A stretch of DNA of 64,000 bases from Streptosporangium lutulentum (GTDB lineage Bacteria; Actinomycetota; Actinomycetes; Streptosporangiales; Streptosporangiaceae), in assembly GCF_030811455.1 (NCBI RefSeq), contig NZ_JAUSQU010000001.1, positions 1,612,001 to 1,676,000 on the forward strand, written 5' to 3'. Each line of letters opens with the position of its first letter. The stretch's first letter is position 1. The notes under the pieces are model-generated. The model was not told the DNA's origin and ran no database searches. It was given only the letters and a program-made list of their open reading frames with translations. This document shows, piece by piece, positions 1 to 64,000 of this stretch. A program made the position numbers and the translations under genes.

Positions 1-2302
1 TTCCGGGCGCGGAGGGATCGGCCAGGGGGAGATTCCGCAGGCGCCGCCGTATCTCGGTGACCTGGAGGGGCTCGGCGATCCCGTCCCACGGGGCGAGCGC
101 GTTCAGTCCTTTCTCACGGTGCCGCTGGGCGTTCCGCGGCTCCGCGCGGGCGAGGTGCAGCCGTGCCAGCGCGGTGCTCACCCCCGTCGTGGGAAGCCGG
201 GTCAGGGCCGAGCGAAGCAGCTTGGCGGCCTCCCCGCGGCGGCGTCGCGGAAGCGCCGCCGCCTGGTGCACCTGGCAGCGGGCCTGGCCGATCGTGTCTC
301 CTGAGCGTTCGTACAGCTCGACCGCCTTCTCCCAGTTCCTCGTGGCGTCGTGAGCCCGGCCCAGGTACCAGTGGACAAGCGCGAGGAGTTCCCGGCTGTG
401 GGCCTGGGCGTGCACGTCGCCCGCCTGCTCGGAGATCCCGAGGGCCTGGACCAGGGTGCCCAGGGCGTCGGCGTACAGGCGGTTCGCCTCGTCCGTCCTG
501 CCCTCGAAGCCGCAGACCTGTCCCCGGCGGATCCGCAGCACGGCCATGTTGATCCACCGGATGGCCTGCCCGACGGTGTCGCCGCCCGGCAGGACCTGGC
601 CGTACTGCACCAGCGACGACTCCACCGCGGCGAACTCGTCACCGGTGGCCAGCAGCGTCGCCGCACGGGCCAGATGAAGCTGGGCGGGCCAGGACTCGAC
701 CCCGGCCCGCAGCCCCGAGGCGATGTCGAGATGCTCCTGGGCCGCGCGGGGGTCTCCCAGCGTCAGGGCTATCAGGCACAGCCGTAGCTCGGCGGTCGCC
801 CGGACGTCGGCATCGCTCAGCGTCCTGGCCGCGTGCGCCAGGGCGCGGGCGGCCTCCCGCCTTTCCTGATGACGCTGCTCCAGGAGGAACCACACCTCCA
901 GGGCGTCCGCGATCCGTCCCAGCGGACCGGCCGCCCGCGGAGCCGGTTGCCGTGTCCTCAGGATCTGCAGCAGTGCCTTGTCCTCGATCCCGAACCAGTG
1001 CCGGGCCTCCTCCTGGTGGAGCCGCTCGGCGAAGAAGTCGGCGCGATCCGCGAAGCGCTCCACCAGGCGCTGCCACGCCGCGTCCCAGTCGGCCGGCGGC
1101 TCCGCGATCGCGCGGGCGGCGTCCACCACGCGGACTCGGGACGTCCGTACCTTCTCCACCAGGCCGTGCTGGCCCAGCTCCTCCATCGCCTGTTCGACCT
1201 CGCGCTCCGACCCGCCCGCGAGCGCGGTGGCCCCGTCGATCCCGAGTTCGGCGATCGGCGCGTGTGCGAACAACGCCAGCAGCCGCCGCGCCTCCGGTCT
1301 CACCCGCCGCAGTTGCATGGTGAGCAGGACCTGAAGGGTGTGGTCGTGAGGTCCCTGCTCCAGATCGGTCACCAGCGTCGCTATCGGGACCTGCGGGTTC
1401 TCGGTCAGCCAGCGGCCGATTCCGACCGCGATCGCGGGCCTGCGCAGGAACAGGTTCGTCAACCTCTCCGTCGCCGCCGGATCCGCCTCGATCCGTTCCT
1501 CCGCGATCTGGGAGCGCAGCAACGCCACACCGTCGTCGGCGTCCAGAAGCCCGATCTGGACGACGGCCACATCCGCGGGAACCGCGTCACCCGCACCGGC
1601 CTGGAGCTCCCCGGTGACGATCACCCAGCTTCCCGGCACGTGACGGGGGAGCCATGCCACCTGGCTCCACCGTTCGACGTTGTCGAGAAGCAGCACCTGG
1701 CCGGTGTGCCGAAGCGCGGCGGAGACCTTCTGCGCCGCCCCCTCCGGGCTCTCGATCGGCCCCAGCGGGCAGTCGAGCGTCCGCAGCACCCGCTCCACCA
1801 CGCTCAAGGTGTCTTCGGGCTCGTCCGGGTCCTGCCCGCGGAGATCCGCGTAGCGCTGCCGATCGGTCTCCGGGGCCAGTCTCCATCCGGCGTTGACGGC
1901 CAGCGCGGAGGTGCCGATTCCGGCCACGCCCCGCACGATGACCAGACCTCGCTTCAGGGCCTGCTCGATCACTTCCTCGACCTCGGCCTCCCTCCCGACC
2001 AGTGGTGTGACCGGCGGGGGGAGCCGCAGGGGTTCGGCCGGCTCATGGGGCTCCGGGGGCCGCTCGCGCCCGCGCAGCCATCTGGTGGAGAGCAGGAACA
2101 GGGCCACGCCGATGGTGAGACCGGTCGGGATCAGCGGCAGGAAGTAACCGAACGCCGTCTCCATGATGACGGCCGCGCCCAGCGGAGGGGCGAAGGCGAG
2201 CGCGGCGGCCAGGGACTCCTTGCGGTTGCGAGGCAGTGTCGCGCGCAGCCTGGCCAGCCGCGACCGGGGCTTTCCGGGTGGTTCCGGGGGAGGGGAGCTC
2301 AT
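1..2302 (-). CDS. Membrane-anchored NB-ARC/TPR (STAND) protein, 3' end outside window
   Basis: The frame is open from an ATG at 2302 to the window edge, giving about 767 residues without a stop. Residues 30-72 are hydrophobic and can form two membrane segments. An NB-ARC nucleotide-binding domain like that of AfsR-type regulators starts near residue 100. The Walker A position reads GVAGIGTSALA (about 125-135), so the catalytic lysine is a threonine. Walker B is recognisable as VLLLDN. The C-terminal half is helical, TPR-like repeats. STAND proteins normally act as nucleotide-gated switches; loss of the lysine suggests altered or absent hydrolysis (inference). The start overlaps the permease stop as ATGA, so the gene is translationally coupled to the ABC-like genes. 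No DNA-binding or effector domain is visible in the part seen. Family assignment is firm; role is unknown. Confidence 0.8.
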   Translation of the reverse strand, partial: MSSPPPEPPGKPRSRLARLRATLPRNRKESLAAALAFAPPLGAAVIMETAFGYFLPLIPTGLTIGVALFLLSTRWLRGRERPPEPHEPAEPLRLPPPVTPLVGREAEVEEVIEQALKRGLVIVRGVAGIGTSALAVNAGWRLAPETDRQRYADLRGQDPDEPEDTLSVVERVLRTLDCPLGPIESPEGAAQKVSAALRHTGQVLLLDNVERWSQVAWLPRHVPGSWVIVTGELQAGAGDAVPADVAVVQIGLLDADDGVALLRSQIAEERIEADPAATERLTNLFLRRPAIAVGIGRWLTENPQVPIATLVTDLEQGPHDHTLQVLLTMQLRRVRPEARRLLALFAHAPIAELGIDGATALAGGSEREVEQAMEELGQHGLVEKVRTSRVRVVDAARAIAEPPADWDAAWQRLVERFADRADFFAERLHQEEARHWFGIEDKALLQILRTRQPAPRAAGPLGRIADALEVWFLLEQRHQERREAARALAHAARTLSDADVRATAELRLCLIALTLGDPRAAQEHLDIASGLRAGVESWPAQLHLARAATLLATGDEFAAVESSLVQYGQVLPGGDTVGQAIRWINMAVLRIRRGQVCGFEGRTDEANRLYADALGTLVQALGISEQAGDVHAQAHSRELLALVHWYLGRAHDATRNWEKAVELYERSGDTIGQARCQVHQAAALPRRRRGEAAKLLRSALTRLPTTGVSTALARLHLARAEPRNAQRHREKGLNALAPWDGIAEPLQVTEIRRRLRNLPLADPSAPG

Positions 2303-4023
2303 TGGCGGACCCCCTGGGTCAGTCCTCGGACCAGCCACCTGCCGGTCGCGAACAGCAGCAGTACGGGCACGGCGGTCAGCACGATCGTCTGGGCCGCCAG
2401 CCCGCCGGCCGAGGTCGTGAAGTGGCGGGCCTGTTGCAGGACGACCAGAGGCGCCTGATCCGCCGGCCAGTTCAGGAGCAGGCCGAGCACCAGGTCGTTC
2501 CAGGTGAGCACGAACGCCAGCACCGCCACCGCCACCACGGCGGGACCGCTCTCGGCCGTCACCTGGAACAGCGCGGAACGACCCTCGGCGAGGGGGCGCA
2601 GCACCACCGGGCGCGGCACCGAGATGAACGCGTTGCGGAGCAGCAGCACCGCCAGGGGCAGCACCAGCGCGGCGTGCACGAGGCTCAGGATCACGATGCC
2701 GCCGGCCCCGGAGCCCAGGACCTCTCCGAGCGGCAGGGCCAGCGCCTGCGGGGGCAGCACCACGAGCACGACCGCCCCCGTGGTGAGGATCCGTCGCGCC
2801 CGGCGAGGCAGCTGCTCGGGGGTCAGGGCGTAGGCGGCGGGGACGGCCAGGAGCAGGACGACGACGGCGACCAGCAGTCCGCGCTGGGCCGTGGCCCCCA
2901 GCGCGTCGGCGAAGGAACCGTCGCTGAAGGCCTCGCCGTACGATCCCAGCCCGTAGCCTCCGGTCCACCACCCGGAGGTGGCGGCCTCCTTCGGAACGCG
3001 GAACGACGTGAGCAGGAGGGCGACGAGGGGGAAGGCCCACACCACGGCCACCACGGCGAACAGGACCTGGACGATCCGCCGGGGACGTCCCTGTACGGAC
3101 ACGGGCCGATCCTCCCGCCGCGGCCCCGCGCTCGGCCAGTCCCGGCGCAGTCGCCACAGCACGAGCATCACCAGCGCGACGGCCATCGCGAACAACAGGA
3201 TCGCCAGGGCCGACGCCCGGCCGTCTCCCAGATCGTCGCGGTGACGCCACCAGAAAAGTCCCACCACGTCCACCGCCGACTGGATCGAACCGGGCACGCC
3301 GACCAGGACCAGATCGAACACGCGGACGGCGGCGGTGAGCACGATCAGCATCACCAGCGCCGCCGTGGGAAACAACGCCGGAATCACCACCGTGCGGAGG
3401 CGGCGCAGCCTCCCGGCGCCGAAGACGCGCCCCACACGCAGCAGGTCCGCGGGCATGGTGGACAGGCCCACGTGGAAGACCAGGAACGCCAGGCCCGTCC
3501 ACTGCCAGACGAATGCCAGGCCGAGGACCAGCCAGATCCAGCCGGGGCCGAGAAAGATCACGTCACCGGGCAGCAGAGCGCTCACCAGGCCCCGGTCGGG
3601 GTTCGCGTCGAAGATCAGGCGGAAGGCCACCCCGGCCGTCAGCGGCGAGGTCACGGCGGGCAGCGCCAGTACGGCGAGCAGCACCCCCCGCGTGCGGGGA
3701 CCCGTGTCCCGGGCGAGCCAGGCGAGTCCGAGCCCGAGCGCGCAGACCACCAGCGCGAGCATCAGCCACAGGGCGTTGTGGAACAGGGCCAGCCAGACCT
3801 CCTCGTCGGTCATGACGTCCAGATAGCCGTCCAGGCCGCCGTCTCCGCTCACGCTCGTCACCACCGTGACGGTCAGCGGAACGAGCAGGACGACGGTCGT
3901 GAGCACGACCGCGGGAAGCAGGTATCCCCAGGCTCCCCACCTGCCCTGACCGTGCCACCGGGCCGGCGCGCGCAGGTCGTGGTGCGGCGTCACGTCGAAG
4001 AGGAGGGCGTCCTCGCCCGTCAT
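2299..4023 (-). CDS. Fused two-domain ABC sugar permease (MalF-MalG type), degenerate coupling loops
   Basis: This 574-residue protein joins two binding-protein-dependent permease halves, normally separate proteins of about 300 residues. About twelve hydrophobic segments are visible, with a hydrophilic linker near the middle (around SAGPRREDRPVSVQG). The cytoplasmic EAA loop, which docks on the ATPase, has decayed. In half 1 the region PADLLRVGRVFGAG keeps the central glycine but has lost E-A-A and the aspartate. In half 2 it is weaker still, although the WND signature (FVLTWNDLVLG) remains. I chose the ATG at 4023 because it overlaps the upstream stop as ATGA; longer forms of the frame read through the upstream gene. 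It lies between the binding-protein gene and the NB-ARC gene. Transport activity is doubtful given the neighbouring dead ATPase; a sensory role is possible (inference). Confidence 0.82.
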   Translation of the reverse strand: MTGEDALLFDVTPHHDLRAPARWHGQGRWGAWGYLLPAVVLTTVVLLVPLTVTVVTSVSGDGGLDGYLDVMTDEEVWLALFHNALWLMLALVVCALGLGLAWLARDTGPRTRGVLLAVLALPAVTSPLTAGVAFRLIFDANPDRGLVSALLPGDVIFLGPGWIWLVLGLAFVWQWTGLAFLVFHVGLSTMPADLLRVGRVFGAGRLRRLRTVVIPALFPTAALVMLIVLTAAVRVFDLVLVGVPGSIQSAVDVVGLFWWRHRDDLGDGRASALAILLFAMAVALVMLVLWRLRRDWPSAGPRREDRPVSVQGRPRRIVQVLFAVVAVVWAFPLVALLLTSFRVPKEAATSGWWTGGYGLGSYGEAFSDGSFADALGATAQRGLLVAVVVLLLAVPAAYALTPEQLPRRARRILTTGAVVLVVLPPQALALPLGEVLGSGAGGIVILSLVHAALVLPLAVLLLRNAFISVPRPVVLRPLAEGRSALFQVTAESGPAVVAVAVLAFVLTWNDLVLGLLLNWPADQAPLVVLQQARHFTTSAGGLAAQTIVLTAVPVLLLFATGRWLVRGLTQGVRQ

Positions 4024-5318
4024 GATGTCCTTCCCGTCCCGCTGAGCGCCGTCAGCATCCCCATCGCGTCGTCCACCGCCCGTTTCAGCTGTTCCGGGCG
4101 GGGAGGCCGCCCACCGGCGGCGACCACGGTGAAGAACTCGGTCAGGACTCGCCACAGGCCCCGGCCGTCTCCGCCGGCCAGGCCGCCGGTGAGCCGGTCG
4201 GAGAGATCGAAAGCGATGTCACCCCGCAGCTCCGTCGTCAGTTCGTCCAGCGCCGTGTGCGAGAGCGGGGCGCTCTCGTTGAGCGACAGGAAACCGCCGG
4301 CTTCGATCCAGTCCTTCAGCCGGTTTCTCGCCACGTCCGGTCCGGTGAGCCACTCCGCGAAGCGCTTGCCCCGGTCTCCGGCCGCGGTGAGTGCCACCAC
4401 GACGTCTCCTCCGACCAGTACGGGTGGTTTTTCTCCGCCGGCAGGCCAGGGGAAGCGGAAGCTCATCACCTGCTCCCTCTCCTGCTCCTCGGTGCGGTAG
4501 CCCTTGATGACCGGCCAGGCGAAATCGGGCGCGGCCACCATGTCCGCATGGCCGTACCGGAAGACGTCGAGGATCGAGTCGTGGAACTGGGTGATCAGTG
4601 CTCGGCGGCCCCCGCCGGGAAGCAGCCCCGGGATGGACCACAGCTCCGCCAGCCGCGTGAGTGTCTCTTTGACGGATTCGTGGCCCCAGCCGTCGCCGGG
4701 CCTCCAGCCGTCCGGCGGCGGCAGGTGCAGCCTGCCGTAGAGCTCGGCATCGACTCCGAGCAGGACGTTCTCGAACCAGTCGGTGAGAACCCAGCCGTCG
4801 GCCGCCCCGATGGAGAGCGGCCGGGGGCCGGTTCGCCCCGCGCGGATCCGGCACTCCTTCACCCATTCGGCCCAGTCGGTGGGCAGGGCCGGAGCGGTGC
4901 CGGGGCGATGCCACACCCGTGACTTGTGCGCGACCTTGAACCAGATGCCCTTGAGGGAGGTGTCCGGTTCCTGCTCCTGACGCACCAGGTTCTTCCAGGG
5001 AAGAGGGTCGAAGGAGGTGAGGGGTTTCAGCCGGGCGCGGATGTCGTCGTCCTCGACCAGCTCCAGCCGTGGCACGATCGCCACATCCGGGGTGGACGCC
5101 GAGGCCACCGGGTTTTTGAGCAGGGCGGCGATGTTGTCCCCGGCCGAGTACACGACGGTGGGACGGTCGTACCACTTCAGGATGTCGCGGAACCGGTTCA
5201 GCTCCCAGCCGCTCCACACCACCGCGATCCGCAGCGGTCCCTCCTCGTCGCACCCGGAGAGTCCCGCCGCCGCCAGACCCGACAGCACCGTGAGGGCCTG
5301 TCTACGATTCATCGGCAT
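4020..5318 (-). CDS. ABC-type extracellular solute-binding lipoprotein
   Basis: A 432-residue protein with a basic N-terminus, a hydrophobic segment and the lipobox LSGC (Cys about 23), so it is predicted to be lipid-anchored outside the membrane. The body looks like a family 1 (sugar-type) binding protein: it opens with LRIAVVWSGWELNRF, contains W-rich binding-cleft-like stretches, and has PWPAGGEKPPVLVGGDVVV, a typical crossover region. The ligand cannot be read from the sequence. The start may be the ATG at 5318 or the one at 5312; both overlap the end of the ATPase-like gene (stop 5302-5304). Its own stop overlaps the permease start as ATGA. With its neighbours it would normally form an importer, but the partner ATPase is degenerate, so it may serve as a ligand sensor (inference). 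Confidence 0.82.
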   Translation of the reverse strand: MPMNRRQALTVLSGLAAAGLSGCDEEGPLRIAVVWSGWELNRFRDILKWYDRPTVVYSAGDNIAALLKNPVASASTPDVAIVPRLELVEDDDIRARLKPLTSFDPLPWKNLVRQEQEPDTSLKGIWFKVAHKSRVWHRPGTAPALPTDWAEWVKECRIRAGRTGPRPLSIGAADGWVLTDWFENVLLGVDAELYGRLHLPPPDGWRPGDGWGHESVKETLTRLAELWSIPGLLPGGGRRALITQFHDSILDVFRYGHADMVAAPDFAWPVIKGYRTEEQEREQVMSFRFPWPAGGEKPPVLVGGDVVVALTAAGDRGKRFAEWLTGPDVARNRLKDWIEAGGFLSLNESAPLSHTALDELTTELRGDIAFDLSDRLTGGLAGGDGRGLWRVLTEFFTVVAAGGRPPRPEQLKRAVDDAMGMLTALSGTGRTS

Positions 5319-5946
5319 CTACGACCTCCCAGGAGACCGCGGGGGCACGGAGCGTCTCGACCCGGTGCCTGTCGTCGCTCACCACCAGGATCGGAAGGTC
5401 GGGGTAGGCCTTCAGGCTCTCGCTGACCGCGGCGTGACAGGGGGTGTATCCGGAGTGGTCCTCGATCACCACGGCCATCGCCGCCTGCCAGTGGCACATC
5501 GCCCGGGCGAGCGCCACCCGGAGTCTCTCGTCGGGGGAGAGGTCGTGCGGCCGCCAGCTGAGGATTCCGTGAAGGTTCAGCCGTCCGGCCACGTAGTTCA
5601 CCTGCCCTCTCCGGAAGCCGTCCCGGTGACGCCTCCGCACGGCGAACCCGATGTTCTGCTCGATCGTGAGATGGGGGAAAAGGCCGCCTCCGGCGGGCAC
5701 CAGGGCGATGCCGCGATCCTCGGTGGGCAGTGAGGTGACCTCGCGTCCGGCGATCCAGATCGTTCCCGTGAGCGGCCAGGTCTGTCCCAGCAGCACATCG
5801 GTGAAGGCATGGATGTCGGCGGCGTCTCTCGCCAGCACGACGGCGGTATCCCCGGTGTCGACGACCAGCTGGTCGGGCTTCAGCGTTCGTTTGTCCTGGC
5901 CGTGCTCCCAGGAAAGACCGTCCAACTGGAGACGTAGTCCGGGCAC
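5302..5946 (-). CDS. Degenerate ABC-ATPase-like protein without catalytic motifs
   Basis: 214 residues that follow the fold order of a MalK-type ATP-binding subunit. The strand before Walker A, the segment PLTGTIWIAGREVTSLPTED, a Q-loop region and PHLTIEQNIGFAVRRR are all recognisable. Every catalytic motif is missing: the P-loop is replaced by ARDAADIHAFT, the Q-loop by VPAGGG, the LSGGQ signature by LSPDERLRVALA, Walker B lacks the DE pair in a normal setting (VVIEDHS), and the H-loop reads VSDDRH. The regulatory C-terminal domain of MalK is absent. The reading frame is intact and the gene heads a coupled operon, so this looks like conserved loss of function rather than fresh decay. GTG start; GGAG lies about 11 bases upstream. 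It is probably a structural or regulatory pseudo-ATPase (inference). Confidence 0.72.
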   Translation of the reverse strand: MPGLRLQLDGLSWEHGQDKRTLKPDQLVVDTGDTAVVLARDAADIHAFTDVLLGQTWPLTGTIWIAGREVTSLPTEDRGIALVPAGGGLFPHLTIEQNIGFAVRRRHRDGFRRGQVNYVAGRLNLHGILSWRPHDLSPDERLRVALARAMCHWQAAMAVVIEDHSGYTPCHAAVSESLKAYPDLPILVVSDDRHRVETLRAPAVSWEVVDADES

Positions 5947-5987
5947 GGATTCATCAGCTCCGGCAAAATGAGGGAATGTTCTTTATT

Positions 5988-6016
5988 CATATAACGCAGT
6001 TCTTGATATAGCACAA
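5988..6016 (-). promoter_or_regulatory. Predicted sigma-70-type promoter of the ABC-like/NB-ARC operon
   Basis: Read on the minus strand, a -35 TTGTGC (6016-6011) is separated by exactly 17 bases from a -10 TATATG (5993-5988). The stretch is AT-rich in an otherwise very GC-rich window. It would start transcription near 5980, about 35 bases before the GTG of the ATPase-like gene. No other promoter-like stretch was seen before the following three coupled genes. Confidence 0.5.
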
Positions 6017-6023
6017 TGTAATC

Positions 6024-6065
6024 CGGTCGCGAGGGTTCCTTATGAACCGCGACCGAATCGATTCG
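6024..6065. promoter_or_regulatory. Interrupted inverted repeat plus 12-bp palindrome upstream of operon
   Basis: GGTCGCG-AG-GGTTC (from 6025) can pair with GAACCGCGACC (to 6054) around the short loop CTTAT, giving a bulged hairpin. It is followed at once by the perfect palindrome CGAATCGATTCG (6054-6065). The pair lies just upstream of the predicted -35 of the minus-strand operon and is well placed for an operator. The rest of 5947-6547 has no gene that I can support. Confidence 0.35.
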
Positions 6066-6280
6066 AGTCCCTATGACTGAGTCGCGACTGAGTTATAACG
6101 CCTTGACCGTGTGTTATGCGTGCCGGCTGATTCGGCGGTGTGTGATAGCGGCTTCCGGGACGGTGGCGGACGCCCGTGCGGAAGGAAGGCGGCCTCGTGG
6201 TGTTCTCGCATCCGCCGCGGCCTGGTCCGCGCCGTTCTCGCGCCCGCTTCCGATCGCCCGGTCGCGGCGTTCCCACATCC

Positions 6281-6312
6281 GGCGGACCGGGAGTCCGGCG
6301 GACCGGGAGTCC
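6281..6312. repeat. Two tandem copies of a 16-bp unit
   Basis: The unit GGCGGACCGGGAGTCC occurs twice head to tail (6281-6296 and 6297-6312) in the non-coding gap before the MetE-like gene. The function is unknown. Confidence 0.7.
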
Positions 6313-6547
6313 GGGAGGCCGGCTCGCTCGGGGCGCCTTGAGCCGGGGGCGTGACGCGTGAGTTCCGAGCCGTCGCCAGGTCCGCGGGTCCTTCCGGCTC
6401 CTCGGCCGGACACCGGCCTCCGGCGGCGGCTGTGAGTACGGTCACGAATTCGTGGCATCTTCGTTTTCGCCGGGGGAGAGGTCGGGGGGGCACGCGAGGT
6501 GATCTAGCGTAGAAACAGAGAAAAACCGATACTTGGAGATGGTTTAG

Positions 6548-7663
6548 ATGCGCAACTCGCCCCCCTTCCGCGCGGATCACGTCGGCAGCCTGCTGCGTCC
6601 GGCTTCCCTCCTGCAGGCGCGGGAGGACTTCGCCGCCGGACGCATCCCCGTCGAGGCGTTGCGCGAGATAGAGGACGAGGCGATCCGCGAGGTCGTACGG
6701 CGGCAGCAGGAGGTGGGCCTGCAGTCGGCGACCGACGGGGAGTTCCGCCGGGCGTCCTGGCACATGGACTTCATCTACCGGCTTGGCGGTATCGGCCAGG
6801 CCACCGACGAGCACATCACGGTCAAGTTCGAGAACGAGCAGGAAAAGATCGAGTTCACGCCTGCGGCCATGCGGGTCCACGACAAGATCCGGCTCGAGGA
6901 GACCATCTTCGCCGACGATTTCACCTTCCTGCGTGACACCGTCACCACGGCCGTGCCGAAGCTGACGATTCCCTCGCCCAGCATGGTCCACTACCGCGGC
7001 GGCGCCGCCTCGATCGACCCGGGCGTCTACTCCGACACCGAGGAGTTCTGGAGCGACCTCAGCGCGGCCTACGCCGAGGAGGTCCGCAGGCTCGGCGAGC
7101 TGGGCTGCACCTACCTGCAGTTCGACGACACGAGCCTGGCCTACCTGAACGACCCGTCCCAGCGAGCGGAGCTCAACGAGCGCGGGGACGACGCCGAGCA
7201 CATGCACCTGCGCTACATCCGGCAGATCAACAGCGCCCTGGCCGGCAAGCCGGAGGGCATGACGGTCACCACGCACATGTGCCGGGGCAACTTCCGCTCC
7301 TCCTGGGCGGCCTCCGGCAGCTACGACTTCGTCGCGGAGGCGTTGTTCGGAGAGCTCGCGGTGGACGGCTTCTTCATGGAGTTCGACGACGAGCGTTCCG
7401 GCGGGTTCGAACCGCTGCGTTTCGTCCCGCCGGGCAAGATGGTGGTCCTCGGCCTGGTCACCACCAAGCGGGGCGAGCTGGAGTCCAAGGACGCCCTCAA
7501 GCGCCGCATCGAGCAGGCCGCCAAATTCGTCGACATCGACCAGCTGTGCCTGTCGCCGCAGTGCGGCTTCTCCTCCACGGTCGAGGGGAACGTCCTCACC
7601 CACGATGAGCAGTTCGCCAAGCTGGCCCTGATCGTCGAGACCGCGCAGGAGGTCTGGGGCTGA
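6548..7663 (+). CDS. Cobalamin-independent methionine synthase C-terminal-domain protein (YxjG/YxjH-like)
   Basis: A 371-residue TIM-barrel protein matching the catalytic half of MetE; full MetE is about 750 residues. The N-terminus RADHVGSLLRP is typical of the short YxjG/YxjH class. Zinc ligands are all visible: H-x-C in THMCRGN, a glutamate in FFMEFDDE and the cysteine in SPQCGFSS. Members transfer a methyl group to a thiol such as homocysteine; whether the donor is methyl-folate or another methylated compound is not evident. GGAG lies shortly before the ATG. The gene is monocistronic and followed by two strong hairpins. I saw no cobalamin or SAM riboswitch upstream. Confidence 0.85.
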   Translation: MRNSPPFRADHVGSLLRPASLLQAREDFAAGRIPVEALREIEDEAIREVVRRQQEVGLQSATDGEFRRASWHMDFIYRLGGIGQATDEHITVKFENEQEKIEFTPAAMRVHDKIRLEETIFADDFTFLRDTVTTAVPKLTIPSPSMVHYRGGAASIDPGVYSDTEEFWSDLSAAYAEEVRRLGELGCTYLQFDDTSLAYLNDPSQRAELNERGDDAEHMHLRYIRQINSALAGKPEGMTVTTHMCRGNFRSSWAASGSYDFVAEALFGELAVDGFFMEFDDERSGGFEPLRFVPPGKMVVLGLVTTKRGELESKDALKRRIEQAAKFVDIDQLCLSPQCGFSSTVEGNVLTHDEQFAKLALIVETAQEVWG

Positions 7664-7703
7664 TCCCGCCGTAGCGGAGCGTCTCCCCGTCCCACCCGCC
7701 TCA

Positions 7704-7740
7704 CGCCAGGCCGGGCCGGAATCTCCGGCCCGGCCTGGCG
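7704..7740 (+). terminator. 17-bp perfect hairpin after the MetE-like gene
   Basis: Stem 7704-7720 pairs perfectly with 7724-7740 around the loop ATC. No long T-run follows, so it may act as an attenuating or processing hairpin before the next terminator. Confidence 0.6.
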
Positions 7741-7810
7741 TCTTGTCCGTCCGGGGCCGGGTGCTCCCGCTGAGGAGGCGTTGAACTCGAACTCGGAGAG
7801 ACCCGGAGAA

Positions 7811-7844
7811 GCCCCGCCGACCTGACGGTCGGCGGGGCTTTTTT
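7811..7844 (+). terminator. Rho-independent terminator
   Basis: Stem GCCCCGCCGACC (7811-7822) pairs with 7827-7838 around TGAC and is followed directly by six T residues (7839-7844). This is the clearest canonical terminator in the window. Confidence 0.88.
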
Positions 7845-8504
7845 GCATTGCATAACGTACATTTCATGCCTTAGTAGTAAAGATGAAAAAGAGTGGGTGA
7901 CGATAAATGTCGCCAACGCTACAAAGCTGGATAAGTGGAAGGAATCGGAAGTATCAGGAGCAGCTAGGTGGCATATGTTATTTATTGACCTATGACACGA
8001 TATGGCTTTGACGTGTCTGATGTTCCTTTCGGTGGGGGGCGGGGAGGTGTTATCTGAGGTCTCTTATCAGAAAATGAGGGGATGTGAGGGGTATGGCTCC
8101 GATGGCATCCGGCATTAAAGATCATGTGTTCTCGGTGGCATCGTCTGTTTGCTTCCGGGCACGCGTTCGCCGGGCGACGTCGAGCCGTGCGGGGCATATG
8201 TGTCCACGGGTGAGGCCGGAAACGGGGCCGGTTCTTTCCGACGTTCCATCGTTCCGGTGCCGGGGGCCTCTCTCCGAGTCGTCACCGCCGGGCCGCGCGC
8301 CGGATTCCCGAGATCTCGGCCATTCATACGTGACCACTGACGTTCGGCCAGGCCGGCCGCGATAGCCGCCACTCCATGAAACGGCTCATCGGGTGTGAGC
8401 CGAGTTTCAACGTCCATCGACCGGAGGACGCCAATGACTTCCGTTCGGTTCAGATAAGCATTCGCGCTCGACGCTTCAGCGGATATGTCAAAGGGGACTA
8501 CGCA
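7845..8504. other. Gene-poor gap with an AT-rich stretch
   Basis: No gene can be supported here. The part 7845-8110 is strikingly AT-rich against the surroundings and contains only very short frames, for example 34 codons from an ATG at 7907. The part 8110-8490 has, on the minus strand, a protein-like stretch (LNRTEVIGVLRSMDVETR) without a convincing start or family, possibly a decayed gene. The promoter of the small secreted protein at 8505 should lie in this gap. Confidence 0.5.
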
Positions 8505-8876
8505 ATGCCCAATATCAAGAATATCGCCATCACGCTCACTCTCGGCGGCGTACTCGCGGGAGGCGTGGTCGGTGTAGACGGCGCGGCCATGGCGGCCGGT
8601 GCCGGTGCGACCGGTTCGGCCAACGCGATGAGCTCGGCCTGGGGACTGACGGGCGTCGCCGGCTGCGGCGGCGGCTGGGGCTGGGGTGGGGACTGGGGCT
8701 GGGCCAGTGCCGGCCGGGGCGGGAGATATGTGAAGGGGGGATGCCACTGGAGAGGTGCCGAAAGGTTCAACGCGAGGATCAGATGCTGCCGGGGGCACCG
8801 CGACAGGAACATCACGCTCAACGGAACGATCACCGAGGACGACCCCCTGGCGATCGTCCGCCAGCTGACGCCCTGA
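8505..8876 (+). CDS. Small secreted Gly/Trp-rich protein
   Basis: 123 residues. The N-terminus MPNIKNIAITLTLGGVL is a lysine-containing, hydrophobic signal peptide likely cut near the AMAAGA stretch. It is followed by a Gly/Trp-rich segment with alternating GW dipeptides (GGGWGWGGDWGW) and a basic, Cys-containing tail. I chose the ATG at 8505 because AAGGGGA lies eight bases upstream and because it places the signal peptide at the N-terminus; the frame is open further upstream. No family is recognised. It may be a cell-surface or envelope-stress peptide (weak inference). Confidence 0.6.
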   Translation: MPNIKNIAITLTLGGVLAGGVVGVDGAAMAAGAGATGSANAMSSAWGLTGVAGCGGGWGWGGDWGWASAGRGGRYVKGGCHWRGAERFNARIRCCRGHRDRNITLNGTITEDDPLAIVRQLTP

Positions 8877-8939
8877 GCGGCCCTGCGGCACCTGTCCGCG
8901 TGACGGGCCCGGGAGCCGGCCATACCGGGACCTGAGAGA

Positions 8940-8970
8940 GCCCCGCTCGTCTCCTCGGAGACGGCGGGGC
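8940..8970 (+). terminator. Terminator hairpin after the Gly/Trp-rich gene
   Basis: GCCCCGC-T-CGTCTCC (8940-8954) pairs with 8957-8970 with one bulged T and a two-base loop. A pyrimidine-rich CTTCTTC tail follows. Confidence 0.65.
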
Positions 8971-9168
8971 CTTCTTCGTGTCGCGCGTCCGCGCCGATGC
9001 GCGGCTCGTGTGGTGGTGGGGACGAAGTCGGTCACGCTCTCGCGGTGACGACGGTGGAAGGTCCGGGAGCCGGATGGGTCGATGGCCCGGCCGCCACCGT
9101 CTCGACGCGGTCCGGGCACACCCGCTGGGGATGGCCGGGGTTGTTAGGTGCGGATGTATGGGTAGAAA

Positions 9169-9186
9169 TATAATCAACTAGGGAGG
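9169..9186 (+). promoter_or_regulatory. -10 hexamer TATAAT with nearby AGGGAGG
   Basis: A perfect TATAAT (9169-9174) stands out in GC-rich DNA ahead of the small cysteine-rich gene. A TTGTTA lies upstream, but at a 22-base spacing, so the -35 is not convincing. AGGGAGG (9180-9186) could be a ribosome site for a start near 9203-9209, although the signal peptide favours 9290. The rest of 8971-9289 holds no supported gene. Confidence 0.35.
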
Positions 9187-9289
9187 AATCGCCCGACTGT
9201 GGCAGGCTGTGAAGATCTCACAAGCCGGTTCCGTATCCGCCATGGAGCTTTCTCGGGCTCCGCCAGATACCGCTGATCCGGGGGCCATC

Positions 9290-9649
9290 ATGAAGTGGAT
9301 CATCGCTGCGGCGGCGCTGCTCGCGGCCACCGCAGCCGGACCTGCCATCACCGGGACTCCAGATCAAGCGGCAGGCAAAATAAAGGTGAGCGAAGAGCAA
9401 TATCAGACGCTCCTCGGTCAATGTCGGTTTTCGAATACCGAGCAGGCCCGTGCCGAATGCCAGGCAAAGGTCAAGAACACCTATCAGATCGGGGAGGCGA
9501 ACCCCGGCCTGGACTGCCGTGAATACGTCAGTGTCAAGGTGTGCGGCACGCTGGACCTCAGTGCGAAAGAACGTGAATGCGTGCAGAAAGAGGTGAATCA
9601 GGGAACGTCCTACAGGCGTGCCGAAGTTCAATGTTACATTTCCTCGTGA
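9290..9649 (+). CDS. Small secreted protein with six cysteines
   Basis: 119 residues. The N-terminus MKWIIAAAALLAATAAG is a clear signal peptide, which is why I prefer the ATG at 9290 over the GTG at 9209 in the same frame. The mature part has six cysteines (QCRF, AECQ, LDCR, KVCG, RECV, VQCY), suggesting three disulfides outside the cell. The pattern YQIG..NPGLDCREY.SVKVCG resembles small actinobacterial secreted proteins of unknown function that I have seen only as hypothetical. It is convergent with the copper monooxygenase gene, only 25 bases away. Confidence 0.68.
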   Translation: MKWIIAAAALLAATAAGPAITGTPDQAAGKIKVSEEQYQTLLGQCRFSNTEQARAECQAKVKNTYQIGEANPGLDCREYVSVKVCGTLDLSAKERECVQKEVNQGTSYRRAEVQCYISS

Positions 9650-9674
9650 CCGCCGTGACAGGCCGGCCGGAGGG

Positions 9675-10877
9675 TCAGGACGCGGGAGAGGCCACGAGCA
9701 GCCCGAGGCACATCTCGTCGGCCGTGCCCTCGCCCCAGACGACGTAGCGCGCGGGAAGATCGCGCAGCGCGGGAAGCTTCTTGCGAAGGCCGGCGTCGTG
9801 GGTGCAGGTCACCCGGAGGACGTCGCCGGACCGGAGGGCGACGGGCTTGGCCAGCGGGCGGATGGCCTGCTCGTCGAAGTTGTAGTTGGGGATGTCCAGG
9901 AGGGTCTGCGCGCCGGATTTCCCGGGGTTGAGCTCCACCTTGATCGAGCGTCCGAGCAGGTGCATGTGCCCGGCGACGGCGTACACCGTGCCGTTCTCGT
10001 TGATCTTCCGATCGCAGTGCTGGGTGGGCGAGGCGACCGGGGGCCTGGCGTTGTTGCAGAACTGGTTGAGCCCGGCCACCATGCCCCCGGCCTGCTCCCC
10101 GAAGCGGCCGACGACATCGCGGACCGCGGCTTCACGGTCACACAGCGGACCGGATTCGTCGGCCGCGCAGGGCAGCTCGATCGGTGCCACCAGCCGGTTG
10201 GTCACCAGCGGCTCAAGGTCGGCCTTTCCGTCGGTGAGCCGCAGCCGGATCGCGGACTGGTCGCTACCGGCCGGCTTGCCCCCGCTGGCGAGCAGGCTGT
10301 AGTGCACCTGCATGATCAACTGGCTGCCGGGCGGCATCGGATAGCCGACCTTCTGGGTGAGCAGCGTCTCGTCGGCTCCCGGTGCCCAGTGGCCGATCCA
10401 GTCGCCGTCGTCGATGCCGGCGTCGCCGAAGCAGGTCCAGCCCTCGCCGGGCGTGCGGGCGTCGAGGGCGCGGGCGGCCTCGACCTTGTCAGGACCGACC
10501 CGGAAGACGATCGCGTGGTGGACGAGGTCGGTGTTCTGCGGCAGGAACTGGCTGCCCGTGAGGAACGCCCGGTCGGACAGCTTGGGATCGACCAGGAAAC
10601 AGCGGTATTCGTCGTTCCCCCCGGCGGAGGGCGCCGCCGGTTCGTACGGCTGGGGCAGCGTCAGGTTGACGAACCGTTCGGAGGCCCGCAGCGGCGCCGC
10701 CGGCGGTGGCGCGGCGGGCTTTCCGTGGGCGCCGTGCGCCCCGGTGCCGGCGGTCGCACCCGTCGTGGAGGAGCCACTCGGCTGCCCCGCCGCCGAGCAT
10801 GACGTGATGAGGACGACGGTGGCGAGCGCGGCCGCCGCCCCGCTCAACCATCGCACCGGTCGGGTCGTATGTCTCAT
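9675..10877 (-). CDS. PHM-like copper type II monooxygenase lipoprotein
   Basis: 400 residues. The signal peptide ends in lipobox ITSC (Cys27), so it is an extracytoplasmic lipoprotein. The rest matches the two-domain fold of copper type II ascorbate-dependent monooxygenases (peptidylglycine alpha-hydroxylating monooxygenase and relatives). Candidate copper ligands are His120-His121 (LVHHAIVF) and His192 (MQVHYSLL) for one site, and His304-x-His306 (AGHMHLLG) with Met389 (DEMCLG) for the other, the same pattern as in PHM. Such enzymes hydroxylate C-H bonds with O2 and a reductant; the bacterial substrate is unknown. The start at ATG 10877 precedes the signal peptide; a longer frame upstream is not supported. 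Confidence 0.8.
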   Translation of the reverse strand: MRHTTRPVRWLSGAAAALATVVLITSCSAAGQPSGSSTTGATAGTGAHGAHGKPAAPPPAAPLRASERFVNLTLPQPYEPAAPSAGGNDEYRCFLVDPKLSDRAFLTGSQFLPQNTDLVHHAIVFRVGPDKVEAARALDARTPGEGWTCFGDAGIDDGDWIGHWAPGADETLLTQKVGYPMPPGSQLIMQVHYSLLASGGKPAGSDQSAIRLRLTDGKADLEPLVTNRLVAPIELPCAADESGPLCDREAAVRDVVGRFGEQAGGMVAGLNQFCNNARPPVASPTQHCDRKINENGTVYAVAGHMHLLGRSIKVELNPGKSGAQTLLDIPNYNFDEQAIRPLAKPVALRSGDVLRVTCTHDAGLRKKLPALRDLPARYVVWGEGTADEMCLGLLVASPAS

Positions 10878-11095
10878 AACCGCCCCCGTCGTGGAATTCT
10901 CCCGTGGATTCCTGAGCGGGCCGGGAAGCAATCCGGCCTGATACTGGAATCCAGGATCCTCGGTTCGAGAATGGTTTCCATCGTTCGGAAGACCCAGAGC
11001 GCTCCTCCGATCGGTGGAGAACCCCGCTCCGCCCGGGGTAGCGGTCACGCTCGCCGCGGCTCATCCTCACGCCCCGTACGGCGGGCACCCGCGAG

Positions 11096-11123
11096 GCCGC
11101 TCACGGGCGTGGCCGTGAGCGGC
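11096..11123 (-). terminator. Hairpin at the 3' end of the MoxR/VWA/SWIM cluster
   Basis: GCCGCTCACGG (11096-11106) pairs perfectly with 11113-11123 around a six-base loop, immediately after the SWIM gene stop at 11130 on the minus strand. There is no T-run. Confidence 0.6.
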
Positions 11124-11129
11124 GGAGCC

Positions 11130-13262
11130 TCACCTCAGAGCATGGCCGTCATGCCAGGACGCCTGGACCAGTACCCGTTCGGTGGCCGTGAGGTGGACGG
11201 CGGCGGCGAGCCACGCCCACGCGTACCGGTCGCCGCCGGAGTCGACCAGGCGGCCGAACACGTCGCGGGCGCGGCGATCGGCCTCTTCGGTGAGCGCGCC
11301 GACGAGCTCGGCGGCGGTCCCGAACCCCGCGCGACGCAGCGGAGCCCGCTGGACGAAGGCGTCTCCGCCGCGCGCGGCCTCGGCGACCGCCCGCCGGCCG
11401 CCGGAGACGGCCAGCTCGACCAGGCGCCGCACCCGCCACAGGGGCGAACCCGCCACCGGATCCGCTTCGGCCGCGGCGTCCTTCTGCCACGGCGGGCATG
11501 CGTCGAGGGGCGGGAGATGGGAACCCCGCAGGCGGTCGTACCCGAGATCGGCGCGATCCAGCCATTCGGCGGGCAGGCGTAGCGTCGGCCCGGCGCCGGG
11601 AACGGGCCCGACGGCGAGCGGGCGCAGGGTGGCCGCCCGGCCGGGGTCCAGCCTGCCGACCACCCGTACGCGCAGGCCGGGCCGGGACGCGAGCTGCCGC
11701 AGGTTGGCGACATGAGCCAGCTCGGGATGGGGGTCGGCCGGCGTCAGCCGTATCAGCGGCCCGTGCGGCGGCCTCTCCGGTCCCTCCTCGGAGCCGGAGG
11801 GACCGCCGGCGGCGGGTTGCCCGGGACGCGCGGCGAGCGGGTCCGACTCGCCGAGGGGCTTCCCGCCGAGGGGCGACAGCTCACGGGCGAGCAGCCGGTC
11901 TCCCTCGGCGCCGACGATCATCAGGTCGCATCCGACGAGCCGTCCCGATCTCTCGTCCTCCGGCGGATCGCTCCAGGCGTCCGCGGAGAACGTCGCGTCG
12001 GCCGCCTCGGCGAGCGGGCGGGCGAACAGGGCCGCCAGCGGCCATGCCGACCAGGGCAGCCCGGCCACGGGACTGGCCCGCACCCCGCGGCCCGAGCCGA
12101 GACGCCCGTCGGGGGAGATCGTCGCCCCGGCGATCAACAACCCCCCGCGGGCCAGCTGGGCGTGGTCGAGGGCCGCGGCTCCGATCGCGACGGTGGCGGT
12201 GGCGGCACCGCGGGCACGGGCCGCACCTCCGGGTCTGACGTCGGCGACGGAGAACCGGCGGCCGTCCTCCGCGACGAGATGGGTGACCACCCCGCCGTAA
12301 CCGGTGGCACTGATCACCGGTTCCCTGCAGATCCCGTGGACCCGCAGGCCCTCCCCCTGCCGGTAGGAGCGGCGCGTGGTTCCCGGCAGGGCCGGATCGG
12401 GGTCGGCCGCCGCGAGTCTGCCCGCGGTCAGCAGAAGATCCTGAAGCGCGGAGACCAGATCGGCGAGCCGGTGCCCGTCCTGGTGCGCGCGAGCGGCCCG
12501 CAGGCCGCGGACGACGCGCAGGGCCGCGGCCTCGGCCCTGGGCAGGCCGGCCAGCCGGGCGGTGTGCGCCGCGCGGAGCAGTTCGGCCTGGGGCACCGCA
12601 CCGGCACCGGGCACCCCTCCCGAGAGCACCGCGACGGCGGCAGCCCACAGTCCGGCCGCGGCGGCCACCTGCTTGGCGCCGGGACCGGTGACGGCGGGCC
12701 GCGCGCCGGCGTCCGGCAGGTCCCCGTCGGCGCCCCCTGGCGCCGTGGCTCCCGCGGACCCGCCCGAGCCGGCCGGCGCACCGGCCTCCACGGGTGCGTC
12801 CGGGCCCGCGGGAGCGCCGGTTCCCGCGGGAACGTCCGGGGCCGCGGGTGTGCCGGTTCCCGCGAGCGAGCCCAGGCCCGGGAACGGATCCGCTTCCGCG
12901 AGCGAGTCCGGATCCGCAGGCGTGTGGCTTTCCGGGAACGCGTCCGGATCCGCGACCGGGCAGGCGCTGAGGACGGCGGCGCGGTGCAGGCAGCGGGGCG
13001 CGAGCAGGCAACCGCACAGCGCCGCGCCGGAATCGGTGACCGTGCCCGCCGGTCCCGGGGTGAGGGTGACCACCGCGTCCTCACCCCAGGCGACGGAGAC
13101 GGTTCGCCCGTCGGAGGTGACCGGAAGCCCGGCGCAGCGCTCGATCGCCGCGTCGAGCTTCTTGCGCAACCGGGGAGAGAGGTCCTCCACGGCCGCCGCG
13201 GCCACGTGAGGCTCCACCGGTGGCAGTCGCACGGCAGGGGAGCCGGGGGCAGGGAGGGTCAA
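11130..13262 (-). CDS. SWIM zinc-finger protein (YehQ-like)
   Basis: About 710 residues. The SWIM finger is seen as CGCLLAPRCLH (C-x-C...C-x-H), preceded by VTDSGAAL. It is followed by a long low-complexity spacer rich in D, P, A and G, then a globular C-terminal region. SWIM domains bind nucleic acid or protein. The TTG at 13262 overlaps the preceding stop as TTGA and fits the coupling seen elsewhere in this cluster; an in-frame GTG about 30 bases later is an alternative. The frame stays open far upstream antisense to the frame of the VWA gene, but that part is low-complexity and not coding. It corresponds to E. coli YehQ in a yehILMPQ-like set. Confidence 0.78.
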   Translation of the reverse strand: MTLPAPGSPAVRLPPVEPHVAAAAVEDLSPRLRKKLDAAIERCAGLPVTSDGRTVSVAWGEDAVVTLTPGPAGTVTDSGAALCGCLLAPRCLHRAAVLSACPVADPDAFPESHTPADPDSLAEADPFPGLGSLAGTGTPAAPDVPAGTGAPAGPDAPVEAGAPAGSGGSAGATAPGGADGDLPDAGARPAVTGPGAKQVAAAAGLWAAAVAVLSGGVPGAGAVPQAELLRAAHTARLAGLPRAEAAALRVVRGLRAARAHQDGHRLADLVSALQDLLLTAGRLAAADPDPALPGTTRRSYRQGEGLRVHGICREPVISATGYGGVVTHLVAEDGRRFSVADVRPGGAARARGAATATVAIGAAALDHAQLARGGLLIAGATISPDGRLGSGRGVRASPVAGLPWSAWPLAALFARPLAEAADATFSADAWSDPPEDERSGRLVGCDLMIVGAEGDRLLARELSPLGGKPLGESDPLAARPGQPAAGGPSGSEEGPERPPHGPLIRLTPADPHPELAHVANLRQLASRPGLRVRVVGRLDPGRAATLRPLAVGPVPGAGPTLRLPAEWLDRADLGYDRLRGSHLPPLDACPPWQKDAAAEADPVAGSPLWRVRRLVELAVSGGRRAVAEAARGGDAFVQRAPLRRAGFGTAAELVGALTEEADRRARDVFGRLVDSGGDRYAWAWLAAAVHLTATERVLVQASWHDGHALR

Positions 13263-16200
13263 CGGGTTTCTCCTCGAAGGCGGTCGCCCACCCAGCGGGC
13301 GAGGGCGAGCGGGCTGAGCGCGGCGACGGGCATGCCGGCCGCGACAAGTTGCCGGGCGACGGATACCGAGTAGCGAGGGGCGCCGGTGTCGTCCAAGGCG
13401 GCGCAGCCCAGCAGGTGCACCCCGGAGGAGACAAGGGAGCGGACCTCGCCGAGGAGCCCTCCGAGGGGGTGGCCCTCCTCGAAGTCGCTGACCACGACGA
13501 CGAGCGTGCGGCTCGGCACGGTGACCAGGGAGCGCGCGTGGGCCAGCCCGGCGGCGATGTGGGTGCCGCCGCCGACCCGCACGTCGAGCAGCAGAGACAG
13601 CGGGTCGCCGACCTGGTCCGTCAGGTCGATCACCTGGGTGGAGAAGGCCAGGAAGTGGGTGGACAGCGTGGGCACGCCTCCCAGGACGGCCGCGGTCAGC
13701 GCGGACCAGACCACCGAGGCCTCCATCGAACCGGACACGTCGACCACGAAGATCAGCCGCCAGTCGACCTCGGCGCGGGTACGGGTGGTGAAGACCGGCC
13801 GCTCCGGAACGACCAGGATCCTGCCGTCGTCGGTCCGCCGCGCGTGCGCCAGGTTGGCCCGGAGCGTGGCGGGCAGGTTGAGCCGCCCGCCGGGGCGGCG
13901 GGTGGGACGCGGCATCGCCAGGCCGGCCATCGCGGGACGCATCCGGGTGGCGAGCTCTTGTGCCAGCTCGGTGACCAGCCGCCGGACCAGCGGCCGCAGC
14001 CGGGAGAGTCGCTGCTCGGGCAGGCCGCCCGCCAGGGACAGGACGGAGGTCAGCAGTTCGATCGACGGGCGCACGGCGTCGGGATCGAGCACCTGCAGCA
14101 CGTCGGTCCGTCCGGTGTCGGCCGCTTGGGCCAGCACCTCCTCCCGTACCTCCGAGCCGAACAGGGCGTCGAGCTCGGAGGCCCATTCGCGGGCGGAGGG
14201 GAAGGAGGCGCCCTGCCCGCCGACGTCACCCTGCCCGTGCCCGAGGTCTCCGGCTCCTTCGCCCCTGCCCGCCCCGTACAACTCGTCCAGGGCGTGCGCG
14301 TAACGCCGGGCATCGGTGGGAAGGCGTCCGGTCTCCCTGCCGAGGAGCAGGCGCCACCGGTCGGCCGGGGAGAGCCGCCTCGGGGCGATCTCCCCCTCAC
14401 CCTCGGGTACGGTCCGGTGCCCGGTCGTCCCGGTCCCGTGTGCGGTCTCCTGCCGTGCGAGCGCGAGCGCGAGCGCGGGCGTGGGCGTGGTCCGGCTGTC
14501 CGAGCCGGGCGCCTCAGACGGTCCGGGCGGCTCGGACGGTCCGGGCGGCTCGGATCCGGACGCGGAAGGGGAGAGCCCGGGCAGCCGCAGGCCGGTCAGG
14601 GCGGCCAGCCCGGCGGCGTCCGCGGCGGTCCACAGGGCCAGGAGTTCGGGCGGAGCGCTCAGTGCCAGGTCGAGCCGATCGCCGAGCCGGTCGGTCACGG
14701 TCCGCAGGAACCGGTCGCGCGCCGCCGGGGCGAGCGTGTCGAAACCGCCGCGCAGCGCCGGTAGCCGGTCCAGGAAGCCCTGGTCGGGCAGGACGTCGAT
14801 GCGCTCCAGCAGCGGGTCGAGAGCCGCCGCGGCCGACTGCAGGAGCGGGCCCGAGGCGACCAGCAGGCCGGTGAGCAGGCGGGACAGGCGGCGGCGTCCG
14901 TCCGGTCCGGTGGCGGTGTCGATCCATCCGGCCGTCCGTGCCCCGAGGGTCTCCGGCGGGTCCAGGTCCAGCAGGACCCGGGCCGCGAGCGCGGCCCCCT
15001 GAATGAGCGGGGAGCCGGTGCGCGCGAGAGCGCCCAGGGCGTCGTCGACGCGCAGGCCCAGCCGGTGCTCGGCGGAGCGGGTGACCAGTGCGATCAGGGC
15101 GGCGGCGTCCGCGGGCCGGTCGCTGCCGGCCAGGCCGGGAAGCGATCGGACGGCCGCCTCGATCAGGGTGCCGGTCAGGTCCGCGGCCTGGTCCCGGCTT
15201 TCGGGAGTGGTGCCGGGAAGGTGCTCGCGGCGCAGGGCCTCCAGCAGGTCGAGTGCCTGGAGAAGATCGGGGAGACCCGCGGCGGCGGGAAGCACGGTGG
15301 CGGCGTCCGCAAGACGGTCGGAGACCAGGCCCGGCAGGTCGCAGACGGCCGCGGCGCGCAGTCCCGCGAGGACCGGCTCGCAGGTGGGGCCGCCCTCCGC
15401 CGACTGACGGCGGAAGGTCTCGCGCAGCGTCCCGGCGGCGGCCAGGGCGGCGGTGACGCCCCGGACACCCGCCAGGTCGAGCAGCGCGGCGGCCGAAGGG
15501 GTCCACGAGAGCTGCCATCGGGTGGTGAGCGCGGTCGCGTCGCCCGTGCCCGCCACCTCGATCTGCAGGCCGTACCCGGTGCCGCACACCAGCAGGCGTT
15601 GCAGCAGGATCTCGCGGCGGCGGTCCAGGTCGGAGCGGAGCGGGTCGAGGCGGAACTCGCGGGGGGCGGGATCGCCGGGGCAGGGCAGCCTCAGCTCCGC
15701 CAGCTCGGCCTCGACCGCGGGCCCCAGCCCGGAACGGGGCGTGCCCGGCGCGGTCCTGCCGCGCTCGGTGCCGACGAGGACCGTCTCCAGGGCGCGAGCG
15801 AGTGTCAGGCCGCGCCCCAGCGACTCGCCCTGGCCGAGTACGGTCGTCACCGCCTCCAGCACCTCGCCGCGGCCCGGTGCGGGCAGGTCCCGCAACCCCG
15901 CCAGGTCGCAGGCCAGCCGCAGCGTCTCCACGGCCTCGCCGGTGCCGGCGGTGTGCCCGGCGGCCCGCAGCTCCCGGCACAGGTCGGTGATCGTACGGGC
16001 CGCGGCGTCCCTGATCTTCCCCGGATCGCCGCCGGCCGTGAAGATCGCCTGTTGCCAGCGCGGATCGCGGATGCCCGCCGGATAGCCGGACCGGGAGTCG
16101 AGCAGGTCGAAGGCGTACGGGACGAACGACGTGGCGGGCGGGGGGCCTCCGGTGCCCGGTGCGGCGGACGGGCCGGTGCCGGGTGCCGGGGCGGCGGGCT

Positions 16201-16990
16201 CCGGGACGACCAGCGCGGGGGCGTGGAAGGCGCCGATCACCGCGGCGACCCGCCGGCCGCCCAGGGCGGCTTCGGCGAGGACCTCGCGCATGTGCGCCTC
16301 ACGGGCCAGGTCCCGGGGCGGCACGCCGCCGGAGGCCTCCGCGTCCTGGCGCAGGGCCCAGCCCACACCCAGCGCGGCCCGGCGCACCGCCTCGGGCAGG
16401 CACCCGGGGGCGAGCACCTCGACGGCACGATCCCACATGTCGTCCCCCTCCCGGCCCGTGGAGGAGGCGGTCAGGGCGTCGGAGAAGACGTTCGCCGCCA
16501 CACCGGACGGAGGCGGATCGCTCGCGGACCAGGCGGGGGCGGAGAGCGGAAGGTCGCAGCAGAGCACCTCGGCGCCGCGTTCCCGCGCCCAGCGGACGGC
16601 GGCCAGTTCGGGGGAGAAGTCGGCGAAGGGGTAGAAGCCGAGACGGCCGTCCCCCAGCGTTCCTGCGAGGGCGACCGGCGCGAGGGTGGCCGGATCCGCC
16701 AGGTGGACCAGCCACGGCTGGAAGTCGGCCGGCAACTCGACGCAGACCACCTCGGCTCCGGCGGCGTCGAGGAGATCGGGGACGACCGCCGCCAGCGCGG
16801 GGCTGTGGTGGCGCACCCCGAGGAGGTAGGGCCGGGAGGCTCCGGCGAGCGCGTCCACCGCGTCCCGGGGGTCACCTCCGGCGTTCCGCGCGCGGCCGTC
16901 CGCCTCCGGCGGGCCGGAGCCCCGGCCCGCCGGAGCATCCGCGTCCCGGAGGTCCGGGCCGGGGGCAGGGGTTTCCCGATCGCTCCTCAC
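13259..16990 (-). CDS. YehM-like (DUF5682) / VWA-domain fusion protein
   Basis: 1243 residues. The N-terminal part (YLLGVRHHSPA.. VVCVELPADFQPWL) resembles the DUF5682/YehM family. The last about 190 residues form a von Willebrand A domain with an intact MIDAS: DVSGSM near residue 1081, the threonine in GGGTHIAAGL and the aspartate in VVSDFEEG. VWA proteins paired with MoxR ATPases are thought to act as metal-dependent adaptors for chaperone-like remodelling. In E. coli the two parts are separate genes (yehM, yehP). I chose GTG at 16990, which overlaps the MoxR stop as GTGA. It is followed by the SWIM gene, overlapping as TTGA. Confidence 0.82.
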   Translation of the reverse strand: MRSDRETPAPGPDLRDADAPAGRGSGPPEADGRARNAGGDPRDAVDALAGASRPYLLGVRHHSPALAAVVPDLLDAAGAEVVCVELPADFQPWLVHLADPATLAPVALAGTLGDGRLGFYPFADFSPELAAVRWARERGAEVLCCDLPLSAPAWSASDPPPSGVAANVFSDALTASSTGREGDDMWDRAVEVLAPGCLPEAVRRAALGVGWALRQDAEASGGVPPRDLAREAHMREVLAEAALGGRRVAAVIGAFHAPALVVPEPAAPAPGTGPSAAPGTGGPPPATSFVPYAFDLLDSRSGYPAGIRDPRWQQAIFTAGGDPGKIRDAAARTITDLCRELRAAGHTAGTGEAVETLRLACDLAGLRDLPAPGRGEVLEAVTTVLGQGESLGRGLTLARALETVLVGTERGRTAPGTPRSGLGPAVEAELAELRLPCPGDPAPREFRLDPLRSDLDRRREILLQRLLVCGTGYGLQIEVAGTGDATALTTRWQLSWTPSAAALLDLAGVRGVTAALAAAGTLRETFRRQSAEGGPTCEPVLAGLRAAAVCDLPGLVSDRLADAATVLPAAAGLPDLLQALDLLEALRREHLPGTTPESRDQAADLTGTLIEAAVRSLPGLAGSDRPADAAALIALVTRSAEHRLGLRVDDALGALARTGSPLIQGAALAARVLLDLDPPETLGARTAGWIDTATGPDGRRRLSRLLTGLLVASGPLLQSAAAALDPLLERIDVLPDQGFLDRLPALRGGFDTLAPAARDRFLRTVTDRLGDRLDLALSAPPELLALWTAADAAGLAALTGLRLPGLSPSASGSEPPGPSEPPGPSEAPGSDSRTTPTPALALALARQETAHGTGTTGHRTVPEGEGEIAPRRLSPADRWRLLLGRETGRLPTDARRYAHALDELYGAGRGEGAGDLGHGQGDVGGQGASFPSAREWASELDALFGSEVREEVLAQAADTGRTDVLQVLDPDAVRPSIELLTSVLSLAGGLPEQRLSRLRPLVRRLVTELAQELATRMRPAMAGLAMPRPTRRPGGRLNLPATLRANLAHARRTDDGRILVVPERPVFTTRTRAEVDWRLIFVVDVSGSMEASVVWSALTAAVLGGVPTLSTHFLAFSTQVIDLTDQVGDPLSLLLDVRVGGGTHIAAGLAHARSLVTVPSRTLVVVVSDFEEGHPLGGLLGEVRSLVSSGVHLLGCAALDDTGAPRYSVSVARQLVAAGMPVAALSPLALARWVGDRLRGETR

Positions 16991-18186
16991 CGCAGGTTCT
17001 CCCGCAGGTCCCAGAGCCGGCGCCACATCGCGGAGCCGTCCTCGGCGCGGCGGCGCACCGGGCCGTCCCAGTAGCCGAGCAGCCGCGCGTGGTCGGCCGG
17101 ATCGTCCTTGCGGACCACGCCGAGCAGGTGGCCGGGCACCAGGTCGAGCACGTCCCCGCCGGGCAGGTAGGCCGCCGCCACCCCGAGGGAGGCGGCCACC
17201 TGCACCGCCTCGGCGGTGGACATCACGGTGCCCGGCCGTTCCACGTCCCAGCCCTCGGCAGAGCGGCCGGAGCGCAGGTCGCGGAAGACGGTGACCAGCG
17301 CGTCCAGCACGGCGTCGTCGACCTCGAAGGCGGCTCCCGCCCGCCGCACCACGGAGGTGGCCTGGCTGCGCACCAGGGCGGCCTCGGCGGCGGGGTCGGC
17401 GATGGGGGCGACGGTCTCGAAGTTGAACCGGCGTTTGAGCGCCGCCGACATCTCCGAGACGCCGCGGTCGCGCAGGTTGGCCGTGGCGATCACGGTGAAG
17501 CCGGGGGCGGCCGTCGGCAGGGCGTCGGGTGTGCCGGTCAGCTCGGGCACGCTGAGGCGCCGGTCGGACAGGATCGACACCAGGGCGTCCTGCACCTCGG
17601 GCAGGCAGCGGGTGATCTCCTCGATCCGGGCGACGCGCCCGGTGCGCATGGCGTTCAGCACCGGGGAGTCGACCAGCGCCTGCCTGCTCGGTCCCTGGGC
17701 GAGCAGCAGGGCGTAGTTCCAGCCGTAGCGGAAGGCGTCCTCGGTGGTGCCGGCGGTGCCCTGCACGGTGAGCGAGCTCGTGCCGCAGACGGCGGCGGCG
17801 AGCAGCTCGGAGAGCATCGACTTGGCGGTGCCGGGCTCGCCGACCAGCAGCAGGCCGCGCTCGCCGGCGAGCGTGACCACACAGCGTTCGATCAGGGAGC
17901 GCTCGCCGACGAACTTGGAGGACACGACGAGCCGGGTGGGTGGCACGCCGCTGTCGCCGGGGTCGCCGCCCTTCGCTTTCCGGGCGCCGGGAAGTTCGAG
18001 CGTCTCGCCCCCGCTGCCGCAGACGAAGGTGACCACCGCCCGAGGGGTCAGCGCCCAGCCCGGCGGGCGGGGGCCGTCGTCGTGGGCGGCGAGGAAGGCG
18101 AGTTCGGCGGCGTACCGTTCTTCGGCCGGCGATGTCTGCCGGTTGGGCGGGGCCGCGGGGACGGCCGCCGGTTCCGTCATGGTCAT
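16987..18186 (-). CDS. MoxR-family AAA+ ATPase (YehL-like)
   Basis: 399 residues. Walker A is GEPGTAKS (116-123). The Walker B region reads VARIEEITRC (about 185-194), as in this YehL-like subclass. Sensor 1 is FTVIATANLRDRG, and an arginine-finger region KRRFNFE follows. MoxR ATPases work as hexameric chaperones with VWA partners, here encoded by the next gene. The ATG at 18186 has AAGAGGA just upstream; a second ATG lies two codons downstream. A 122-bp gap separates it from the 1660-residue gene, the only real gap in this cluster, so a second promoter may lie there. Confidence 0.88.
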   Translation of the reverse strand: MTMTEPAAVPAAPPNRQTSPAEERYAAELAFLAAHDDGPRPPGWALTPRAVVTFVCGSGGETLELPGARKAKGGDPGDSGVPPTRLVVSSKFVGERSLIERCVVTLAGERGLLLVGEPGTAKSMLSELLAAAVCGTSSLTVQGTAGTTEDAFRYGWNYALLLAQGPSRQALVDSPVLNAMRTGRVARIEEITRCLPEVQDALVSILSDRRLSVPELTGTPDALPTAAPGFTVIATANLRDRGVSEMSAALKRRFNFETVAPIADPAAEAALVRSQATSVVRRAGAAFEVDDAVLDALVTVFRDLRSGRSAEGWDVERPGTVMSTAEAVQVAASLGVAAAYLPGGDVLDLVPGHLLGVVRKDDPADHARLLGYWDGPVRRRAEDGSAMWRRLWDLRENLR

Positions 18187-18308
18187 GGGGGAATCCTCTT
18201 CGTCTGTTGGGCGGACCCGGGGCCGGGCGCGGGACGGGCCCGCGCCCGGCTGGATCGGGCCCGATGAAAGCGGTCCGTTCCCGGTCGTCCGGAGGGAACG
18301 GGAAGACG

Positions 18309-21300
18309 TCAGCGCCGCCTGCCGCGCCGGACGCGGAGCTCCTCGAAGCGCGGAAGGTCGCCGTCGCGGACCCGCTGCCAGGCCCTGGCGTAGAGGTCGG
18401 CCACGGGTTCGGCGGGGACGAGCACGCCGAGGGACGGAGTCTCCCCGCTGACCAGGTCGAACATGGAGATCTTCCACTGTTCGAGCGGGAGGCTCGGGGC
18501 CTTGAGGTCCACCCAGGCGCCCGGCAGGAAGAGCGAGCGACCGGCCCGGGCGCGGGTGGCCTCCACCACCAGGTCGGTGGCGGCCAGTTCGGCGCGGGCC
18601 GCCTTGAACCGGGCGGGCTTCCAGCCGGTCCACCGGGTGACGTTCTTGTCGGTGGGGTCCGGCATCGCGAGCATCGTCAGGTAGAGCGTGGCGGCGTCCT
18701 GGCTCAGGCCGTACTCCTGCGCGACCTGGGAGAGCAGCGCGGGCACGGAGCGGCCGGGGTCCTGCGGCCACCAGGTGCCGTCGGCCGCGCGCTGCCCCGA
18801 CGCCGGGTCTCCGGGATCGGCGAGGAGCGCCTCGAAACGCGGGTCACGCGCGGTGCGCAGCGCCAGCTCGGCCGGGAACGGTGCTTCCGCGTACCCGGCC
18901 AGGGCACGCAGGGCGGGAAGGTAGGGGTCGTTCCCTGACGCGTCGAGCAGGGCGGTGCGGACGCCCGGCATCGGCCGATCGTCGTGGGTGGCCATGATCA
19001 CGGCGCCGTAGCGTTCCCAGCCTTCGGCGAGCTCGGTAGGGGCTCCGGCGACCTTCCTGAACGCGAGAAGGTCGACGTAGTGACCCAGGCTGAGCAGCAG
19101 ATCGGGGTTGGACAGCCGCTCCCGGACCGCGGTCAGCACCGCGGGCAGGGCGGCCCGCACCGGGTCGCCGCAGGGCAGCCGGTGGGCCAGCCACACGGAC
19201 AGGGCGATCGAGGCCGTCAGCGTGGGCTCCGTGAACCCGGCGACGCCGTCGTCGGCGGGGGAGACCCGGTCGCGGTGCACCCGCCAGCGCAGATCCCCGC
19301 TGAGCTCCGGCGACGCCGTCGGATCGAGCAGGGCGGGCAGCGCCCGGCCGGGCTCCCACTCGGTGCGCACCGCGCGTGTCGCCTCCCCGACGAGCCATTC
19401 GGGGACGGCGGCCCGCCGGCCCACCCTGGAGTTCCACACCCGTGCGGCGGCGGCGACGTCCGGACCGTCGGTCCACAGCGCGGCCGGGTGTTCGGGCAGC
19501 AGCGCGGCGACGACCTCGCGCCGGATGTCGGCGTTCGTCCGGCCCAGCTCGTCCTTGGCGACGGCGGCGTCGGACGCCTTCAGCCCGAGCGCGGTCCGCA
19601 GGTCGACGGGCAGGAAGGCGCGCTGGTGGGCGTCCACGTAGGGCAGCCCGGCGACGATCAGCTTGGCCGCCGTCTCCGTCACCCCCGTGAGCCGCGAGAA
19701 CTCCCCGGCCGCCTCCGGCCGCCAGGGCGCCGGACCTCGTGCGGCGTGTTCCGCGAGGAACTCCCCGAGCCAGCCCGCCGGCCTGGCCTCGCCGACCGGG
19801 CCCGAGGAACGCACGGTGTAGGGGTGGGGGACGTCGAAGCGGCGGGCCGGATCGTGGAAGAGCGCGGTGAAGTGGTAACCGCCGCTGTCGGAATCGGAGT
19901 CCAGGAAGGCGATGAAGGCGCCCTCCTCCAGGGCGAGCATTCCGCGCCGGTTGCCGCCGCGCTGCCCTCCCCGGGCGTTGTCGAGCCACTTCTCGTCGAG
20001 GTGCAGTGTGAGACGGCGCCACGAGGCCGGCTCGGCCGCGGAGGACAGCCCGAGCGTGTCGAACTCGGAGAGCAGCTGCCGCAGCGCGTCCGCCTGCCCG
20101 GGGGCGGACGTCGACGCCATCCGGTAGGCGATCGCCGCCGACCTGTCGAGCAGCGGCTCCCACTCCAGCGTGGAGTACGGAAGCTCCGGGCCGTTCAGAT
20201 GGAGGCGGACGGTCTGATCGGAGGGGGACCGGCCTTCCCCGCGGATCATCCGCAGCTGCCGGAAGACGTTGTGGGACTCCTCGCGGTTCCACCATGAATT
20301 GACGGAGACGCCGAGACCGTTGAGCGCCTCGGTGAGCAGGTCGTCGGAGGGACCGACGGGTCCCTGCTCCTTCGGGCCGCCCGCGAGGGCGTCGGCGAGC
20401 CGGGCCGCCACCGCGTCCAGGGCGGCCTGCTGGAAGGCGGCGAACCGCGCCACCCCCGCGACCCCGGCGACCACCGCGTCGTGGGTGATCTGCGGCAGCA
20501 GCGCGCGGACCATCCTGTACAGCTCGTCCTGCGCCGACTGCGCGTCCTGCGGGGACTGTCCTTGCGGGCTGGAGCGCGCCGACTCGAAGGAGTTCGCGGC
20601 CTTCAGCAGCGCCGCCGCCGTCTCCCCGTCGATCCGGCGCAGGGCCGTCGAGCCCTCCGGGTCGCGCGGCCGCATGCAGCGCCAGTAACGCACCGGAGGC
20701 AGCAGCACGGTGCCCTCCGCGAAGGCTCCGGGAACCCTCCGCAGGGCGGCCGTCGCGACGACGACCCCCTCGGGGTCGACGAGATTGACCCCGCCGTAAG
20801 CCGTGGTGAGGGCGCGCGGCCGGTCGTCCCCGGGGAACGTCACCGCGTGCGCCGGGGAGCCGGTCCCGTTGCGGCCTCCGCCGCCGCCGAGGTTGACGGT
20901 CCGCCCGGCGAGGTCCTCGCCGCGCCGCGATCCGTCGGGCAGCTCGACCACCCGCCAGCCGAGCAGGCCGCCCACCGGGACGCCGGCCGGGGTGGCCTCG
21001 TCGGAGAGGGCGGGCAGCAGCCAGCCGCTGCGGAAGGCGCTGCCCGAAGGCGCCGACCGCAGCGCGTCGGTCAGGAAGCCGGGCATGCTCAGCCGGCCGT
21101 CCGCCATGCCGGCCGGGTCGTACTCACGCCAGTCGTTGCTGCCTTTGTCCCACTTCCAGAACGAGGTCCCGTCGCCCATCAGCCGGTGCCTGTCGGGCAC
21201 GGTGGTGTCGCCCGGGTGCAGCACGTCGCTGCCCGTGGTCCGCCCGCCGCCGGGCAACGGCAGGGTGACCAGGTCGGAGCTCAGCGCCCAGCTGGAGCCC

Positions 21301-23291
21301 ATCCCCTCCATGGGAAGAATCGTCCCGGCGGAGGAGTGCCAGTATCCACGCAGTCCGTCGCCCGAACCGTCGGCCTGCCAGTAGACGAGCAGCTCGCCGT
21401 CGACGTAGTGGAAACCGGGGTCGCCCCAGACGTCGTCCGGCGCGGTGCGCAGGTCGTGGGTGAGCGCGGTTCCCTCCAGGCCGATGACCCTGACCTGGGA
21501 GGGACCCGAGACGATCAGGTGCGGCCACGCGTCGGCGACCGCGATCTCATTGAGGTCCTTCGGGCCGATGAGAGCGGCGACCGCCTCCTCCCAGGCCGGC
21601 CAGCCCAGCTCGTCGAAGATCCCGCAGCGTAGCGTCCGGGCGAGCTCGGCGGAGAGATCGGTCCGCGCGGCCTCGGCGACCTCGTCCTCGGCGAGGAGGA
21701 GTGCCTCGCCCGGCAGCCAGGTCAGCAGCTTGATGGCGTCGGGCAGCTGCGGCAGGCCGGCGGCGAACGAGTGGCGGGCGGCCGTGCTCACCCACTCCGC
21801 CAGCATCGGCCGGCCACCGGGAGAGGCGGCCAGGCAGCGGATGGCCCGATGCCCCTCGGCGTCGTCGCGGAACCGGTCGGCGGTGCGGTGGAACACGGGC
21901 CGGAACCGGGGGTCGGCCGCCAGCGCGAGCAGGTCACGCCGGTTCTCGTCCCGCGCCCAGGGCCTCAGCAGCAGCGTCTCGGTGTCATCCGGGTCGGCGA
22001 CCGGAACGTCCAGCGACAGCAGCAGGTCGAGCAGGTCGGGATCGGGTTTGAAAGGCAGGCTTCCGCTCGTCGCGGCGAGTTCGGCGCGCAGCCGTCCGGC
22101 CACGCGCTCGACCAGCGCGTACAGGCCCGGCAGCCGCGTGAGCCCGGGGTGCCAGATCCCCAGGAAACGTCCGAGCCAGCCGGCGGTGCCGTCCGCGGGA
22201 CGCTCCCGCTCGGACACCTCGGGGTCGTCCAGGCCCGTGGTGGCGCCCGATTCCTCCAGCATCTCCAGCCAGAAGGCGGACATGTCGTGGTCGCGGTTTC
22301 GGGGCATCAGGTTCAGCAGCGTTCCGCGGATCGCGGGCTCCCGCCTGGCGAGGGCCACCAGAGCCGGGCGGTGCGCCTGCCACCAGCTCGGCGGGGCCCC
22401 GAGCGTGGCGGGCAGGTCGAGCAGGTCGACCAGGTAGGCCTGCTCCTCGGCGTCCGCGTCGCAGTCGGCGGCCCCGGACAGCCGGCGCAGGTCGGTGGCC
22501 ATCTGCGCGGACGGCGACAGCCCGCCCGCCGTACGGCGAACGCACAGCCTGCGGAACCTGCGCAGGGCCTCGTCGGCCGGAACCCGGGCGGTCAGATCCT
22601 TCGCGTACGCCGACAGCGCCTTCACCGGCAGCGCTCCGGAGAGCGCGAACTCCAGGAACACCGCGTCGAGCCGCTCCTCGTCGACGTGCAGTCCGTGCTC
22701 CGCCTCGGCCTTGCGCGCCTGGGTGAACATCTGTGCCGCGTAGGTGACGTTCTCCACGGAGAGGAACACCCGTCCCGCCTGTTCGAAGAACGTCGGCAGG
22801 AAATGCGGGACGGACCCGGCCAGTCGCGTGGCGAGGTGCCGGTAGGCGTCGAGGGCGGCCTTCGGCTTGGACTTCACCTGGCGGCCCGCGCGCTCCAGCT
22901 CCGGAACCAGGGCGAGCGCGTGACGGCCGTCCTGCGGGTGGTGCACGAGCACCCATTCCGGGAAACCGAGCGCGTGCCGCAGGCCCAGCCCGACCACGGC
23001 CGGCTCGCCGGCCGGTTCCAGGCCGAGGAAGCCCGCCGCCGCGTCTTCCGCCGAGCCCAGCTCCTCGGTGACCAGGCGCACCACCACCCGGCCGTCCAGC
23101 GCTGGGTGCCGGTAGGCGCGCGCGGTCAGCGGCACCGCCTGCTCGCCGCCTCCGCGCGTGTCAGGGAGAAGGACGGCCCCGGCCTCCAGCAGTTCGCGCG
23201 TCCCGGCCTCGCTCCCGGCTCCGGGTGCTCCGGTTCCGGCCTCCCGCGGCCGCCCTGTCGTGCCGCTCGCCGATGACATGACGTCGCTCAC
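18309..23291 (-). CDS. Giant 1660-residue protein of the MoxR/VWA/SWIM cluster, unknown function
   Basis: I do not recognise a catalytic domain. The protein is soluble, without signal peptide or membrane segments. The first about 600 residues look alpha-helical and repeat-like. The middle (about 600-900) is rich in W, G and D with propeller-like strands such as FHYVDGELLVYWQADG and GDGTSFWKWDKG. The C-terminal part is again helical and ends in a basic tail (RVRRGRRR). The GTG start overlaps the stop of the DUF4132 gene as GTGA. In E. coli the DUF4132 domain is part of the large YehI protein, so this gene plus its upstream neighbour may together correspond to a split YehI. It is probably a scaffold or substrate-recognition subunit of the AAA+/VWA machine (inference). 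Confidence 0.72.
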   Translation of the reverse strand: MSDVMSSASGTTGRPREAGTGAPGAGSEAGTRELLEAGAVLLPDTRGGGEQAVPLTARAYRHPALDGRVVVRLVTEELGSAEDAAAGFLGLEPAGEPAVVGLGLRHALGFPEWVLVHHPQDGRHALALVPELERAGRQVKSKPKAALDAYRHLATRLAGSVPHFLPTFFEQAGRVFLSVENVTYAAQMFTQARKAEAEHGLHVDEERLDAVFLEFALSGALPVKALSAYAKDLTARVPADEALRRFRRLCVRRTAGGLSPSAQMATDLRRLSGAADCDADAEEQAYLVDLLDLPATLGAPPSWWQAHRPALVALARREPAIRGTLLNLMPRNRDHDMSAFWLEMLEESGATTGLDDPEVSERERPADGTAGWLGRFLGIWHPGLTRLPGLYALVERVAGRLRAELAATSGSLPFKPDPDLLDLLLSLDVPVADPDDTETLLLRPWARDENRRDLLALAADPRFRPVFHRTADRFRDDAEGHRAIRCLAASPGGRPMLAEWVSTAARHSFAAGLPQLPDAIKLLTWLPGEALLLAEDEVAEAARTDLSAELARTLRCGIFDELGWPAWEEAVAALIGPKDLNEIAVADAWPHLIVSGPSQVRVIGLEGTALTHDLRTAPDDVWGDPGFHYVDGELLVYWQADGSGDGLRGYWHSSAGTILPMEGMGSSWALSSDLVTLPLPGGGRTTGSDVLHPGDTTVPDRHRLMGDGTSFWKWDKGSNDWREYDPAGMADGRLSMPGFLTDALRSAPSGSAFRSGWLLPALSDEATPAGVPVGGLLGWRVVELPDGSRRGEDLAGRTVNLGGGGGRNGTGSPAHAVTFPGDDRPRALTTAYGGVNLVDPEGVVVATAALRRVPGAFAEGTVLLPPVRYWRCMRPRDPEGSTALRRIDGETAAALLKAANSFESARSSPQGQSPQDAQSAQDELYRMVRALLPQITHDAVVAGVAGVARFAAFQQAALDAVAARLADALAGGPKEQGPVGPSDDLLTEALNGLGVSVNSWWNREESHNVFRQLRMIRGEGRSPSDQTVRLHLNGPELPYSTLEWEPLLDRSAAIAYRMASTSAPGQADALRQLLSEFDTLGLSSAAEPASWRRLTLHLDEKWLDNARGGQRGGNRRGMLALEEGAFIAFLDSDSDSGGYHFTALFHDPARRFDVPHPYTVRSSGPVGEARPAGWLGEFLAEHAARGPAPWRPEAAGEFSRLTGVTETAAKLIVAGLPYVDAHQRAFLPVDLRTALGLKASDAAVAKDELGRTNADIRREVVAALLPEHPAALWTDGPDVAAAARVWNSRVGRRAAVPEWLVGEATRAVRTEWEPGRALPALLDPTASPELSGDLRWRVHRDRVSPADDGVAGFTEPTLTASIALSVWLAHRLPCGDPVRAALPAVLTAVRERLSNPDLLLSLGHYVDLLAFRKVAGAPTELAEGWERYGAVIMATHDDRPMPGVRTALLDASGNDPYLPALRALAGYAEAPFPAELALRTARDPRFEALLADPGDPASGQRAADGTWWPQDPGRSVPALLSQVAQEYGLSQDAATLYLTMLAMPDPTDKNVTRWTGWKPARFKAARAELAATDLVVEATRARAGRSLFLPGAWVDLKAPSLPLEQWKISMFDLVSGETPSLGVLVPAEPVADLYARAWQRVRDGDLPRFEELRVRRGRRR

Positions 23292-24175
23292 GCGTTCTTT
23301 CCTTCCTCGACGGTCCGGCCGGCGTACAGCGCCGCGGCCATGCGCATCCCCTCGGACCAGGCCACCGGGCCGACCTCCCGGAGTCTCAGCAGCCTGCCCT
23401 CCCGGTCGTGCCAGGTCAGGCCGCCCGTCTCGGTGTCACCGTCCCAGTAGGGTTCTCCGATCCACACCGACGCCTCGGTGGTCCGTCCCGCGTCGCGCAC
23501 CGCGCAGGTGGCGTAGCCTCCCGACACCCGGTAGCCGAGGGAGGTCGTCCGGGCGGCGAGACCGAACCGGGAGCCGAACCGTCCCCCGGCGAACTCCTTC
23601 ACCTCCGTCGCCGTCTCCGCCGGATCGGCGGGCCTGGTCCAGGTCGCCCGGTGGATCTGCTCGACCCGCTGGACCACACCCAGCTCCGCGGCGAACTCCC
23701 GCAGCTCCTCCAGGTCGGGCAGCAGCACCGGGTGCGGCAGGGTCACCGTCTCCGGGGACAGCCGGACGGTCTCGCCGTCCAGGTTCACCATCCGCAGCTC
23801 GCCGGAACCGGTGACGTCCCGCAGGAAACCCGGCTCGTCCTTGTCGTCGCCGACCACGACGAGGTCACGCAGCACCGACTGCCACGCCTCGTCCTGCCAC
23901 ACCTGGACCACCAGCCCGGTGGGGACGGGCAGGGACGACACCATCCAGGTGTCCACCTGGGCCACGCAGGCGGCCTCGTGCCGTTCGAGCCACTCGGTCA
24001 GACGGCGTAGCCGCTCCACCTCGGGGTGTTCCCGCACCTGTTTGGGCAGGGACTTCAGCTGCCGTCCCGCCGCCCGGCCCGTGGTGGCCCTCGCCGCCAC
24101 CCGGCCCTCCACCAGGGTGACCTCGTACCCGTCGCCCGCCACCAGCCAGCCCAAGGGGTCCCTGCCTCTCACCAC
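23288..24175 (-). CDS. Stand-alone DUF4132-domain protein
   Basis: About 295 residues. The body fits the C-terminal DUF4132 domain of YehI/MolR-like proteins: LKSLPKQVREHPEVERL, LRDLVVVGDDKDEPGFLRDV, VTLPHPVLLPDLEELREFAAEL. The function of DUF4132 is unknown. The start is uncertain: no ATG lies near, the frame is open further upstream, and I chose the GTG pair at 24170-24175 (V-V-R-G-R-D-P-L-G-W) as the first plausible start after the terminator hairpin at 24421-24470. No good ribosome site is visible, so leaderless translation is possible. It heads the cluster and overlaps the giant-protein gene as GTGA. Confidence 0.65.
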   Translation of the reverse strand: MVRGRDPLGWLVAGDGYEVTLVEGRVAARATTGRAAGRQLKSLPKQVREHPEVERLRRLTEWLERHEAACVAQVDTWMVSSLPVPTGLVVQVWQDEAWQSVLRDLVVVGDDKDEPGFLRDVTGSGELRMVNLDGETVRLSPETVTLPHPVLLPDLEELREFAAELGVVQRVEQIHRATWTRPADPAETATEVKEFAGGRFGSRFGLAARTTSLGYRVSGGYATCAVRDAGRTTEASVWIGEPYWDGDTETGGLTWHDREGRLLRLREVGPVAWSEGMRMAAALYAGRTVEEGKNA

Positions 24176-24420
24176 GCACGGATTGCCGACGCCCGCAGGG
24201 ATTTCGACACCTGCGACCGTTATGCGCGGAACGCTAACGCCCCGGACCGACAAACCTGTACTCGGCGTCGGGCGGCGGGACGACGACCTCGCGCACCAGT
24301 CTTTCGTCGCGGAGCGGGGCGGGGCGACGGCGTGGCCACCGTTTCGAAGGGGGCGTGGCGCCGATCGGACAACGAGGCGAAGCCCTCGGCGGATCGGGGC
24401 CGCGCGCGTGGGACGTGAAC

Positions 24421-24470
24421 GCGAGGGTGCCCGCACCCGGTCCTTGTGAACCGGGTGCGGGCACCCTCGC
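24421..24470 (-). terminator. 21-bp perfect hairpin, terminator of the depolymerase gene
   Basis: Positions 24421-24441 pair without mismatch with 24450-24470 around an eight-base loop. It lies downstream of the minus-strand esterase and upstream of the DUF4132 gene, insulating the two transcripts. The rest of 24176-24564 holds nothing that I can support. Confidence 0.75.
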
Positions 24471-24564
24471 GCCGCCTTCGCCGCCACGTCCCCCTGCGGT
24501 CACCTTCCGGGATCGTGGTCGGCCGCCCGGCCCGGTTCCCCGGCCGTGGCGGGCTCGCGGGAGA

Positions 24565-25803
24565 TCACTGGCACTGGCCGTCGGCGAGGACCCAGTGGTT
24601 CGAACCGGTCTGCTTGAGCGTGTGGGTGGTGAAGGTGTTCCACAGCCCCATGGCGTCGTTGGACCCGTTGGCGTAGGTGTAGCCACCGGACTGGTGGGCC
24701 CGTCCCGCGGTGGTGTGGGCGTAGTTGCTCGCGGTCACGCAGGCCGGGGGCACCGTCGGCGTCGGGGTGGGGGTCGGCGTGGGGGTGGGAGTCGGGGTCG
24801 GGGTCGGCGGGGTCCCGCCGTTCAGGCGGAAGAACTGCACGTCGTGGTAGGCCGAGCAGATGGTGTCGAGGAAGTACGCCGCCACGGTGCCGCACTGGTC
24901 GGCGGCGCCGCCCGGGTCGATCGGCAGGCCGTGCCCCATGCCGGCGATCTCGTACAGGCGCACGTCGTCGTTGCCGTACACCTTCAGAGACGTGCCGCCG
25001 GGCAGGCTCTGCGTGGAGGTGGGGGTCTGCGAGACGCCCCGCACGTTCGTCCACTGGTCCCGCAACTGCGCGGCGTTGGCCGGAACGACGGTGAAGTCCG
25101 ACGAGCCCTGCCAGATGGCGACACGCGGGTACGGCCCCGAGTACCCGGAGTAGGCGTTGCGTACCAGGTCGCCCCACTGCTTCGGGGTCTTGCTGACGGG
25201 CCCGTACTGGCAGGTGGACGCCTGGGTCAGGCCGGCCGCGCAGCGGTACGCCAGCCCGGCCCCGATCGAACCGCCCGCGAAGACGTCCGGATAGGTGGCG
25301 AGCATGACCGCGGACATGGCCCCGCCCGCGGACAGCCCGCTGACGTAGACGCGTGCGGGATCGGCCCCGTAGGTGGTGACCGCGTAGGCGACCATGGCGC
25401 GAATCGAGGCCGCCTCGCCCTGGCCGCGGGTGGTGTCGCCGGTCTCGAACCAGTTGAAGCAGTTGGAGAAGTTGTTGGCGCTGCCGGTCTGCGGCACCAC
25501 CAGGCTGAAGCCCAGCTGATCGGCGAACTTGCGCCATCCCGAGTTGGCGAAGTATCCGGCGGCGTTCTGCGTGCAGCCGTGCAGCAGAACCACGACCGGA
25601 CGGCCACCCGCCAGCCCGTCGGGCCGGTAGCTGTACATGGACAGGTTGCCGGGATTGCTGCCGAACGAGCTGACCTGGACCAGCGAGGCCGCCCGCGCGG
25701 GAGTCGCCGGTGCGGTCGCACCGAGCAGCCCGACAAGGAGGGCCAGAAGGGTCAGTAAGGTCGGGGCGGTTCGCGACAGTGGCGCTGAACGAGATACGGT
25801 CAT
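24565..25803 (-). CDS. Secreted PHB-depolymerase-family esterase with C-terminal binding module
   Basis: 412 residues: a long signal peptide (to about residue 38), an alpha/beta-hydrolase domain, a Pro-Thr linker of about ten PT repeats (roughly residues 331-352) and a C-terminal module of about 60 residues (ACVTASNYAHTTAGRAHQ...). The catalytic serine is Ser158 in GLSAGG; the oxyanion region is LLHGCTQN; an Asp in GSSDFTV and a His in GMGHGLP complete the triad. Family members cut polyhydroxyalkanoates or feruloyl/acetyl esters of plant polymers; the module type suggests a polymeric substrate. The gene is monocistronic, with a strong terminator. Confidence 0.85.
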   Translation of the reverse strand: MTVSRSAPLSRTAPTLLTLLALLVGLLGATAPATPARAASLVQVSSFGSNPGNLSMYSYRPDGLAGGRPVVVLLHGCTQNAAGYFANSGWRKFADQLGFSLVVPQTGSANNFSNCFNWFETGDTTRGQGEAASIRAMVAYAVTTYGADPARVYVSGLSAGGAMSAVMLATYPDVFAGGSIGAGLAYRCAAGLTQASTCQYGPVSKTPKQWGDLVRNAYSGYSGPYPRVAIWQGSSDFTVVPANAAQLRDQWTNVRGVSQTPTSTQSLPGGTSLKVYGNDDVRLYEIAGMGHGLPIDPGGAADQCGTVAAYFLDTICSAYHDVQFFRLNGGTPPTPTPTPTPTPTPTPTPTVPPACVTASNYAHTTAGRAHQSGGYTYANGSNDAMGLWNTFTTHTLKQTGSNHWVLADGQCQ

Positions 25804-26138
25804 GGGGGGTGCTCCTTGCTGTTGCCTGGCTCACCGGCTCTTACCAGCGCACGTTAGGACCGGCGTAACGCCCCCGACATGTTCACGACACACACTATTC
25901 GGCTCCGGGCTATGGACCGTGTTCTCATGCCGCAGGCCGAAGATCTCCGTGTTCTCCTGGAGGGACGCTCGGTACATAGCGGTGCTCGGAAGGGTCGCCG
26001 CTCGTTCCTCCGGTGCGCGGCGGTTACGGAAGCGGAACCGTTTCCACAGTACAGAACGCTGATCGACATACCCCGTGGTGCGTCATTGGCCGCTGCGGCG
26101 GCCGACGACGGCGACGGGTGGGAACGAGGAGTCCGACC
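25804..26138. other. Divergent intergenic region, long 5' leader of the helicase gene
   Basis: No gene is supported. It should contain the promoters for the minus-strand esterase and plus-strand helicase. The helicase leader could be up to about 250 bases, and DEAD-box genes of this type often carry regulatory leaders, but no specific RNA element was recognised. Confidence 0.4.
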
Positions 26139-27818
26139 ATGACCCTGAACACAAGCGACGACCCGGGCAGTTTCGCCGACCTGGGACTGCGCCCGGAGCT
26201 TCTCCGGGCGCTCTCCAGCCTTGGCTACGAGGAGCCCACTCCCATCCAGCGTGAGGCGATCCCGCCTCTGCTGGAGGGGCGCGACCTGCTGGGGCAGGCC
26301 GCGACGGGGACGGGCAAGACGGCCGCTTTCGCGCTTCCGGTGCTTCATCGGATGTCGCTGGAGGGCAGGGGCGCGGAGCCGATGGCGCTGGTGCTCGTGC
26401 CCACGCGCGAGCTGGCCGTCCAGGTCTCGGAGGCGGTCCACCGCTACGGCCGTGACCTGGACGTGCGCGTCCTGCCGATCTACGGCGGGCAGCCCATCGG
26501 CCGGCAGTTGCGTGAGCTCGAACGCGGGGTCGACGTCGTCGTCGCGACGCCGGGGCGTGCCCTCGACCACATCGGCCGCAGGACCCTTCGCCTGGGCGGT
26601 CTCAAGATGGTCGTCCTGGACGAGGCGGACGAGATGCTCGACATGGGCTTCGCCGACGAGATCGAGGCGATCCTCCAGGAGACCCCCGAGGATCGTCAGA
26701 CGGTGCTCTTCTCGGCGACGATGCCGTCCCGTATCAACGGAATCGCCCGCCGCCACCTCCAGGACCCGGTCCGGATCCAGACCGGGCGGGAGATGGCCGC
26801 CCCGGGGGAGGCCCCGCTGGTACGGCAGACCGCGTACGTGGTCCCCCGGGCGCACAAGCCGGCGGCGCTCGGGCGGGTGCTGGACGTCGAGTCTCCCTCG
26901 GCGGCGATCGTCTTCTGCCGCACGCGAGACGAGGTCGACCGGCTCACCGAGACCCTGAACGGGCGCGGTTACCGCGCGGAGGCGCTGCACGGAGGGATGA
27001 GCCAGGAGCAGCGCGACCGGGTGATGGGGCGGGTGCGGAACGGGACCGCGGACCTGCTCGTCGCGACCGACGTGGCCGCGCGCGGGCTCGACGTCGAGCA
27101 GCTCACCCACGTGATCAACTACGACGTTCCCTCCGCGCCCGACTCGTACGTGCACCGGATCGGCCGGGTCGGCAGGGCGGGCCGCGAGGGCGTCGCGATC
27201 ACCCTGGCGGAGCCGCGAGAGCACCGGATGCTCAAGACCATAGAGCGGGTGACCAAGAGCCGGATCACGGTCGAGAAGGTGCCGACCGTCGCCGATCTGC
27301 ACGCCCGGCAGCTGGAGATGACGCGTTCCGCGCTGCACGAGAGCCTCCTGGAGGACGACCTGGAGCGCTTCCGCGTCGTGGTCGAGACGCTCACCGACGA
27401 GTTCGACATCATGGAGGTGGCGCTCGCCGCGGTGAAGCTGGCACACGAGGCCAGCGGGGTGACGGCCGACGAGGAGGAGATCCCGGAGGTCGACCTGAGG
27501 ACCGAGCGGGAGGGACGTGGTCGCCGCGAGACGGCCGGCCGCGACGATCGGCGCGGTCGCGCACCGGCGGGCGGGATGACACGCCTGTTCGTCGGCGCCG
27601 GCCGCAGCAGCAGGATCCGGCCGCAGGACCTGGTCGGCGCGATAGCCAACGAGTCACGCCTCAGTGGGCGTGACATCGGGGCGATCGAGATCTCCGACCG
27701 GTTCTCGCTCGTGGAGGTCCCCGAGTCCGCGGCCGACGAGGTGGTCGCCGCCCTGCGGGAGAGCAGCATCAAGGGGAAAAGGGTGACGGTCCGCAGGGAG
27801 CGGGACGGCAGGCGTTAG
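26139..27818 (+). CDS. DEAD-box RNA helicase with DbpA-type RNA-binding domain
   Basis: 559 residues. All helicase motifs are present: Q motif PTPIQ, motif I ATGTGKT (55-61), PTRELA, DEAD, SAT, and HRIGRVGRAG. The core ends near residue 370. A helical dimerisation-type region follows, then a basic/acidic spacer and a C-terminal DbpA-like RNA-binding domain (TRLFVGAGRSSRIRPQDL to the end). This matches the DeaD/CsdA class that unwinds RNA in ribosome assembly and mRNA decay, often cold-induced. GAGGAG sits eight bases before the ATG. It is convergent with the MocR gene. Confidence 0.93.
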   Translation: MTLNTSDDPGSFADLGLRPELLRALSSLGYEEPTPIQREAIPPLLEGRDLLGQAATGTGKTAAFALPVLHRMSLEGRGAEPMALVLVPTRELAVQVSEAVHRYGRDLDVRVLPIYGGQPIGRQLRELERGVDVVVATPGRALDHIGRRTLRLGGLKMVVLDEADEMLDMGFADEIEAILQETPEDRQTVLFSATMPSRINGIARRHLQDPVRIQTGREMAAPGEAPLVRQTAYVVPRAHKPAALGRVLDVESPSAAIVFCRTRDEVDRLTETLNGRGYRAEALHGGMSQEQRDRVMGRVRNGTADLLVATDVAARGLDVEQLTHVINYDVPSAPDSYVHRIGRVGRAGREGVAITLAEPREHRMLKTIERVTKSRITVEKVPTVADLHARQLEMTRSALHESLLEDDLERFRVVVETLTDEFDIMEVALAAVKLAHEASGVTADEEEIPEVDLRTEREGRGRRETAGRDDRRGRAPAGGMTRLFVGAGRSSRIRPQDLVGAIANESRLSGRDIGAIEISDRFSLVEVPESAADEVVAALRESSIKGKRVTVRRERDGRR

Positions 27819-27939
27819 CCGGCCGTCGAGGAACCGTCCGCCACGTCCGGCCGGGCCGGCCCGTTGACGCAGGCTCCCGCCGGGACCGATCAGTGTGGCC
27901 GTGACCCCGTCCGCCAACGGTCGTGACCGGATCCCGCTG

Positions 27940-29442
27940 TCAGAGCAGACGCCGTACGACGTCGCCGAGGGTCGCCACGCCTTCGCCGATGTCGGTCGGC
28001 GTGCTCGCGGCGTACCCCAGGACAAGCCCTGGCCGGCTCGGGCGCTGGCTGTGCCATGACAACGGCTGCACCTTCACGCCACGCGCGAGCGCCGCTTCGG
28101 CGAGGTCGGCGTCGGCGAACCCGGCCTCGAAGGTGATCATCAGGTGCAGGCCCGCCGCGGCACCGTGCACGACCGCGCGCGGAAGGTGGGTTCTCAGCGC
28201 GTCGATCATGGCGTCCCGGCGGCGGCGGTGGCGTCCCCGGAGGAAACGTAGCTGGCGCTCCATCTCGCCCGACTCCATCAGCCGAGCCAGAACCAGCTGT
28301 GGCAGTACGGCGTTGCCGAGGTCGGCGTACCGTTTGGCGGCTACGAGGTCCTCCCGGTACTTCGGTGGGGCGAGGAGCCATCCCACTCGCAGAGCGGGAG
28401 CGAGCAGCTTGGACACGCTCCCGGTGTAGCAGACGTGCTCGGCGAGCATCGACCGCAGGGCGGGGACCGGAGGGCGGTCGTAACGGTGTTCGGCGTCGTA
28501 GTCGTCCTCGACGATCAGCCCGCCCTCACCGGCCCACCGCATCAGCTCACGACGTCTCTCCCCGCTGAGCACCACCCCGGTGGGAAACTGGTGCGCCGGG
28601 GTCAGCAGGACGGCCGGAGCGCCCTGGGCACGCAACTCATCGACACGGATTCCTTCGGAGTCGACCGTGACCGGCGGGGTGTCCAACCGCCAGTTGCGCA
28701 GATGCTGACGAGTGCCGAGCGATCCGGGGTCCTCCACCGCCACCGCGGAGATCCCGTCATGACGGAGCACCTGCGCGAGCAGTCCGAGTGCTTGAGCGGT
28801 GCCGGCGACGATGAGCACCTCACGCGGATCCACCCTGATCCCGCGATTGCGGGCCAGCCAGTTCGCGACGGCGAGACGCAACGCCGACGTCCCCCGGGGA
28901 TCTCCGTATCCGAAGTCGGCCGCGGAGAGGTCGCTGAGTACCGAACGCTCAGCCCGCAGCCAGGCCGTCCGCGGAAACGCGGCCAGGTCGGGCACCCCGG
29001 GCGACAGATCGATCCGGGCCGGAACCGCTCGCAACGCGTCGAAGGCGTCCGCGCCGGGCGCGGCGGCGAACAACGCACGCGCCGGCGGCGGGCCGGCGGG
29101 CACGGGTGGCCGCGCTGCCACCGGCGCTGTCATCGGCGCTGTCACCGGCGCGGCGACGACGACCGTTCCGCCCCGGCCTCGCCCGGCGACGTGCCCGTCC
29201 TCGCTCAGGCGCTGGTAGGCCTCGGTGACAACGCCGCGGGACACGTGCAGCTCACCGGCCAGAATCCGCGTGGCAGGCAGCCTGCTCCCGACCGGCAGGC
29301 GTCCGTCCGATATCGCGAGCCGAAGGTGCCGGGCCAGCCAGGTGGACAGTCCACCCGCCGGCGCGTCACCGATGTTCAGCTGAAGGAAATCGGTCCCAGA
29401 CGTTATGGACCTGTCGGAAGCGTCTTCATTGGACCTGTTCAC
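27940..29442 (-). CDS. MocR/PdxR-type GntR regulator with aminotransferase domain
   Basis: 500 residues. An N-terminal winged helix of the GntR class (about 35-100: LAISDGRLPVGSRLPATR, LAGELHVSRGVVTEAYQRL) is joined by an A/P-rich linker to a fold-type I aminotransferase domain. PLP-site residues are visible: the lysine in TGSVSKLLAPALRVGW and the aspartate/tyrosine in VEDDYDAEHRYD. MocR proteins sense PLP or amino compounds and control a neighbouring gene; here that is the divergent LysE-type exporter only 69 bases away. GTG start at 29442. Confidence 0.9.
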   Translation of the reverse strand: MNRSNEDASDRSITSGTDFLQLNIGDAPAGGLSTWLARHLRLAISDGRLPVGSRLPATRILAGELHVSRGVVTEAYQRLSEDGHVAGRGRGGTVVVAAPVTAPMTAPVAARPPVPAGPPPARALFAAAPGADAFDALRAVPARIDLSPGVPDLAAFPRTAWLRAERSVLSDLSAADFGYGDPRGTSALRLAVANWLARNRGIRVDPREVLIVAGTAQALGLLAQVLRHDGISAVAVEDPGSLGTRQHLRNWRLDTPPVTVDSEGIRVDELRAQGAPAVLLTPAHQFPTGVVLSGERRRELMRWAGEGGLIVEDDYDAEHRYDRPPVPALRSMLAEHVCYTGSVSKLLAPALRVGWLLAPPKYREDLVAAKRYADLGNAVLPQLVLARLMESGEMERQLRFLRGRHRRRRDAMIDALRTHLPRAVVHGAAAGLHLMITFEAGFADADLAEAALARGVKVQPLSWHSQRPSRPGLVLGYAASTPTDIGEGVATLGDVVRRLL

Positions 29443-29451
29443 CGGGCCATT

Positions 29452-29477
29452 GTGTCAGCAGGGTGAACCTATGACAC
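29452..29477. promoter_or_regulatory. Candidate operator between MocR and LysE genes
   Basis: GTGTCA (29452-29457) and TGACAC (29472-29477) form a perfect 6-bp inverted repeat, 14 bases apart, in the 69-bp divergent gap. A direct repeat TGGACCTGT also occurs twice in the first codons of the regulator (around 29406 and 29430); MocR proteins commonly bind direct repeats. Confidence 0.45.
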
Positions 29478-29511
29478 TGATCTGCTCGACCCGCCCTGCC
29501 AGGAGTTCGCT

Positions 29512-30123
29512 GTGAGCGTCGCGTTCTTGGTGACCACGCTCGTCATGGTCGCCACACCTGGCACAGGCGTTGTCTACACACTGTCGGCCGGCCTCTCCCG
29601 CGGACGTCGCGCAAGCGTCGTGGCCGCGGTGGGATGCACGCTCGGCATCGTTCCGCACATGGTGGCGACGATCACCGGTCTCGCGGCGCTGCTCCACACG
29701 AGTGCACTGGCATTCCAGGTCCTGAAATATCTGGGTGTGGCCTATCTCCTCTACATGGCGTGGGCCACGCTCAAGGACAAGAACGCGATCGTCGTGGAAG
29801 AGGAGACCGCCCCTCGCCCAGCGATCAGGGTGATCATCTCCGGCATTCTGATCAACCTCCTCAACCCGAAGTTGACCATGTTCTTCTTCGCGTTCCTGCC
29901 GCAGTTCGTGAGCACCGGCGAGCCGGGCTCCCTCCTGCGGATGGTGGAGTTGAGTGCCGTCTTCATGCTGTTCACGTTCGTCGTCTTCGCCGCCTACGGC
30001 ATTTTCGCCGCCTCGATGAGGGACCACGTGACCTCGCGACCTCGGGTGATGGCCTGGATGGGCCGGATCTTCGCCGGTTCCTTCGTCGCGCTCAGCGTCA
30101 AACTCGCCTTCACCGATCAATAG
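29512..30123 (+). CDS. LysE/RhtB-family amino-acid exporter
   Basis: 203 residues with about six membrane segments. The family opening VMVATPGTGVVYTLSAGLSRG (a conserved TPGP-like motif, here TPGT) and LINLLNPKLTMFFFAFLPQF are diagnostic. It exports amino acids or related small molecules across the cytoplasmic membrane. GTG start with AGGAG six bases upstream. It is divergently paired with a MocR regulator, which probably controls it. Confidence 0.9.
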   Translation: MSVAFLVTTLVMVATPGTGVVYTLSAGLSRGRRASVVAAVGCTLGIVPHMVATITGLAALLHTSALAFQVLKYLGVAYLLYMAWATLKDKNAIVVEEETAPRPAIRVIISGILINLLNPKLTMFFFAFLPQFVSTGEPGSLLRMVELSAVFMLFTFVVFAAYGIFAASMRDHVTSRPRVMAWMGRIFAGSFVALSVKLAFTDQ

Positions 30124-30299
30124 ATCCAGGCCGCGGAAGGAACGGCTCTCGTGGCATCCGGCGGAGCCGCCGGGCGATCCGGGCCGGCGGCCCGGCCGCC
30201 CCGGCCGCCCCGGACGCGGCGGATCGGCATCGGGCCGCCGGTGCGCGGGGCGGCTCCGTGCGCACCTGGCCCTCCGGCCGATACGGCCGCGCCCGGAGG

Positions 30300-31271
30300 T
30301 CAGCGAAGCAGCGCCCGGCGCAGCGCGACCACCCGCTCGGCGGCGGCCCGGCGGCTGATCTCCGCCTCGGGGATCATCCCGTCGAAGCTGTGGAAGGCCC
30401 CCGGGTACAGGTGGAACTCGGTGGAGACGCCCGCCTGCACCAGCCGCTGGGCGTAGTCGACGCACTCGTCCCTGAAGACCTCCAGTTCGCCGACGTCGAG
30501 GTAGGCGGGGGGCAGACCGGACAGGTCGGCCATGCGGGCGGGGGCGGCGTACGGCGAGACGTCGTCCGTACCCGCGGCGTCACCCAGGAGCGCACTCCAC
30601 CCGAGGAGGTTGGCGCCCCGGTTCCAGACGACCGCCTCGGCGAACTCCCGGCTGGACGGGGTGACGTTGCGGTCGTCCAGCATCGGGCAGACGAGCAGTT
30701 GGAACGCCAGGGCCGGGCCGCCGCGGTCGCGGGCCAGCAGCACGGTGCCGGCGGCGAGACCTCCTCCGGCGCTGAGCCCGCCCACCGCGATGCGGTCGGG
30801 GTCGATGCCGAGTTCGGCGGCGTTCTTGGCGGTCCAGACGAGACCGGCGTAGCAGTCCTCCACCGGTGCCGGATGCGGGTGCTCGGGCGCGAGGCGGTAG
30901 TCGACGGATACGGCCACGCATCCCAGCCGGATGACGTACTCGACCATGCGCAGGTCGTCCATCTCGGGGTCGCCGATGATCATCCCGCCGCCGTGGATCC
31001 AGTAGACGCCGGGAACGGCGCCCTCCTGTCCGGCGAGACGGTAGATCCGCAGCCGGATGTCGGGCTCGCCCTCCGGGCCGGGCACCATCCGGTCCTCGAT
31101 CGTGACCCGGTCGTCAAGCGCGACCGGGGCCATCGCGGCACGCATCGCGTTCATCTGGACGCGGATGCCGGGCAGGTCCTCCAGCCGGATGGCGGACAGG
31201 TCGGAGGCGGGGAGGGGAGACCGCAGGAGAGCGGCCCCCAGCTCGGGATCGATGTTCGGGTGAAGTTCCAT
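30300..31271 (-). CDS. Alpha/beta hydrolase, hormone-sensitive-lipase (HSL) family
   Basis: 323 residues. The oxyanion motif HGGG (WIHGGGMIIG) and the nucleophile GLSAGGG mark the HSL/acetyl-esterase family; VSVDYRLAPEHPHPAPVED is its usual signature. A C-terminal His in GAFHSFDG completes the triad. It likely hydrolyses short-chain esters or lactones in the cytoplasm. I prefer the ATG at 31271, with AAGGTGA in front, over the GTG at 31280 that overlaps that ribosome site. It is convergent with the exporter gene. Confidence 0.87.
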   Translation of the reverse strand: MELHPNIDPELGAALLRSPLPASDLSAIRLEDLPGIRVQMNAMRAAMAPVALDDRVTIEDRMVPGPEGEPDIRLRIYRLAGQEGAVPGVYWIHGGGMIIGDPEMDDLRMVEYVIRLGCVAVSVDYRLAPEHPHPAPVEDCYAGLVWTAKNAAELGIDPDRIAVGGLSAGGGLAAGTVLLARDRGGPALAFQLLVCPMLDDRNVTPSSREFAEAVVWNRGANLLGWSALLGDAAGTDDVSPYAAPARMADLSGLPPAYLDVGELEVFRDECVDYAQRLVQAGVSTEFHLYPGAFHSFDGMIPEAEISRRAAAERVVALRRALLR

Positions 31272-31526
31272 ACCACTCACCTTCGGGAGGACGGCAGCGC
31301 CGGGCCGTGCGATCGGCCCTGCCGTCGATCATGGGCGGATCCGGGCCCCTTCACAACCGGAAGACGGCCACGACGAAGGAGCATACGACCGCCGGTTGGC
31401 GGTCACCCGACCGGTATGCCGGCGACAGGGCGCACCTCTGGCACGTGTAATGACGAAGAAATCTGGGCGTCATGGGCTTCCCGGGGTGCTTGTCAGCGCT
31501 GTTTTCCCGGGTGACAGCCTTAAGGG

Positions 31527-31694
31527 ATGAGGTATTCAGACAGAAGCGGGGGACTGTCTGGCACGGAGCGAGAGCGATGTGAGGCGCTGCGGCTTCGGGC
31601 GGCGGACATGCTCTCCGGAGGAGCTTCTTTTCGAGACAGCCTTTCGAGACGCATTATGGCCGCGATGCGTCTCAGGTGTGGATGGTTCTCGTGA
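31527..31694 (+). pseudogene. Remnant of an IS630-type transposase N-terminus
   Basis: A 55-codon frame opens with MRYSDRSGGLSGTERERCEALRL and then loses sense. The GGGL-type opening with an ERER...EALRL helix is typical of IS630-family transposase N-terminal helix-turn-helix domains. The rest of the gene is missing, and it ends 40 bases before the left end of the IS3-family element. Confidence 0.4.
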
Positions 31695-31734
31695 ACGACC
31701 GTTTGTGAGAGCCTTCGGCGCTGCTTAGGTGTCC

Positions 31735-31761
31735 TGGGCCACCCCGAGTTAGTTGGAGGCT
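31735..31761 (+). repeat. IS left terminal inverted repeat
   Basis: 27 bp. It pairs with 33008-33034 with mismatches confined mainly to the centre. The outer TGGGCC and inner TTGGAGGCT are identical. Confidence 0.8.
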
Positions 31762-31786
31762 CCGATACCTGGAAGGGTGAGGAGTT

Positions 31787-32104
31787 ATGGCACCACCGAG
31801 GAAGTATGCCCCTGAGCTGCGGGAACGCGCTGTCCGTATGGTTTTCGAGCTGCGTGCGGCCGGTGAGGGGGCGGGCGTGCTGGCCCGGGTCGCAGACCAG
31901 CTCGGGGTGCACCGCGAGGCGCTACGGACCTGGGTGCGCCAGGCCGAGGTCGATGGCGGGAAGCGCCCGGGGACATCGACTTCTGACGCCCAGCGGATCA
32001 CCGAACTCGAGCGTGAGAATCGCGAGTTGCGGCGGGCGAACGAGATCCTGAAGGCCGCCTCGGCGTATTTCGCCCGGGAACTCGATCCCAGACTGCCGCG
32101 CTAG
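31787..32104 (+). CDS. IS3-family transposase OrfA
   Basis: 105 residues with a helix-turn-helix (KYAPELRERAVRMVFELR, LGVHREALRTWVRQAE) and a C-terminal leucine-zipper-like helix (ITELERENRELRRANEILK). It binds the IS ends and regulates OrfB. GGTGAGGAG precedes the ATG. The stop lies at 32102-32104. Confidence 0.9.
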   Translation: MAPPRKYAPELRERAVRMVFELRAAGEGAGVLARVADQLGVHREALRTWVRQAEVDGGKRPGTSTSDAQRITELERENRELRRANEILKAASAYFARELDPRLPR

Positions 32105-32139
32105 TCGAGTTCATCGATACCCATCGCGAACGGTTCGGT

Positions 32140-33009
32140 GTGGAGCCGATCTGTGCCGTGCTGGAGTTCGCGCCGTCCACGTACTGGGCGGCGAAGAAAC
32201 GGGAGTCGAATCCGTCGGCTCGTGCGGTCCGGGACGAAGAGGTGAAAAAGGAGATCCTGAAAGTGTGGAACGGCCCGGGACGTGGCCTATATGGGGCGCG
32301 GAAGGTGTGGGGCCAGCTCAACCGCCAGGGCGTCACGGTCGCCCGGTGCACGGTCGAGCGGCTGATGCGCGAGCTGGGCCTGTGCGGGGCGACCTGGTCG
32401 CGCAAACGGCCCCGGACCACCGTCCCCGGCGCCGATCGACCCGGTGACCTGCTGGAACGCAACTTCACCGCGGGCCGGCCGGACCTGCGATGGGTCGCGG
32501 ACATCACCTATGTCGCCACCGCCTCCGGCTGGGTGTACACCGCGTTCGTCCAGGACCTGTACTCCCGTCGGATCGTCGGCTGGCAGGTCGCCGACCACCT
32601 GGGCACCGATCTGGCACTCGACGCCCTGGAAATGGCGATCTGGGCGCGTGGAGGCGTCATCGATGACCTTGTTCACCATTCCGATAGAGGCGTTCAATAT
32701 ACTTCTATCCGCTACGCCGAACGGCTCGACCAGGTCGGTGCGGCTCGTTCTGTGGGCAGCAAAGGCGATTCGTATGACAATGCCGCTGCGGAGTCGCTCA
32801 ACAGTCTCTACAAGAAGGAGCTAATCGAGTTCCATGGCGGCTGGAAAGGCGTCATGGATGTGACGATTTCCACCATGGAATGGGTTGCCTGGTATAATTC
32901 TGAAAGGCTACATTCTTACTGCGGGAACGTTCCTCCGGCCGAGTACGAGGAGACGTTCCACCGATCAACCGCCGACGGCGGCCTGGCGATCGAGAACCAA
33001 GCGATCTAG
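32140..33009 (+). CDS. IS3-family transposase OrfB (DDE integrase core)
   Basis: 289 residues from the ATG at 32140. The frame, in -1 phase to OrfA, is already open and family-like upstream (VEFIDTHRERFGVEP from 32104), so the natural product is probably an OrfAB fusion made by -1 frameshifting; no classical A6G slippery site was found. DDE residues are visible: D in WVADITYV, D in HSDRGVQYTS and E in NAAAESLNSLYK. The stop overlaps the right inverted repeat. Confidence 0.9.
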   Translation: MEPICAVLEFAPSTYWAAKKRESNPSARAVRDEEVKKEILKVWNGPGRGLYGARKVWGQLNRQGVTVARCTVERLMRELGLCGATWSRKRPRTTVPGADRPGDLLERNFTAGRPDLRWVADITYVATASGWVYTAFVQDLYSRRIVGWQVADHLGTDLALDALEMAIWARGGVIDDLVHHSDRGVQYTSIRYAERLDQVGAARSVGSKGDSYDNAAAESLNSLYKKELIEFHGGWKGVMDVTISTMEWVAWYNSERLHSYCGNVPPAEYEETFHRSTADGGLAIENQAI

Positions 33010-33034
33010 CCTCCAACTTCACCGGGGCGGCCCA
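33008..33034 (-). repeat. IS right terminal inverted repeat
   Basis: Partner of 31735-31761. It ends in ...GGCCCA at 33034 and includes the last bases of the OrfB stop codon. Confidence 0.8.
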
Positions 33035-33137
33035 TCCACCAAACCGGATCAATTCCAGAGGCCAAGTTCCACAGCTCGTTGGCACGCTGCGTGATTCAGG
33101 TTTGGCTCACCCCGATGCTGCGTGACCACGCCGTCGA

Positions 33138-34893
33138 TCAAGCTGGCCATGGTGTGTTCCATGTCCGATCCTCGTCAATGCCGTTGCCGATGACCCGCAG
33201 TGTGGAGCTCAAGCCCTGCGGACCAAGGGAGCAGGCGGCGCGGACGGTCCTCAGCTCACCGGTCGCGCCAACGATGATGTCGGTCTGTGTGTTGAGCTGT
33301 GTCGCTGAGGGATTGTGAGCGTGCGTGGAAATCTCGTATGTGTGGAGGAGTTCAATGGGTTCGCCTTCCACGGTGCGGCCCTTTGAAAGCCACCCACCGC
33401 GGACGACGACTTCTGTGCCGTCCGCGTTCTCTTCGAGGGTCACAGCTACTTGCTGATCGACCATCCGATCGTTCTCCCTTGCGCGGGTAGCCGCAGGCAG
33501 TTCGAAGGGTGCTGTCATGTCGTGGGTGGGCACTGTCGGCAGATGGAGAATGCTGCTGTACTGCGGACCGACGAGCACTTCGTAGCCAGCGGCGGAGAGC
33601 TGAGGCCAGTACTCGGGAAAGTCCGCCGCGCTGAGCGTCAGCTGAAGGCGGTGTCCGGCTTTCAGCCGATAGCGGGTGGGGTCGAAGTCCATCTCGATCT
33701 GATGGCCGGCATCGGCCACTTCTCGTGATTCGGGCACCCCGGTGTAAGGCGGTGGGTTGGACAGACGTTGGAAGCCGCGTGTGATCAGTGTCGTGTGGCC
33801 GTTTGGCGCGATGTCGTTGAGTTTCGCTACTACGTCCACGTCGAGGTGCGCAACAACCAGGGAGAGGCTGATGCGCGGTGCTCCGGCGATGTCGAGAGTT
33901 GAGTCGAGCACGTCGGAGATGAATATGGCGGATCGGGTCACATCGCGCCTCTGATCACGGGGGGCTGCTGCCATCCCCAGACCTGCGGCGACTCCGACCG
34001 TTGCGTCGAAAGCGACAGGAACACGGCTCGGTGCCGCCGATGGTCCGGTGCTCAGTCTGCCGTCGGAGAGGTAGAGGGTGCGGTCGGTGGGGGGCACGGC
34101 AGGATAGTGTTCGGCGAACTCCCACTGGTCAGCGCCCATGATGTAGGTGGACACGATCGGTGCGGGTGTGGCTTCGGGCTGAACTTTCCGCAGATGTTCG
34201 TCGAACCAGTCGATGGTCAAGGCCACGGAATCGACCGGAGCCTGCTCCTGCCCTTCGGGCATACCGTGTAGCCAGGGCCCGCAAATGATGCGGCGAGGTG
34301 CATTGATGGCCGCGAAGTCGCGCCATGCGCCGACGACATTGGTGTCTCGCCAGCCGGTGAAGATGAGGGTGGGCACATCGATGGTGGCCGGGTCGACCTC
34401 CCGCCCCTGCCAGTAATGGTCGCGGTGCGGATGCTCTGTCCACGCGTCGTGCCAGGGTCTTGCCGCCTGGAGACGTGCTGAGAACGCTGAAGGATCGAGC
34501 CATGGTGATGTGAGTGGCAGGGCGGTCAGGGCCAGCATCATCGTTGACCACTCGCCAATGATCATGGCCAGTCCCACGGCGCCTTTGCGTGCCACCTCGT
34601 CGGAGTAGGGATCTGTTGATCCCTCGATCGCCACTACGGCTCGCAGCGACGGAGCTCCGCTGGTCGCTGCGCGCAGCGCCGTGATGCCCCCGTACGACAG
34701 GCCCCAGACTGCCACCCGTCCGTTACACCATTGCTGATCAGCGAGTTGCTCGATGATGTCGTAGATGTCGTCCTGTTCGACCTTCTCGAACGCATCGGAC
34801 TTGACACCCTCCGAGGCTCCGGTCCCGCGGAAGTCGACCACGGCGACGGCGTACCCGGCTCTGGTGAACCTTTCCAACTGCGGTGTCCCTCCC
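33138..34893 (-). pseudogene. 5'-truncated CocE/NonD-type (X-Pro dipeptidyl-peptidase S15) hydrolase
   Basis: About 585 codons remain, from [15 protein letters not shown] to the natural stop. The serine hydrolase triad is present: Ser in [10 protein letters not shown], Asp in FTGWRDTN and His in CGPWLHGM. A C-terminal jelly-roll domain typical of CocE/NonD enzymes follows. Roughly the first 100 residues are missing, because the frame runs at 34893/34894 into the end of an IS3-family element. No native start remains. Intact relatives hydrolyse acyl esters or N-acyl compounds. It may once have ended the operon that starts at 38933. Confidence 0.8.
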
Positions 34894-34964
34894 TGCCAAA
34901 ATGGACAGAGGTAGCAAGTAGGCATAAAACTCTGTATCGAGGGCGGGGAAGGAGACATCCCTTC

Positions 34965-35375
34965 GTGGAAGCAAGCAAGCTGGATCCGCAAATCCCTGAC
35001 CCGCAGGTGCGTGAGCGGGCTGCGGTCCGCCGATACACCGCGGCCTACAAGGCCCGGATCCTGGCGGAGTACGACCAGCTCGACAAGGCCGGCAAGGGCG
35101 CGCTGATGCGCCGGGAAGGCCTGTACTCGTCGTTGATCTCCAGTTGGAAGACAGCCCGAGACCATGGCGCGAGCGAGGCTCTGGCCCGGCCGGTCGGCCG
35201 CCCCAAGGCCGATCCACGCGATAAGAAGATCGACACGCTGGAGGGCGAGGTTGAGCGGCTGCGCGCCGAACTCGACAAGACCCGCCAAGTGATCGAGGTG
35301 CAGGGAAAGCTCTTCGCGCTGCTGGATCAGTTCGCCACCGGCAGCGAGGCACCGACGGGCCGGGGCGAGCAGTGA
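34965..35375 (+). CDS. IS3-family transposase OrfA (second element)
   Basis: 136 residues. The helix-turn-helix ([35 protein letters not shown]) is followed by a coiled coil ([19 protein letters not shown]). The GTG at 34965 has GGAG ten bases upstream; the frame is open further upstream but that lies outside the element. It overlaps OrfB as GTGA, so expression of OrfB is by coupling rather than frameshifting. Confidence 0.82.
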
Positions 35376-36439
35376 CCGAGATCATCGAAACCGTCCAAGC
35401 CGAGGCGATTGAGGAACTGACTCCGTTGCTTGGGCGGCGCAACGCGTGCGCGGCGGCCGGAGTGCCACAGGCCAACTGGTATCGCAAGAACCGCACCAGC
35501 CCCGCCCCGGACCGGCCGAGCATCCCGCGCACGCCGCACCCGGCCGCGCTCTCGCACGGTGAGCGCGAGCGCATCCGCACCGTGCTGAATGAGCGGTTCG
35601 CTGACGCGGCCCCGGCCACGGCGTACTTCACGCTGCTGGACGAGGGCACCTACCTGGCATCCGAATCCACCATGTACCGGATCCTGCGCGAACACGGCGA
35701 GGTCGGCCGCGATCGGCGCCGTCAGGCCACCCACCCGGCCAAGACCATCCCCGAGCTATTCGCCGACGCCCCGAACCGGGTGTGGGCCTGGGATATCACC
35801 AAGCTACGCGGCCCGCACAAGGGCATCTGGTACCACTTGTACACGATCATCGACATCTACAGCCGTTGCGTGGTCGGCTGGATGGTCGCCTCCCGCGAGT
35901 CGGCCGCGCTGGCCAAGCGGCTGATCGCTCAGACCATCATCAAGCAGAAGGTCAACCGTGACGCCCTGACCCTGCATGCCGACCGCGGCAGCTCGATGAA
36001 GTCCAAGACCGTCGCCGAGTTGCTCATCGACCTGGGCGTGGCCAAGTCGCATAGTCGCCCCAAGACATCCAACGACAACCCGCACATCGAGGCGAGCTTC
36101 AAAACGCTCAAGTACTGTCCGGCCTTCCCAGGCCGGTTCGGCTCGATCGAGGACGCCCGCGCCTTCTGCCAGGACTTTTACACCTGGTACAACCAGGAGC
36201 ATTACCACTCCGGGATCGGCTACCACCACCCGGCTGACGCGCATTACGGTCGCGCTGCCGCCGTCCGAGACCGCCGCGCCCACGTCCTGGCCACCGCCCA
36301 AGCCGCCCACCCCGAACGCTTCGCCAGCGGCGGCGCCCCCACCCCTCCCAACCTGCCCGGCCCGACGTGGATCAACAAACCCAAACAGGACCAGACGGAC
36401 GAGCAGAAGGACACACCAGAGAAGCCGACACAGAATTAG
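35372..36439 (+). CDS. IS3-family transposase OrfB (second element, rve integrase core)
   Basis: 355 residues. DDE residues: D in [12 protein letters not shown] in [11 protein letters not shown] and E in [12 protein letters not shown]. The [13 protein letters not shown] motif near the end is typical of IS3-family OrfB. The protein appears full length, with a hydrophilic tail. It is not closely similar to the first element's OrfB, so the two are independent insertions. Confidence 0.9.
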
Positions 36440-36469
36440 CCCAGCTCAACTGCCTTGATCAAATTGACA

Positions 36470-37402
36470 GGTTCCGCCATCAGTCAGGCCATAGACCTGT
36501 CTGAGCGGGATGCCGAAACGTTCCTCCCAGCCTCGTTGCCACTCTGGCATGGGAACTCCCCAGGCCAGCCTGACCCGGTGATCGCGGTCTCTGTCACTGG
36601 GCGGTTGTTTCCACAGGATCGTCAGCGTCGCACCCATAAAGTTGAAAATGGACACGTCGAAGGCCCTGACGTCGTTCCAGAACCGTGAGGCGCTGAAGCG
36701 GCGGCCAAGCACGGCGGTACCACGACAGGCCAGGGCGGCCACGACAGTCAGGGTGGCGGCGTCGATGTGGAAGAGCGGGAAGGGGCAGTAGAGGACGTCG
36801 TCGGGGAGCAGGCCCATGTAGGTGGCGTGCAACTGTCCCTGCCTGGCCAGGTAACGATGGGACAGCACACATGCCTTGGAGGCGCCGGTCGTGCCGGAGG
36901 TGAACAGCAGGGTGGCCGCGGCGAGGTCGTCGACCTCGGCAGGCGGGCACCGGTCAGTGCAGTGTTGATAGTCGGCCAGGTCGTCGAACCGCTGTTCACC
37001 TGCGATGCCGTTGACGACAACCCGCTTCAGCTCAGGAAGCTGATCGAGCACGGGCGTGACGACCGGAAGGAATTTGGCGTCGGTGACCAGCACCGAAGCC
37101 TCGGCCACCCGCACCGCCTGGGTCAGATGCTCCCCGAGCAGAGCGGTGTTGAGCGGAGCGTGGACGGCACCAAGGCGCGCCAGGGCGAACCAGACGAGAA
37201 CCTGATCGAGGCTGTTGTGCATCAGCAAAGCGACACAACTGCCTGCGCCTACACCAATTCGGGCGAAGGCGGTTGCGAGCCCGGCCGACCGCTGCTCGAC
37301 CTGGCAGTAGGTCAGGTCTCCTTCATACGTGCGGAGGAAGACGGCATCAGGGGTGCCGGCTGCCGCATGGGTGAGCATCGCGGTGATGGTGGATCCTTGC
37401 AT
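36470..37402 (-). pseudogene. 3'-truncated AMP-forming acyl-CoA ligase
   Basis: 311 codons remain from an ATG at 37402 before the frame runs into the IS at 36469 and stops after about eight foreign codons. Adenylate-forming motifs are present: the P-loop TLLFTSGTTGASKACVLSH and the A5-like VYGLTDGGT. The last about 200 residues, with the hinge and the catalytic lysine, are missing, so the enzyme should be inactive. The start overlaps the amidohydrolase stop as TGATG, showing operon organisation. Confidence 0.83.
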
Positions 37403-38271
37403 CACTGCGACGCCCCCATGAGCCCGAAGAGGCGGGAGGCATTGTCGTGGAAGAGCGCTTGCAGTGCCGCATCCGGCAGTCCCGATGCGCGCCACTCCGT
37501 GATGGCGCGAGCCGGAGACATCATGGGCCAGTCGCTGCCGTAGAGAACCTGATCACGTAGCACATTGGGCATCATGCCGAACAGCGTGTCCCACCCGGTC
37601 CCCGCCCTGGCGACGTACTTCGGCGCCAGAGCACCGAACTCCAGATAAACCGTCGGGTGACGGCGTGCCACCGCGCAGTACTCCGTCACCCAGGGCCAGC
37701 CGGCGTGGCAGGCGATCAGAGTCAGGTCGGGGAAGTCGCAGGCCACCTGGTCCAGCAGTTCCGGCCGCTCATGACGCAGAGGGTGCAGGCGACTGTAGGT
37801 GACGCCCGTATGTACCGCGACGATCAGCCCGAGCTCTTCCGCCCGGGAGTACATCGGGTAAAGGCGGCGGTCGTCGATGTCGAGCCCGAAGAACGCCGGC
37901 TGGAGTGTGATCCCGAGCAGCCCGAGGCCGGCGATCGAGGCTGTCTGCCGGGAGATCTGGGTCGGCCGGGCATCGGCGATGTCGACGCATCCGATGCCTG
38001 TGAACCGGCCGGGATGTTCGGCCAGAACCTGGCACAGCGCTTCGTTGAGGGCGTCCGCCGATTCACCGCCCTCAGACTCGGCGTGCATGACCGCCTGGTC
38101 GATGCCCTCGTCCTCCATGACCTGGAGCAAGTCAGCGAAACGGCCGGTGTTCATCTTGTCGGTCAGCTGCAGGACCTTGTCGTACTGCTCGGTCTGCCGT
38201 CTGGGGGCGGCATAGGTCTGACTGGGGCGTAGCTCCTGCGGGAGCCGTACCCGGGCGTCGATGATGCTCAT
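37402..38271 (-). CDS. Amidohydrolase-2-family metal-dependent hydrolase/decarboxylase
   Basis: 289 residues. It has an amidohydrolase-2 TIM barrel with HAGWPWVTEYCAVARRHPTVYLE, the typical strand carrying the metal histidine, and LYGSDWPMMSP near the end with the conserved aspartate. The N-terminal H-x-H is not obvious. Relatives include ACMSD-like decarboxylases and hydrolases acting on aromatic breakdown products. It overlaps the TetR gene stop as ATGA and is followed by an acyl-CoA ligase, so the operon looks catabolic. The substrate is unknown. Confidence 0.83.
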   Translation of the reverse strand: MSIIDARVRLPQELRPSQTYAAPRRQTEQYDKVLQLTDKMNTGRFADLLQVMEDEGIDQAVMHAESEGGESADALNEALCQVLAEHPGRFTGIGCVDIADARPTQISRQTASIAGLGLLGITLQPAFFGLDIDDRRLYPMYSRAEELGLIVAVHTGVTYSRLHPLRHERPELLDQVACDFPDLTLIACHAGWPWVTEYCAVARRHPTVYLEFGALAPKYVARAGTGWDTLFGMMPNVLRDQVLYGSDWPMMSPARAITEWRASGLPDAALQALFHDNASRLFGLMGASQ

Positions 38272-38933
38272 TCTGCGGCTTCCGTTCCGTGCGGGTAATC
38301 GGTGATCGGCTCGCTGGCCAGCTGAATCGGGGCCGGCAATTCTCCTGACTCCTCCCGGCTCACGGGCGGCATCCCGACGAGGCGGCAGACGAGCTCGACG
38401 AACTGGTCCTGGACCTCGGTGATGTCCAGTCGCCCGTCGGGCCGGTACCAATTGGCGACGCCGTTGCACATCTCCAGGAGCGCCAGGCGGGTGATGCGCA
38501 GATCGGTGAGGTGGAAGACACCGGTGCGTGCGCCGCGCTCGATGACCTCGGCGAAGATCGACTCGTAGTCATCGCGGAGGCCGATCAGGGCCTCGTGGTC
38601 GTGCGATCTCAGGGCGCGGATCTCTTGGTCGGTCACCTTGGCCGTGAGCGGGTTGAGCGCGCACAACCCCACATGCGTCCGTACCAGGCGGGCCAGCTGC
38701 ATGCCGGGGTCGGCGGACGTGCTGGTCGCGTCGAGCGCGGAGCGCAGCAACTGTTCAAGGCATGATCGCATGATGCCGGTGAGAACCTCCTCCTTGCTCC
38801 CGGCGTAGTGGTACAGGGTCGCGGAGTTGATGCCCACGGCACGCCCGAGTTCGCGGATGCCGGTCGCGGCGTACCCCTTCTGGGCAAACAGGCGAACCGC
38901 CGCCTGCTGGATCTCCTCAAGCCTCATGAACAT
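38268..38933 (-). CDS. TetR-family transcriptional regulator
   Basis: 221 residues. The N-terminal helix-turn-helix is typical (AAVRLFAQKGYAATGIRELGRAVGINSATLYHY split over helices 1-3), followed by a helical ligand-binding domain. The start is ATG 38933 or ATG 38927; neither has a good ribosome site. It is the first gene of the operon with the amidohydrolase and the broken ligase. A perfect palindrome lies directly before the start, suggesting autoregulation and control of the catabolic genes by a pathway ligand such as an acyl-CoA (inference). Confidence 0.9.
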   Translation of the reverse strand: MFMRLEEIQQAAVRLFAQKGYAATGIRELGRAVGINSATLYHYAGSKEEVLTGIMRSCLEQLLRSALDATSTSADPGMQLARLVRTHVGLCALNPLTAKVTDQEIRALRSHDHEALIGLRDDYESIFAEVIERGARTGVFHLTDLRITRLALLEMCNGVANWYRPDGRLDITEVQDQFVELVCRLVGMPPVSREESGELPAPIQLASEPITDYPHGTEAAE

Positions 38934-38938
38934 TCCCA

Positions 38939-38952
38939 ATCAATCGATTGAT
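38939..38952. promoter_or_regulatory. 14-bp palindrome, candidate TetR operator
   Basis: ATCAATCGATTGAT is a perfect palindrome located six bases before the TetR start, next to a TATCTA that could be the -10. The position fits an autorepression site. Confidence 0.6.
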
Positions 38953-39118
38953 AGATACTGAATCATCGGCGGCGATGTTGGTCAAGCACGATGCAAGAGC
39001 ATCGGATGCCGATCAGGTGGGTGCATCTCGATCGATGGATACGGCATATAGCAGCTGTGGTGGGTCCAAGGTGATTGCACACACCTGATCGCATCTGGCC
39101 CCGGCCGGGTCGGAGGCG

Positions 39119-39235
39119 TCAGGCAGCCAGGCCCAGGTGGGTGTCCATGTCGATCTGGATGGTGCCGTACAGGTTGGCGTGCGACCAGAACAGCGGCGAT
39201 AGGGTGCGCCGATCGGCGTCGGTGAGCCGGTCGGC
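39119..39235 (-). pseudogene. C-terminal remnant of a Tn3-family transposase
   Basis: About 38 codons ending at a stop read LTDADRRTLSPLFWSHANLYG and then QIDMDTHLGLAA. This resembles the extreme C-terminus of actinobacterial Tn3-family transposases (LTPLFW.H.NPYG..DLD). Nothing of the rest follows upstream in the same frame. Confidence 0.45.
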
Positions 39236-39245
39236 CCCCGAATCT

Positions 39246-39371
39246 CGGGAGAAGGTACGGCTCCAGACCTCGGCTCTCCGCGACAACGCCACCCTGGTCG
39301 GCGCGGCCGAGCTCGCCTTCTCCGACGCACTGGCCAGCCCCCTGGAAGTACTCGCCCGCATGACGTCGTAG
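39246..39371 (+). pseudogene. Possible C-terminal remnant of a ROK-family regulator
   Basis: About 40 codons ending at TAG read ...TSALRDNATLVGAAELAFSDA, then LASPLEVLARMTS. This is like the end of ROK-family repressors (ALGDNA.LVGAAELAF). No upstream domain is recognisable in the same frame, and it abuts the Tn3 remnant on the opposite strand. Confidence 0.35.
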
Positions 39372-40100
39372 TCCGGTCGCACGCCGGAGTCCGGCGCTCG
39401 CCTCCGCAGCCGGCAGCCTGCCCACCCCGGTCGCGGTCCACCGTCTGCGCCAGGTCACCCTGGCAGGACTACGTCCCGCGCCTGACCTGAGATGAACCCC
39501 CGGACCGGTAGCCCTCCCAAGCAACCAACGGGCAACTGTCTGGAAGTGTGGCCGATCCGTGCAAGAGACCGGCCACACGCCGGGTGGGGCCAACAGGAAC
39601 CGTAGAGCAGGCCCCCGCAACACGCGCAGACCTTCCGGGGAAGTCCGTGTCCTGGCCCGCCGCGGCTGGCTGACCTTCGACGGCGAGTCGGGGCCGATGG
39701 CCCCCGGACCAGCGCTGGGCGCCATCGGGGCACGCAGCCGGGCGGAGGTGGATCGGTCGGCGGCCGAACTCATCCCGGTCGGCATCGGCATCGCCATCGA
39801 GTTCATGGCCACGGCTTGCGGGCCTCGCTGGAACAGCACGGCCTGCTGCCGGGGACGATCAAGAGTCTGCTGACCAATGCGACCCGGGGCTTCACGACAC
39901 TCTACGAACAGGTGTGGGACTCCACCGGGCCAGAGCCGGACCTGCCCGCCCTGTCAGAGGACGATCTGACCGCGCTCGATGAAGAGATCGGCGACCCGTC
40001 GGCTATGCCGCTGAGAACGGGCGTTCCGCTGCCGGCGAGGGTCACTAACACGGACACCGCACACAACTGTCAGACTTCCTCCGATAGTGGTCATGTTGGG
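39372..40100. other. Decayed sequence without a recognisable intact gene
   Basis: Frames here change every 50-150 bases. A plus-strand stretch near 39823-40010 (HGLRASLEQHGLLPGTIKSLL, then TRGFTTLYEQVW) looks protein-like but has no family that I recognise and no start. The region lies between transposon remnants. Confidence 0.5.
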
Positions 40101-41016
40101 TGTTCAGCGTGCCGCTGGTACATCCGAGGCACCTTCATCCCTAAGAAGGCGCGGTGGGATCCCCAGAAGCAGATTCGCGAGGACTACGGGTACACCGCGT
40201 TCGAGGCCGAGCAGTGGTTCTCCCTGGCGTTCTGGGTGTACCGGCGGGCGTGGACGACCAACGAACGCCCGATCGTGCTGTTTGACCTGGCCACCCACCG
40301 CCTGGATCAGGCCAAGATCCTGCTGCCCGGGGTCGCCACCCTGGAACGGATGATCGCCTCGCTGCGCGAACGCGCCGCGCTGCGCCAGTACAAGATCCTG
40401 GCCGCCGTGCCCAACCCCCACCAGCAGGCCGGGCTGGAGGACCTGGTGGTCGTCGAGGACGGCAGGCGGGTGTCCAGTCGTTGCGCCGCCACGAGGTGTT
40501 CGTGCCCGGTCTGCACAAGTGGGGCGACCCGACCGCCGGCCTGCTGGCCGGGGAAGCCTGGGAGAAGGCACGCCCGAACATCTGCCATGACCTGGGCCTG
40601 TTACCGCAGCCAGGCGTCGATGTGAAACGGTGGGCGAGCAGCCTGAACTTCGCCTACAAGCAACTCGCCGCCGGCCTGTCCGGCGACGACGTACGCAACG
40701 ACTGGGTGCGCATCGAGACCGACTCCACCGGCAAGGACCGCCTGGTGCTCACCGGCCTGGAGAAACTCGATGAGCCCGCCTCCCTCACCGCGCTGCGCGC
40801 CGACGTCGACGCCCGCATCCCGGTTGTGGACCTGTCCGAGGCGGTCCTGGAGGTGCGTGGTCCAACCTGCGCACCAAGGTCTTCACCTTCGCCGTCGGCG
40901 GTATCGACGAGCTCACCGGCCTGATCAAGAACCGGCTCAAATCCATGCAGTACCGGCCCGACCTGCTGGACGGCTTCATCGCCGAGACCGGGCTCGTGAT
41001 CTCCGACCTGGCATAA
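40101..41016 (+). pseudogene. Frameshifted and internally deleted Tn3-family transposase remnant
   Basis: Three pieces in different frames. Piece 1 (to about 40480), including FWVYRRAWTTNERPIVLFDLA and KILLPGVATLERMIASLRER, matches the N-terminal DUF4158-type region of Tn3 transposases. Piece 2 (about 40481-40860: RRHEVFVPGLHKWGDPTAGLL, LVLTGLEKLDEPASLTALRA) matches the middle. Piece 3 (to TAA at 41014-41016) reads TKVFTFAVGGIDELTGLI and is not clearly Tn3. The DDE catalytic half is absent, so the element is dead. Confidence 0.6.
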
Positions 41017-41574
41017 CCCCCAGCTTTCTTGCTCAGTACGGCCGCACGACCGTGGCGGGGAGGATCCGACCGGGACCGAGGAGGGAATTCTTTCCGGTAT
41101 TCGACGCCCGGGGAAATGCCCCTGCCCGGGAAACGCGTCGCCCTGTTAAATGCCTGGCGTCCGGCGAATCCCACGTCTACCGTGGGAAGCGATCAGAACA
41201 GGGACACCGTCTCGATTCCCCGTCGTGACAATCGCCGGCCAGGCGTCATGGGGGAAGGCGGCGGCACTTCCACACATCAATTCTCTTCGACTCCGGAAAG
41301 GCGTGATAATCACATGGTCGGAAGGGAGGTGAAGCGGCCAGCCTCCGTCGCCGTGAGAATTCATTCACGACGGCGGGAGCGACCGACCCACGGAAAAGAA
41401 AGGCCGGAAATCCTTTTTCATGAGACCCCGGAGACGATCGTGAGGGAATTCGTGATCGAAGTTCCCGCCGGACACGTCGTACGCCGGTTCTGAGGGAATC
41501 TTCCAGCGCCCGCCGCCCCGGGCGACGGATCTCCGGCAGCACCCGTGACGCATCCCGCCAGGCGGGAAGGCCAC
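41017..41574. other. Gap before the tRNA gene with one weak small frame
   Basis: A 59-codon frame (41314-41493, ATG start, ending ETIVREFVIEVPAGHVVRRF) looks protein-like but has no recognised family or clear ribosome site, so I do not call it a gene. Nothing else is supported. It separates the transposon graveyard from the tRNA-Gly gene. Confidence 0.4.
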
Positions 41575-41646
41575 GCCGCAGAGGCCGAACCGGTAAGGCA
41601 GCCGGCTTCCACCCGGCAGGACGGGGTTCGAGCCCCCGCTGCGGCT
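41575..41646 (+). tRNA. tRNA-Gly(UCC), atypical
   Basis: A full cloverleaf can be drawn by hand. Acceptor stem 41575-41581/41639-41645 (GCCGCAG/CTGCGGC); D stem GCC/GGC (41584-41586/41597-41599) with G18-G19 and A14, A21; anticodon stem GCCGG/CCGGC with loop CTTCCAC and anticodon TCC at 41608-41610; T stem CGGGG/CCCCG with loop TTCGAGC; discriminator T73. The G1-C72, C2-G71 and U73 identity set fits bacterial glycyl-tRNA synthetase. Oddities: position 8 is A rather than the near-invariant U, the variable loop has only four bases, and CCA is not encoded. It could be an accessory isoacceptor or a decaying copy. Confidence 0.65.
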
Positions 41647-41929
41647 CCGCCCTGAAAGAAGAGGGCCACGGGACCGGGACTCGGCGAAGGGAGTGGCGAC
41701 CCTCGCCAGGTCGGCGGTTCCACCATGCGTCCGGTACGGCTCACGCCAACCGGGCCGGACGCGGAGGACAACGCAGGTCGACGGGCGGAGCGGGTGCTCG
41801 GATCCCACCCTCTCCGCCCGGCCGCGTCAGCCGCCGAGCCGAAGCGTCCGCCGAAGGCGCCCGGCAGGACGGAAGGTGTCGCTGGAGCGGCGACGTACGG
41901 TTCGAGCGCGTCCGCGAGAGAATAGGCGA

Positions 41930-42922
41930 ATGGACCAGCCGCCTGTGATCGACGTCAGCGCCCTGGTGAACGGCGAGTCCGACGCCCGGCGCGAACGGGC
42001 CGCCCGCGAGATCGGGCAGGCGTGCCGCGACAGCGGGTTCTTCTACATCTCCGGCCACGGGGTTCCGTCTTCGCTGCTCGAACGCCTCGACCGGGCCGCT
42101 CGCCGCTTCTTCGAGCTGCCCCTCCACCAGAAGATGGAGATCTCCATGGACCGGGGAGGTCGCGCCTGGCGGGGGTTCTTCCCCGTGGGCGGCGAGCTCA
42201 CCTCCGGTCGCCCGGACCTGAAGGAGGGCGTCTACTTCGGCGCCGAGCTGCCGGAAGGCGACCCGCGCGCCGGTACACCGCTCCACGGCCGCAACCTCTT
42301 TCCCGCGCAGGTGCCCGAGCTGGGCGAAGCGGTCCTGGAGTACATCGACACCCTGACCGGCCTCGCCCAGTCGGTCATGCGCGGTGTCGCGCTCAGCCTC
42401 GGGCTGGCGGAGGACTATTTCGTGGCCGGCTACACAGCCGATCCCACCGTGCTGTTCCGGATCTTCCACTATCCGCCGGCTCCGCCCGCCTCCGACGAGT
42501 GGGGCGTGGGTGAGCACACCGACTACGGCCTGCTCACTCTGCTGGCCCAGGACCGGAACGGCGGCCTGCAGGTCCGGGCGAGGACGGGCTGGATCGAGGC
42601 TCCGCCGATCCCCGGCACCTTCGTCTGCAACCTCGGCGACATGCTCGACAGGCTCACCGGTGGCCTCTACCGGTCGACTCCGCACCGGGTCAGGAACGTG
42701 AGCGGTCACGAGCGGCTGTCGTTCCCCTTCTTCTTTGACCCCGGCTGGGACGACGAGGTGCCCCCGCTTCCCTCGCGGGCCGCCGGTTCGCCGGGCGCGC
42801 CCGAAGGCGGCCCGGCCCGGTGGGACGGTCAGGATTTACGCGCCTTCACCGGTACCTACGGCGAATACCTCCTCGGCAAGGTCTCCAAGGTGTTCCCGCA
42901 GTTACGCCAGGACGTCCTCTGA
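41930..42922 (+). CDS. 2-oxoglutarate/Fe(II)-dependent dioxygenase, isopenicillin-N-synthase-like family
   Basis: 330 residues. The N-terminal DIOX_N region ([26 protein letters not shown]) precedes the jelly-roll. Iron ligands are His196 and Asp198 (GEHTDYGLL) and His252 (STPHRVRN). The Arg262-x-Ser264 pair (ERLSFPFF) binds 2-oxoglutarate or a similar carboxylate. Such enzymes hydroxylate, desaturate or cyclise small molecules; the substrate is not evident. The ATG at 41930 starts the family homology; the longer open frame upstream overlaps no family region. It is monocistronic. Confidence 0.87.
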
Positions 42923-43177
42923 CCACGGCCGTATGCGGCCGGGCCGCTCGCTCCCGGGTTCACGGCGGCTCCGGAGGCCCGCGTCCCGCCGTCCGCGACC
43001 GGGACGAACCGGCCCGTCGCGCGCGGGATCCCCAGGTGCCGGATCGCCGTCGCGCGATCAGCGCGGACGGGCCATGCGCTGTTAACCGCGTGCACGGGTA
43101 GATGTTGACCAACGCTTGTAATCTTTGGCCTTCTCGGGGAGAACGGTCCTGTTGATCCTTCATGAGGAGGTTCGCTG

Positions 43178-44332
43178 ATGGAACGCCGTACATTCCTTCG
43201 TGCCTCGGTGCTCGGCGCGAGCACCGTGGCCTTCACCGGAAGCCTCTGGCAGGGCGCTTTCGCGGCCCCCGCCCAGAACGCCCCCGGTCCCTACGGCGCC
43301 CTGCTGGCCGCCGACGCCAACGGCATCCGGCTTCCGGCGGGATTCACCAGCAAGGTGATCGCCCGCTCCGGGCAGGCGGTCCCCGGTACCTCCTACACCT
43401 GGCACAGCGCCCCGGACGGCGGCGCCTGTTTCGCCGACGGCAGCGGCTGGATCTACGTGTCCAACTCCGAGGTCAACCCCGGCGGAGGCGCCTCGGCGCT
43501 CCGGTTCGACTCCAGCGGCAACGTCGTCTCCGCGAACTCGATCCTGTCGGGCACCCGGCAGAACTGCGCCGGCGGCGCGACGCCGTGGCAGACCTGGCTG
43601 TCGTGCGAGGAGGTCGCTCTCGGGTACGTCTATGAGACCTACCCCTTCGGCGGCGCCGCGGTACGGCGTCCGGCCATGGGCCGCTTCAAGCACGAGGCGG
43701 CGGCGGCCGACCCGGTCCGTAAGGTGATCTACCTGACCGAGGACGAGACCAACGGCCGGTTCTATCGATTCGTCCCGACGACCTGGGGCGACCTGTCCGC
43801 CGGCAGGCTGCAGGTGTTCGTCGCGGGCTCGGCGACCAGCGGCTCCTTCACCTGGGCCGACATCCCCGACCCCGACGGTTCTCCGACCGTGACCCGCAGC
43901 CAGGTCTCGGGCTCCAAGTCCTTCAACGGCGGCGAGGGCTGTTACTACGCCAACAACACGGTCTGGTTCACCACCAAGGGGGACAACCGGGTCTGGCAGG
44001 TCAACCTCGCCGCGGGCACGTACGAACTCGCCTACGACGACAGCCTCGTCAGCCCCGGCACGGCGCCGCTGACCGGCGTGGACAACGTCACCGGTTCGAC
44101 CTTCGGCGACCTCTACGTCGCCGAGGACGGCGGCAACATGGAGATCTGTCTGATCACTCCGGACGACAAGGTCTCCTCGTTCCTGCGGATCAACGGCCAG
44201 GGCTCCTCGGAGATCACCGGCCCGGCCTTCGCCCCCGCCGGCAATCGCCTCTACTTCTCCTCCCAGCGCGGCACGTCCGGCTCCTCTTCAGGGGGGATCA
44301 CCTACTGCGTGACCGGCCCGTTCCGCACCTGA
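43178..44332 (+). CDS. Tat-exported PhoX-like (DUF839) phosphatase-family protein
   Basis: 384 residues. The N-terminus MERRTFLRASVLGAST is a Tat signal, cut near AFAAP. The body is a beta-propeller of the DUF839/PhoX class with segments such as GGGTPW-like GGATPWQTWLSCEE, a stretch typical of the family, and YLTEDETNGRFYRF, carrying acidic residues that bind calcium/iron in PhoX. Likely an extracytoplasmic phosphatase or related propeller enzyme. ATGAGGAGG precedes the ATG. A strong hairpin follows the stop. Confidence 0.85.
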   Translation: MERRTFLRASVLGASTVAFTGSLWQGAFAAPAQNAPGPYGALLAADANGIRLPAGFTSKVIARSGQAVPGTSYTWHSAPDGGACFADGSGWIYVSNSEVNPGGGASALRFDSSGNVVSANSILSGTRQNCAGGATPWQTWLSCEEVALGYVYETYPFGGAAVRRPAMGRFKHEAAAADPVRKVIYLTEDETNGRFYRFVPTTWGDLSAGRLQVFVAGSATSGSFTWADIPDPDGSPTVTRSQVSGSKSFNGGEGCYYANNTVWFTTKGDNRVWQVNLAAGTYELAYDDSLVSPGTAPLTGVDNVTGSTFGDLYVAEDGGNMEICLITPDDKVSSFLRINGQGSSEITGPAFAPAGNRLYFSSQRGTSGSSSGGITYCVTGPFRT

Positions 44333-44340
44333 CGGACGGT

Positions 44341-44375
44341 GCGGGCCGTACGGATCACCGGACCGTACGGCCCGC
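44341..44375 (+). terminator. 13-bp perfect hairpin after the PhoX-like gene
   Basis: 44341-44353 (GCGGGCCGTACGG) pairs perfectly with 44363-44375 around a nine-base loop, nine bases after the stop codon. There is no T-run, as is common in this type of genome. Confidence 0.7.
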
Positions 44376-44516
44376 GCCGCCGCGTCGCCGTCCAGGGCGT
44401 CGTCCAGGGCGGGGCGCCGGCGCGGGAGCCGGAAAATCCCTGATGACCAGGTCTTTTGGGTCACCGTGACGATTGATGGGAAGGGGTGGGGTAGAGGGAG
44501 ACGTCAGGAGGGTGAT

Positions 44517-45383
44517 ATGGCAGCGCATGTGGTGGTGGGTGCGGACGGCTCGTCCCCCTCGGAGACCGCGGTTGAGTGGGCCGCCGAGGACGCCGCGAGG
44601 CGTGGTTGCGATCTCCGGATCGTCCACGTGCACGAACCGACGAAATATGACGACTCGGTGCGGGCGTCGCCGGGCCTGCACGACTCGGCGGCGGAGTACG
44701 GCCAGGACGTGCTGGAGAAGGCGGCCCAGCAGGCGCGGGCCCGCGCTCCACGGATCGAGGTGAGCATCTCGCTGGAGAGCGGCGGGGTGGTCGAGGTTCT
44801 CCGGCGGGAGGCCGAGGACGCCGAGCAGCTCGTGGTCGGCAGCCGGGGGCTGGGCGGGTTCGCCGGTCTGCTGCTCGGGTCGATCACGCGATCTCTGGCC
44901 GGTCATGTGGCGGCGCCGATCGTGGTCGTCAAGGAGGTCCCGGAACAGGGCCGGGGGGAGATCGCCGTCGGATACGACGGCTCGGAGCATTCGGCGACGA
45001 CGCTGCGGTACGCCTTCGAGGAGGCGGCGCGCCGCAGAGCCCGGCTGCATACGATCCACACATGGCAGATGCCGATGATGGGGCTGTACACCGTGGCCTA
45101 CACCCCGCTGCTGGAGGACATCATGGCCGCGGAGCAGTGCACCGCCACGAACGCCCTCAGCCCCTGGCGGGAGAAGTACCCCGGGGTGGAGGTCAAGCAG
45201 ACGGTGAGCTGCGAGCATCCGGTCGCGGCCTTGCGGGACGCCTCGGCCGCCGCCGACCTGGTGGTGGTCGGCTCACGAGGGCTGGGCGCCTTCGAGTCCG
45301 CCGTTCTGGGCTCGGTGAGTCATGGGGTCCTGCACCATGCCCACTGCCCCGTCGCGGTGGTGAACGCCGACGGTGAGGAATGA
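44517..45383 (+). CDS. Tandem universal stress protein (two Usp domains)
   Basis: 288 residues with two UspA-type domains. Each ends in the ATP-binding glycine pattern: VVGSRGLGGFAGLLLGS and VVGSRGLGAFESAVLGSVS. The domains start with HVVVGADGS and IAVGYDGS. Tandem Usp proteins of actinobacteria bind ATP and are induced by hypoxia or stationary phase. AGGAGGGTGAT immediately precedes the ATG. No DosR box was recognised upstream. Confidence 0.92.
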   Translation: MAAHVVVGADGSSPSETAVEWAAEDAARRGCDLRIVHVHEPTKYDDSVRASPGLHDSAAEYGQDVLEKAAQQARARAPRIEVSISLESGGVVEVLRREAEDAEQLVVGSRGLGGFAGLLLGSITRSLAGHVAAPIVVVKEVPEQGRGEIAVGYDGSEHSATTLRYAFEEAARRRARLHTIHTWQMPMMGLYTVAYTPLLEDIMAAEQCTATNALSPWREKYPGVEVKQTVSCEHPVAALRDASAAADLVVVGSRGLGAFESAVLGSVSHGVLHHAHCPVAVVNADGEE

Positions 45384-45438
45384 CGGGTCTCCAGAGCCCC
45401 GCGGTGGCTCGGCGACGGGCATCGCGGTGCCGCGGTGA

Positions 45439-45663
45439 TCGTGGTTTCGATCCTTTTCCCTCGCGTGGCAGAAGCATCCACAGCCGCTGGTAGAGACCCC
45501 TTTCGAAGGGGTATCTCCGGAGGAGGCGCTGCGGGCCGTCGTGACCGGGGTCATGCCGCCGGCGGTCGCGGAGTCGGTCATGCCGTCTGTCGGCGCACCC
45601 GCTCAGGCGGCACCGTACGGCGCGGGCCTGCCCGGTGGCCGTCGTCCACCGGGAACCCAATGA
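45439..45663 (+). other. Open stretch between Usp and DUF1918 genes, no start codon
   Basis: A 75-codon open frame contains the protein-like segment WQKHPQPLVETPFEGVSPEE, then ALRAVVTGVMPPAVAES. It has no ATG or GTG before that segment and no recognised family, so it may be a decayed gene fragment or chance. The gap 45384-45675 holds nothing else supported. Confidence 0.25.
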
Positions 45664-45675
45664 GGGGGAACTGAT

Positions 45676-45885
45676 ATGAAGGCAGCGATAGGGGACAAGC
45701 TGGTCATCGAAGGCGGCCGGACCGGTGAGGCCCGGCGGGTCGGCGTGATCGTGGAACTGCGCAACCCGGACGGCTCTCCGCCCTACGTGGTGCGGTGGCT
45801 CCACGTCGAGCACGAGACCCTCGTGTTTCCCGGCCCCGACGCGCACGTGATGACCGAAGAGCAGGAGCGGATCACGACGTCGTGA
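45676..45885 (+). CDS. DUF1918 small protein
   Basis: 69 residues; the sequence GDKLVIEG and PPYVVRWLHVEHETLVFPGPD fits DUF1918, a small SH3-like fold common in actinobacteria, often encoded beside Usp or stress genes, as here. The molecular function is unknown. GGGGGAACT precedes the ATG. A palindromic hairpin follows. Confidence 0.88.
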   Translation: MKAAIGDKLVIEGGRTGEARRVGVIVELRNPDGSPPYVVRWLHVEHETLVFPGPDAHVMTEEQERITTS

Positions 45886-45894
45886 CCGGCTGAT

Positions 45895-45917
45895 CCGGCC
45901 GGCCTCCGACCGGCCGG
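45895..45917 (+). terminator. Hairpin after DUF1918 gene
   Basis: CCGGCCGG (45895-45902) can pair with the identical palindrome at 45910-45917. Outer bases TGACCGGC (45883-45890) and GCCGGTCA (45913-45920) offer an alternative longer pairing. Confidence 0.45.
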
Positions 45918-46097
45918 TCAGGTCGCGGTCTCACGCCGTCCGGCGCTGAGGGGCCCGTCGTCCCGCGGCCACCGGACTCATCACGCGACAACGAGGGTCA
46001 ACGGCGGACGATTCCGCCTGGACAGGTCATCGAAGCCGGGCAAGGAGGCCGGAACCCCTGACCTCCGGTGGCTCCGAGAAACGGCGGGGGCCCCGGC

Positions 46098-46685
46098 TCA
46101 CATCAGCGGGATGATGCTTCCGGCGATTTTGAGCGCGTCCTTGGCGGCGTCGACGATGTGCGCGAAGGACAGGCCGGTGCTCGCTCTCCGCGACCACTTC
46201 CATCCCTCCGACAGTTCGGGCCAGGCGGCGGAGAGCGCGGGGTTGATCTCGCTGACGTTGAAGTCGAAGTCTCGCGATCCCGAGTCGAAGGTCCCGTGGA
46301 CCCGTCCCTCTTTCGTGAAGCTGAACGCCGGCGTGCCGTCCAGGGGGCTCACGACCCACACCACCCTCACGTTGTGGCTGGTCGCGCCGGAGGCGTGCAG
46401 ATGGCCGCTGAAGTTGTAGGAGCCGTTGGGGTAGAGGGCTATCGTCGTCCATCCGTCCACCGGTGTGCCGTTGTCGAAGGTGATGCGGCTGGTGGCCTGG
46501 AGGCTGCCGAGAGGATCGGTCGTCGTCACGTGGACGATGGAGACTTCCTCGGACGCGGGTTCCTCCGAGGCGTTTCCCCGGGCGGCTCCCGCCGAGGTCG
46601 ACGCGCTCGCCGGGCCATGGAGGAACACCGCGCAGCCGAGCGTGATCGCCATCATCGGCGCGAGCATCCTGAACGTCCGTCGCAT
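46098..46685 (-). CDS. Secreted protein of unknown function
   Basis: 195 residues. A signal peptide (MRRTFRMLAPMMAITLGCAVFL, cut near ASAS) is followed by a beta-rich region (SRITFDNGTPVDGWTTIAL, YNFSGHLHASGATSHNVRVV) and a C-terminal amphipathic helix. The central pattern, repeated strands with G-H-L-H and SHNV, suggests a small jelly-roll or lipocalin-like fold, but I recognise no family. AGGAGAG precedes the start. It is followed by no obvious partner. Confidence 0.68.
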   Translation of the reverse strand: MRRTFRMLAPMMAITLGCAVFLHGPASASTSAGAARGNASEEPASEEVSIVHVTTTDPLGSLQATSRITFDNGTPVDGWTTIALYPNGSYNFSGHLHASGATSHNVRVVWVVSPLDGTPAFSFTKEGRVHGTFDSGSRDFDFNVSEINPALSAAWPELSEGWKWSRRASTGLSFAHIVDAAKDALKIAGSIIPLM

Positions 46686-46883
46686 CGTTCTCGCTCTCCT
46701 TCAGGTGAGGTGCGGGGATGGAGAGCGGCATGGCGCCGATGAGTGACTCGCCTTCGCCCGGCATGCCTGCGGTTTTCGCGAGTACGCTCGAAAGTCACTC
46801 CCTGTCGTCAAAGTTATACGCAGAAGGACGGTCTTCGGCGGCGACACGACGGGTGAGGGCTCACAGCACGCCTGAGACAGGGG

Positions 46884-48305
46884 TCACCCCCTGGCCGATG
46901 TCGATTCCGACGTGCGGCTGTACCACCAGAACCCGGCCGTCTGGCCTATCACAAGCAGCAAAGCGGTGCCCGCGTAAGCGGCCCACACCCAGGTGAGGCC
47001 CCCGGCGGTCGCGATCGGGACGGCGGCCATGGACAGCAGCCCGTAACCGATCACGAAGGTGAGCAGGCTGGGCATGGTCCGCGTCATCGCCAGCAGCCCG
47101 AAACCGGGCAGAGCCTGGGCGCCGTCGGCGAGCACGCTCAGGAGCAGCACCGGGATCAGCGTGAGGACCAGGGCGTGGACCTGCGGATCGGAGGTGAACA
47201 GCCGGATCAGCGTGTCGGCGAAGATCCACACCATCAGACCGCTCAACGCCAGCACCGGAAGCGTCACCGTCAGCCCGGCCAGCAATCCCCGGCGCACGCC
47301 CGGACGATCACCACTCTTGGCCGCTATGGCGATCAGCGGCACGGAGGCCTGCCCGACCGTCGGAGCCGGCAGGAACACGAAGGTCGACATGACGACCAGC
47401 ACCTGGTGGGCGGCGACCTCGGTCGTGGACACCCGGGCCACCGCGAAGGCCAGGACGCCGAGCCCGCTGAACTTGATGAGGAGTGTCGCCCCCATCGGCA
47501 GGCCCACCCTGGCCATTCGCCAGATCCGGGCCCACTGCGGCCTCCCCGGCCGGAGCGGCTGGCCGGCCAGCACCGTCGCCTGCCTCAGAGCGGTATGAGC
47601 GATGATCGCCCCTGCCAGGTTCGCCGCCAGCATGGCCAGGCCGGCACCCGGTAGGCCGAGCGAGGGGAGCGGTCCGGGCCCGAGCACCAGCGTCAGGATG
47701 AGGGCCACCGAAATACAGGTGTTCGCCAGGCCGGCGCGCATGACCGCGGTCGTGTGCCCCAGGCCGATCAGCATGGAGGTGGCGGAGACGCTGATGGCCG
47801 TGACGAGCAACGCGGCCGCGAGAATCAGCGGGAAGGCGCCGAGCGCGTCAAGGGTCTGTGCCGGCACCCCGGCGACGCGGGCGGTGAGCGGTACGGTGGC
47901 CACGGCGACCGCTCCGATCATCCCGATGCAGATCGCCAGCCACATGCCGTCCTTGACGGTCGGGCGCAGCGCCTCAGGGTCGTCCCTGTGCGCGGCGACG
48001 AAGGGCATCGACCCGCGAAGCGCACCGGCGACCGCCATACCGGCGGGAATGAACACGGCGTTGGTCAGGGCGAAGGCGGCCAGCGCGGCCGTACCGAAGT
48101 TGCCCAGGGTGGCGGCGACGACCGAACTGCCCACTATGGAGGCGCTCGCCGACAAGTACAGAGGGAACGCGGAGCGGATGATCCGCCGCACCAGGCCGAG
48201 AAAAGGCGGAGGGACGGGAAGCGTCGCGCCCGCGCTCTCTTCTCCGGCCGCCGAACCGGGCGTTTCCTGTGTTCTCCGGTCTGTTTCTCTCGTGCTCCGC
48301 GGCAT
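46884..48305 (-). CDS. MATE-family efflux transporter
   Basis: 473 residues with twelve predicted membrane segments. It has the two-lobed MATE organisation, with GLGHTTAVMRAGLANTCISV in the N-lobe and a second half beginning RVGLPMGATLLIKFSGL. MATE pumps export cationic drugs or natural products using Na+ or H+. I prefer ATG 48305 over GTG 48311 because AAAAGG lies five bases before the ATG and overlaps the GTG. No regulator is adjacent. Confidence 0.87.
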   Translation of the reverse strand: MPRSTRETDRRTQETPGSAAGEESAGATLPVPPPFLGLVRRIIRSAFPLYLSASASIVGSSVVAATLGNFGTAALAAFALTNAVFIPAGMAVAGALRGSMPFVAAHRDDPEALRPTVKDGMWLAICIGMIGAVAVATVPLTARVAGVPAQTLDALGAFPLILAAALLVTAISVSATSMLIGLGHTTAVMRAGLANTCISVALILTLVLGPGPLPSLGLPGAGLAMLAANLAGAIIAHTALRQATVLAGQPLRPGRPQWARIWRMARVGLPMGATLLIKFSGLGVLAFAVARVSTTEVAAHQVLVVMSTFVFLPAPTVGQASVPLIAIAAKSGDRPGVRRGLLAGLTVTLPVLALSGLMVWIFADTLIRLFTSDPQVHALVLTLIPVLLLSVLADGAQALPGFGLLAMTRTMPSLLTFVIGYGLLSMAAVPIATAGGLTWVWAAYAGTALLLVIGQTAGFWWYSRTSESTSARG

Positions 48306-48457
48306 GGACACCTTTTAGGCAGGGGGTGTGCGTGGTCGCGCCGATTGTTCCATCGTCACCGTGGATGTTCTGCATCGCACGTCGCGGGCCCGCGCCACGG
48401 CTGCCAGCCCGGCCACATCACCCACGCCGATCGTTCGTCGTCCTTTCCCCGGCCGGG

Positions 48458-49573
48458 TCAGGTCCGCTCGTGCGCGTTCGCGTCTTCGATGAGTACGGCG
48501 GCGCCCTCGAAGCGGCCGGCGGCCAGGTCGTCCAGGGCCCGGTCCGCGGAGTCGAAGGGGTAGGGCACGGTCGTCACCCGGGGTGGATGGGCCGAGGCGA
48601 GGTCCAGGTACGCCCGGCCGTCGGCGCGGGTGTTGGCGGTGACGCTGCGCAGCGTCCGTTCCTGGAACAGGTGGCGCTGGTAGTTCAGGGGGGGAATGTC
48701 GCTCAGGTGGATGCCCGCCACCGCGAGGACGCCTCCCCGGTCCAGGGCGGCCAGCGCGACCGGGACCAGCTCGCCCACCGGGGCGAACAGGATGGCGGCG
48801 TCCAGCGGCTCGGGTGGCGCGTCCGTGTCGCCGCCCGCCGAGGCCGCGCCCAGCGTCCGCGCCAGCTCCCGGGCCCTGGCGGATCGGGTCAGGACGTGCA
48901 CGGTCGCGCCCTGGGCGAGGGCGACCTGCGCGGTCAGGTGGGCCGAGCCGCCGAAGCCGTAGATGCCCAGCCGCCCGCCCGGCGGCAGGTCGCAGCGGAG
49001 CAGGGCGCGATACCCGATGATCCCGGCGCACAGCAGCGGCGCGAGCTTCTCGGCGGGGACGTCTTCGGGAAGGGGGTAGGCGTAGTCCTCGGGGACGGTC
49101 AGGTATCCGGCGTAACCCCCGTCGGCGTCCCAGCCGGTGTAGGTGGAGAAGGGGCAGAGGTTCTCCGCGCCCCTGAGACAGTGACGGCAGCGCCCGCAGG
49201 TCGAGCGGAGCCAGGCCACACCCACGCGGCTGCCCGGCGCGAGCCGTTCCGAAGCCGGACCTGACGCGACCACCCGGCCCACGACCTCGTGGCCGGGCAC
49301 GGTTCGCGGGCGTCGCGGAGACAGGTCGCCCTCGGCGAGATGAAGATCGGTCCGGCACACGCCGCAGGCCTCGACCTCGACCAGCACCTCTCCGGGTCCC
49401 GGCACGGGAACCGGGAGCCGGACCCGCTCCAGAGGCCCGGAGCCGATCGGCCCAGGCCGGGCGACCACCCAGGCGTCCATCTCGTCGGGGATCGCGGACC
49501 GCGACGGCGCGGGCCGGGGGGCTCGCCCGCCCCGGGCCTCCGGGCCGGCGGGTGTCGCCGGGCGTTCGTTCAC
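48458..49573 (-). CDS. Zinc-dependent alcohol dehydrogenase (MDR superfamily)
   Basis: 371 residues. Catalytic zinc ligands are seen in [13 protein letters not shown] (Cys) and [10 protein letters not shown] (His-Glu). The structural zinc lobe is [15 protein letters not shown] with four cysteines. The cofactor fold has the glycine motif [10 protein letters not shown]. The sequence [16 protein letters not shown] is like the actinobacterial AdhA class. It oxidises or reduces alcohols and aldehydes. The GTG at 49573 has CGGAGG just upstream; an earlier in-frame start is not supported by homology. Confidence 0.88.
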
Positions 49574-49740
49574 GGTGAACCTCCGCGGGTGTCTCTCCGC
49601 CGGAACGGGCCGATGGGGCCCCTTCACCTCTATCTCACCGCCGGAGCAGCTTCGGACACCTCGACCGGAGGGCACCCGAGGTGCGTGACGCCGGTTCGCT
49701 CGAAGCCTCCGTCGGCGCGCGGGCGGGTCGTCGCTCCGCG

Positions 49741-50439
49741 TCAGGCGACTTTTATGTCTATCTGCGGGGAGTGCTTCGGATCCATCCAGCGCAGCAACCG
49801 CAGCAGTTCGCCGTCCGGCAGGCCGACGCAGCCGGTGGTGGGCGTGCTGCTGATGTGAAGGAAGATCGCGCTACCCAGGTGGGGCGTGCGGTCCTTGGTG
49901 TTGTAGGAGATCACGGCGCCGTGGTTGTAGGCCGGTATGGTCACCATGTTCTCGGGGGCGGTCCCGGCATCGGCGTGGCGGGAGTCCACCCACGTGTTGT
50001 AGAGGGGACTGGCGGAGTCGTCGTTCCACTTGTCGTAGGAGAACGCCTGCCGGTAGGGGAACTTCACCCCGGGGTCGGGCTTGACCCCGAACATGAAGTC
50101 GAACCCGTACGTGCCGGACGGGGTGCGCCCGTCGCCCTCCCGCTTCCGGCCCGGCGGGGCGATGCCGTTCTTGCCGACGTGCGCCGTCCACGGCCCGTAC
50201 GTCTTCACCCAGTTGCCGTCCTCCGCGGTGTAGGCGACCAGGGTGGCGGTGGTCTTCCGGTAGGAGTCGGCCGTCACGGTGATGAGCTGCCGTCCCTGCG
50301 CCGGGGGCGGTGGAGCGGCGGCGGACGCGGTGCCGGCACCGAAGAACCCCCCGGAGACCATGACGAGCGCGAGAAGGACGGCACTCACGCGAACAGGAGC
50401 CACCCTCGGGTCCGAGGACGCTCTCCGATTAGCATTCAT
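49741..50439 (-). CDS. L,D-transpeptidase-family (YkuD-like) secreted protein
   Basis: 232 residues with an N-terminal signal peptide or anchor ([19 protein letters not shown]). The catalytic region reads [22 protein letters not shown], whose two halves match the H...S-x-x-T-x-G-C of L,D-transpeptidases. It likely makes or trims 3-3 cross-links in peptidoglycan. It is encoded directly after an M15 peptidase on the same strand, 54 bases apart, so a cell-wall pair is likely. Confidence 0.83.
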
Positions 50440-50493
50440 GCAGCTCAGGCTAGCTATGGGAGAGGTGTGCTCGGATACCTCGCCGCGAAGCCG

Positions 50494-51186
50494 TCAGCGC
50501 CCGTTCTGGGAGAAGTGCTGATAGTCCTTCTCGGTGGACCAGGATCCGCCCCAGCCCCAGCCGATCTTCTTGAACGCGCGCACCACGTCGTCGCCGGGGT
50601 TGATGACCCCCTGCCGGTCCAGGGGCCGCCGAACGTAGTCCTTCCCGTTCGGGGGCTCGACGGTGCCCCCCGGATAGGGGTGGATGTAGGGGTTCTCCCG
50701 GGTGTTGACGTCGATCGCCAGGCCGTAGGCGTGTTGCGACCAGCTTCCGCTGGTCCCGACGCGCCTGCAGTTGAAGCCCGAGGTGTTGTCCGCTTTCATC
50801 GAGGCGGCGTCGCTGCCCTTGTAGGCCTCCACCGGCTGCATCTGCCGGATGGGGAAGCGCTGGCCGTACAGCTTCTTGAAGACCGAGACGACCTGGTCGG
50901 CCACCGATTTGTTGATCACCAGCTTTCCGTCGTGGGGTTTGCCGTCGAAACCCCAGTAGGTCATGCTGATCATTCTGAGATCGTCGGGTTGCACCGGGCA
51001 TCCAGGACGCCAGGAATGGCGCAGCTGGTCCGAGGACACCCTCGTCACCGTGGCGGTGAACGGTTGCGAGGCGCCGGGGGGCGAGGTCGCCGCCGCGGGA
51101 GACGCCGCCGTCACCGTCGCGATGCCGGCCACGCTGAGCAGGACGAGTGCCGCCGCCGTCGGCGCACGGTGTGGGATGAATGTCAT
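50494..51186 (-). CDS. Secreted M15-type D-Ala-D-Ala carboxypeptidase-like protein
   Basis: 230 residues with a signal peptide (ALVLLSVAGIATVTAASPAAA). The zinc site S-x-H-x-x-G-x-A-x-D is present as SQHAYGLAIDVN, and the last histidine as DYQHFSQNG, matching the VanY/M15 family. It should trim peptidoglycan stem peptides; a paired L,D-transpeptidase gene follows. ATG at 51186 with GGGGAG upstream. Confidence 0.85.
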   Translation of the reverse strand: MTFIPHRAPTAAALVLLSVAGIATVTAASPAAATSPPGASQPFTATVTRVSSDQLRHSWRPGCPVQPDDLRMISMTYWGFDGKPHDGKLVINKSVADQVVSVFKKLYGQRFPIRQMQPVEAYKGSDAASMKADNTSGFNCRRVGTSGSWSQHAYGLAIDVNTRENPYIHPYPGGTVEPPNGKDYVRRPLDRQGVINPGDDVVRAFKKIGWGWGGSWSTEKDYQHFSQNGR

Positions 51187-51287
51187 CTCCCCAGGTTAGG
51201 CACTCTCCGGCCGCCCGCCGGATCCGACCGGCCGTTGTCGTCTGACGCGTACCTCGTCAGGATCATGAAGGAGAGCCCGCGAGCGCC

Positions 51288-51866
51288 TCACGGAGCGGAC
51301 CCGCGCCGGGCGCGATAGGCGCTGGCCTTGGCCCGGTTCTGGCAGGACAGGTCGCAGAACCGGCGCGAGGCGTTGCGCGTGATGTCCATGAACACCAGGT
51401 CGCATCCGCCGGCCTGGCACCGGCCCAGCCGCGCGGCCTGCCCCACCCCGATGATCATTGCCAGGGCGGTCCCCGCGTCGGCCACCCAGGCGTCGACCAG
51501 GCGCGCGTCCTGCCGATGGAACGACAGCGTGTGCGTGTCCTCGTGCAGGGTGGGCACCGCCGAGTGCCGTATGAGCAGATCGTTGAGGGCGGCGACCGGC
51601 GGATCGGGAGCGCCGAACACCGACCGCAGCACCTCGGCCGCCGAGGCCAGGGCGTCGACGTCGGTGAGCGGCATCCCGGCGGCCTCGGGCCGGTCGGCGG
51701 TCAGCGCGGCCCGGCGGGAGGCCGCGGTGCCGGGCGGGGTCACCGTGCGGCCGTGCGTCCGGGTCACCGCCAAACGGTTCACCAGGAGTACGGCCAGCGC
51801 GGCCCGGCTGCTGACATAACTGTCTATTTGGGATTGACCAGTGATGTTCCATCCGTCTATCGTCAC
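51288..51866 (-). CDS. CGNR-type zinc-finger regulator
   Basis: 192 residues. The N-terminal part is the ABATE-like helical domain (RAALAVLLVNRLAV). The C-terminal zinc finger is CQAGGCDLVFMD..RRFCDLSCQNRAKASAYRARR; the name-giving CGNR is CQNR here. These proteins are thought to bind DNA as stress regulators. GTG 51866 lies only about ten bases after a -10-like TACGAT on the minus strand, so translation may be leaderless. It is divergent from the SCO6745-type gene with 33 bases between. Confidence 0.8.
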   Translation of the reverse strand: MTIDGWNITGQSQIDSYVSSRAALAVLLVNRLAVTRTHGRTVTPPGTAASRRAALTADRPEAAGMPLTDVDALASAAEVLRSVFGAPDPPVAALNDLLIRHSAVPTLHEDTHTLSFHRQDARLVDAWVADAGTALAMIIGVGQAARLGRCQAGGCDLVFMDITRNASRRFCDLSCQNRAKASAYRARRGSAP

Positions 51867-51888
51867 TGCCGTATCGTATCTAGACAGT
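51819..51888. promoter_or_regulatory. Inverted half-sites flanking the CGNR start
   Basis: ACTGTCTA (51819-51826, inside the CGNR gene) and TAGACAGT (51881-51888, in the divergent gap) are perfect reverse complements 54 bases apart. In addition CACTG (51864) and CAGTG (51885) flank the shared promoter. This suggests repression of both genes by the CGNR protein. Confidence 0.45.
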
Positions 51889-51899
51889 GAGGTTTTGTG

Positions 51900-52757
51900 A
51901 TGTCTCTCGCCCGGCGGATGTGGCACCAGATCGAACCGGTCCACGCGGCCGTCTACTTCGCCCCCCAGGTCTTCGACGAGGCCGCCAAGCTCGGCTACGA
52001 CGTGCGGTCGCGCTGGCCCAGCTACTTCGCCTGGCGTACGGCCCCGCTCGGTGAGGCAGGACCCCGGCTGGTGACCGCCACCCACTACAGCTTCAGCCCC
52101 ACGATGATCGCCGGGATCGTCCCCGCGATCTGGGCCGTCGCGAGTCCCGAACAGGTGCTGGAGGCCAGGCTCAGGGGCATGGACAGGACCCTGCGCGACC
52201 TGCTGGGCGAGGGGGTGAACCAGGCCGAACTGGCGGAACTGGCCAGGCGGGCGGCCGAGAGCGTGGACGTCGCGGGCAGGCCGATGGCCGCCGCCAACCT
52301 TGACCTGCCCTGGCCGGACGAGCCGCACCTGGCACTCTGGCAGGCCTACACCGTGCTGCGGGAGCACCGCGGCGACGGCCATCTCACCGCGCTGCGGGCG
52401 GCGGGTCTTGACGGCTGCGAGGCGCTGGTCTCCTTCGCCGCGATCGGTGCCGCACCGGCCGCCAACTTCGCCGGGCGCGGCTGGAGCGAGGACGAGTGGG
52501 CCGCCGCGAGCGACCGGCTCGCCTCGCGCGGCCTCCTCGACGCGAACGGCGCGGCCACCGAGGCCGGACGGCGGCTGCGCGACCAGGTCGAACGCATGAC
52601 CGACGACCTGGCCGCCGGACCGTGGCGGGCGTTGGGCGAGCAGCGTGCCGACCGGCTGGCCGAACTGAGCCTGCCCTTCCTCGGCGCGATCTTCCAGACG
52701 GGCATGCTGCCGGCCCAGAGCACGCTCGGCATCGGCACCGTGCAGGCGCCGGACTGA
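51900..52757 (+). CDS. SCO6745-family protein
   Basis: 285 residues. The opening [20 protein letters not shown] and the C-terminal [12 protein letters not shown]-like [15 protein letters not shown] match the SCO6745 family of actinobacterial proteins, which look helical and winged-helix-like. The function is unknown. GAGG lies eight bases before the ATG. It is divergent from a CGNR regulator. Confidence 0.8.
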
Positions 52758-52905
52758 GGCTCGGACTCCTTCCGGAGCTTTCGGAGAGCAGGCGGGGAGG
52801 ACGGTACGGCCGCGCCCCGATGTCCCGTGGGATTTCGAGCACCGTCTCCGTGAGGACGGGCCGCTCCTCCTTGCGGCGGCGGGATCCGGCGCCGATCCTG
52901 GGGAG

Positions 52906-53676
52906 ATGGGGATGACTCCGGGCGAGGCGCGGCGGCGGTTCCGGGCGGGCGAGCGCGTTCCGACCGCCGGGTGGTGTCCGGGCTGGACGCAGGCCAACCT
53001 GCTGGCGGTTCCCCGCGATCGTGCGTACGACGTGCTGCTGTTCGCGCAGCGAAATCCCCAGGCCTGCCCGGTTCTGGACGTCGGTGAGCCCGGGGCGGTG
53101 CGCACAGAGATCTTCGACGGCGATCTGCGGACCGACCTGCCCGCCTACGTCGTCTACGAACACGGGGCCGCCGTCGCCGAGGTCACCGACGCCACCGGCT
53201 TCTGGCGCGAGGACCTCGTCGCCTTCCTGTTCGGCTGCAGCTTCACCTTCGAGGACGCGCTGATCCGGGCGGGGGTCCCGGTCCGTCACATCGAGGCGGG
53301 CACGAACGTGCCGATGTATCGCACGTCCGTGCCCTGCGTTCCGGCCGGTGCGCTGTCGGGACCCCTGGTGGTCTCCATGCGACCGGTTCCGGCGTCACTG
53401 GTGGCCACGGCGGTACGGGTGACCTCGCGGTATCCCATGGTTCACGGGGCGCCCGTACACGTCGGCGAACCCCGGGAGATCGGCGTCTCCGACCTGACCA
53501 TGCCCGACTTCGGCGATCCGGTCGAGGTACGGCCCGGCGAGATCCCGCTTTTCTGGGCCTGCGGGGTCACGCCGCAGGCGGCGGTCCTGGCCGGCGGCGT
53601 CGAATTCGCCATCGGCCACGCGCCCGGGCACATGGCCATCACCGACGCCCGCGACAGCCGGTTCCTCGTCCCCTGA
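52906..53676 (+). CDS. DUF1445 (YcsI-like) putative hydro-lyase
   Basis: 256 residues. The family pattern is clear: [44 protein letters not shown] and [15 protein letters not shown]1445 members include D-glutamate cyclase-like and predicted hydro-lyase enzymes. The protein is full length and cytoplasmic. It starts at an ATG with GGGGAG ahead of it. Confidence 0.87.
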
Positions 53677-53698
53677 CCCGCGGTCCGCCCCGGCCTCA

Positions 53699-53932
53699 CG
53701 TGTCCGGCCGGGTTCCTACTCGGCCGCGGACGGGGCGACCTCGTACGAGCCGGTGGACCGGCTGGCGATGGGCATGGCCAGTGTCGAGCACGTCCTGCAC
53801 ACCAACGCCGACGCGGGCGTCGACACCGCGCTTCCCGCCGTCGTCGTGGACCTGTTCCGGCGCGGCATGGACGCGGGACACGCGGCCGACAGCTTCTCCA
53901 GCCTGGTGGAGGTGATGAAGAAGGCGGGCTAG
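53699..53932 (+). pseudogene. C-terminal remnant of an imine-reductase-like oxidoreductase
   Basis: About 75 codons to TAG read YEPVDRLAMGMASVEHVLHT, then NADAGVDTALPAVVVDLFRRG and DAGHAADSFSSLVEVMKKAG. This is the C-terminal helical domain of NADPH-dependent imine reductases / reductive aminases (beta-hydroxyacid dehydrogenase family). The Rossmann domain is absent and there is no start codon suited to it. Confidence 0.65.
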
Positions 53933-54088
53933 CGGTCCGTGCCCACCCGGTGGCGCTCGTTCACCGGGTGGGCACGACCCCGCGGACGGGGCACGTCAGG
54001 GGCCGGCCATGGTTTTTCGGGCTTGACCTCAACATGAGTCGAGGTTGCAGGCTTGGCCGCAGGAGCCGGAGCCGATCGAAGGGGTTTC

Positions 54089-55042
54089 ATGCGCGCGGTG
54101 TGGTTGAAGGAGTTCGGCGGGCCCGAGGCGCTCGTCGCGGCGGAGACGCCGGATCCGGTGGCAGGGCCCGGGCAGGCGTTGGTCGAGGTGGAGTTCGCCA
54201 ACATCACCTTCGTGGAGACCCAGCTCCGTGCGGGCACCGGGCCGTTCACGGTGGAGTTGCCGATGATTCCGGGCAACGGTGTCGGCGGTGTGGTCACGTC
54301 GGTCGGCACGGAGGCGGACCGGAGGCTGATCGGAAGGCGGGTGGTCAGCGGCACGGGTGGCTCGGGTGGCTATGCCGAGCGTGCCGTGGTGGACGCCGGC
54401 GGGCTCTTCGAGGTGCCGGACGGTATGGAACTCGACACCGCGGTGGCGTTGCTGGCCGACGGGCGCACGGCGATGTCGATGGCCGAGGCGGTCGAGCTGC
54501 GCGCCGGGGAAAGAGTGCTGGTCGAGGCCGCCGCGGGCGGGGTGGGCACCCTGCTGGTCCAGCTCGCGCGGGCGGCCGGAGCCAGGGTCGTCGCGGCGGC
54601 GGGTGGCGCGCGCAAGGTCGGACTGGCGCGCGGCCTGGGCGCCGACGTGGCGGTCGACTACCGGGAGCCGGACTGGACGGAGCGGGTGCGCGAGGCCGTG
54701 GGCGGGGTGGACGTCGTCTTCGACGGGGTCGGCGGCACGATCAGCGGGTCGGCGTTCGGACTGCTCGACCGGGGCGGGCGAATGATCAGTTTCGGGCTCG
54801 CGAGCGGCGAATGGGCGAACGTCTCGGAGGAGGCAGCCGCGGACCGCGGGGTGACGCTGGTGCGGCCGGTGACGACGCCGGAGAAGATGCGTTCACTCAC
54901 CGAGAGAGCGCTGGCCGAGGCGGCGGCCGGACGGTTGCGACCGGTGATCGGGCAGCGGTTCCCCCTGGACCGGGCGGCCGATGCGCACCGGGCCATCCAG
55001 TCGCGGGCCACCGTGGGCAAGACCCTGCTGGAGGTGCGGTGA
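54089..55042 (+). CDS. Quinone-oxidoreductase-like MDR protein without structural zinc
   Basis: 317 residues. MDR fold with the NADPH motif AAAGGVGTLLVQLARAAGA and FDGVGG. No zinc cysteines, so it belongs to the QOR class, which reduces quinones or enones with NADPH. The ATG at 54089 has GAAGGGG upstream. It is convergent with the ThuA gene; a shared hairpin lies between. Confidence 0.88.
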   Translation: MRAVWLKEFGGPEALVAAETPDPVAGPGQALVEVEFANITFVETQLRAGTGPFTVELPMIPGNGVGGVVTSVGTEADRRLIGRRVVSGTGGSGGYAERAVVDAGGLFEVPDGMELDTAVALLADGRTAMSMAEAVELRAGERVLVEAAAGGVGTLLVQLARAAGARVVAAAGGARKVGLARGLGADVAVDYREPDWTERVREAVGGVDVVFDGVGGTISGSAFGLLDRGGRMISFGLASGEWANVSEEAAADRGVTLVRPVTTPEKMRSLTERALAEAAAGRLRPVIGQRFPLDRAADAHRAIQSRATVGKTLLEVR

Positions 55043-55104
55043 CGGGTTCCGGTGTCGTTTCGGTGGCCTGAGGGCGTTGAGGCGACCCGGTTTCATACCG
55101 GTGA

Positions 55105-55138
55105 CCCGGTGCGGCGACGGGGGGCTCGCCGCACCGGG
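55105..55138. terminator. Bidirectional hairpin between convergent genes
   Basis: CCCGGTGCGGCGA (55105-55117) pairs perfectly with 55126-55138 around an eight-base loop, between the ends of the QOR-like and ThuA-type genes. Confidence 0.75.
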
Positions 55139-55166
55139 AGGCCGTGATAGTCGGATCGCGGTCGGA

Positions 55167-56873
55167 CTATTTGGTGATGGTGAAGGTGTCGACGTCGAAC
55201 AGGGAGCCGGTTCCGGTGCTGGTGAAGGCCAGGAACAGCGGCCCGGAGGCCGAGCCGGTCAGGGTGGTCGATACGTTGACGAAGGTGTCCCAGCTACCGG
55301 TGTTGGGCACGTTCACCGACCCCAGGAGGGTGCCGGTGGCCGATCCCGATCGGATCTGAATGGTCCCGCCGGGACCGGCGGAGGAGACGCGGGCGCTGAA
55401 GGCGGTGGCACCGGCGGTGTTGACCGAGGAGTAGCCCGCCCAGTCGCCCCTGTCGATGTAGCCGGCGGTCCTTCCGCCGCTGGCTCCGCCGTGGTCGGCC
55501 GGCTGCACGCCCAGGGTCGAGGTGTAGGCCTCGCCCTCGACGGTCTGGGTGACGGGGCCGGTGCCGCCGAGCTCTTTGATCCGGATGTTGCGGAACGCGA
55601 CGTCGTCACCCGTGCCGTGGTTCTGGATGCCGATGTGCCCCTCCCGCAGGCTGCGGGCCGGGTTGGTGTTGGTGAAGTCGTTGATCCTCGTTCCGTTGAG
55701 GAAGACCTGGAGTCGCTCGCCCTGGACGAGAAGCTCGTAGGTGTTCCACGCGCCCGGCGGGTTCAGCGCCGCGTCCCGGGCGGCGATATCGGCGGACTTG
55801 ACCGCGTAGACGGATCCGGTGGTGCGGTCGGCCGAGTCGGTGGCGTCGATCTGGACTTCGTAGCCCTTGCTCGTGTTGAGCGGGTCGGAGGCGGGAAGGC
55901 CGACGAAGACGCCCGAGTTGTCGTCGCCGGCAAGCTTCCAGTCGAGCTTGAGCGAGTAGGCGGCGAACTTCTTCGCCGAATACCACAGCACGCCCATGCC
56001 CCCGGTGGAGGTGAGGGTGGAGTCGGAGTTGGTGAAGCTGCCCGGCCCGGTCTGCGTCCAGCCGGTGGTCGAGCCGTTGTACAGCGGGGTGTAGCCGGTC
56101 TCCGGGCGGCAGTCGGCCTTCGCCATCCCAGCCGCGTAGCGGATGCCGCCGAGCAGCAGCGTGCGGAAGCCCGGCTCCGCGTAGGAGGCGATGGTGTGGC
56201 CGAGGCCGGTGTAGAACGACCGGCCGGAGGCCACCGGACGGCACCAGGTGATCGGGTGGTCACCCATGTCACCGCCGCTGTAGCTGCCCTCGTCGAGGGT
56301 CTGCAGCACGTGGGCGGTGCTTCGCGGGTTGGTGCGGTAGTTGTACCACTCGTCGCTTCTGGACCAGGTCGGCGCCAGGTGGGCGGTGGCCGCGTGGGCG
56401 CGGTCCTCGGTCTTGACCGTCGCCTGCTGGGGGGCCGGGTGCCCCTTGAACCAGGCGCCGGCGAGGTTGCTGCCGTAGTACGGCCAGTCGTACTCGGTGT
56501 CGGCGGCGGCGTGGACGCCGAAATAGCCGCCTCCGCCGTTGACGTAGCTCTCGAAGGCGGCCTGCTGGGTGTTGTTGAGCACGTCACCGGTGGTGCTGAG
56601 GAACACCACGGCCTTGTACTGCGCGAGGTTGCCCGTGGTGAAGGCCGCGGCGTCCTCGGTGGCGGTGACGGTGAAGTTGTTGGCCGCGCCCAGATCGCGG
56701 ATGGTCTGGATGCCGGTGGGGATCGCGTCGTGCCGGAAGCCGGCCGTCTTGGAGAAGACCAGCACCTTGTAGGCGGGGTCGGCGGCCTGTGCGGCCGTCG
56801 GGACGAGCACGGTCGCGGCGACCAGTGTGGCCGCGCCCATGGCCGTGAGCCCGCGTCGTAAGAGGCTCCGCAT
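55167..56873 (-). CDS. Secreted ThuA-like / DUF1080 / CBM6-like multidomain protein
   Basis: 568 residues: a signal peptide (to about AAQAAD), a ThuA-like glutamine-amidotransferase-fold domain (VLVFSKTAGFRHDAIPTGI ... GGGGYFGVHAAADTEYDWPYY), a DUF1080/3-keto-disaccharide-hydrolase-like lectin domain (near LKLDWKLAGDDNSGVFVGLP) and a C-terminal CBM6-like module. Such combinations occur in sugar oxidation/3-keto-sugar pathways outside the cell. It is 60 bases downstream of the sugar dehydrogenase gene on the same strand and shares that gene's C-terminal module. Confidence 0.85.
   Translation of the reverse strand: MRSLLRRGLTAMGAATLVAATVLVPTAAQAADPAYKVLVFSKTAGFRHDAIPTGIQTIRDLGAANNFTVTATEDAAAFTTGNLAQYKAVVFLSTTGDVLNNTQQAAFESYVNGGGGYFGVHAAADTEYDWPYYGSNLAGAWFKGHPAPQQATVKTEDRAHAATAHLAPTWSRSDEWYNYRTNPRSTAHVLQTLDEGSYSGGDMGDHPITWCRPVASGRSFYTGLGHTIASYAEPGFRTLLLGGIRYAAGMAKADCRPETGYTPLYNGSTTGWTQTGPGSFTNSDSTLTSTGGMGVLWYSAKKFAAYSLKLDWKLAGDDNSGVFVGLPASDPLNTSKGYEVQIDATDSADRTTGSVYAVKSADIAARDAALNPPGAWNTYELLVQGERLQVFLNGTRINDFTNTNPARSLREGHIGIQNHGTGDDVAFRNIRIKELGGTGPVTQTVEGEAYTSTLGVQPADHGGASGGRTAGYIDRGDWAGYSSVNTAGATAFSARVSSAGPGGTIQIRSGSATGTLLGSVNVPNTGSWDTFVNVSTTLTGSASGPLFLAFTSTGTGSLFDVDTFTITK
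55170..55553 (-). repeat. CBM6-like module, copy 1 (near-identical to 56937-57313)
   Basis: The last about 125 codons of this gene and of the upstream gene differ at only a few positions (for example GGR/GGK, YID/YVD, VPNT/VANT). The underlying DNA is also nearly the same over about 370 bases, so it is a recent duplication or gene conversion. Confidence 0.85.
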
Positions 56874-56932
56874 GGCTGTCCTTTCGTCCGTGGTGCCCGG
56901 TGCGGCGGGGACCCGTCGCACCGGGATCCGCG

Positions 56933-59857
56933 TCACTTGGTGATGGTGAGGGTGTCCACGTCGAGCAGAGCCCCGGAGCCGCCGGTGAAGGACAGGAACA
57001 GAGCTCCGGAGGCCGACCCGGTCAGCGTGGTCGAGACGTTGACGAAGGTGTCCCAGCTACCGGTGTTCGCGACGTTCACCGACCCCAGGAGGGTGCCGGT
57101 GGCCGAGCCCGATCGGATCTGGATGGTGCCGCCGGGACCGCCGGAGGAGACGCGGGCGCTGAAGGCGGTGGCGCCGGCGGTGTTGACCGAGGAGTAGCCG
57201 GCCCAGTCGCCGTTGTCGACGTATCCGGCGGTCTTGCCGCCGCTGGCCCCGGCGTGGTCGGCCGGCTGCACGCCCAGGGTGGAGGTGTAGGCCTCGCCCT
57301 CGACGGTCTGGGTGGTGCCGCCGGTGCCGGTGCCGAAGGTGAAGGCGTCCAGGTCGAACAGGTTGCCCTGGCCGGTCACACCCTTGAACACCAGGAACAG
57401 GGTGGTGGTGCCGGAGGGGGCGTTGGTGATGTTCGCGTTGACGTTGACGAAGGTGTCCCAGCTACCGGTGACCGGTACGGTCGCCGTGCCGAGCAGGGTG
57501 CCGGTGGCCGAGCCCGCCCGCACCTCGATGGTGCCGCCCACCCCGCCGGAGGAGACCCGTGCCGTGAACGTCCTGGCGTTGCCCAGCGCGTAGGGCTGGA
57601 AGGAGATCCAGTCACCGTTGTCGACGAACCCCGCGGTCTTGGCGCCTTCGGCGGGGCCGTGGTCGGCGATCTGGATGCCGGACTGGGCGCCGAAGTGCTC
57701 GGCCTGGCGGTGACGGGGCTGCAGGGTGCGGATGCTGTGCGTGGTCAGGCCGGCCGCGTCGGTGTACTCGGCGTCGAGGACGCCGTAGACGTTGGCGGCG
57801 GAGTCGTGCTCACCGTCGATGGGAACCGCGATGCTTCCGGTGCATCCGTTCTTGGAGGTGATGGAGTGGCGGTGGCTGTCGTGACCCAGCAGGTAGGTGA
57901 CCTTGACCTTGGTGCAGTCGATGGCTCCGTCCTCGGGGTCGGTGACGTTGACCGTGAAGGGCACGGTGTCACCGAAGGAGAACAGCTGCCCCTCGGCAGG
58001 CGTGGTGAACGTCACGGTGGGCGCGGTGTTGCCGACGGTCACGATGACGCTCGCGGTCGCGGTCAGCCCGGCCGAGTCGGTGACGGTCAGCGTCGGGGTG
58101 TAGGTGCCGTTGGTGTTGTAGGTGTAGGTCGGGTTGGCCGCGGTGGAGGTGCCGCCGTCGCCGAACCTCCACGAGTAGGTCAGCGCGCCGCCCTCGGGGT
58201 CGGAGCTGCCGGCCGAGGAGAAGGTGACCGCCAGGGGCCTGGGACCGGAGGTCTTGTTGGCCGCGACCTTGGCGATCGGGTTGCGGTTGGTACCCGCGAG
58301 ATACTCCACCCGGTAAAGGGCCTGGTTGTCGCTGCCGGTGCCGTAGTCGAGCACATACAGCGCGCCCTCGGGACCGAAGGCCATGTCCATCACCTGGGTG
58401 CCGGTCCAGGGGAAGTCCTCGATCACGCCGGGGGCGCCGTCACCCTTCACCTCGATCGCCTTGATCCATCTGCGGCCCAGCTCACCGGCGAAGTAGCGGC
58501 CGTCGAGGGAGGCGGGGAACTTGACGTTCGATTCGAGATCGGCGTCGTAGCGGTAGACCGGTCCGCCCATCGGGGATTCGGAGCCGCCGCCGAACTCCGG
58601 CGGGGTGCCGGCCTCGCCGCCGTAGCGGATCCAGCTCGGCTTGGCCGGGGGCAGCGTGGTCAGGCCGGTGTTGCGGAAGGAGTTGTTGGTCGGGCCGCCG
58701 GCGCAGTCGTACTTGGCCGCGGACGGGCCGGAGGGGAAGGTGTATTCGTTATAGGTCTCGGCGGTGGTGTTGGTGCCGGTGCAGTACGGCCAGCCGTAGT
58801 TGCCCGGGGCGGTGATCCGGTCGAATTCGACCTGGCCGCCGGGGCCGCGGCCCGGGTCGGCGCCGCCGGCGTCGGGGCCGTAGTCGCCGAGGTAGACGAT
58901 GCCGGTGGGCTTGTCCACCGACATGCGGAACGGGTTGCGGAAGCCCATCGCGTAGATCTCGGGGCGGGTCTTGGCGGTGCCGGGCGGGAACAGGTTGCCG
59001 GCCGGGACGGTGTAGGTGCCGTCGGGCTGGGGTTTGATCCGCAGGAGTTTGCCGCGCAGGTCGTTGGTGTTGCCCGAGGAGCGCTGGGCGTCGAACTGGG
59101 GGTTGCGGTCGGTGCGCTCGTCGATGGGGGTGTAGGAGTTGGACTCGAACGGGTTGGTGTCGTCGCCGGTGGTCAGGTAGAGGTTGCCGGCCGCGTCGAA
59201 GTCGATGTCGCCGCCCACGTGGCAGCACTGGCCTCGGTCGTTGGGCACCTCCAGGACGACTTTCTCGCTGGCCAGGTCCAGGGTGTCGTCGGTTTTGAGG
59301 GTGAACCGCGACAGGTTCAGGTGGCCTTTCCAGGCGTTGAAGGTGGCCGCGGTGCCGCTGGTGGGGGCGTCCCCGTCGGGAGTGGACAACCGGGGGGAGT
59401 AGTACAGGTAGACGTGGCGGTTGGTGGCGAAGTTCGGGTCGGCCGCGACGCCCTGCAGGCCTTCCTCGTCGTGGGTGTAGACGTTGAGCTTGCCCGCGAC
59501 CTTGGTCACGCCGGCCGCGGTGGTGATCCGGACTGTGCCGTCGCGGGCGGTGTGCACCACCGAGCGGTTGGGCAGCACGGCCAGTGACATGGCCTCACCG
59601 AGCTTGGCCCCGCCGACGGCCAGCTGAACCTGCTGGTAGTCCGCGGGAGGGATGACGGCCGCAGCGGCGGCCGCGGCCGACGTGGCCGCGTGACCCGCAT
59701 GACCCGCGTGGGCCGCCAGGCCCGTCTGACCGAGGGCGGCGGTGTAGGCCACGGGGGCGGTGGGGGAGGTGTACGTCGCGTTGAGCACCACGCCGCCGGC
59801 CGCGGCCAGCAACATCGTGGCGAACATTCGGGCCCAGGGCCGCGAACGTGGAGACAT
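56933..59857 (-). CDS. Secreted PQQ-type glucose/sorbosone dehydrogenase with PKD and two CBM6-like modules
   Basis: 974 residues. After a signal peptide and an Ala/His-rich stretch comes a six-bladed GSDH propeller: TRDGTV-like TARDGTVRITT, HDEEGLQGVAADPNF, HVGGDIDFDAAGNLYLTTGDD and AMGFRNPFRMSVD. A PKD domain (about 570-650: PLAVTFSSAGSSDPEGG) follows, then a second beta domain and two CBM6-like modules. GSDH members oxidise sugars with PQQ; many bacterial ones have unknown substrates. ATG 59857 precedes the signal peptide. The neighbouring ROK regulator at 60158 is divergent and may control it. Confidence 0.88.
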   Translation of the reverse strand: MSPRSRPWARMFATMLLAAAGGVVLNATYTSPTAPVAYTAALGQTGLAAHAGHAGHAATSAAAAAAAVIPPADYQQVQLAVGGAKLGEAMSLAVLPNRSVVHTARDGTVRITTAAGVTKVAGKLNVYTHDEEGLQGVAADPNFATNRHVYLYYSPRLSTPDGDAPTSGTAATFNAWKGHLNLSRFTLKTDDTLDLASEKVVLEVPNDRGQCCHVGGDIDFDAAGNLYLTTGDDTNPFESNSYTPIDERTDRNPQFDAQRSSGNTNDLRGKLLRIKPQPDGTYTVPAGNLFPPGTAKTRPEIYAMGFRNPFRMSVDKPTGIVYLGDYGPDAGGADPGRGPGGQVEFDRITAPGNYGWPYCTGTNTTAETYNEYTFPSGPSAAKYDCAGGPTNNSFRNTGLTTLPPAKPSWIRYGGEAGTPPEFGGGSESPMGGPVYRYDADLESNVKFPASLDGRYFAGELGRRWIKAIEVKGDGAPGVIEDFPWTGTQVMDMAFGPEGALYVLDYGTGSDNQALYRVEYLAGTNRNPIAKVAANKTSGPRPLAVTFSSAGSSDPEGGALTYSWRFGDGGTSTAANPTYTYNTNGTYTPTLTVTDSAGLTATASVIVTVGNTAPTVTFTTPAEGQLFSFGDTVPFTVNVTDPEDGAIDCTKVKVTYLLGHDSHRHSITSKNGCTGSIAVPIDGEHDSAANVYGVLDAEYTDAAGLTTHSIRTLQPRHRQAEHFGAQSGIQIADHGPAEGAKTAGFVDNGDWISFQPYALGNARTFTARVSSGGVGGTIEVRAGSATGTLLGTATVPVTGSWDTFVNVNANITNAPSGTTTLFLVFKGVTGQGNLFDLDAFTFGTGTGGTTQTVEGEAYTSTLGVQPADHAGASGGKTAGYVDNGDWAGYSSVNTAGATAFSARVSSGGPGGTIQIRSGSATGTLLGSVNVANTGSWDTFVNVSTTLTGSASGALFLSFTGGSGALLDVDTLTITK
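56937..57313 (-). repeat. CBM6-like module, copy 2
   Basis: Near-identical counterpart of 55170-55553, about 1.76 kb away in direct orientation. A third, more diverged module of the same fold lies at 57315-57700 within the same gene. Confidence 0.85.
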
Positions 59858-60077
59858 GAGGAAATCCCTTCCTGACCTGGGGGTTAAGTCAGGCAAGGCG
59901 CGCGCCGCCGCGCTGATTGCCGTGGTGCCTTTATTTGTCTCGGATAGCAATTAATTGGCTTTGTAACACGAGGATGACAGGTTGCGCACCCCTGAGTCAG
60001 GTAACGAATTAGCAACCGGCGATTCCGTCGCAGGTGGGCGAAAAAAACGTGCAGGGTTACGAAAACGTTACGTGGAG

Positions 60078-60089
60078 CGAAACGTTTCG
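60078..60089. promoter_or_regulatory. Palindromic operator CGAAACGTTTCG
   Basis: A perfect 12-bp palindrome in the 300-bp divergent gap (59858-60157) between the sugar dehydrogenase and ROK genes. A near copy (CGAAAACGTTACG) begins about 19 bases earlier. The AACGTT core is typical of sugar-responsive LacI-type repressors. The ROK protein may or may not be the binder. Confidence 0.5.
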
Positions 60090-60157
60090 ACACTTGTGCC
60101 CCACCTATCGGACACCTTTAATTCGGCGAGGCATGCAAATTAATTCAGGAGCGTGAC

Positions 60158-61471
60158 GTGCAACACGGCCGGGGCGGTGGTTGGAACGGCGACCAGAAGG
60201 GTTCGGCCAGGTCAGTGGGTATTCCCGCGGACCAGGCCACCGTGCGCCGATCCAACCTCTCCCTCGTGCTGCGCCACGTGAGCGAGCGAGGATCGCGGTC
60301 GAGATCACTCGTCGCCGCGGAGACGGGCCTCAACAAGACCACGGTCACCAGCCTCGTCGGAGAGCTGGTGGCACGCGGGCTGATCAAGGAGATCGGGCCG
60401 CAGCACGCGGGTGCCGTCGGTCGTCCAGGTCTCGCCCTCGCCTTGGACGGCTCCGGCGTGGGAGCGCTGGGTACGGAGGTCAACGTCGACTACGTCGCGG
60501 CCTTCGCCACCGACGTGGCCGGCCGGGTGCTCATCGACCGCCGGGTCGGCTTCGACGCGACGGGCGGCGGCCCTGAGCGCTCGCTCGACGAACTGGCAAG
60601 AACGATCAAGGAGGCTGTGGCCGAACTCGACCTGCTCGGCGTCACCCTCGCCGGAATCACCGTGGCGGTGCCCGGCCTCATCGACTCCGCCACCGGGATC
60701 GTCGAGGTCGCACCCAACCTCGGCTGGTACGGCGTGCCGGTCGCCAAGGTGCTCTCCAAGGCGGGCGTCGCACCGAACGTGCCGATCACCGTGGACAACG
60801 ACGCGAACCTCGCCGCACTGGCGGAGTTCACCGCGGGAGTCGCGGCGGGCACCTCCGACCTCGTCTACCTGACGGGTGAGGTGGGTGTCGGCGGCGGTGT
60901 CATCGCGGGTGGACGGCTGCTGGGCGGTGCGGACGGTTTCGCCGGCGAGGTGGGGCACGTGATGGTGGACCCATCGGGCGAGCGGTGCGGTTGCGGCCGG
61001 ATCGGCTGCTGGGAGACGAAGGTCGGCCTTGCGGCGCTGGTCCGGATGGTCACCCCGGAACGCGCCTACGGTGTCGGTGACGGAGTGGTGCGCGACCCGG
61101 AGGAACGGCTGGCCGAGATAGAGCTGCGACAGGCCGCGGGCGACCGCCGGGTCGACGCGGCCGTCATCGAGGTCGGTCGCTGGCTCGGACGCGGCGCGGC
61201 CACGCTGGTCAACCTGTTCAACCCGCGGGTGATCGTCATCGGCGGCTACTTCGCCAGACTCGCGGAGCAGATCATCCCCGTCGCGCAGACCGAGCTGAAA
61301 CGACTGGGCGTCGCGGGATCGGCCTCCCGCTGCACCTTCGTCGCCTCCGACCTCGGCTTCGGCGCGGCCTCACGGGGCGCCGCCGGGATGGTCGTCGAAC
61401 GGGTGCTCTCCGACCCCACCTCCATCGACATCCGCCACGTGGTGACCTCAAGACCAGGGGAGGAGCGCTGA
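60158..61471 (+). CDS. ROK-family transcriptional regulator
   Basis: 437 residues. The N-terminal winged helix (RRSNLSLVLRHVSERG, LNKTTVTSLVGELVARG) precedes a ROK sugar-kinase-fold domain: ITVAVPGLIDSATG, VDNDANLAALAEF and the zinc motif CGCGRIGCWETKVG. ROK regulators such as NagC or XylR bind sugars. The GTG at 60158 has AGGAG six bases upstream. It precedes a ribose/xylose-type ABC operon and probably represses it. Confidence 0.92.
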   Translation: MQHGRGGGWNGDQKGSARSVGIPADQATVRRSNLSLVLRHVSERGSRSRSLVAAETGLNKTTVTSLVGELVARGLIKEIGPQHAGAVGRPGLALALDGSGVGALGTEVNVDYVAAFATDVAGRVLIDRRVGFDATGGGPERSLDELARTIKEAVAELDLLGVTLAGITVAVPGLIDSATGIVEVAPNLGWYGVPVAKVLSKAGVAPNVPITVDNDANLAALAEFTAGVAAGTSDLVYLTGEVGVGGGVIAGGRLLGGADGFAGEVGHVMVDPSGERCGCGRIGCWETKVGLAALVRMVTPERAYGVGDGVVRDPEERLAEIELRQAAGDRRVDAAVIEVGRWLGRGAATLVNLFNPRVIVIGGYFARLAEQIIPVAQTELKRLGVAGSASRCTFVASDLGFGAASRGAAGMVVERVLSDPTSIDIRHVVTSRPGEER

Positions 61472-61524
61472 TCGAGTGCCGCAAGGCGTTCCCCGCTTGA
61501 GCCGATGAGACCACCGGACCCACA

Positions 61525-61643
61525 AGACCACTGAATCGGCAGATCCGCCGGACCTATGAGACCACTGAATCGGCAGACCCATCGGACCGGCGAAACCGTC
61601 GGACCGGCGGATCCGCCGGACCTACGAGACCACTGAATCTCGG
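61525..61643. repeat. Three copies of AGACCACTGAATC between ROK and ABC genes
   Basis: AGACCACTGAATC occurs near 61525, 61559 and 61627. Two copies are followed by GGCAGA, and two are preceded by GATCCGCCGGACCTA(T/C)G. The repeats fill the 344-bp gap before the ABC ATPase gene; they may be regulator half-sites or a small decayed tandem array. Confidence 0.6.
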
Positions 61644-61815
61644 TGGAGGGCCAGTGCCCGACCACCCCCGATACCCCCGTCCGTCCGGTTGACCCGGATA
61701 CGTGACGGAGCCGTTCCCGCCGACCTCGGTTCCGATGCGGTGGTGCCGCTTCGAGTCGCCGGACGGACGGGTCCCCCCATCCTGAAACCAGCTGGACATG
61801 ATCCAGGAGGCTCTC

Positions 61816-63359
61816 ATGTCGGAGTCACCCCCCGACCCCATACCCCTGCTGTTGATGCGGGGGATCGTTAAGCAGTTTCCCGGTGTGCGTGCGCTGGACG
61901 GCGTCGACCTGGAGGTGTTGCCCGGTGAGGTGCACTGCCTGCTGGGCCAGAACGGCGCGGGAAAATCCACGCTGATCAAAGTGCTGGCCGGGGCGCATCA
62001 ACCCGACGAGGGCACGATCACGCTGGGCGGGGAGGCGGTGCGGCTGTCGTCGCCGACCGCGGCGATCAAGCTGGGGATCTCCACCATCTACCAGGAGCTG
62101 GACCTGGTCGACGGGCTGAGCGTGGCCGAGAACATCTTCTTGGGCCATGAGATGGCCCGGCTGGGATTCGTCAGCCGCGGCGAGGCCAACCGGGCGGCGC
62201 GCGGGTTGCTGGAGCGGCTGGGGCACGGGGAGATCCGGCCGAACACCGAGGTGGGCCGGCTGTCGCCGGCGGCCAAGCAGGTGGTGAGCATGGCGCGGGC
62301 GTTGTCGCATGACACCCGGTTGATCATCATGGATGAGCCGTCGGCGGCGTTGGCTCATGACGAGGTGGGCAACCTGTTTCGGATCATCCGGGAGTTGACC
62401 GCGCAACGGGTGGCGGTGGTGTACATCTCGCATCGGCTGGAGGAGATCCGCGAGATCGGGGATCGGGTGACGGTGCTCAAGGACGGGCGGACCGCGGCGG
62501 TGGGGTTGCCGGCCAAGACGACGCCGACCGCGCAGGTGGTGGCGTTGATGACCGGCCGCAATGTGGAGTATGTGTTCCCGCCGCGCCGCCCCGCCCCCGC
62601 AGCGGGAGCGGAGGAGAGCACCGGTGGGGGTGAGCCGGTGTTGCGGGTGCGGGATCTGACGGTGCCGGGGGTGTTCGCCGGGGTGTCGTTCGAGGTGGCG
62701 GCCGGGGAGATCGTGGGGTTGGCCGGGTTGGTCGGGTCGGGCCGCTCGGAGATCATCGAGGCGATTTACGGGGCGCGCCGGTTTTCCGGGTCGGTGGTGT
62801 TGGAGGGTGGCCGGTGGGCCGGGGCGGTACGTCTGGGGCGGTGCGCCGGGGGATGGGGTTGGCGCCGGAGGAGCGTAAGGCGCAGGCGTTGCTGCTGGAT
62901 CAGAGTGTGACGCGCAATATCAGCCTGGCGAGTTTGGGCCGGTATTCGCGGTGGGGGTGGATGGATCGGCGGGCGGAGGCGGCCGAGGCGGCGGAGTTGG
63001 TGGCGGCGTTGGATATCCGCCCGGCGGATCCGGAGCGGCCGATCAAGACGTTGTCGGGGGGTAATCAGCAAAAGGCGGTGCTGGCGCGGTGGTTGGTCAA
63101 CGGGCGGCGGTTGTTGTTGCTGGATGAGCCGACGCGGGGGGTGGATGTCGGGGCGCGGGCGGAGTTGTATGCGGTGGTGCGGCGGTTGGCCGATACGGGG
63201 GTGGGGGTGTTGCTGGTTTCCAGTGAGGTGCCGGAGGTGTTGGGGTTGGCCGATCGGGTGTTGGTGATCCGGGAGGGTCGGATCATTCATCGGGCGGCGG
63301 CGGCGGAGCTGGACGAACATCGGGTACTCGACATGATCATGGAGGGGAGTGCGCTGTGA
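61816..63359 (+). pseudogene. Ribose/xylose-type ABC importer ATPase with an internal frameshift
   Basis: Two fused ABC domains, as in RbsA/XylG (about 510 codons in all). Domain 1: Walker A GQNGAGKST, LSPAAKQVV signature and Walker B LIIMDEPSA. Domain 2: LVGSGRSEI and, after the frame break, LSGGNQQKAVLARWL and LLLDEPTRGVD. Near 62812-62840 the frame moves by one base: the first frame (61816 on) runs into nonsense and stops at 62910, and the second carries on to 63359. This fits a single-base deletion. It could be a real mutation or a sequencing error in a G-rich stretch. AGGAGG precedes ATG 61816. The permease overlaps as GTGA. Confidence 0.8.
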
Positions 63360-64000
63360 GCGATCCCACGAACAAGACCCCGGCGGGCCCGGCAGGTGCG
63401 AGCGCACATACGAGCACAAGCACGGGAGCCGATACGGCTGGCGCGGTGGGCGCGGTGGGCGGGACCACGGTGACATCCACCGGTGGATCCGGTGGATCCG
63501 GTGGATCCGGTGGATCCGGTGGATCCGGTGGATCCGGTGGATCCGGTGAGTCGGGTGCGGGTAGGGGGTCGGCGCAGGTGCGGCGCTCTCCGGTTGCGCT
63601 TGGGCCGTTGGCTCGGCTGGGGGAGGCCCGTCATCTCGGGCTGGTGGTGGCGTTGGTGCTGCTGGCGGTGGTCGGGTTGGTCACCGTCCCGGACACTTTT
63701 GCCACCACCTCGAATCTGGTGAGCATTCTGTCGCTGGCCGCGACCATCGGGGTGATCACGGTCGGGGCGACGTTCGTGATCATCGGTGGGGGGATCGACC
63801 TGTCGGTCGGGGCGCTGATGGCGTTGGCGTCGGTGTGGGCCACCACGCTGGCCACCCAGGCGTACGGGCCGGCGGTGATGATCGTGTGTGCGGTGGCGGT
63901 GGGCACCGGGGCCGGGCTGGTCAACGGGTTCTTGATCGCTTATGGGCGGATGGTGCCGTTCATCGCGACGCTGGCGATGCTGGTGGCCGCGCGTGGGTTG
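63356..64000 (+). CDS. RbsC/XylH-type ABC sugar permease, 3' end outside window
   Basis: 215 codons are visible. From the GTG at 63356 the protein begins with a hydrophilic, low-complexity segment of about 80 residues (T, G, A, S-rich) that includes (Gly-Gly-Ser)7. Membrane segments then follow: LGLVVALVLLAVVGLVTV, a TFATTSNLVSILSLAATIGVI-like stretch and the family motif IGGGIDLSVGALMALASV. Family members normally have only a short N-terminus. It is coupled to the ATPase gene by GTGA. TTG and GTG codons are unusually frequent here and in the ATPase gene compared with the rest of the window. Confidence 0.88.
   Translation, partial: MSDPTNKTPAGPAGASAHTSTSTGADTAGAVGAVGGTTVTSTGGSGGSGGSGGSGGSGGSGGSGESGAGRGSAQVRRSPVALGPLARLGEARHLGLVVALVLLAVVGLVTVPDTFATTSNLVSILSLAATIGVITVGATFVIIGGGIDLSVGALMALASVWATTLATQAYGPAVMIVCAVAVGTGAGLVNGFLIAYGRMVPFIATLAMLVAARGL
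63482..63544 (+). repeat. Seven tandem copies of a 9-bp unit coding Gly-Gly-Ser
   Basis: The unit GGTGGATCC is repeated seven times without change, in frame, in the permease N-terminus. DNA identity as well as protein identity is perfect, so the array is young or kept by slippage. Confidence 0.95.

What the first reader, a model, noticed from the sequence alone, without database searches (positions are those of the whole stretch)
41575..41646. Atypical tRNA-Gly(UCC) lacking U8
The cloverleaf is complete and glycine identity elements look right, but U8 is A and the variable loop has only four bases, which would disturb the U8-A14 and 15-48 tertiary pairs. It may be an accessory glycyl-tRNA with reduced use in translation (some bacteria use special tRNA-Gly outside translation), or a mobile or decaying copy near the transposon remnants.
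Basis: partly seen in the sequence, partly recalled or inferred. Interest (0 to 1): 0.62.

Follow-up and report, generated by a model that had tools for sequence, protein, structure and literature searches.

The report
Accessory glycine tRNA with linked RNA
The odd glycine tRNA gene is real and belongs to a conserved set of spare tRNAs with an altered inner core in one family of soil bacteria, and it sits directly in front of a small structured RNA that matches no entry of the RNA family library searched.

Summary
The tRNA-Gly(UCC) at 41575-41646 is real and has A8. Its four-base variable loop is ordinary: the housekeeping Gly(UCC) has one too. The A8 gene is not decay. In 46 of 46 homologues read (window included; Streptosporangium, Nonomuraea, Planobispora, Planomonospora and unnamed genera) bases 8 and 48 are A and the discriminator is U, with paired changes in the stems. 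In 40 of the 46 another tRNA lies within 1 kb. In this genome the 3 scored tRNAs without U8 have a purine at 48; the other 51 have U8 and a pyrimidine. Directly 3' of the tRNA (41648-41763) is a conserved ~115-nt RNA with three hairpins, strong covariation and a possible kissing loop, not in Rfam 15. It occurs in 65 of 338 family genomes; 45 of 67 copies follow a tRNA (Pro, Gly or Ala) and 38 precede one. Of 22 copies without a detected upstream tRNA, 10 carry a shared promoter-like motif. Best reading: a back-up glycyl-tRNA left from a small tRNA cluster, made together with an apparently undescribed RNA. Expression, charging and function are untested.

The parts
41575..41646 (+). accessory tRNA-Gly(UCC) with A8, A14, A15, A48, U73; no encoded CCA
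41648..41763 (+). conserved structured RNA of about 115 nt, apparently undescribed, starting 1-2 nt after the tRNA
   Evidence: CM hit G000:C1:1653646-1653763 = window 41646-41763, 110.7 bits; covariation; folding z -3.99 against dinucleotide shuffles
41649..41666 (+). hairpin A of the RNA (loop UGAAAGAA)
41670..41721 (+). hairpin B of the RNA, apical loop AGUGGCGA
41727..41762 (+). hairpin C of the RNA, loop with CACGCCA
41694..41698 (+). UGGCG in loop B, complementary to CGCCA in loop C (possible kissing loop)
   Evidence: 100% of cells pair in 22 sequences, but 4 of 5 pairs never vary
41744..41748 (+). CGCCA in loop C, partner of the UGGCG above
41764..41805 (+). decayed remnant of the cluster's next tRNA, Pro(AGG) in L039/L040
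   Evidence: alignment; intact in L039 and L040
31405..41069 (.). stretch with IS3 and Tn3-family transposase remnants, absent from the same place in L042; context, not part of the RNA unit

Best explanation
The gene is a conserved accessory glycyl-tRNA, the survivor of a small chromosomal cluster of extra tRNAs typical of Streptosporangiaceae. Shown: the tRNA fold is kept by selection, and its inner core is consistently different from ordinary tRNAs (A8 and A48 in place of U8 and a pyrimidine at 48). Shown: a structured RNA of about 115 nt is joined to its 3' end, in the same orientation, and the same RNA follows other cluster tRNAs elsewhere. Inferred: tRNA and RNA are transcribed together and cut apart by the tRNA processing enzymes (RNase Z at the 3' end of the upstream tRNA, RNase P at the 5' end of the downstream one). 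Inferred: the tRNA is charged with glycine (U73, C35, C36 and mostly G1-C72 kept) and serves as a back-up for translation when ordinary tRNAs are cut or translation is stressed, the altered core and variable loop making it a poorer target for tRNA-cutting enzymes. The linked RNA most likely acts in trans as a small RNA; its target is unknown.
For: A8 46/46, A48 46/46, A14 44/46, A15 43/46, U73 46/46; acceptor pair 7 is G-C in 29 and C-G in 17, T-stem pair 50 is G-C in 30 and C-G in 16. In the loci read, loss of U8 also recurs in cluster tRNAs of other kinds (Gly(GCC) 7 of 9, Tyr 8 of 8, Phe 3 of 4, Trp 2 of 3, Pro(UGG) 3 of 17) and goes with a purine at 48: own genome 51 U8-Y48, 3 nonU8-R48; cluster loci 131 U8-Y48, 53 nonU8-R48, 10 nonU8-Y48, 11 U8-R48. 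The five of 16 Streptosporangium genomes with the A8 gene are the same five that have the linked RNA. RNA: covariation 0 of 500 shuffles; 43 of 45 upstream tRNAs end within 2 nt of it and 30 of 38 downstream tRNAs start within 7 nt. Analogies in print (passages or abstract seen): an Anabaena tRNA operon is induced by ribosome-targeting antibiotics (PMC10272220); the phage T5 tRNA-Tyr resists cleavage because of its variable loop (PMC13096335); phage tRNAs are predicted to escape tRNases (PMC10264068).
Against: No expression, processing or charging data. No tRNA-cutting enzyme, stress regulator or phage gene was found linked; flanking protein genes differ between genera. One homologue (L042) has C33 in place of U33 and one (L127) has anticodon ACC, which hints at relaxed use in places. 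11 of 16 Streptosporangium genomes do without both genes. The 8-48 coupling has 21 exceptions among 205 cluster tRNAs, and the counts are of related sequences, so they are not independent.
Confidence: 0.45

Rival explanations
1. The tRNA is kept mainly as a processing module: its 3' end cut sets the 5' end of the structured RNA, which is the functional product. The identity of the tRNA would then hardly matter.
For: The RNA follows Pro(UGG) in 31 copies, Gly(UCC) in 13 and Ala(UGC) in 1, of 67 copies. In the window the Pro tRNA has decayed while Gly and RNA stay intact. Copies without a tRNA upstream have a shared promoter-like motif in 10 of 22, against 0 of 45 tRNA-linked copies and 199 of 20000 random windows.
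Against: In Nonomuraea the A8 tRNA-Gly is conserved away from the RNA, which there follows Pro(UGG) at another locus, so the tRNA is selected for its own sake too. The promoter motif was chosen after looking at the sequences.
Confidence: 0.2
2. The tRNA supplies glycine outside translation, for instance to a peptide ligase or cell-wall branching enzyme, and is poorly used by the ribosome.
For: Altered core, a redundant isoacceptor, and glycine identity bases kept.
Against: No shared partner gene lies beside the homologues. The same core change occurs in cluster tRNAs for Gly, Tyr, Phe, Trp and Pro, which a glycine-only role does not explain. G18-G19 and the T loop, changed in the staphylococcal cell-wall tRNA-Gly (recalled), are normal in the window gene.
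Confidence: 0.13
3. An ordinary redundant isoacceptor; A8 and A48 are neutral historical changes with no special role.
For: Normal anticodon arm, T loop and discriminator; 53 of 62 same-genus hits aside, many genomes lack it, so it is dispensable.
Against: Neutral drift would not keep A8 and A48 in 46 of 46 homologues that differ by up to 28% elsewhere, nor couple 8 with 48 across tRNA kinds.
Confidence: 0.13
4. A pseudo-tRNA on the way out, stranded by transposon activity.
For: Lone tRNA in this genome beside IS3/Tn3 remnants; decayed Pro neighbour.
Against: 58-bit tRNA score, intact stems with paired changes across the family, 99% identical homologue without the insertion next to it (L038).
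Confidence: 0.05

Closest known systems
tRNA array units of mycobacteria, their phages and plasmids (PMC5966550, passages seen; PMC12803027, passages seen)
   Same: Closely packed extra tRNAs redundant with the housekeeping set; non-coding RNAs inside the arrays (there tmRNA and a structured RNA of ~430 nt); the M. avium arrays also hold tRNA variants
   Different: Here at most 9 tRNAs at a place (20 or more define the unit), in the loci read no phage or plasmid genes were identified beside them, the linked RNA is ~115 nt and different, and the core bases 8 and 48 are changed in a fixed way
Anabaena trn operon (PMC10272220, passages seen)
   Same: Spare tRNAs outside the housekeeping set
   Different: 26 tRNAs on a megaplasmid under a known repressor; here short chromosomal clusters and no regulator known
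Phage tRNAs that escape tRNases (PMC13096335 passages; PMC10264068 abstract)
   Same: Redundant tRNAs with altered loops, one of them protected by its variable loop
   Different: Chromosomal, no phage or viral match found; sensitivity not tested
Extra RNAs of phage T4's tRNA cluster and GOLLD-type RNAs near tRNAs (recalled, no call)
   Same: Stable non-tRNA RNAs placed between tRNA genes
   Different: No Rfam 15 family matches this one
Staphylococcal tRNA-Gly for cell-wall synthesis (recalled, no call)
   Same: Extra tRNA-Gly(UCC) with unusual bases
   Different: There the D-T loop contacts are changed; here G18-G19 and the T loop are normal and 8/48 are changed

Membership tests
Functional bacterial tRNA-Gly | complete cloverleaf with Gly anticodon above the family's cut-off | tested here: met
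Functional bacterial tRNA-Gly | glycine identity bases (recalled: U73, C35, C36, G1-C72, C2-G71) | tested here: met
   window gene has all; U73 46/46, G1-C72 45/46, pair 2 C-G 41/46; anticodon UCC in 45, ACC in 1
Functional bacterial tRNA-Gly | U8-A14 and 15-48 core pairs of canonical type | tested here: not met
   A8 and A48 in 46 of 46
Functional bacterial tRNA-Gly | is transcribed, matured and charged with glycine | not testable with these tools
   no expression or charging data
tRNA array unit (20 or more tRNAs, at least 2 per kb; definition seen in PMC5966550) | 20 or more tRNA genes | tested here: not met
   at most 9 at a place (L131, L138, L146); 1 in the window
tRNA array unit (20 or more tRNAs, at least 2 per kb; definition seen in PMC5966550) | density of at least 2 tRNAs per kb | tested here: met
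   for relatives, e.g. 9 tRNAs in about 0.8 kb in L131; not for the window
Pseudo-tRNA | broken stems or loss of constraint | tested here: not met
   relaxed signs only in L042 (C33) and L127 (ACC)
Any Rfam 15 RNA family, for the linked RNA | match at gathering score, or at E up to 5 in the short stretch | tested here: not met
   (beside the tRNA model, only a weak mascRNA match that lies inside the tRNA)
Intrinsic terminator, for the linked RNA | G+C stem followed by a U run that ends transcription | tested here: not met
   no terminator-like site at 41230-41900; 38 of 67 copies are followed by a tRNA on the same strand

The most novel reading that the evidence does not exclude
Streptosporangiaceae carry an undescribed family of kissing-loop RNAs that are born between tRNAs: the upstream tRNA is an exchangeable processing module, and lineages that lose it gain a promoter of their own. 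In parallel, their spare tRNAs form a structurally distinct class in which U8 and the pyrimidine at 48 are replaced together, giving a second tRNA core that ordinary tRNA-cutting or tRNA-modifying enzymes do not handle.
Probability: 0.35. Interest if true: 0.78.

Novelty: new variant of a known kind. Interest (0 to 1): 0.6.

Why it matters
U8 is among the most constant bases of tRNAs. A set of tRNAs that lacks it by descent, with a matching change at 48, would be natural material for asking what U8 is needed for and whether altered cores protect spare tRNAs from cutting enzymes. The linked RNA, present in 50 Nonomuraea genomes of the sample and mostly once per genome, is a candidate new RNA family with a clear place to test: next to, and perhaps released by, tRNA processing.

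Tried and rejected
Mobile origin: no match in 50,697 phage records and none in viral contigs for two exact patterns. Two records of the plasmid collection matched. One is Nonomuraea gerenzanensis, an 11.85-Mb record labelled plasmid, which carries the A8 gene in its cluster. The other, in Curtobacterium, is a tRNA-Arg(UCU) and not a homologue.

Shared partner gene: ORFs around 47 loci were compared; the widest-shared ones are dehydrogenases, LysR regulators and acyl-CoA dehydrogenases and follow no pattern. In Nonomuraea, 9 of the 12 loci compared share upstream genes for a ribonucleotide reductase small chain and an MscS-like channel, taken as plain synteny.

Terminator: rejected. Known Rfam family: rejected. 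Spread of the tRNA beyond the family: in 296 genomes of the class the nine genomes outside the family gave only partial matches of 26-61 bases, with E of 1.5e-5 or weaker, taken as other tRNAs. RNA model: 6 of 296, all in the family.

The DNA search with the RNA's sequence matched 133 of 338 genomes, most of them short weak matches in G+C-rich DNA; the covariance model was used instead. The covariance alignment A3 is fitted to its model, so leans towards the structure; A2 was aligned by MAFFT, though its structure was derived from that same alignment. The folding z-score was weak for one of three RNAs (L109, -1.73), and the tRNA alone does not fold into a cloverleaf at minimum free energy. One upstream sequence counted as without tRNA (L239) visibly ends in a Pro tRNA that overlaps the model match, so 22 is an upper count.

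Literature: searches gave no paper in their listings on such clusters or such an RNA in Streptosporangiaceae. The listings were capped (15 of 101 and 15 of 779), and subscription journals are mostly not held.

Full report
What is there. ARAGORN and Rfam agree on a complete tRNA-Gly(UCC) at 41575-41646 (+). Base 8 is A; the variable loop is AGGA; bases 14, 15 and 48 are A. The four-base variable loop is normal for this isoacceptor: the housekeeping Gly(UCC) and Gly(CCC) of the same genome also have four (read). The genome is about 10.6 Mb in 3 contigs, with the window at C1:1612001-1676000. It is placed in Streptosporangium because two same-genus assemblies have contigs of exactly the lengths (29,323 and 51,650 bases) of the named S. 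amethystogenes and S. subroseum records that carry the same tRNA.

The tRNA is conserved with its oddities. A BLAST match is present in 5 of 16 genomes of the genus and 60 of 341 of the family (some of these are short partial matches). I fetched 46 relatives' loci; one (L147) held no tRNA and was dropped. The other 45 and the window give 46 genes: A8 46/46, A48 46/46, A14 44/46, A15 43/46, U73 46/46. Stems show paired changes, for example acceptor pair 7 as G-C in 29 and C-G in 17. Exceptions to a fully normal tRNA are few: C33 in L042 and anticodon ACC in L127. The other places were not fetched at length. In 296 genomes of the class, matches outside the family were partial and weak.

It belongs to tRNA clusters. 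In 40 of the 46 loci another tRNA lies within 1 kb; the lone ones are the window, L038, L042, L130, L133 and L137. Typical orders are Ala(UGC)-Gly(UCC)-Leu-Glu-Arg-Tyr-Cys in Nonomuraea and Ala-Pro-Gly(UCC)-Gln-Gly(GCC)-Leu in Planobispora, at most 9 genes at a place. Several other cluster tRNAs lack U8 as well: Gly(GCC) 7 of 9, Tyr 8 of 8 (C8), Phe 3 of 4, Trp 2 of 3, Pro(UGG) 3 of 17, Lys 2 of 7, while Ala, Arg, Leu, Glu, Gln, Cys and Val keep it.

Base 8 and base 48 change together. In the own genome 54 distinct tRNAs could be scored: 51 have U8 with a pyrimidine at 48, and the 3 without U8 (Gly, a His and a Tyr) have A48. In the cluster loci 205 were scored: 131 U8-Y48, 53 nonU8-R48, 10 nonU8-Y48 (8 of them Tyr), 11 U8-R48. 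tRNAs whose acceptor and T stems formed fewer than 10 of 12 pairs were left out by the script, and their number was not printed. Related sequences are counted, so this is a pattern and not a test of independent events.

A structured RNA follows directly. The blocks conserved between Streptosporangium and Planobispora go on for about 115 bases past the tRNA. They form three hairpins. On the MAFFT alignment of 22 sequences 97.1% of cells pair, 10 pairs have changes on both sides, and 0 of 500 shuffles reach this; sliding the partners drops pairing to 39-56%. On 66 sequences aligned to the model the figures are 97.4% and 17 pairs (this alignment leans towards the structure). Loop B carries UGGCG and loop C carries CGCCA, complementary in all 22, but 4 of the 5 pairs never vary, so the kissing loop is unproven. 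The window copy folds better than 200 of 200 shuffles (z -3.99), L168 likewise (z -5.06), L109 only weakly (z -1.73). Rfam 15 has no match.

Where the RNA occurs. The covariance model finds it in 65 of 338 family genomes, 67 copies: 50 Nonomuraea, 5 Streptosporangium, 4 Planobispora, 2 Planomonospora and one each in four unnamed genera (genus names follow from matching contig lengths). In a class sample of 296 genomes the only 6 hits are in the family. The five Streptosporangium are exactly those with the A8 tRNA. Directly upstream ARAGORN finds Pro(UGG) in 31, Gly(UCC) in 13, Ala(UGC) in 1 and nothing in 22; 43 of the 45 tRNAs end within 2 nt of the model match. Downstream there is a tRNA on the same strand in 38 of 67, within 7 nt in 30. 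At least one of the 22 (L239) does have a Pro tRNA that the match overlaps.

Copies without a tRNA. In 10 of these 22 there is a shared two-part motif, TGGC-(16-21)-TA[TC]C[GT]T, upstream of the RNA, against 0 of 45 tRNA-linked copies and 199 of 20000 random 160-base windows of the fetched DNA. The motif was framed after seeing the sequences, and one hit (L227, 96 bases upstream) may be chance. It resembles an actinobacterial -35/-10 pair (from general knowledge). Most of these copies keep hairpins B and C, and several have lost A.

The transposon remnants. IS3 and Tn3-family pieces lie between 31.4 and 41.1 kb. In the syntenic locus L042 the flanks are 64 bases apart (L042 9424 and 9488), so the stretch was inserted here or lost there; relatives without it have the same tRNA. 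After the RNA, the window and L042 keep only traces of the Pro(AGG) gene that is intact in L039 and L040.

How it most likely works. Shown: conserved tRNA fold, altered core, cluster membership, adjacency to a conserved RNA. Inferred: joint transcription, release by RNase Z and RNase P, charging with glycine, and use as a back-up tRNA under stress or attack on tRNAs. The inference leans on printed analogies: a stress-induced tRNA operon in Anabaena (PMC10272220, passages), a phage tRNA-Tyr protected by its variable loop (PMC13096335, passages), the prediction that phage tRNAs escape tRNases (PMC10264068, abstract), and mycobacterial tRNA arrays that contain a tmRNA and a ~430-nt structured RNA (PMC5966550, passages). 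A review of non-canonical tRNAs describes U8-A14 as a standard contact and a G8 exception in tRNA-Sec (PMC7609411, passages).

Limits. There are no expression data. Function is inference. Counts are of related sequences. The search for earlier descriptions covered only the held open-access papers and Rfam.

Noticed in passing
G000:C1:1562575-1562798 (locus L242): Accessory tRNAs about 91 kb upstream of the window's tRNA: a tRNA-His with A8/A48, a tRNA-Arg(GCG) and a weak tRNA-like match.
   Followed up: partly
G000:C1:4625357-4626385 (locus L243): A tRNA-Leu(CAA) with a short variable loop and, on the other strand about 1 kb away, an extra tRNA-Tyr with C8 and A48.
   Followed up: partly
G000:C1:3649983 and 9547248 (loci L245, L244): Two tRNA genes called by ARAGORN with four-base anticodons, ctcg and cttt, that is eight-base anticodon loops.
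   Followed up: no
G000:C1:8847999, 5841934, 4625357: The only tRNA-Leu genes found for anticodons UAA, UAG and CAA have short, class-I-like variable loops; Leu(CAG) and Leu(GAG) have long ones.
   Followed up: no
window 32062-32175: Rfam ALIL pseudoknot (50.9 bits, cut-off 50), overlapping the start of an IS3-family transposase ORF.
   Followed up: no
L246 (Curtobacterium sp. MCBD17_040 plasmid D40, NZ_CP126274.1): Six tRNA genes scattered over 4 kb close to a gene annotated as RNA ligase on a 608-kb plasmid, resembling a phage-style tRNA and repair region.
   Followed up: no
L168, L172-L177, L179, L181: In Nonomuraea the Pro(UGG)-RNA unit mostly lies downstream of genes for a ribonucleotide reductase small chain and an MscS-like channel.
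   Followed up: partly
hairpin A loop of the RNA, e.g. L109:10074-10100: The purine-rich loop GAAAGRA (44 of 67 copies; GAAAGGA in 13) resembles a Shine-Dalgarno sequence; pairing with 16S rRNA was not tested.
   Followed up: no
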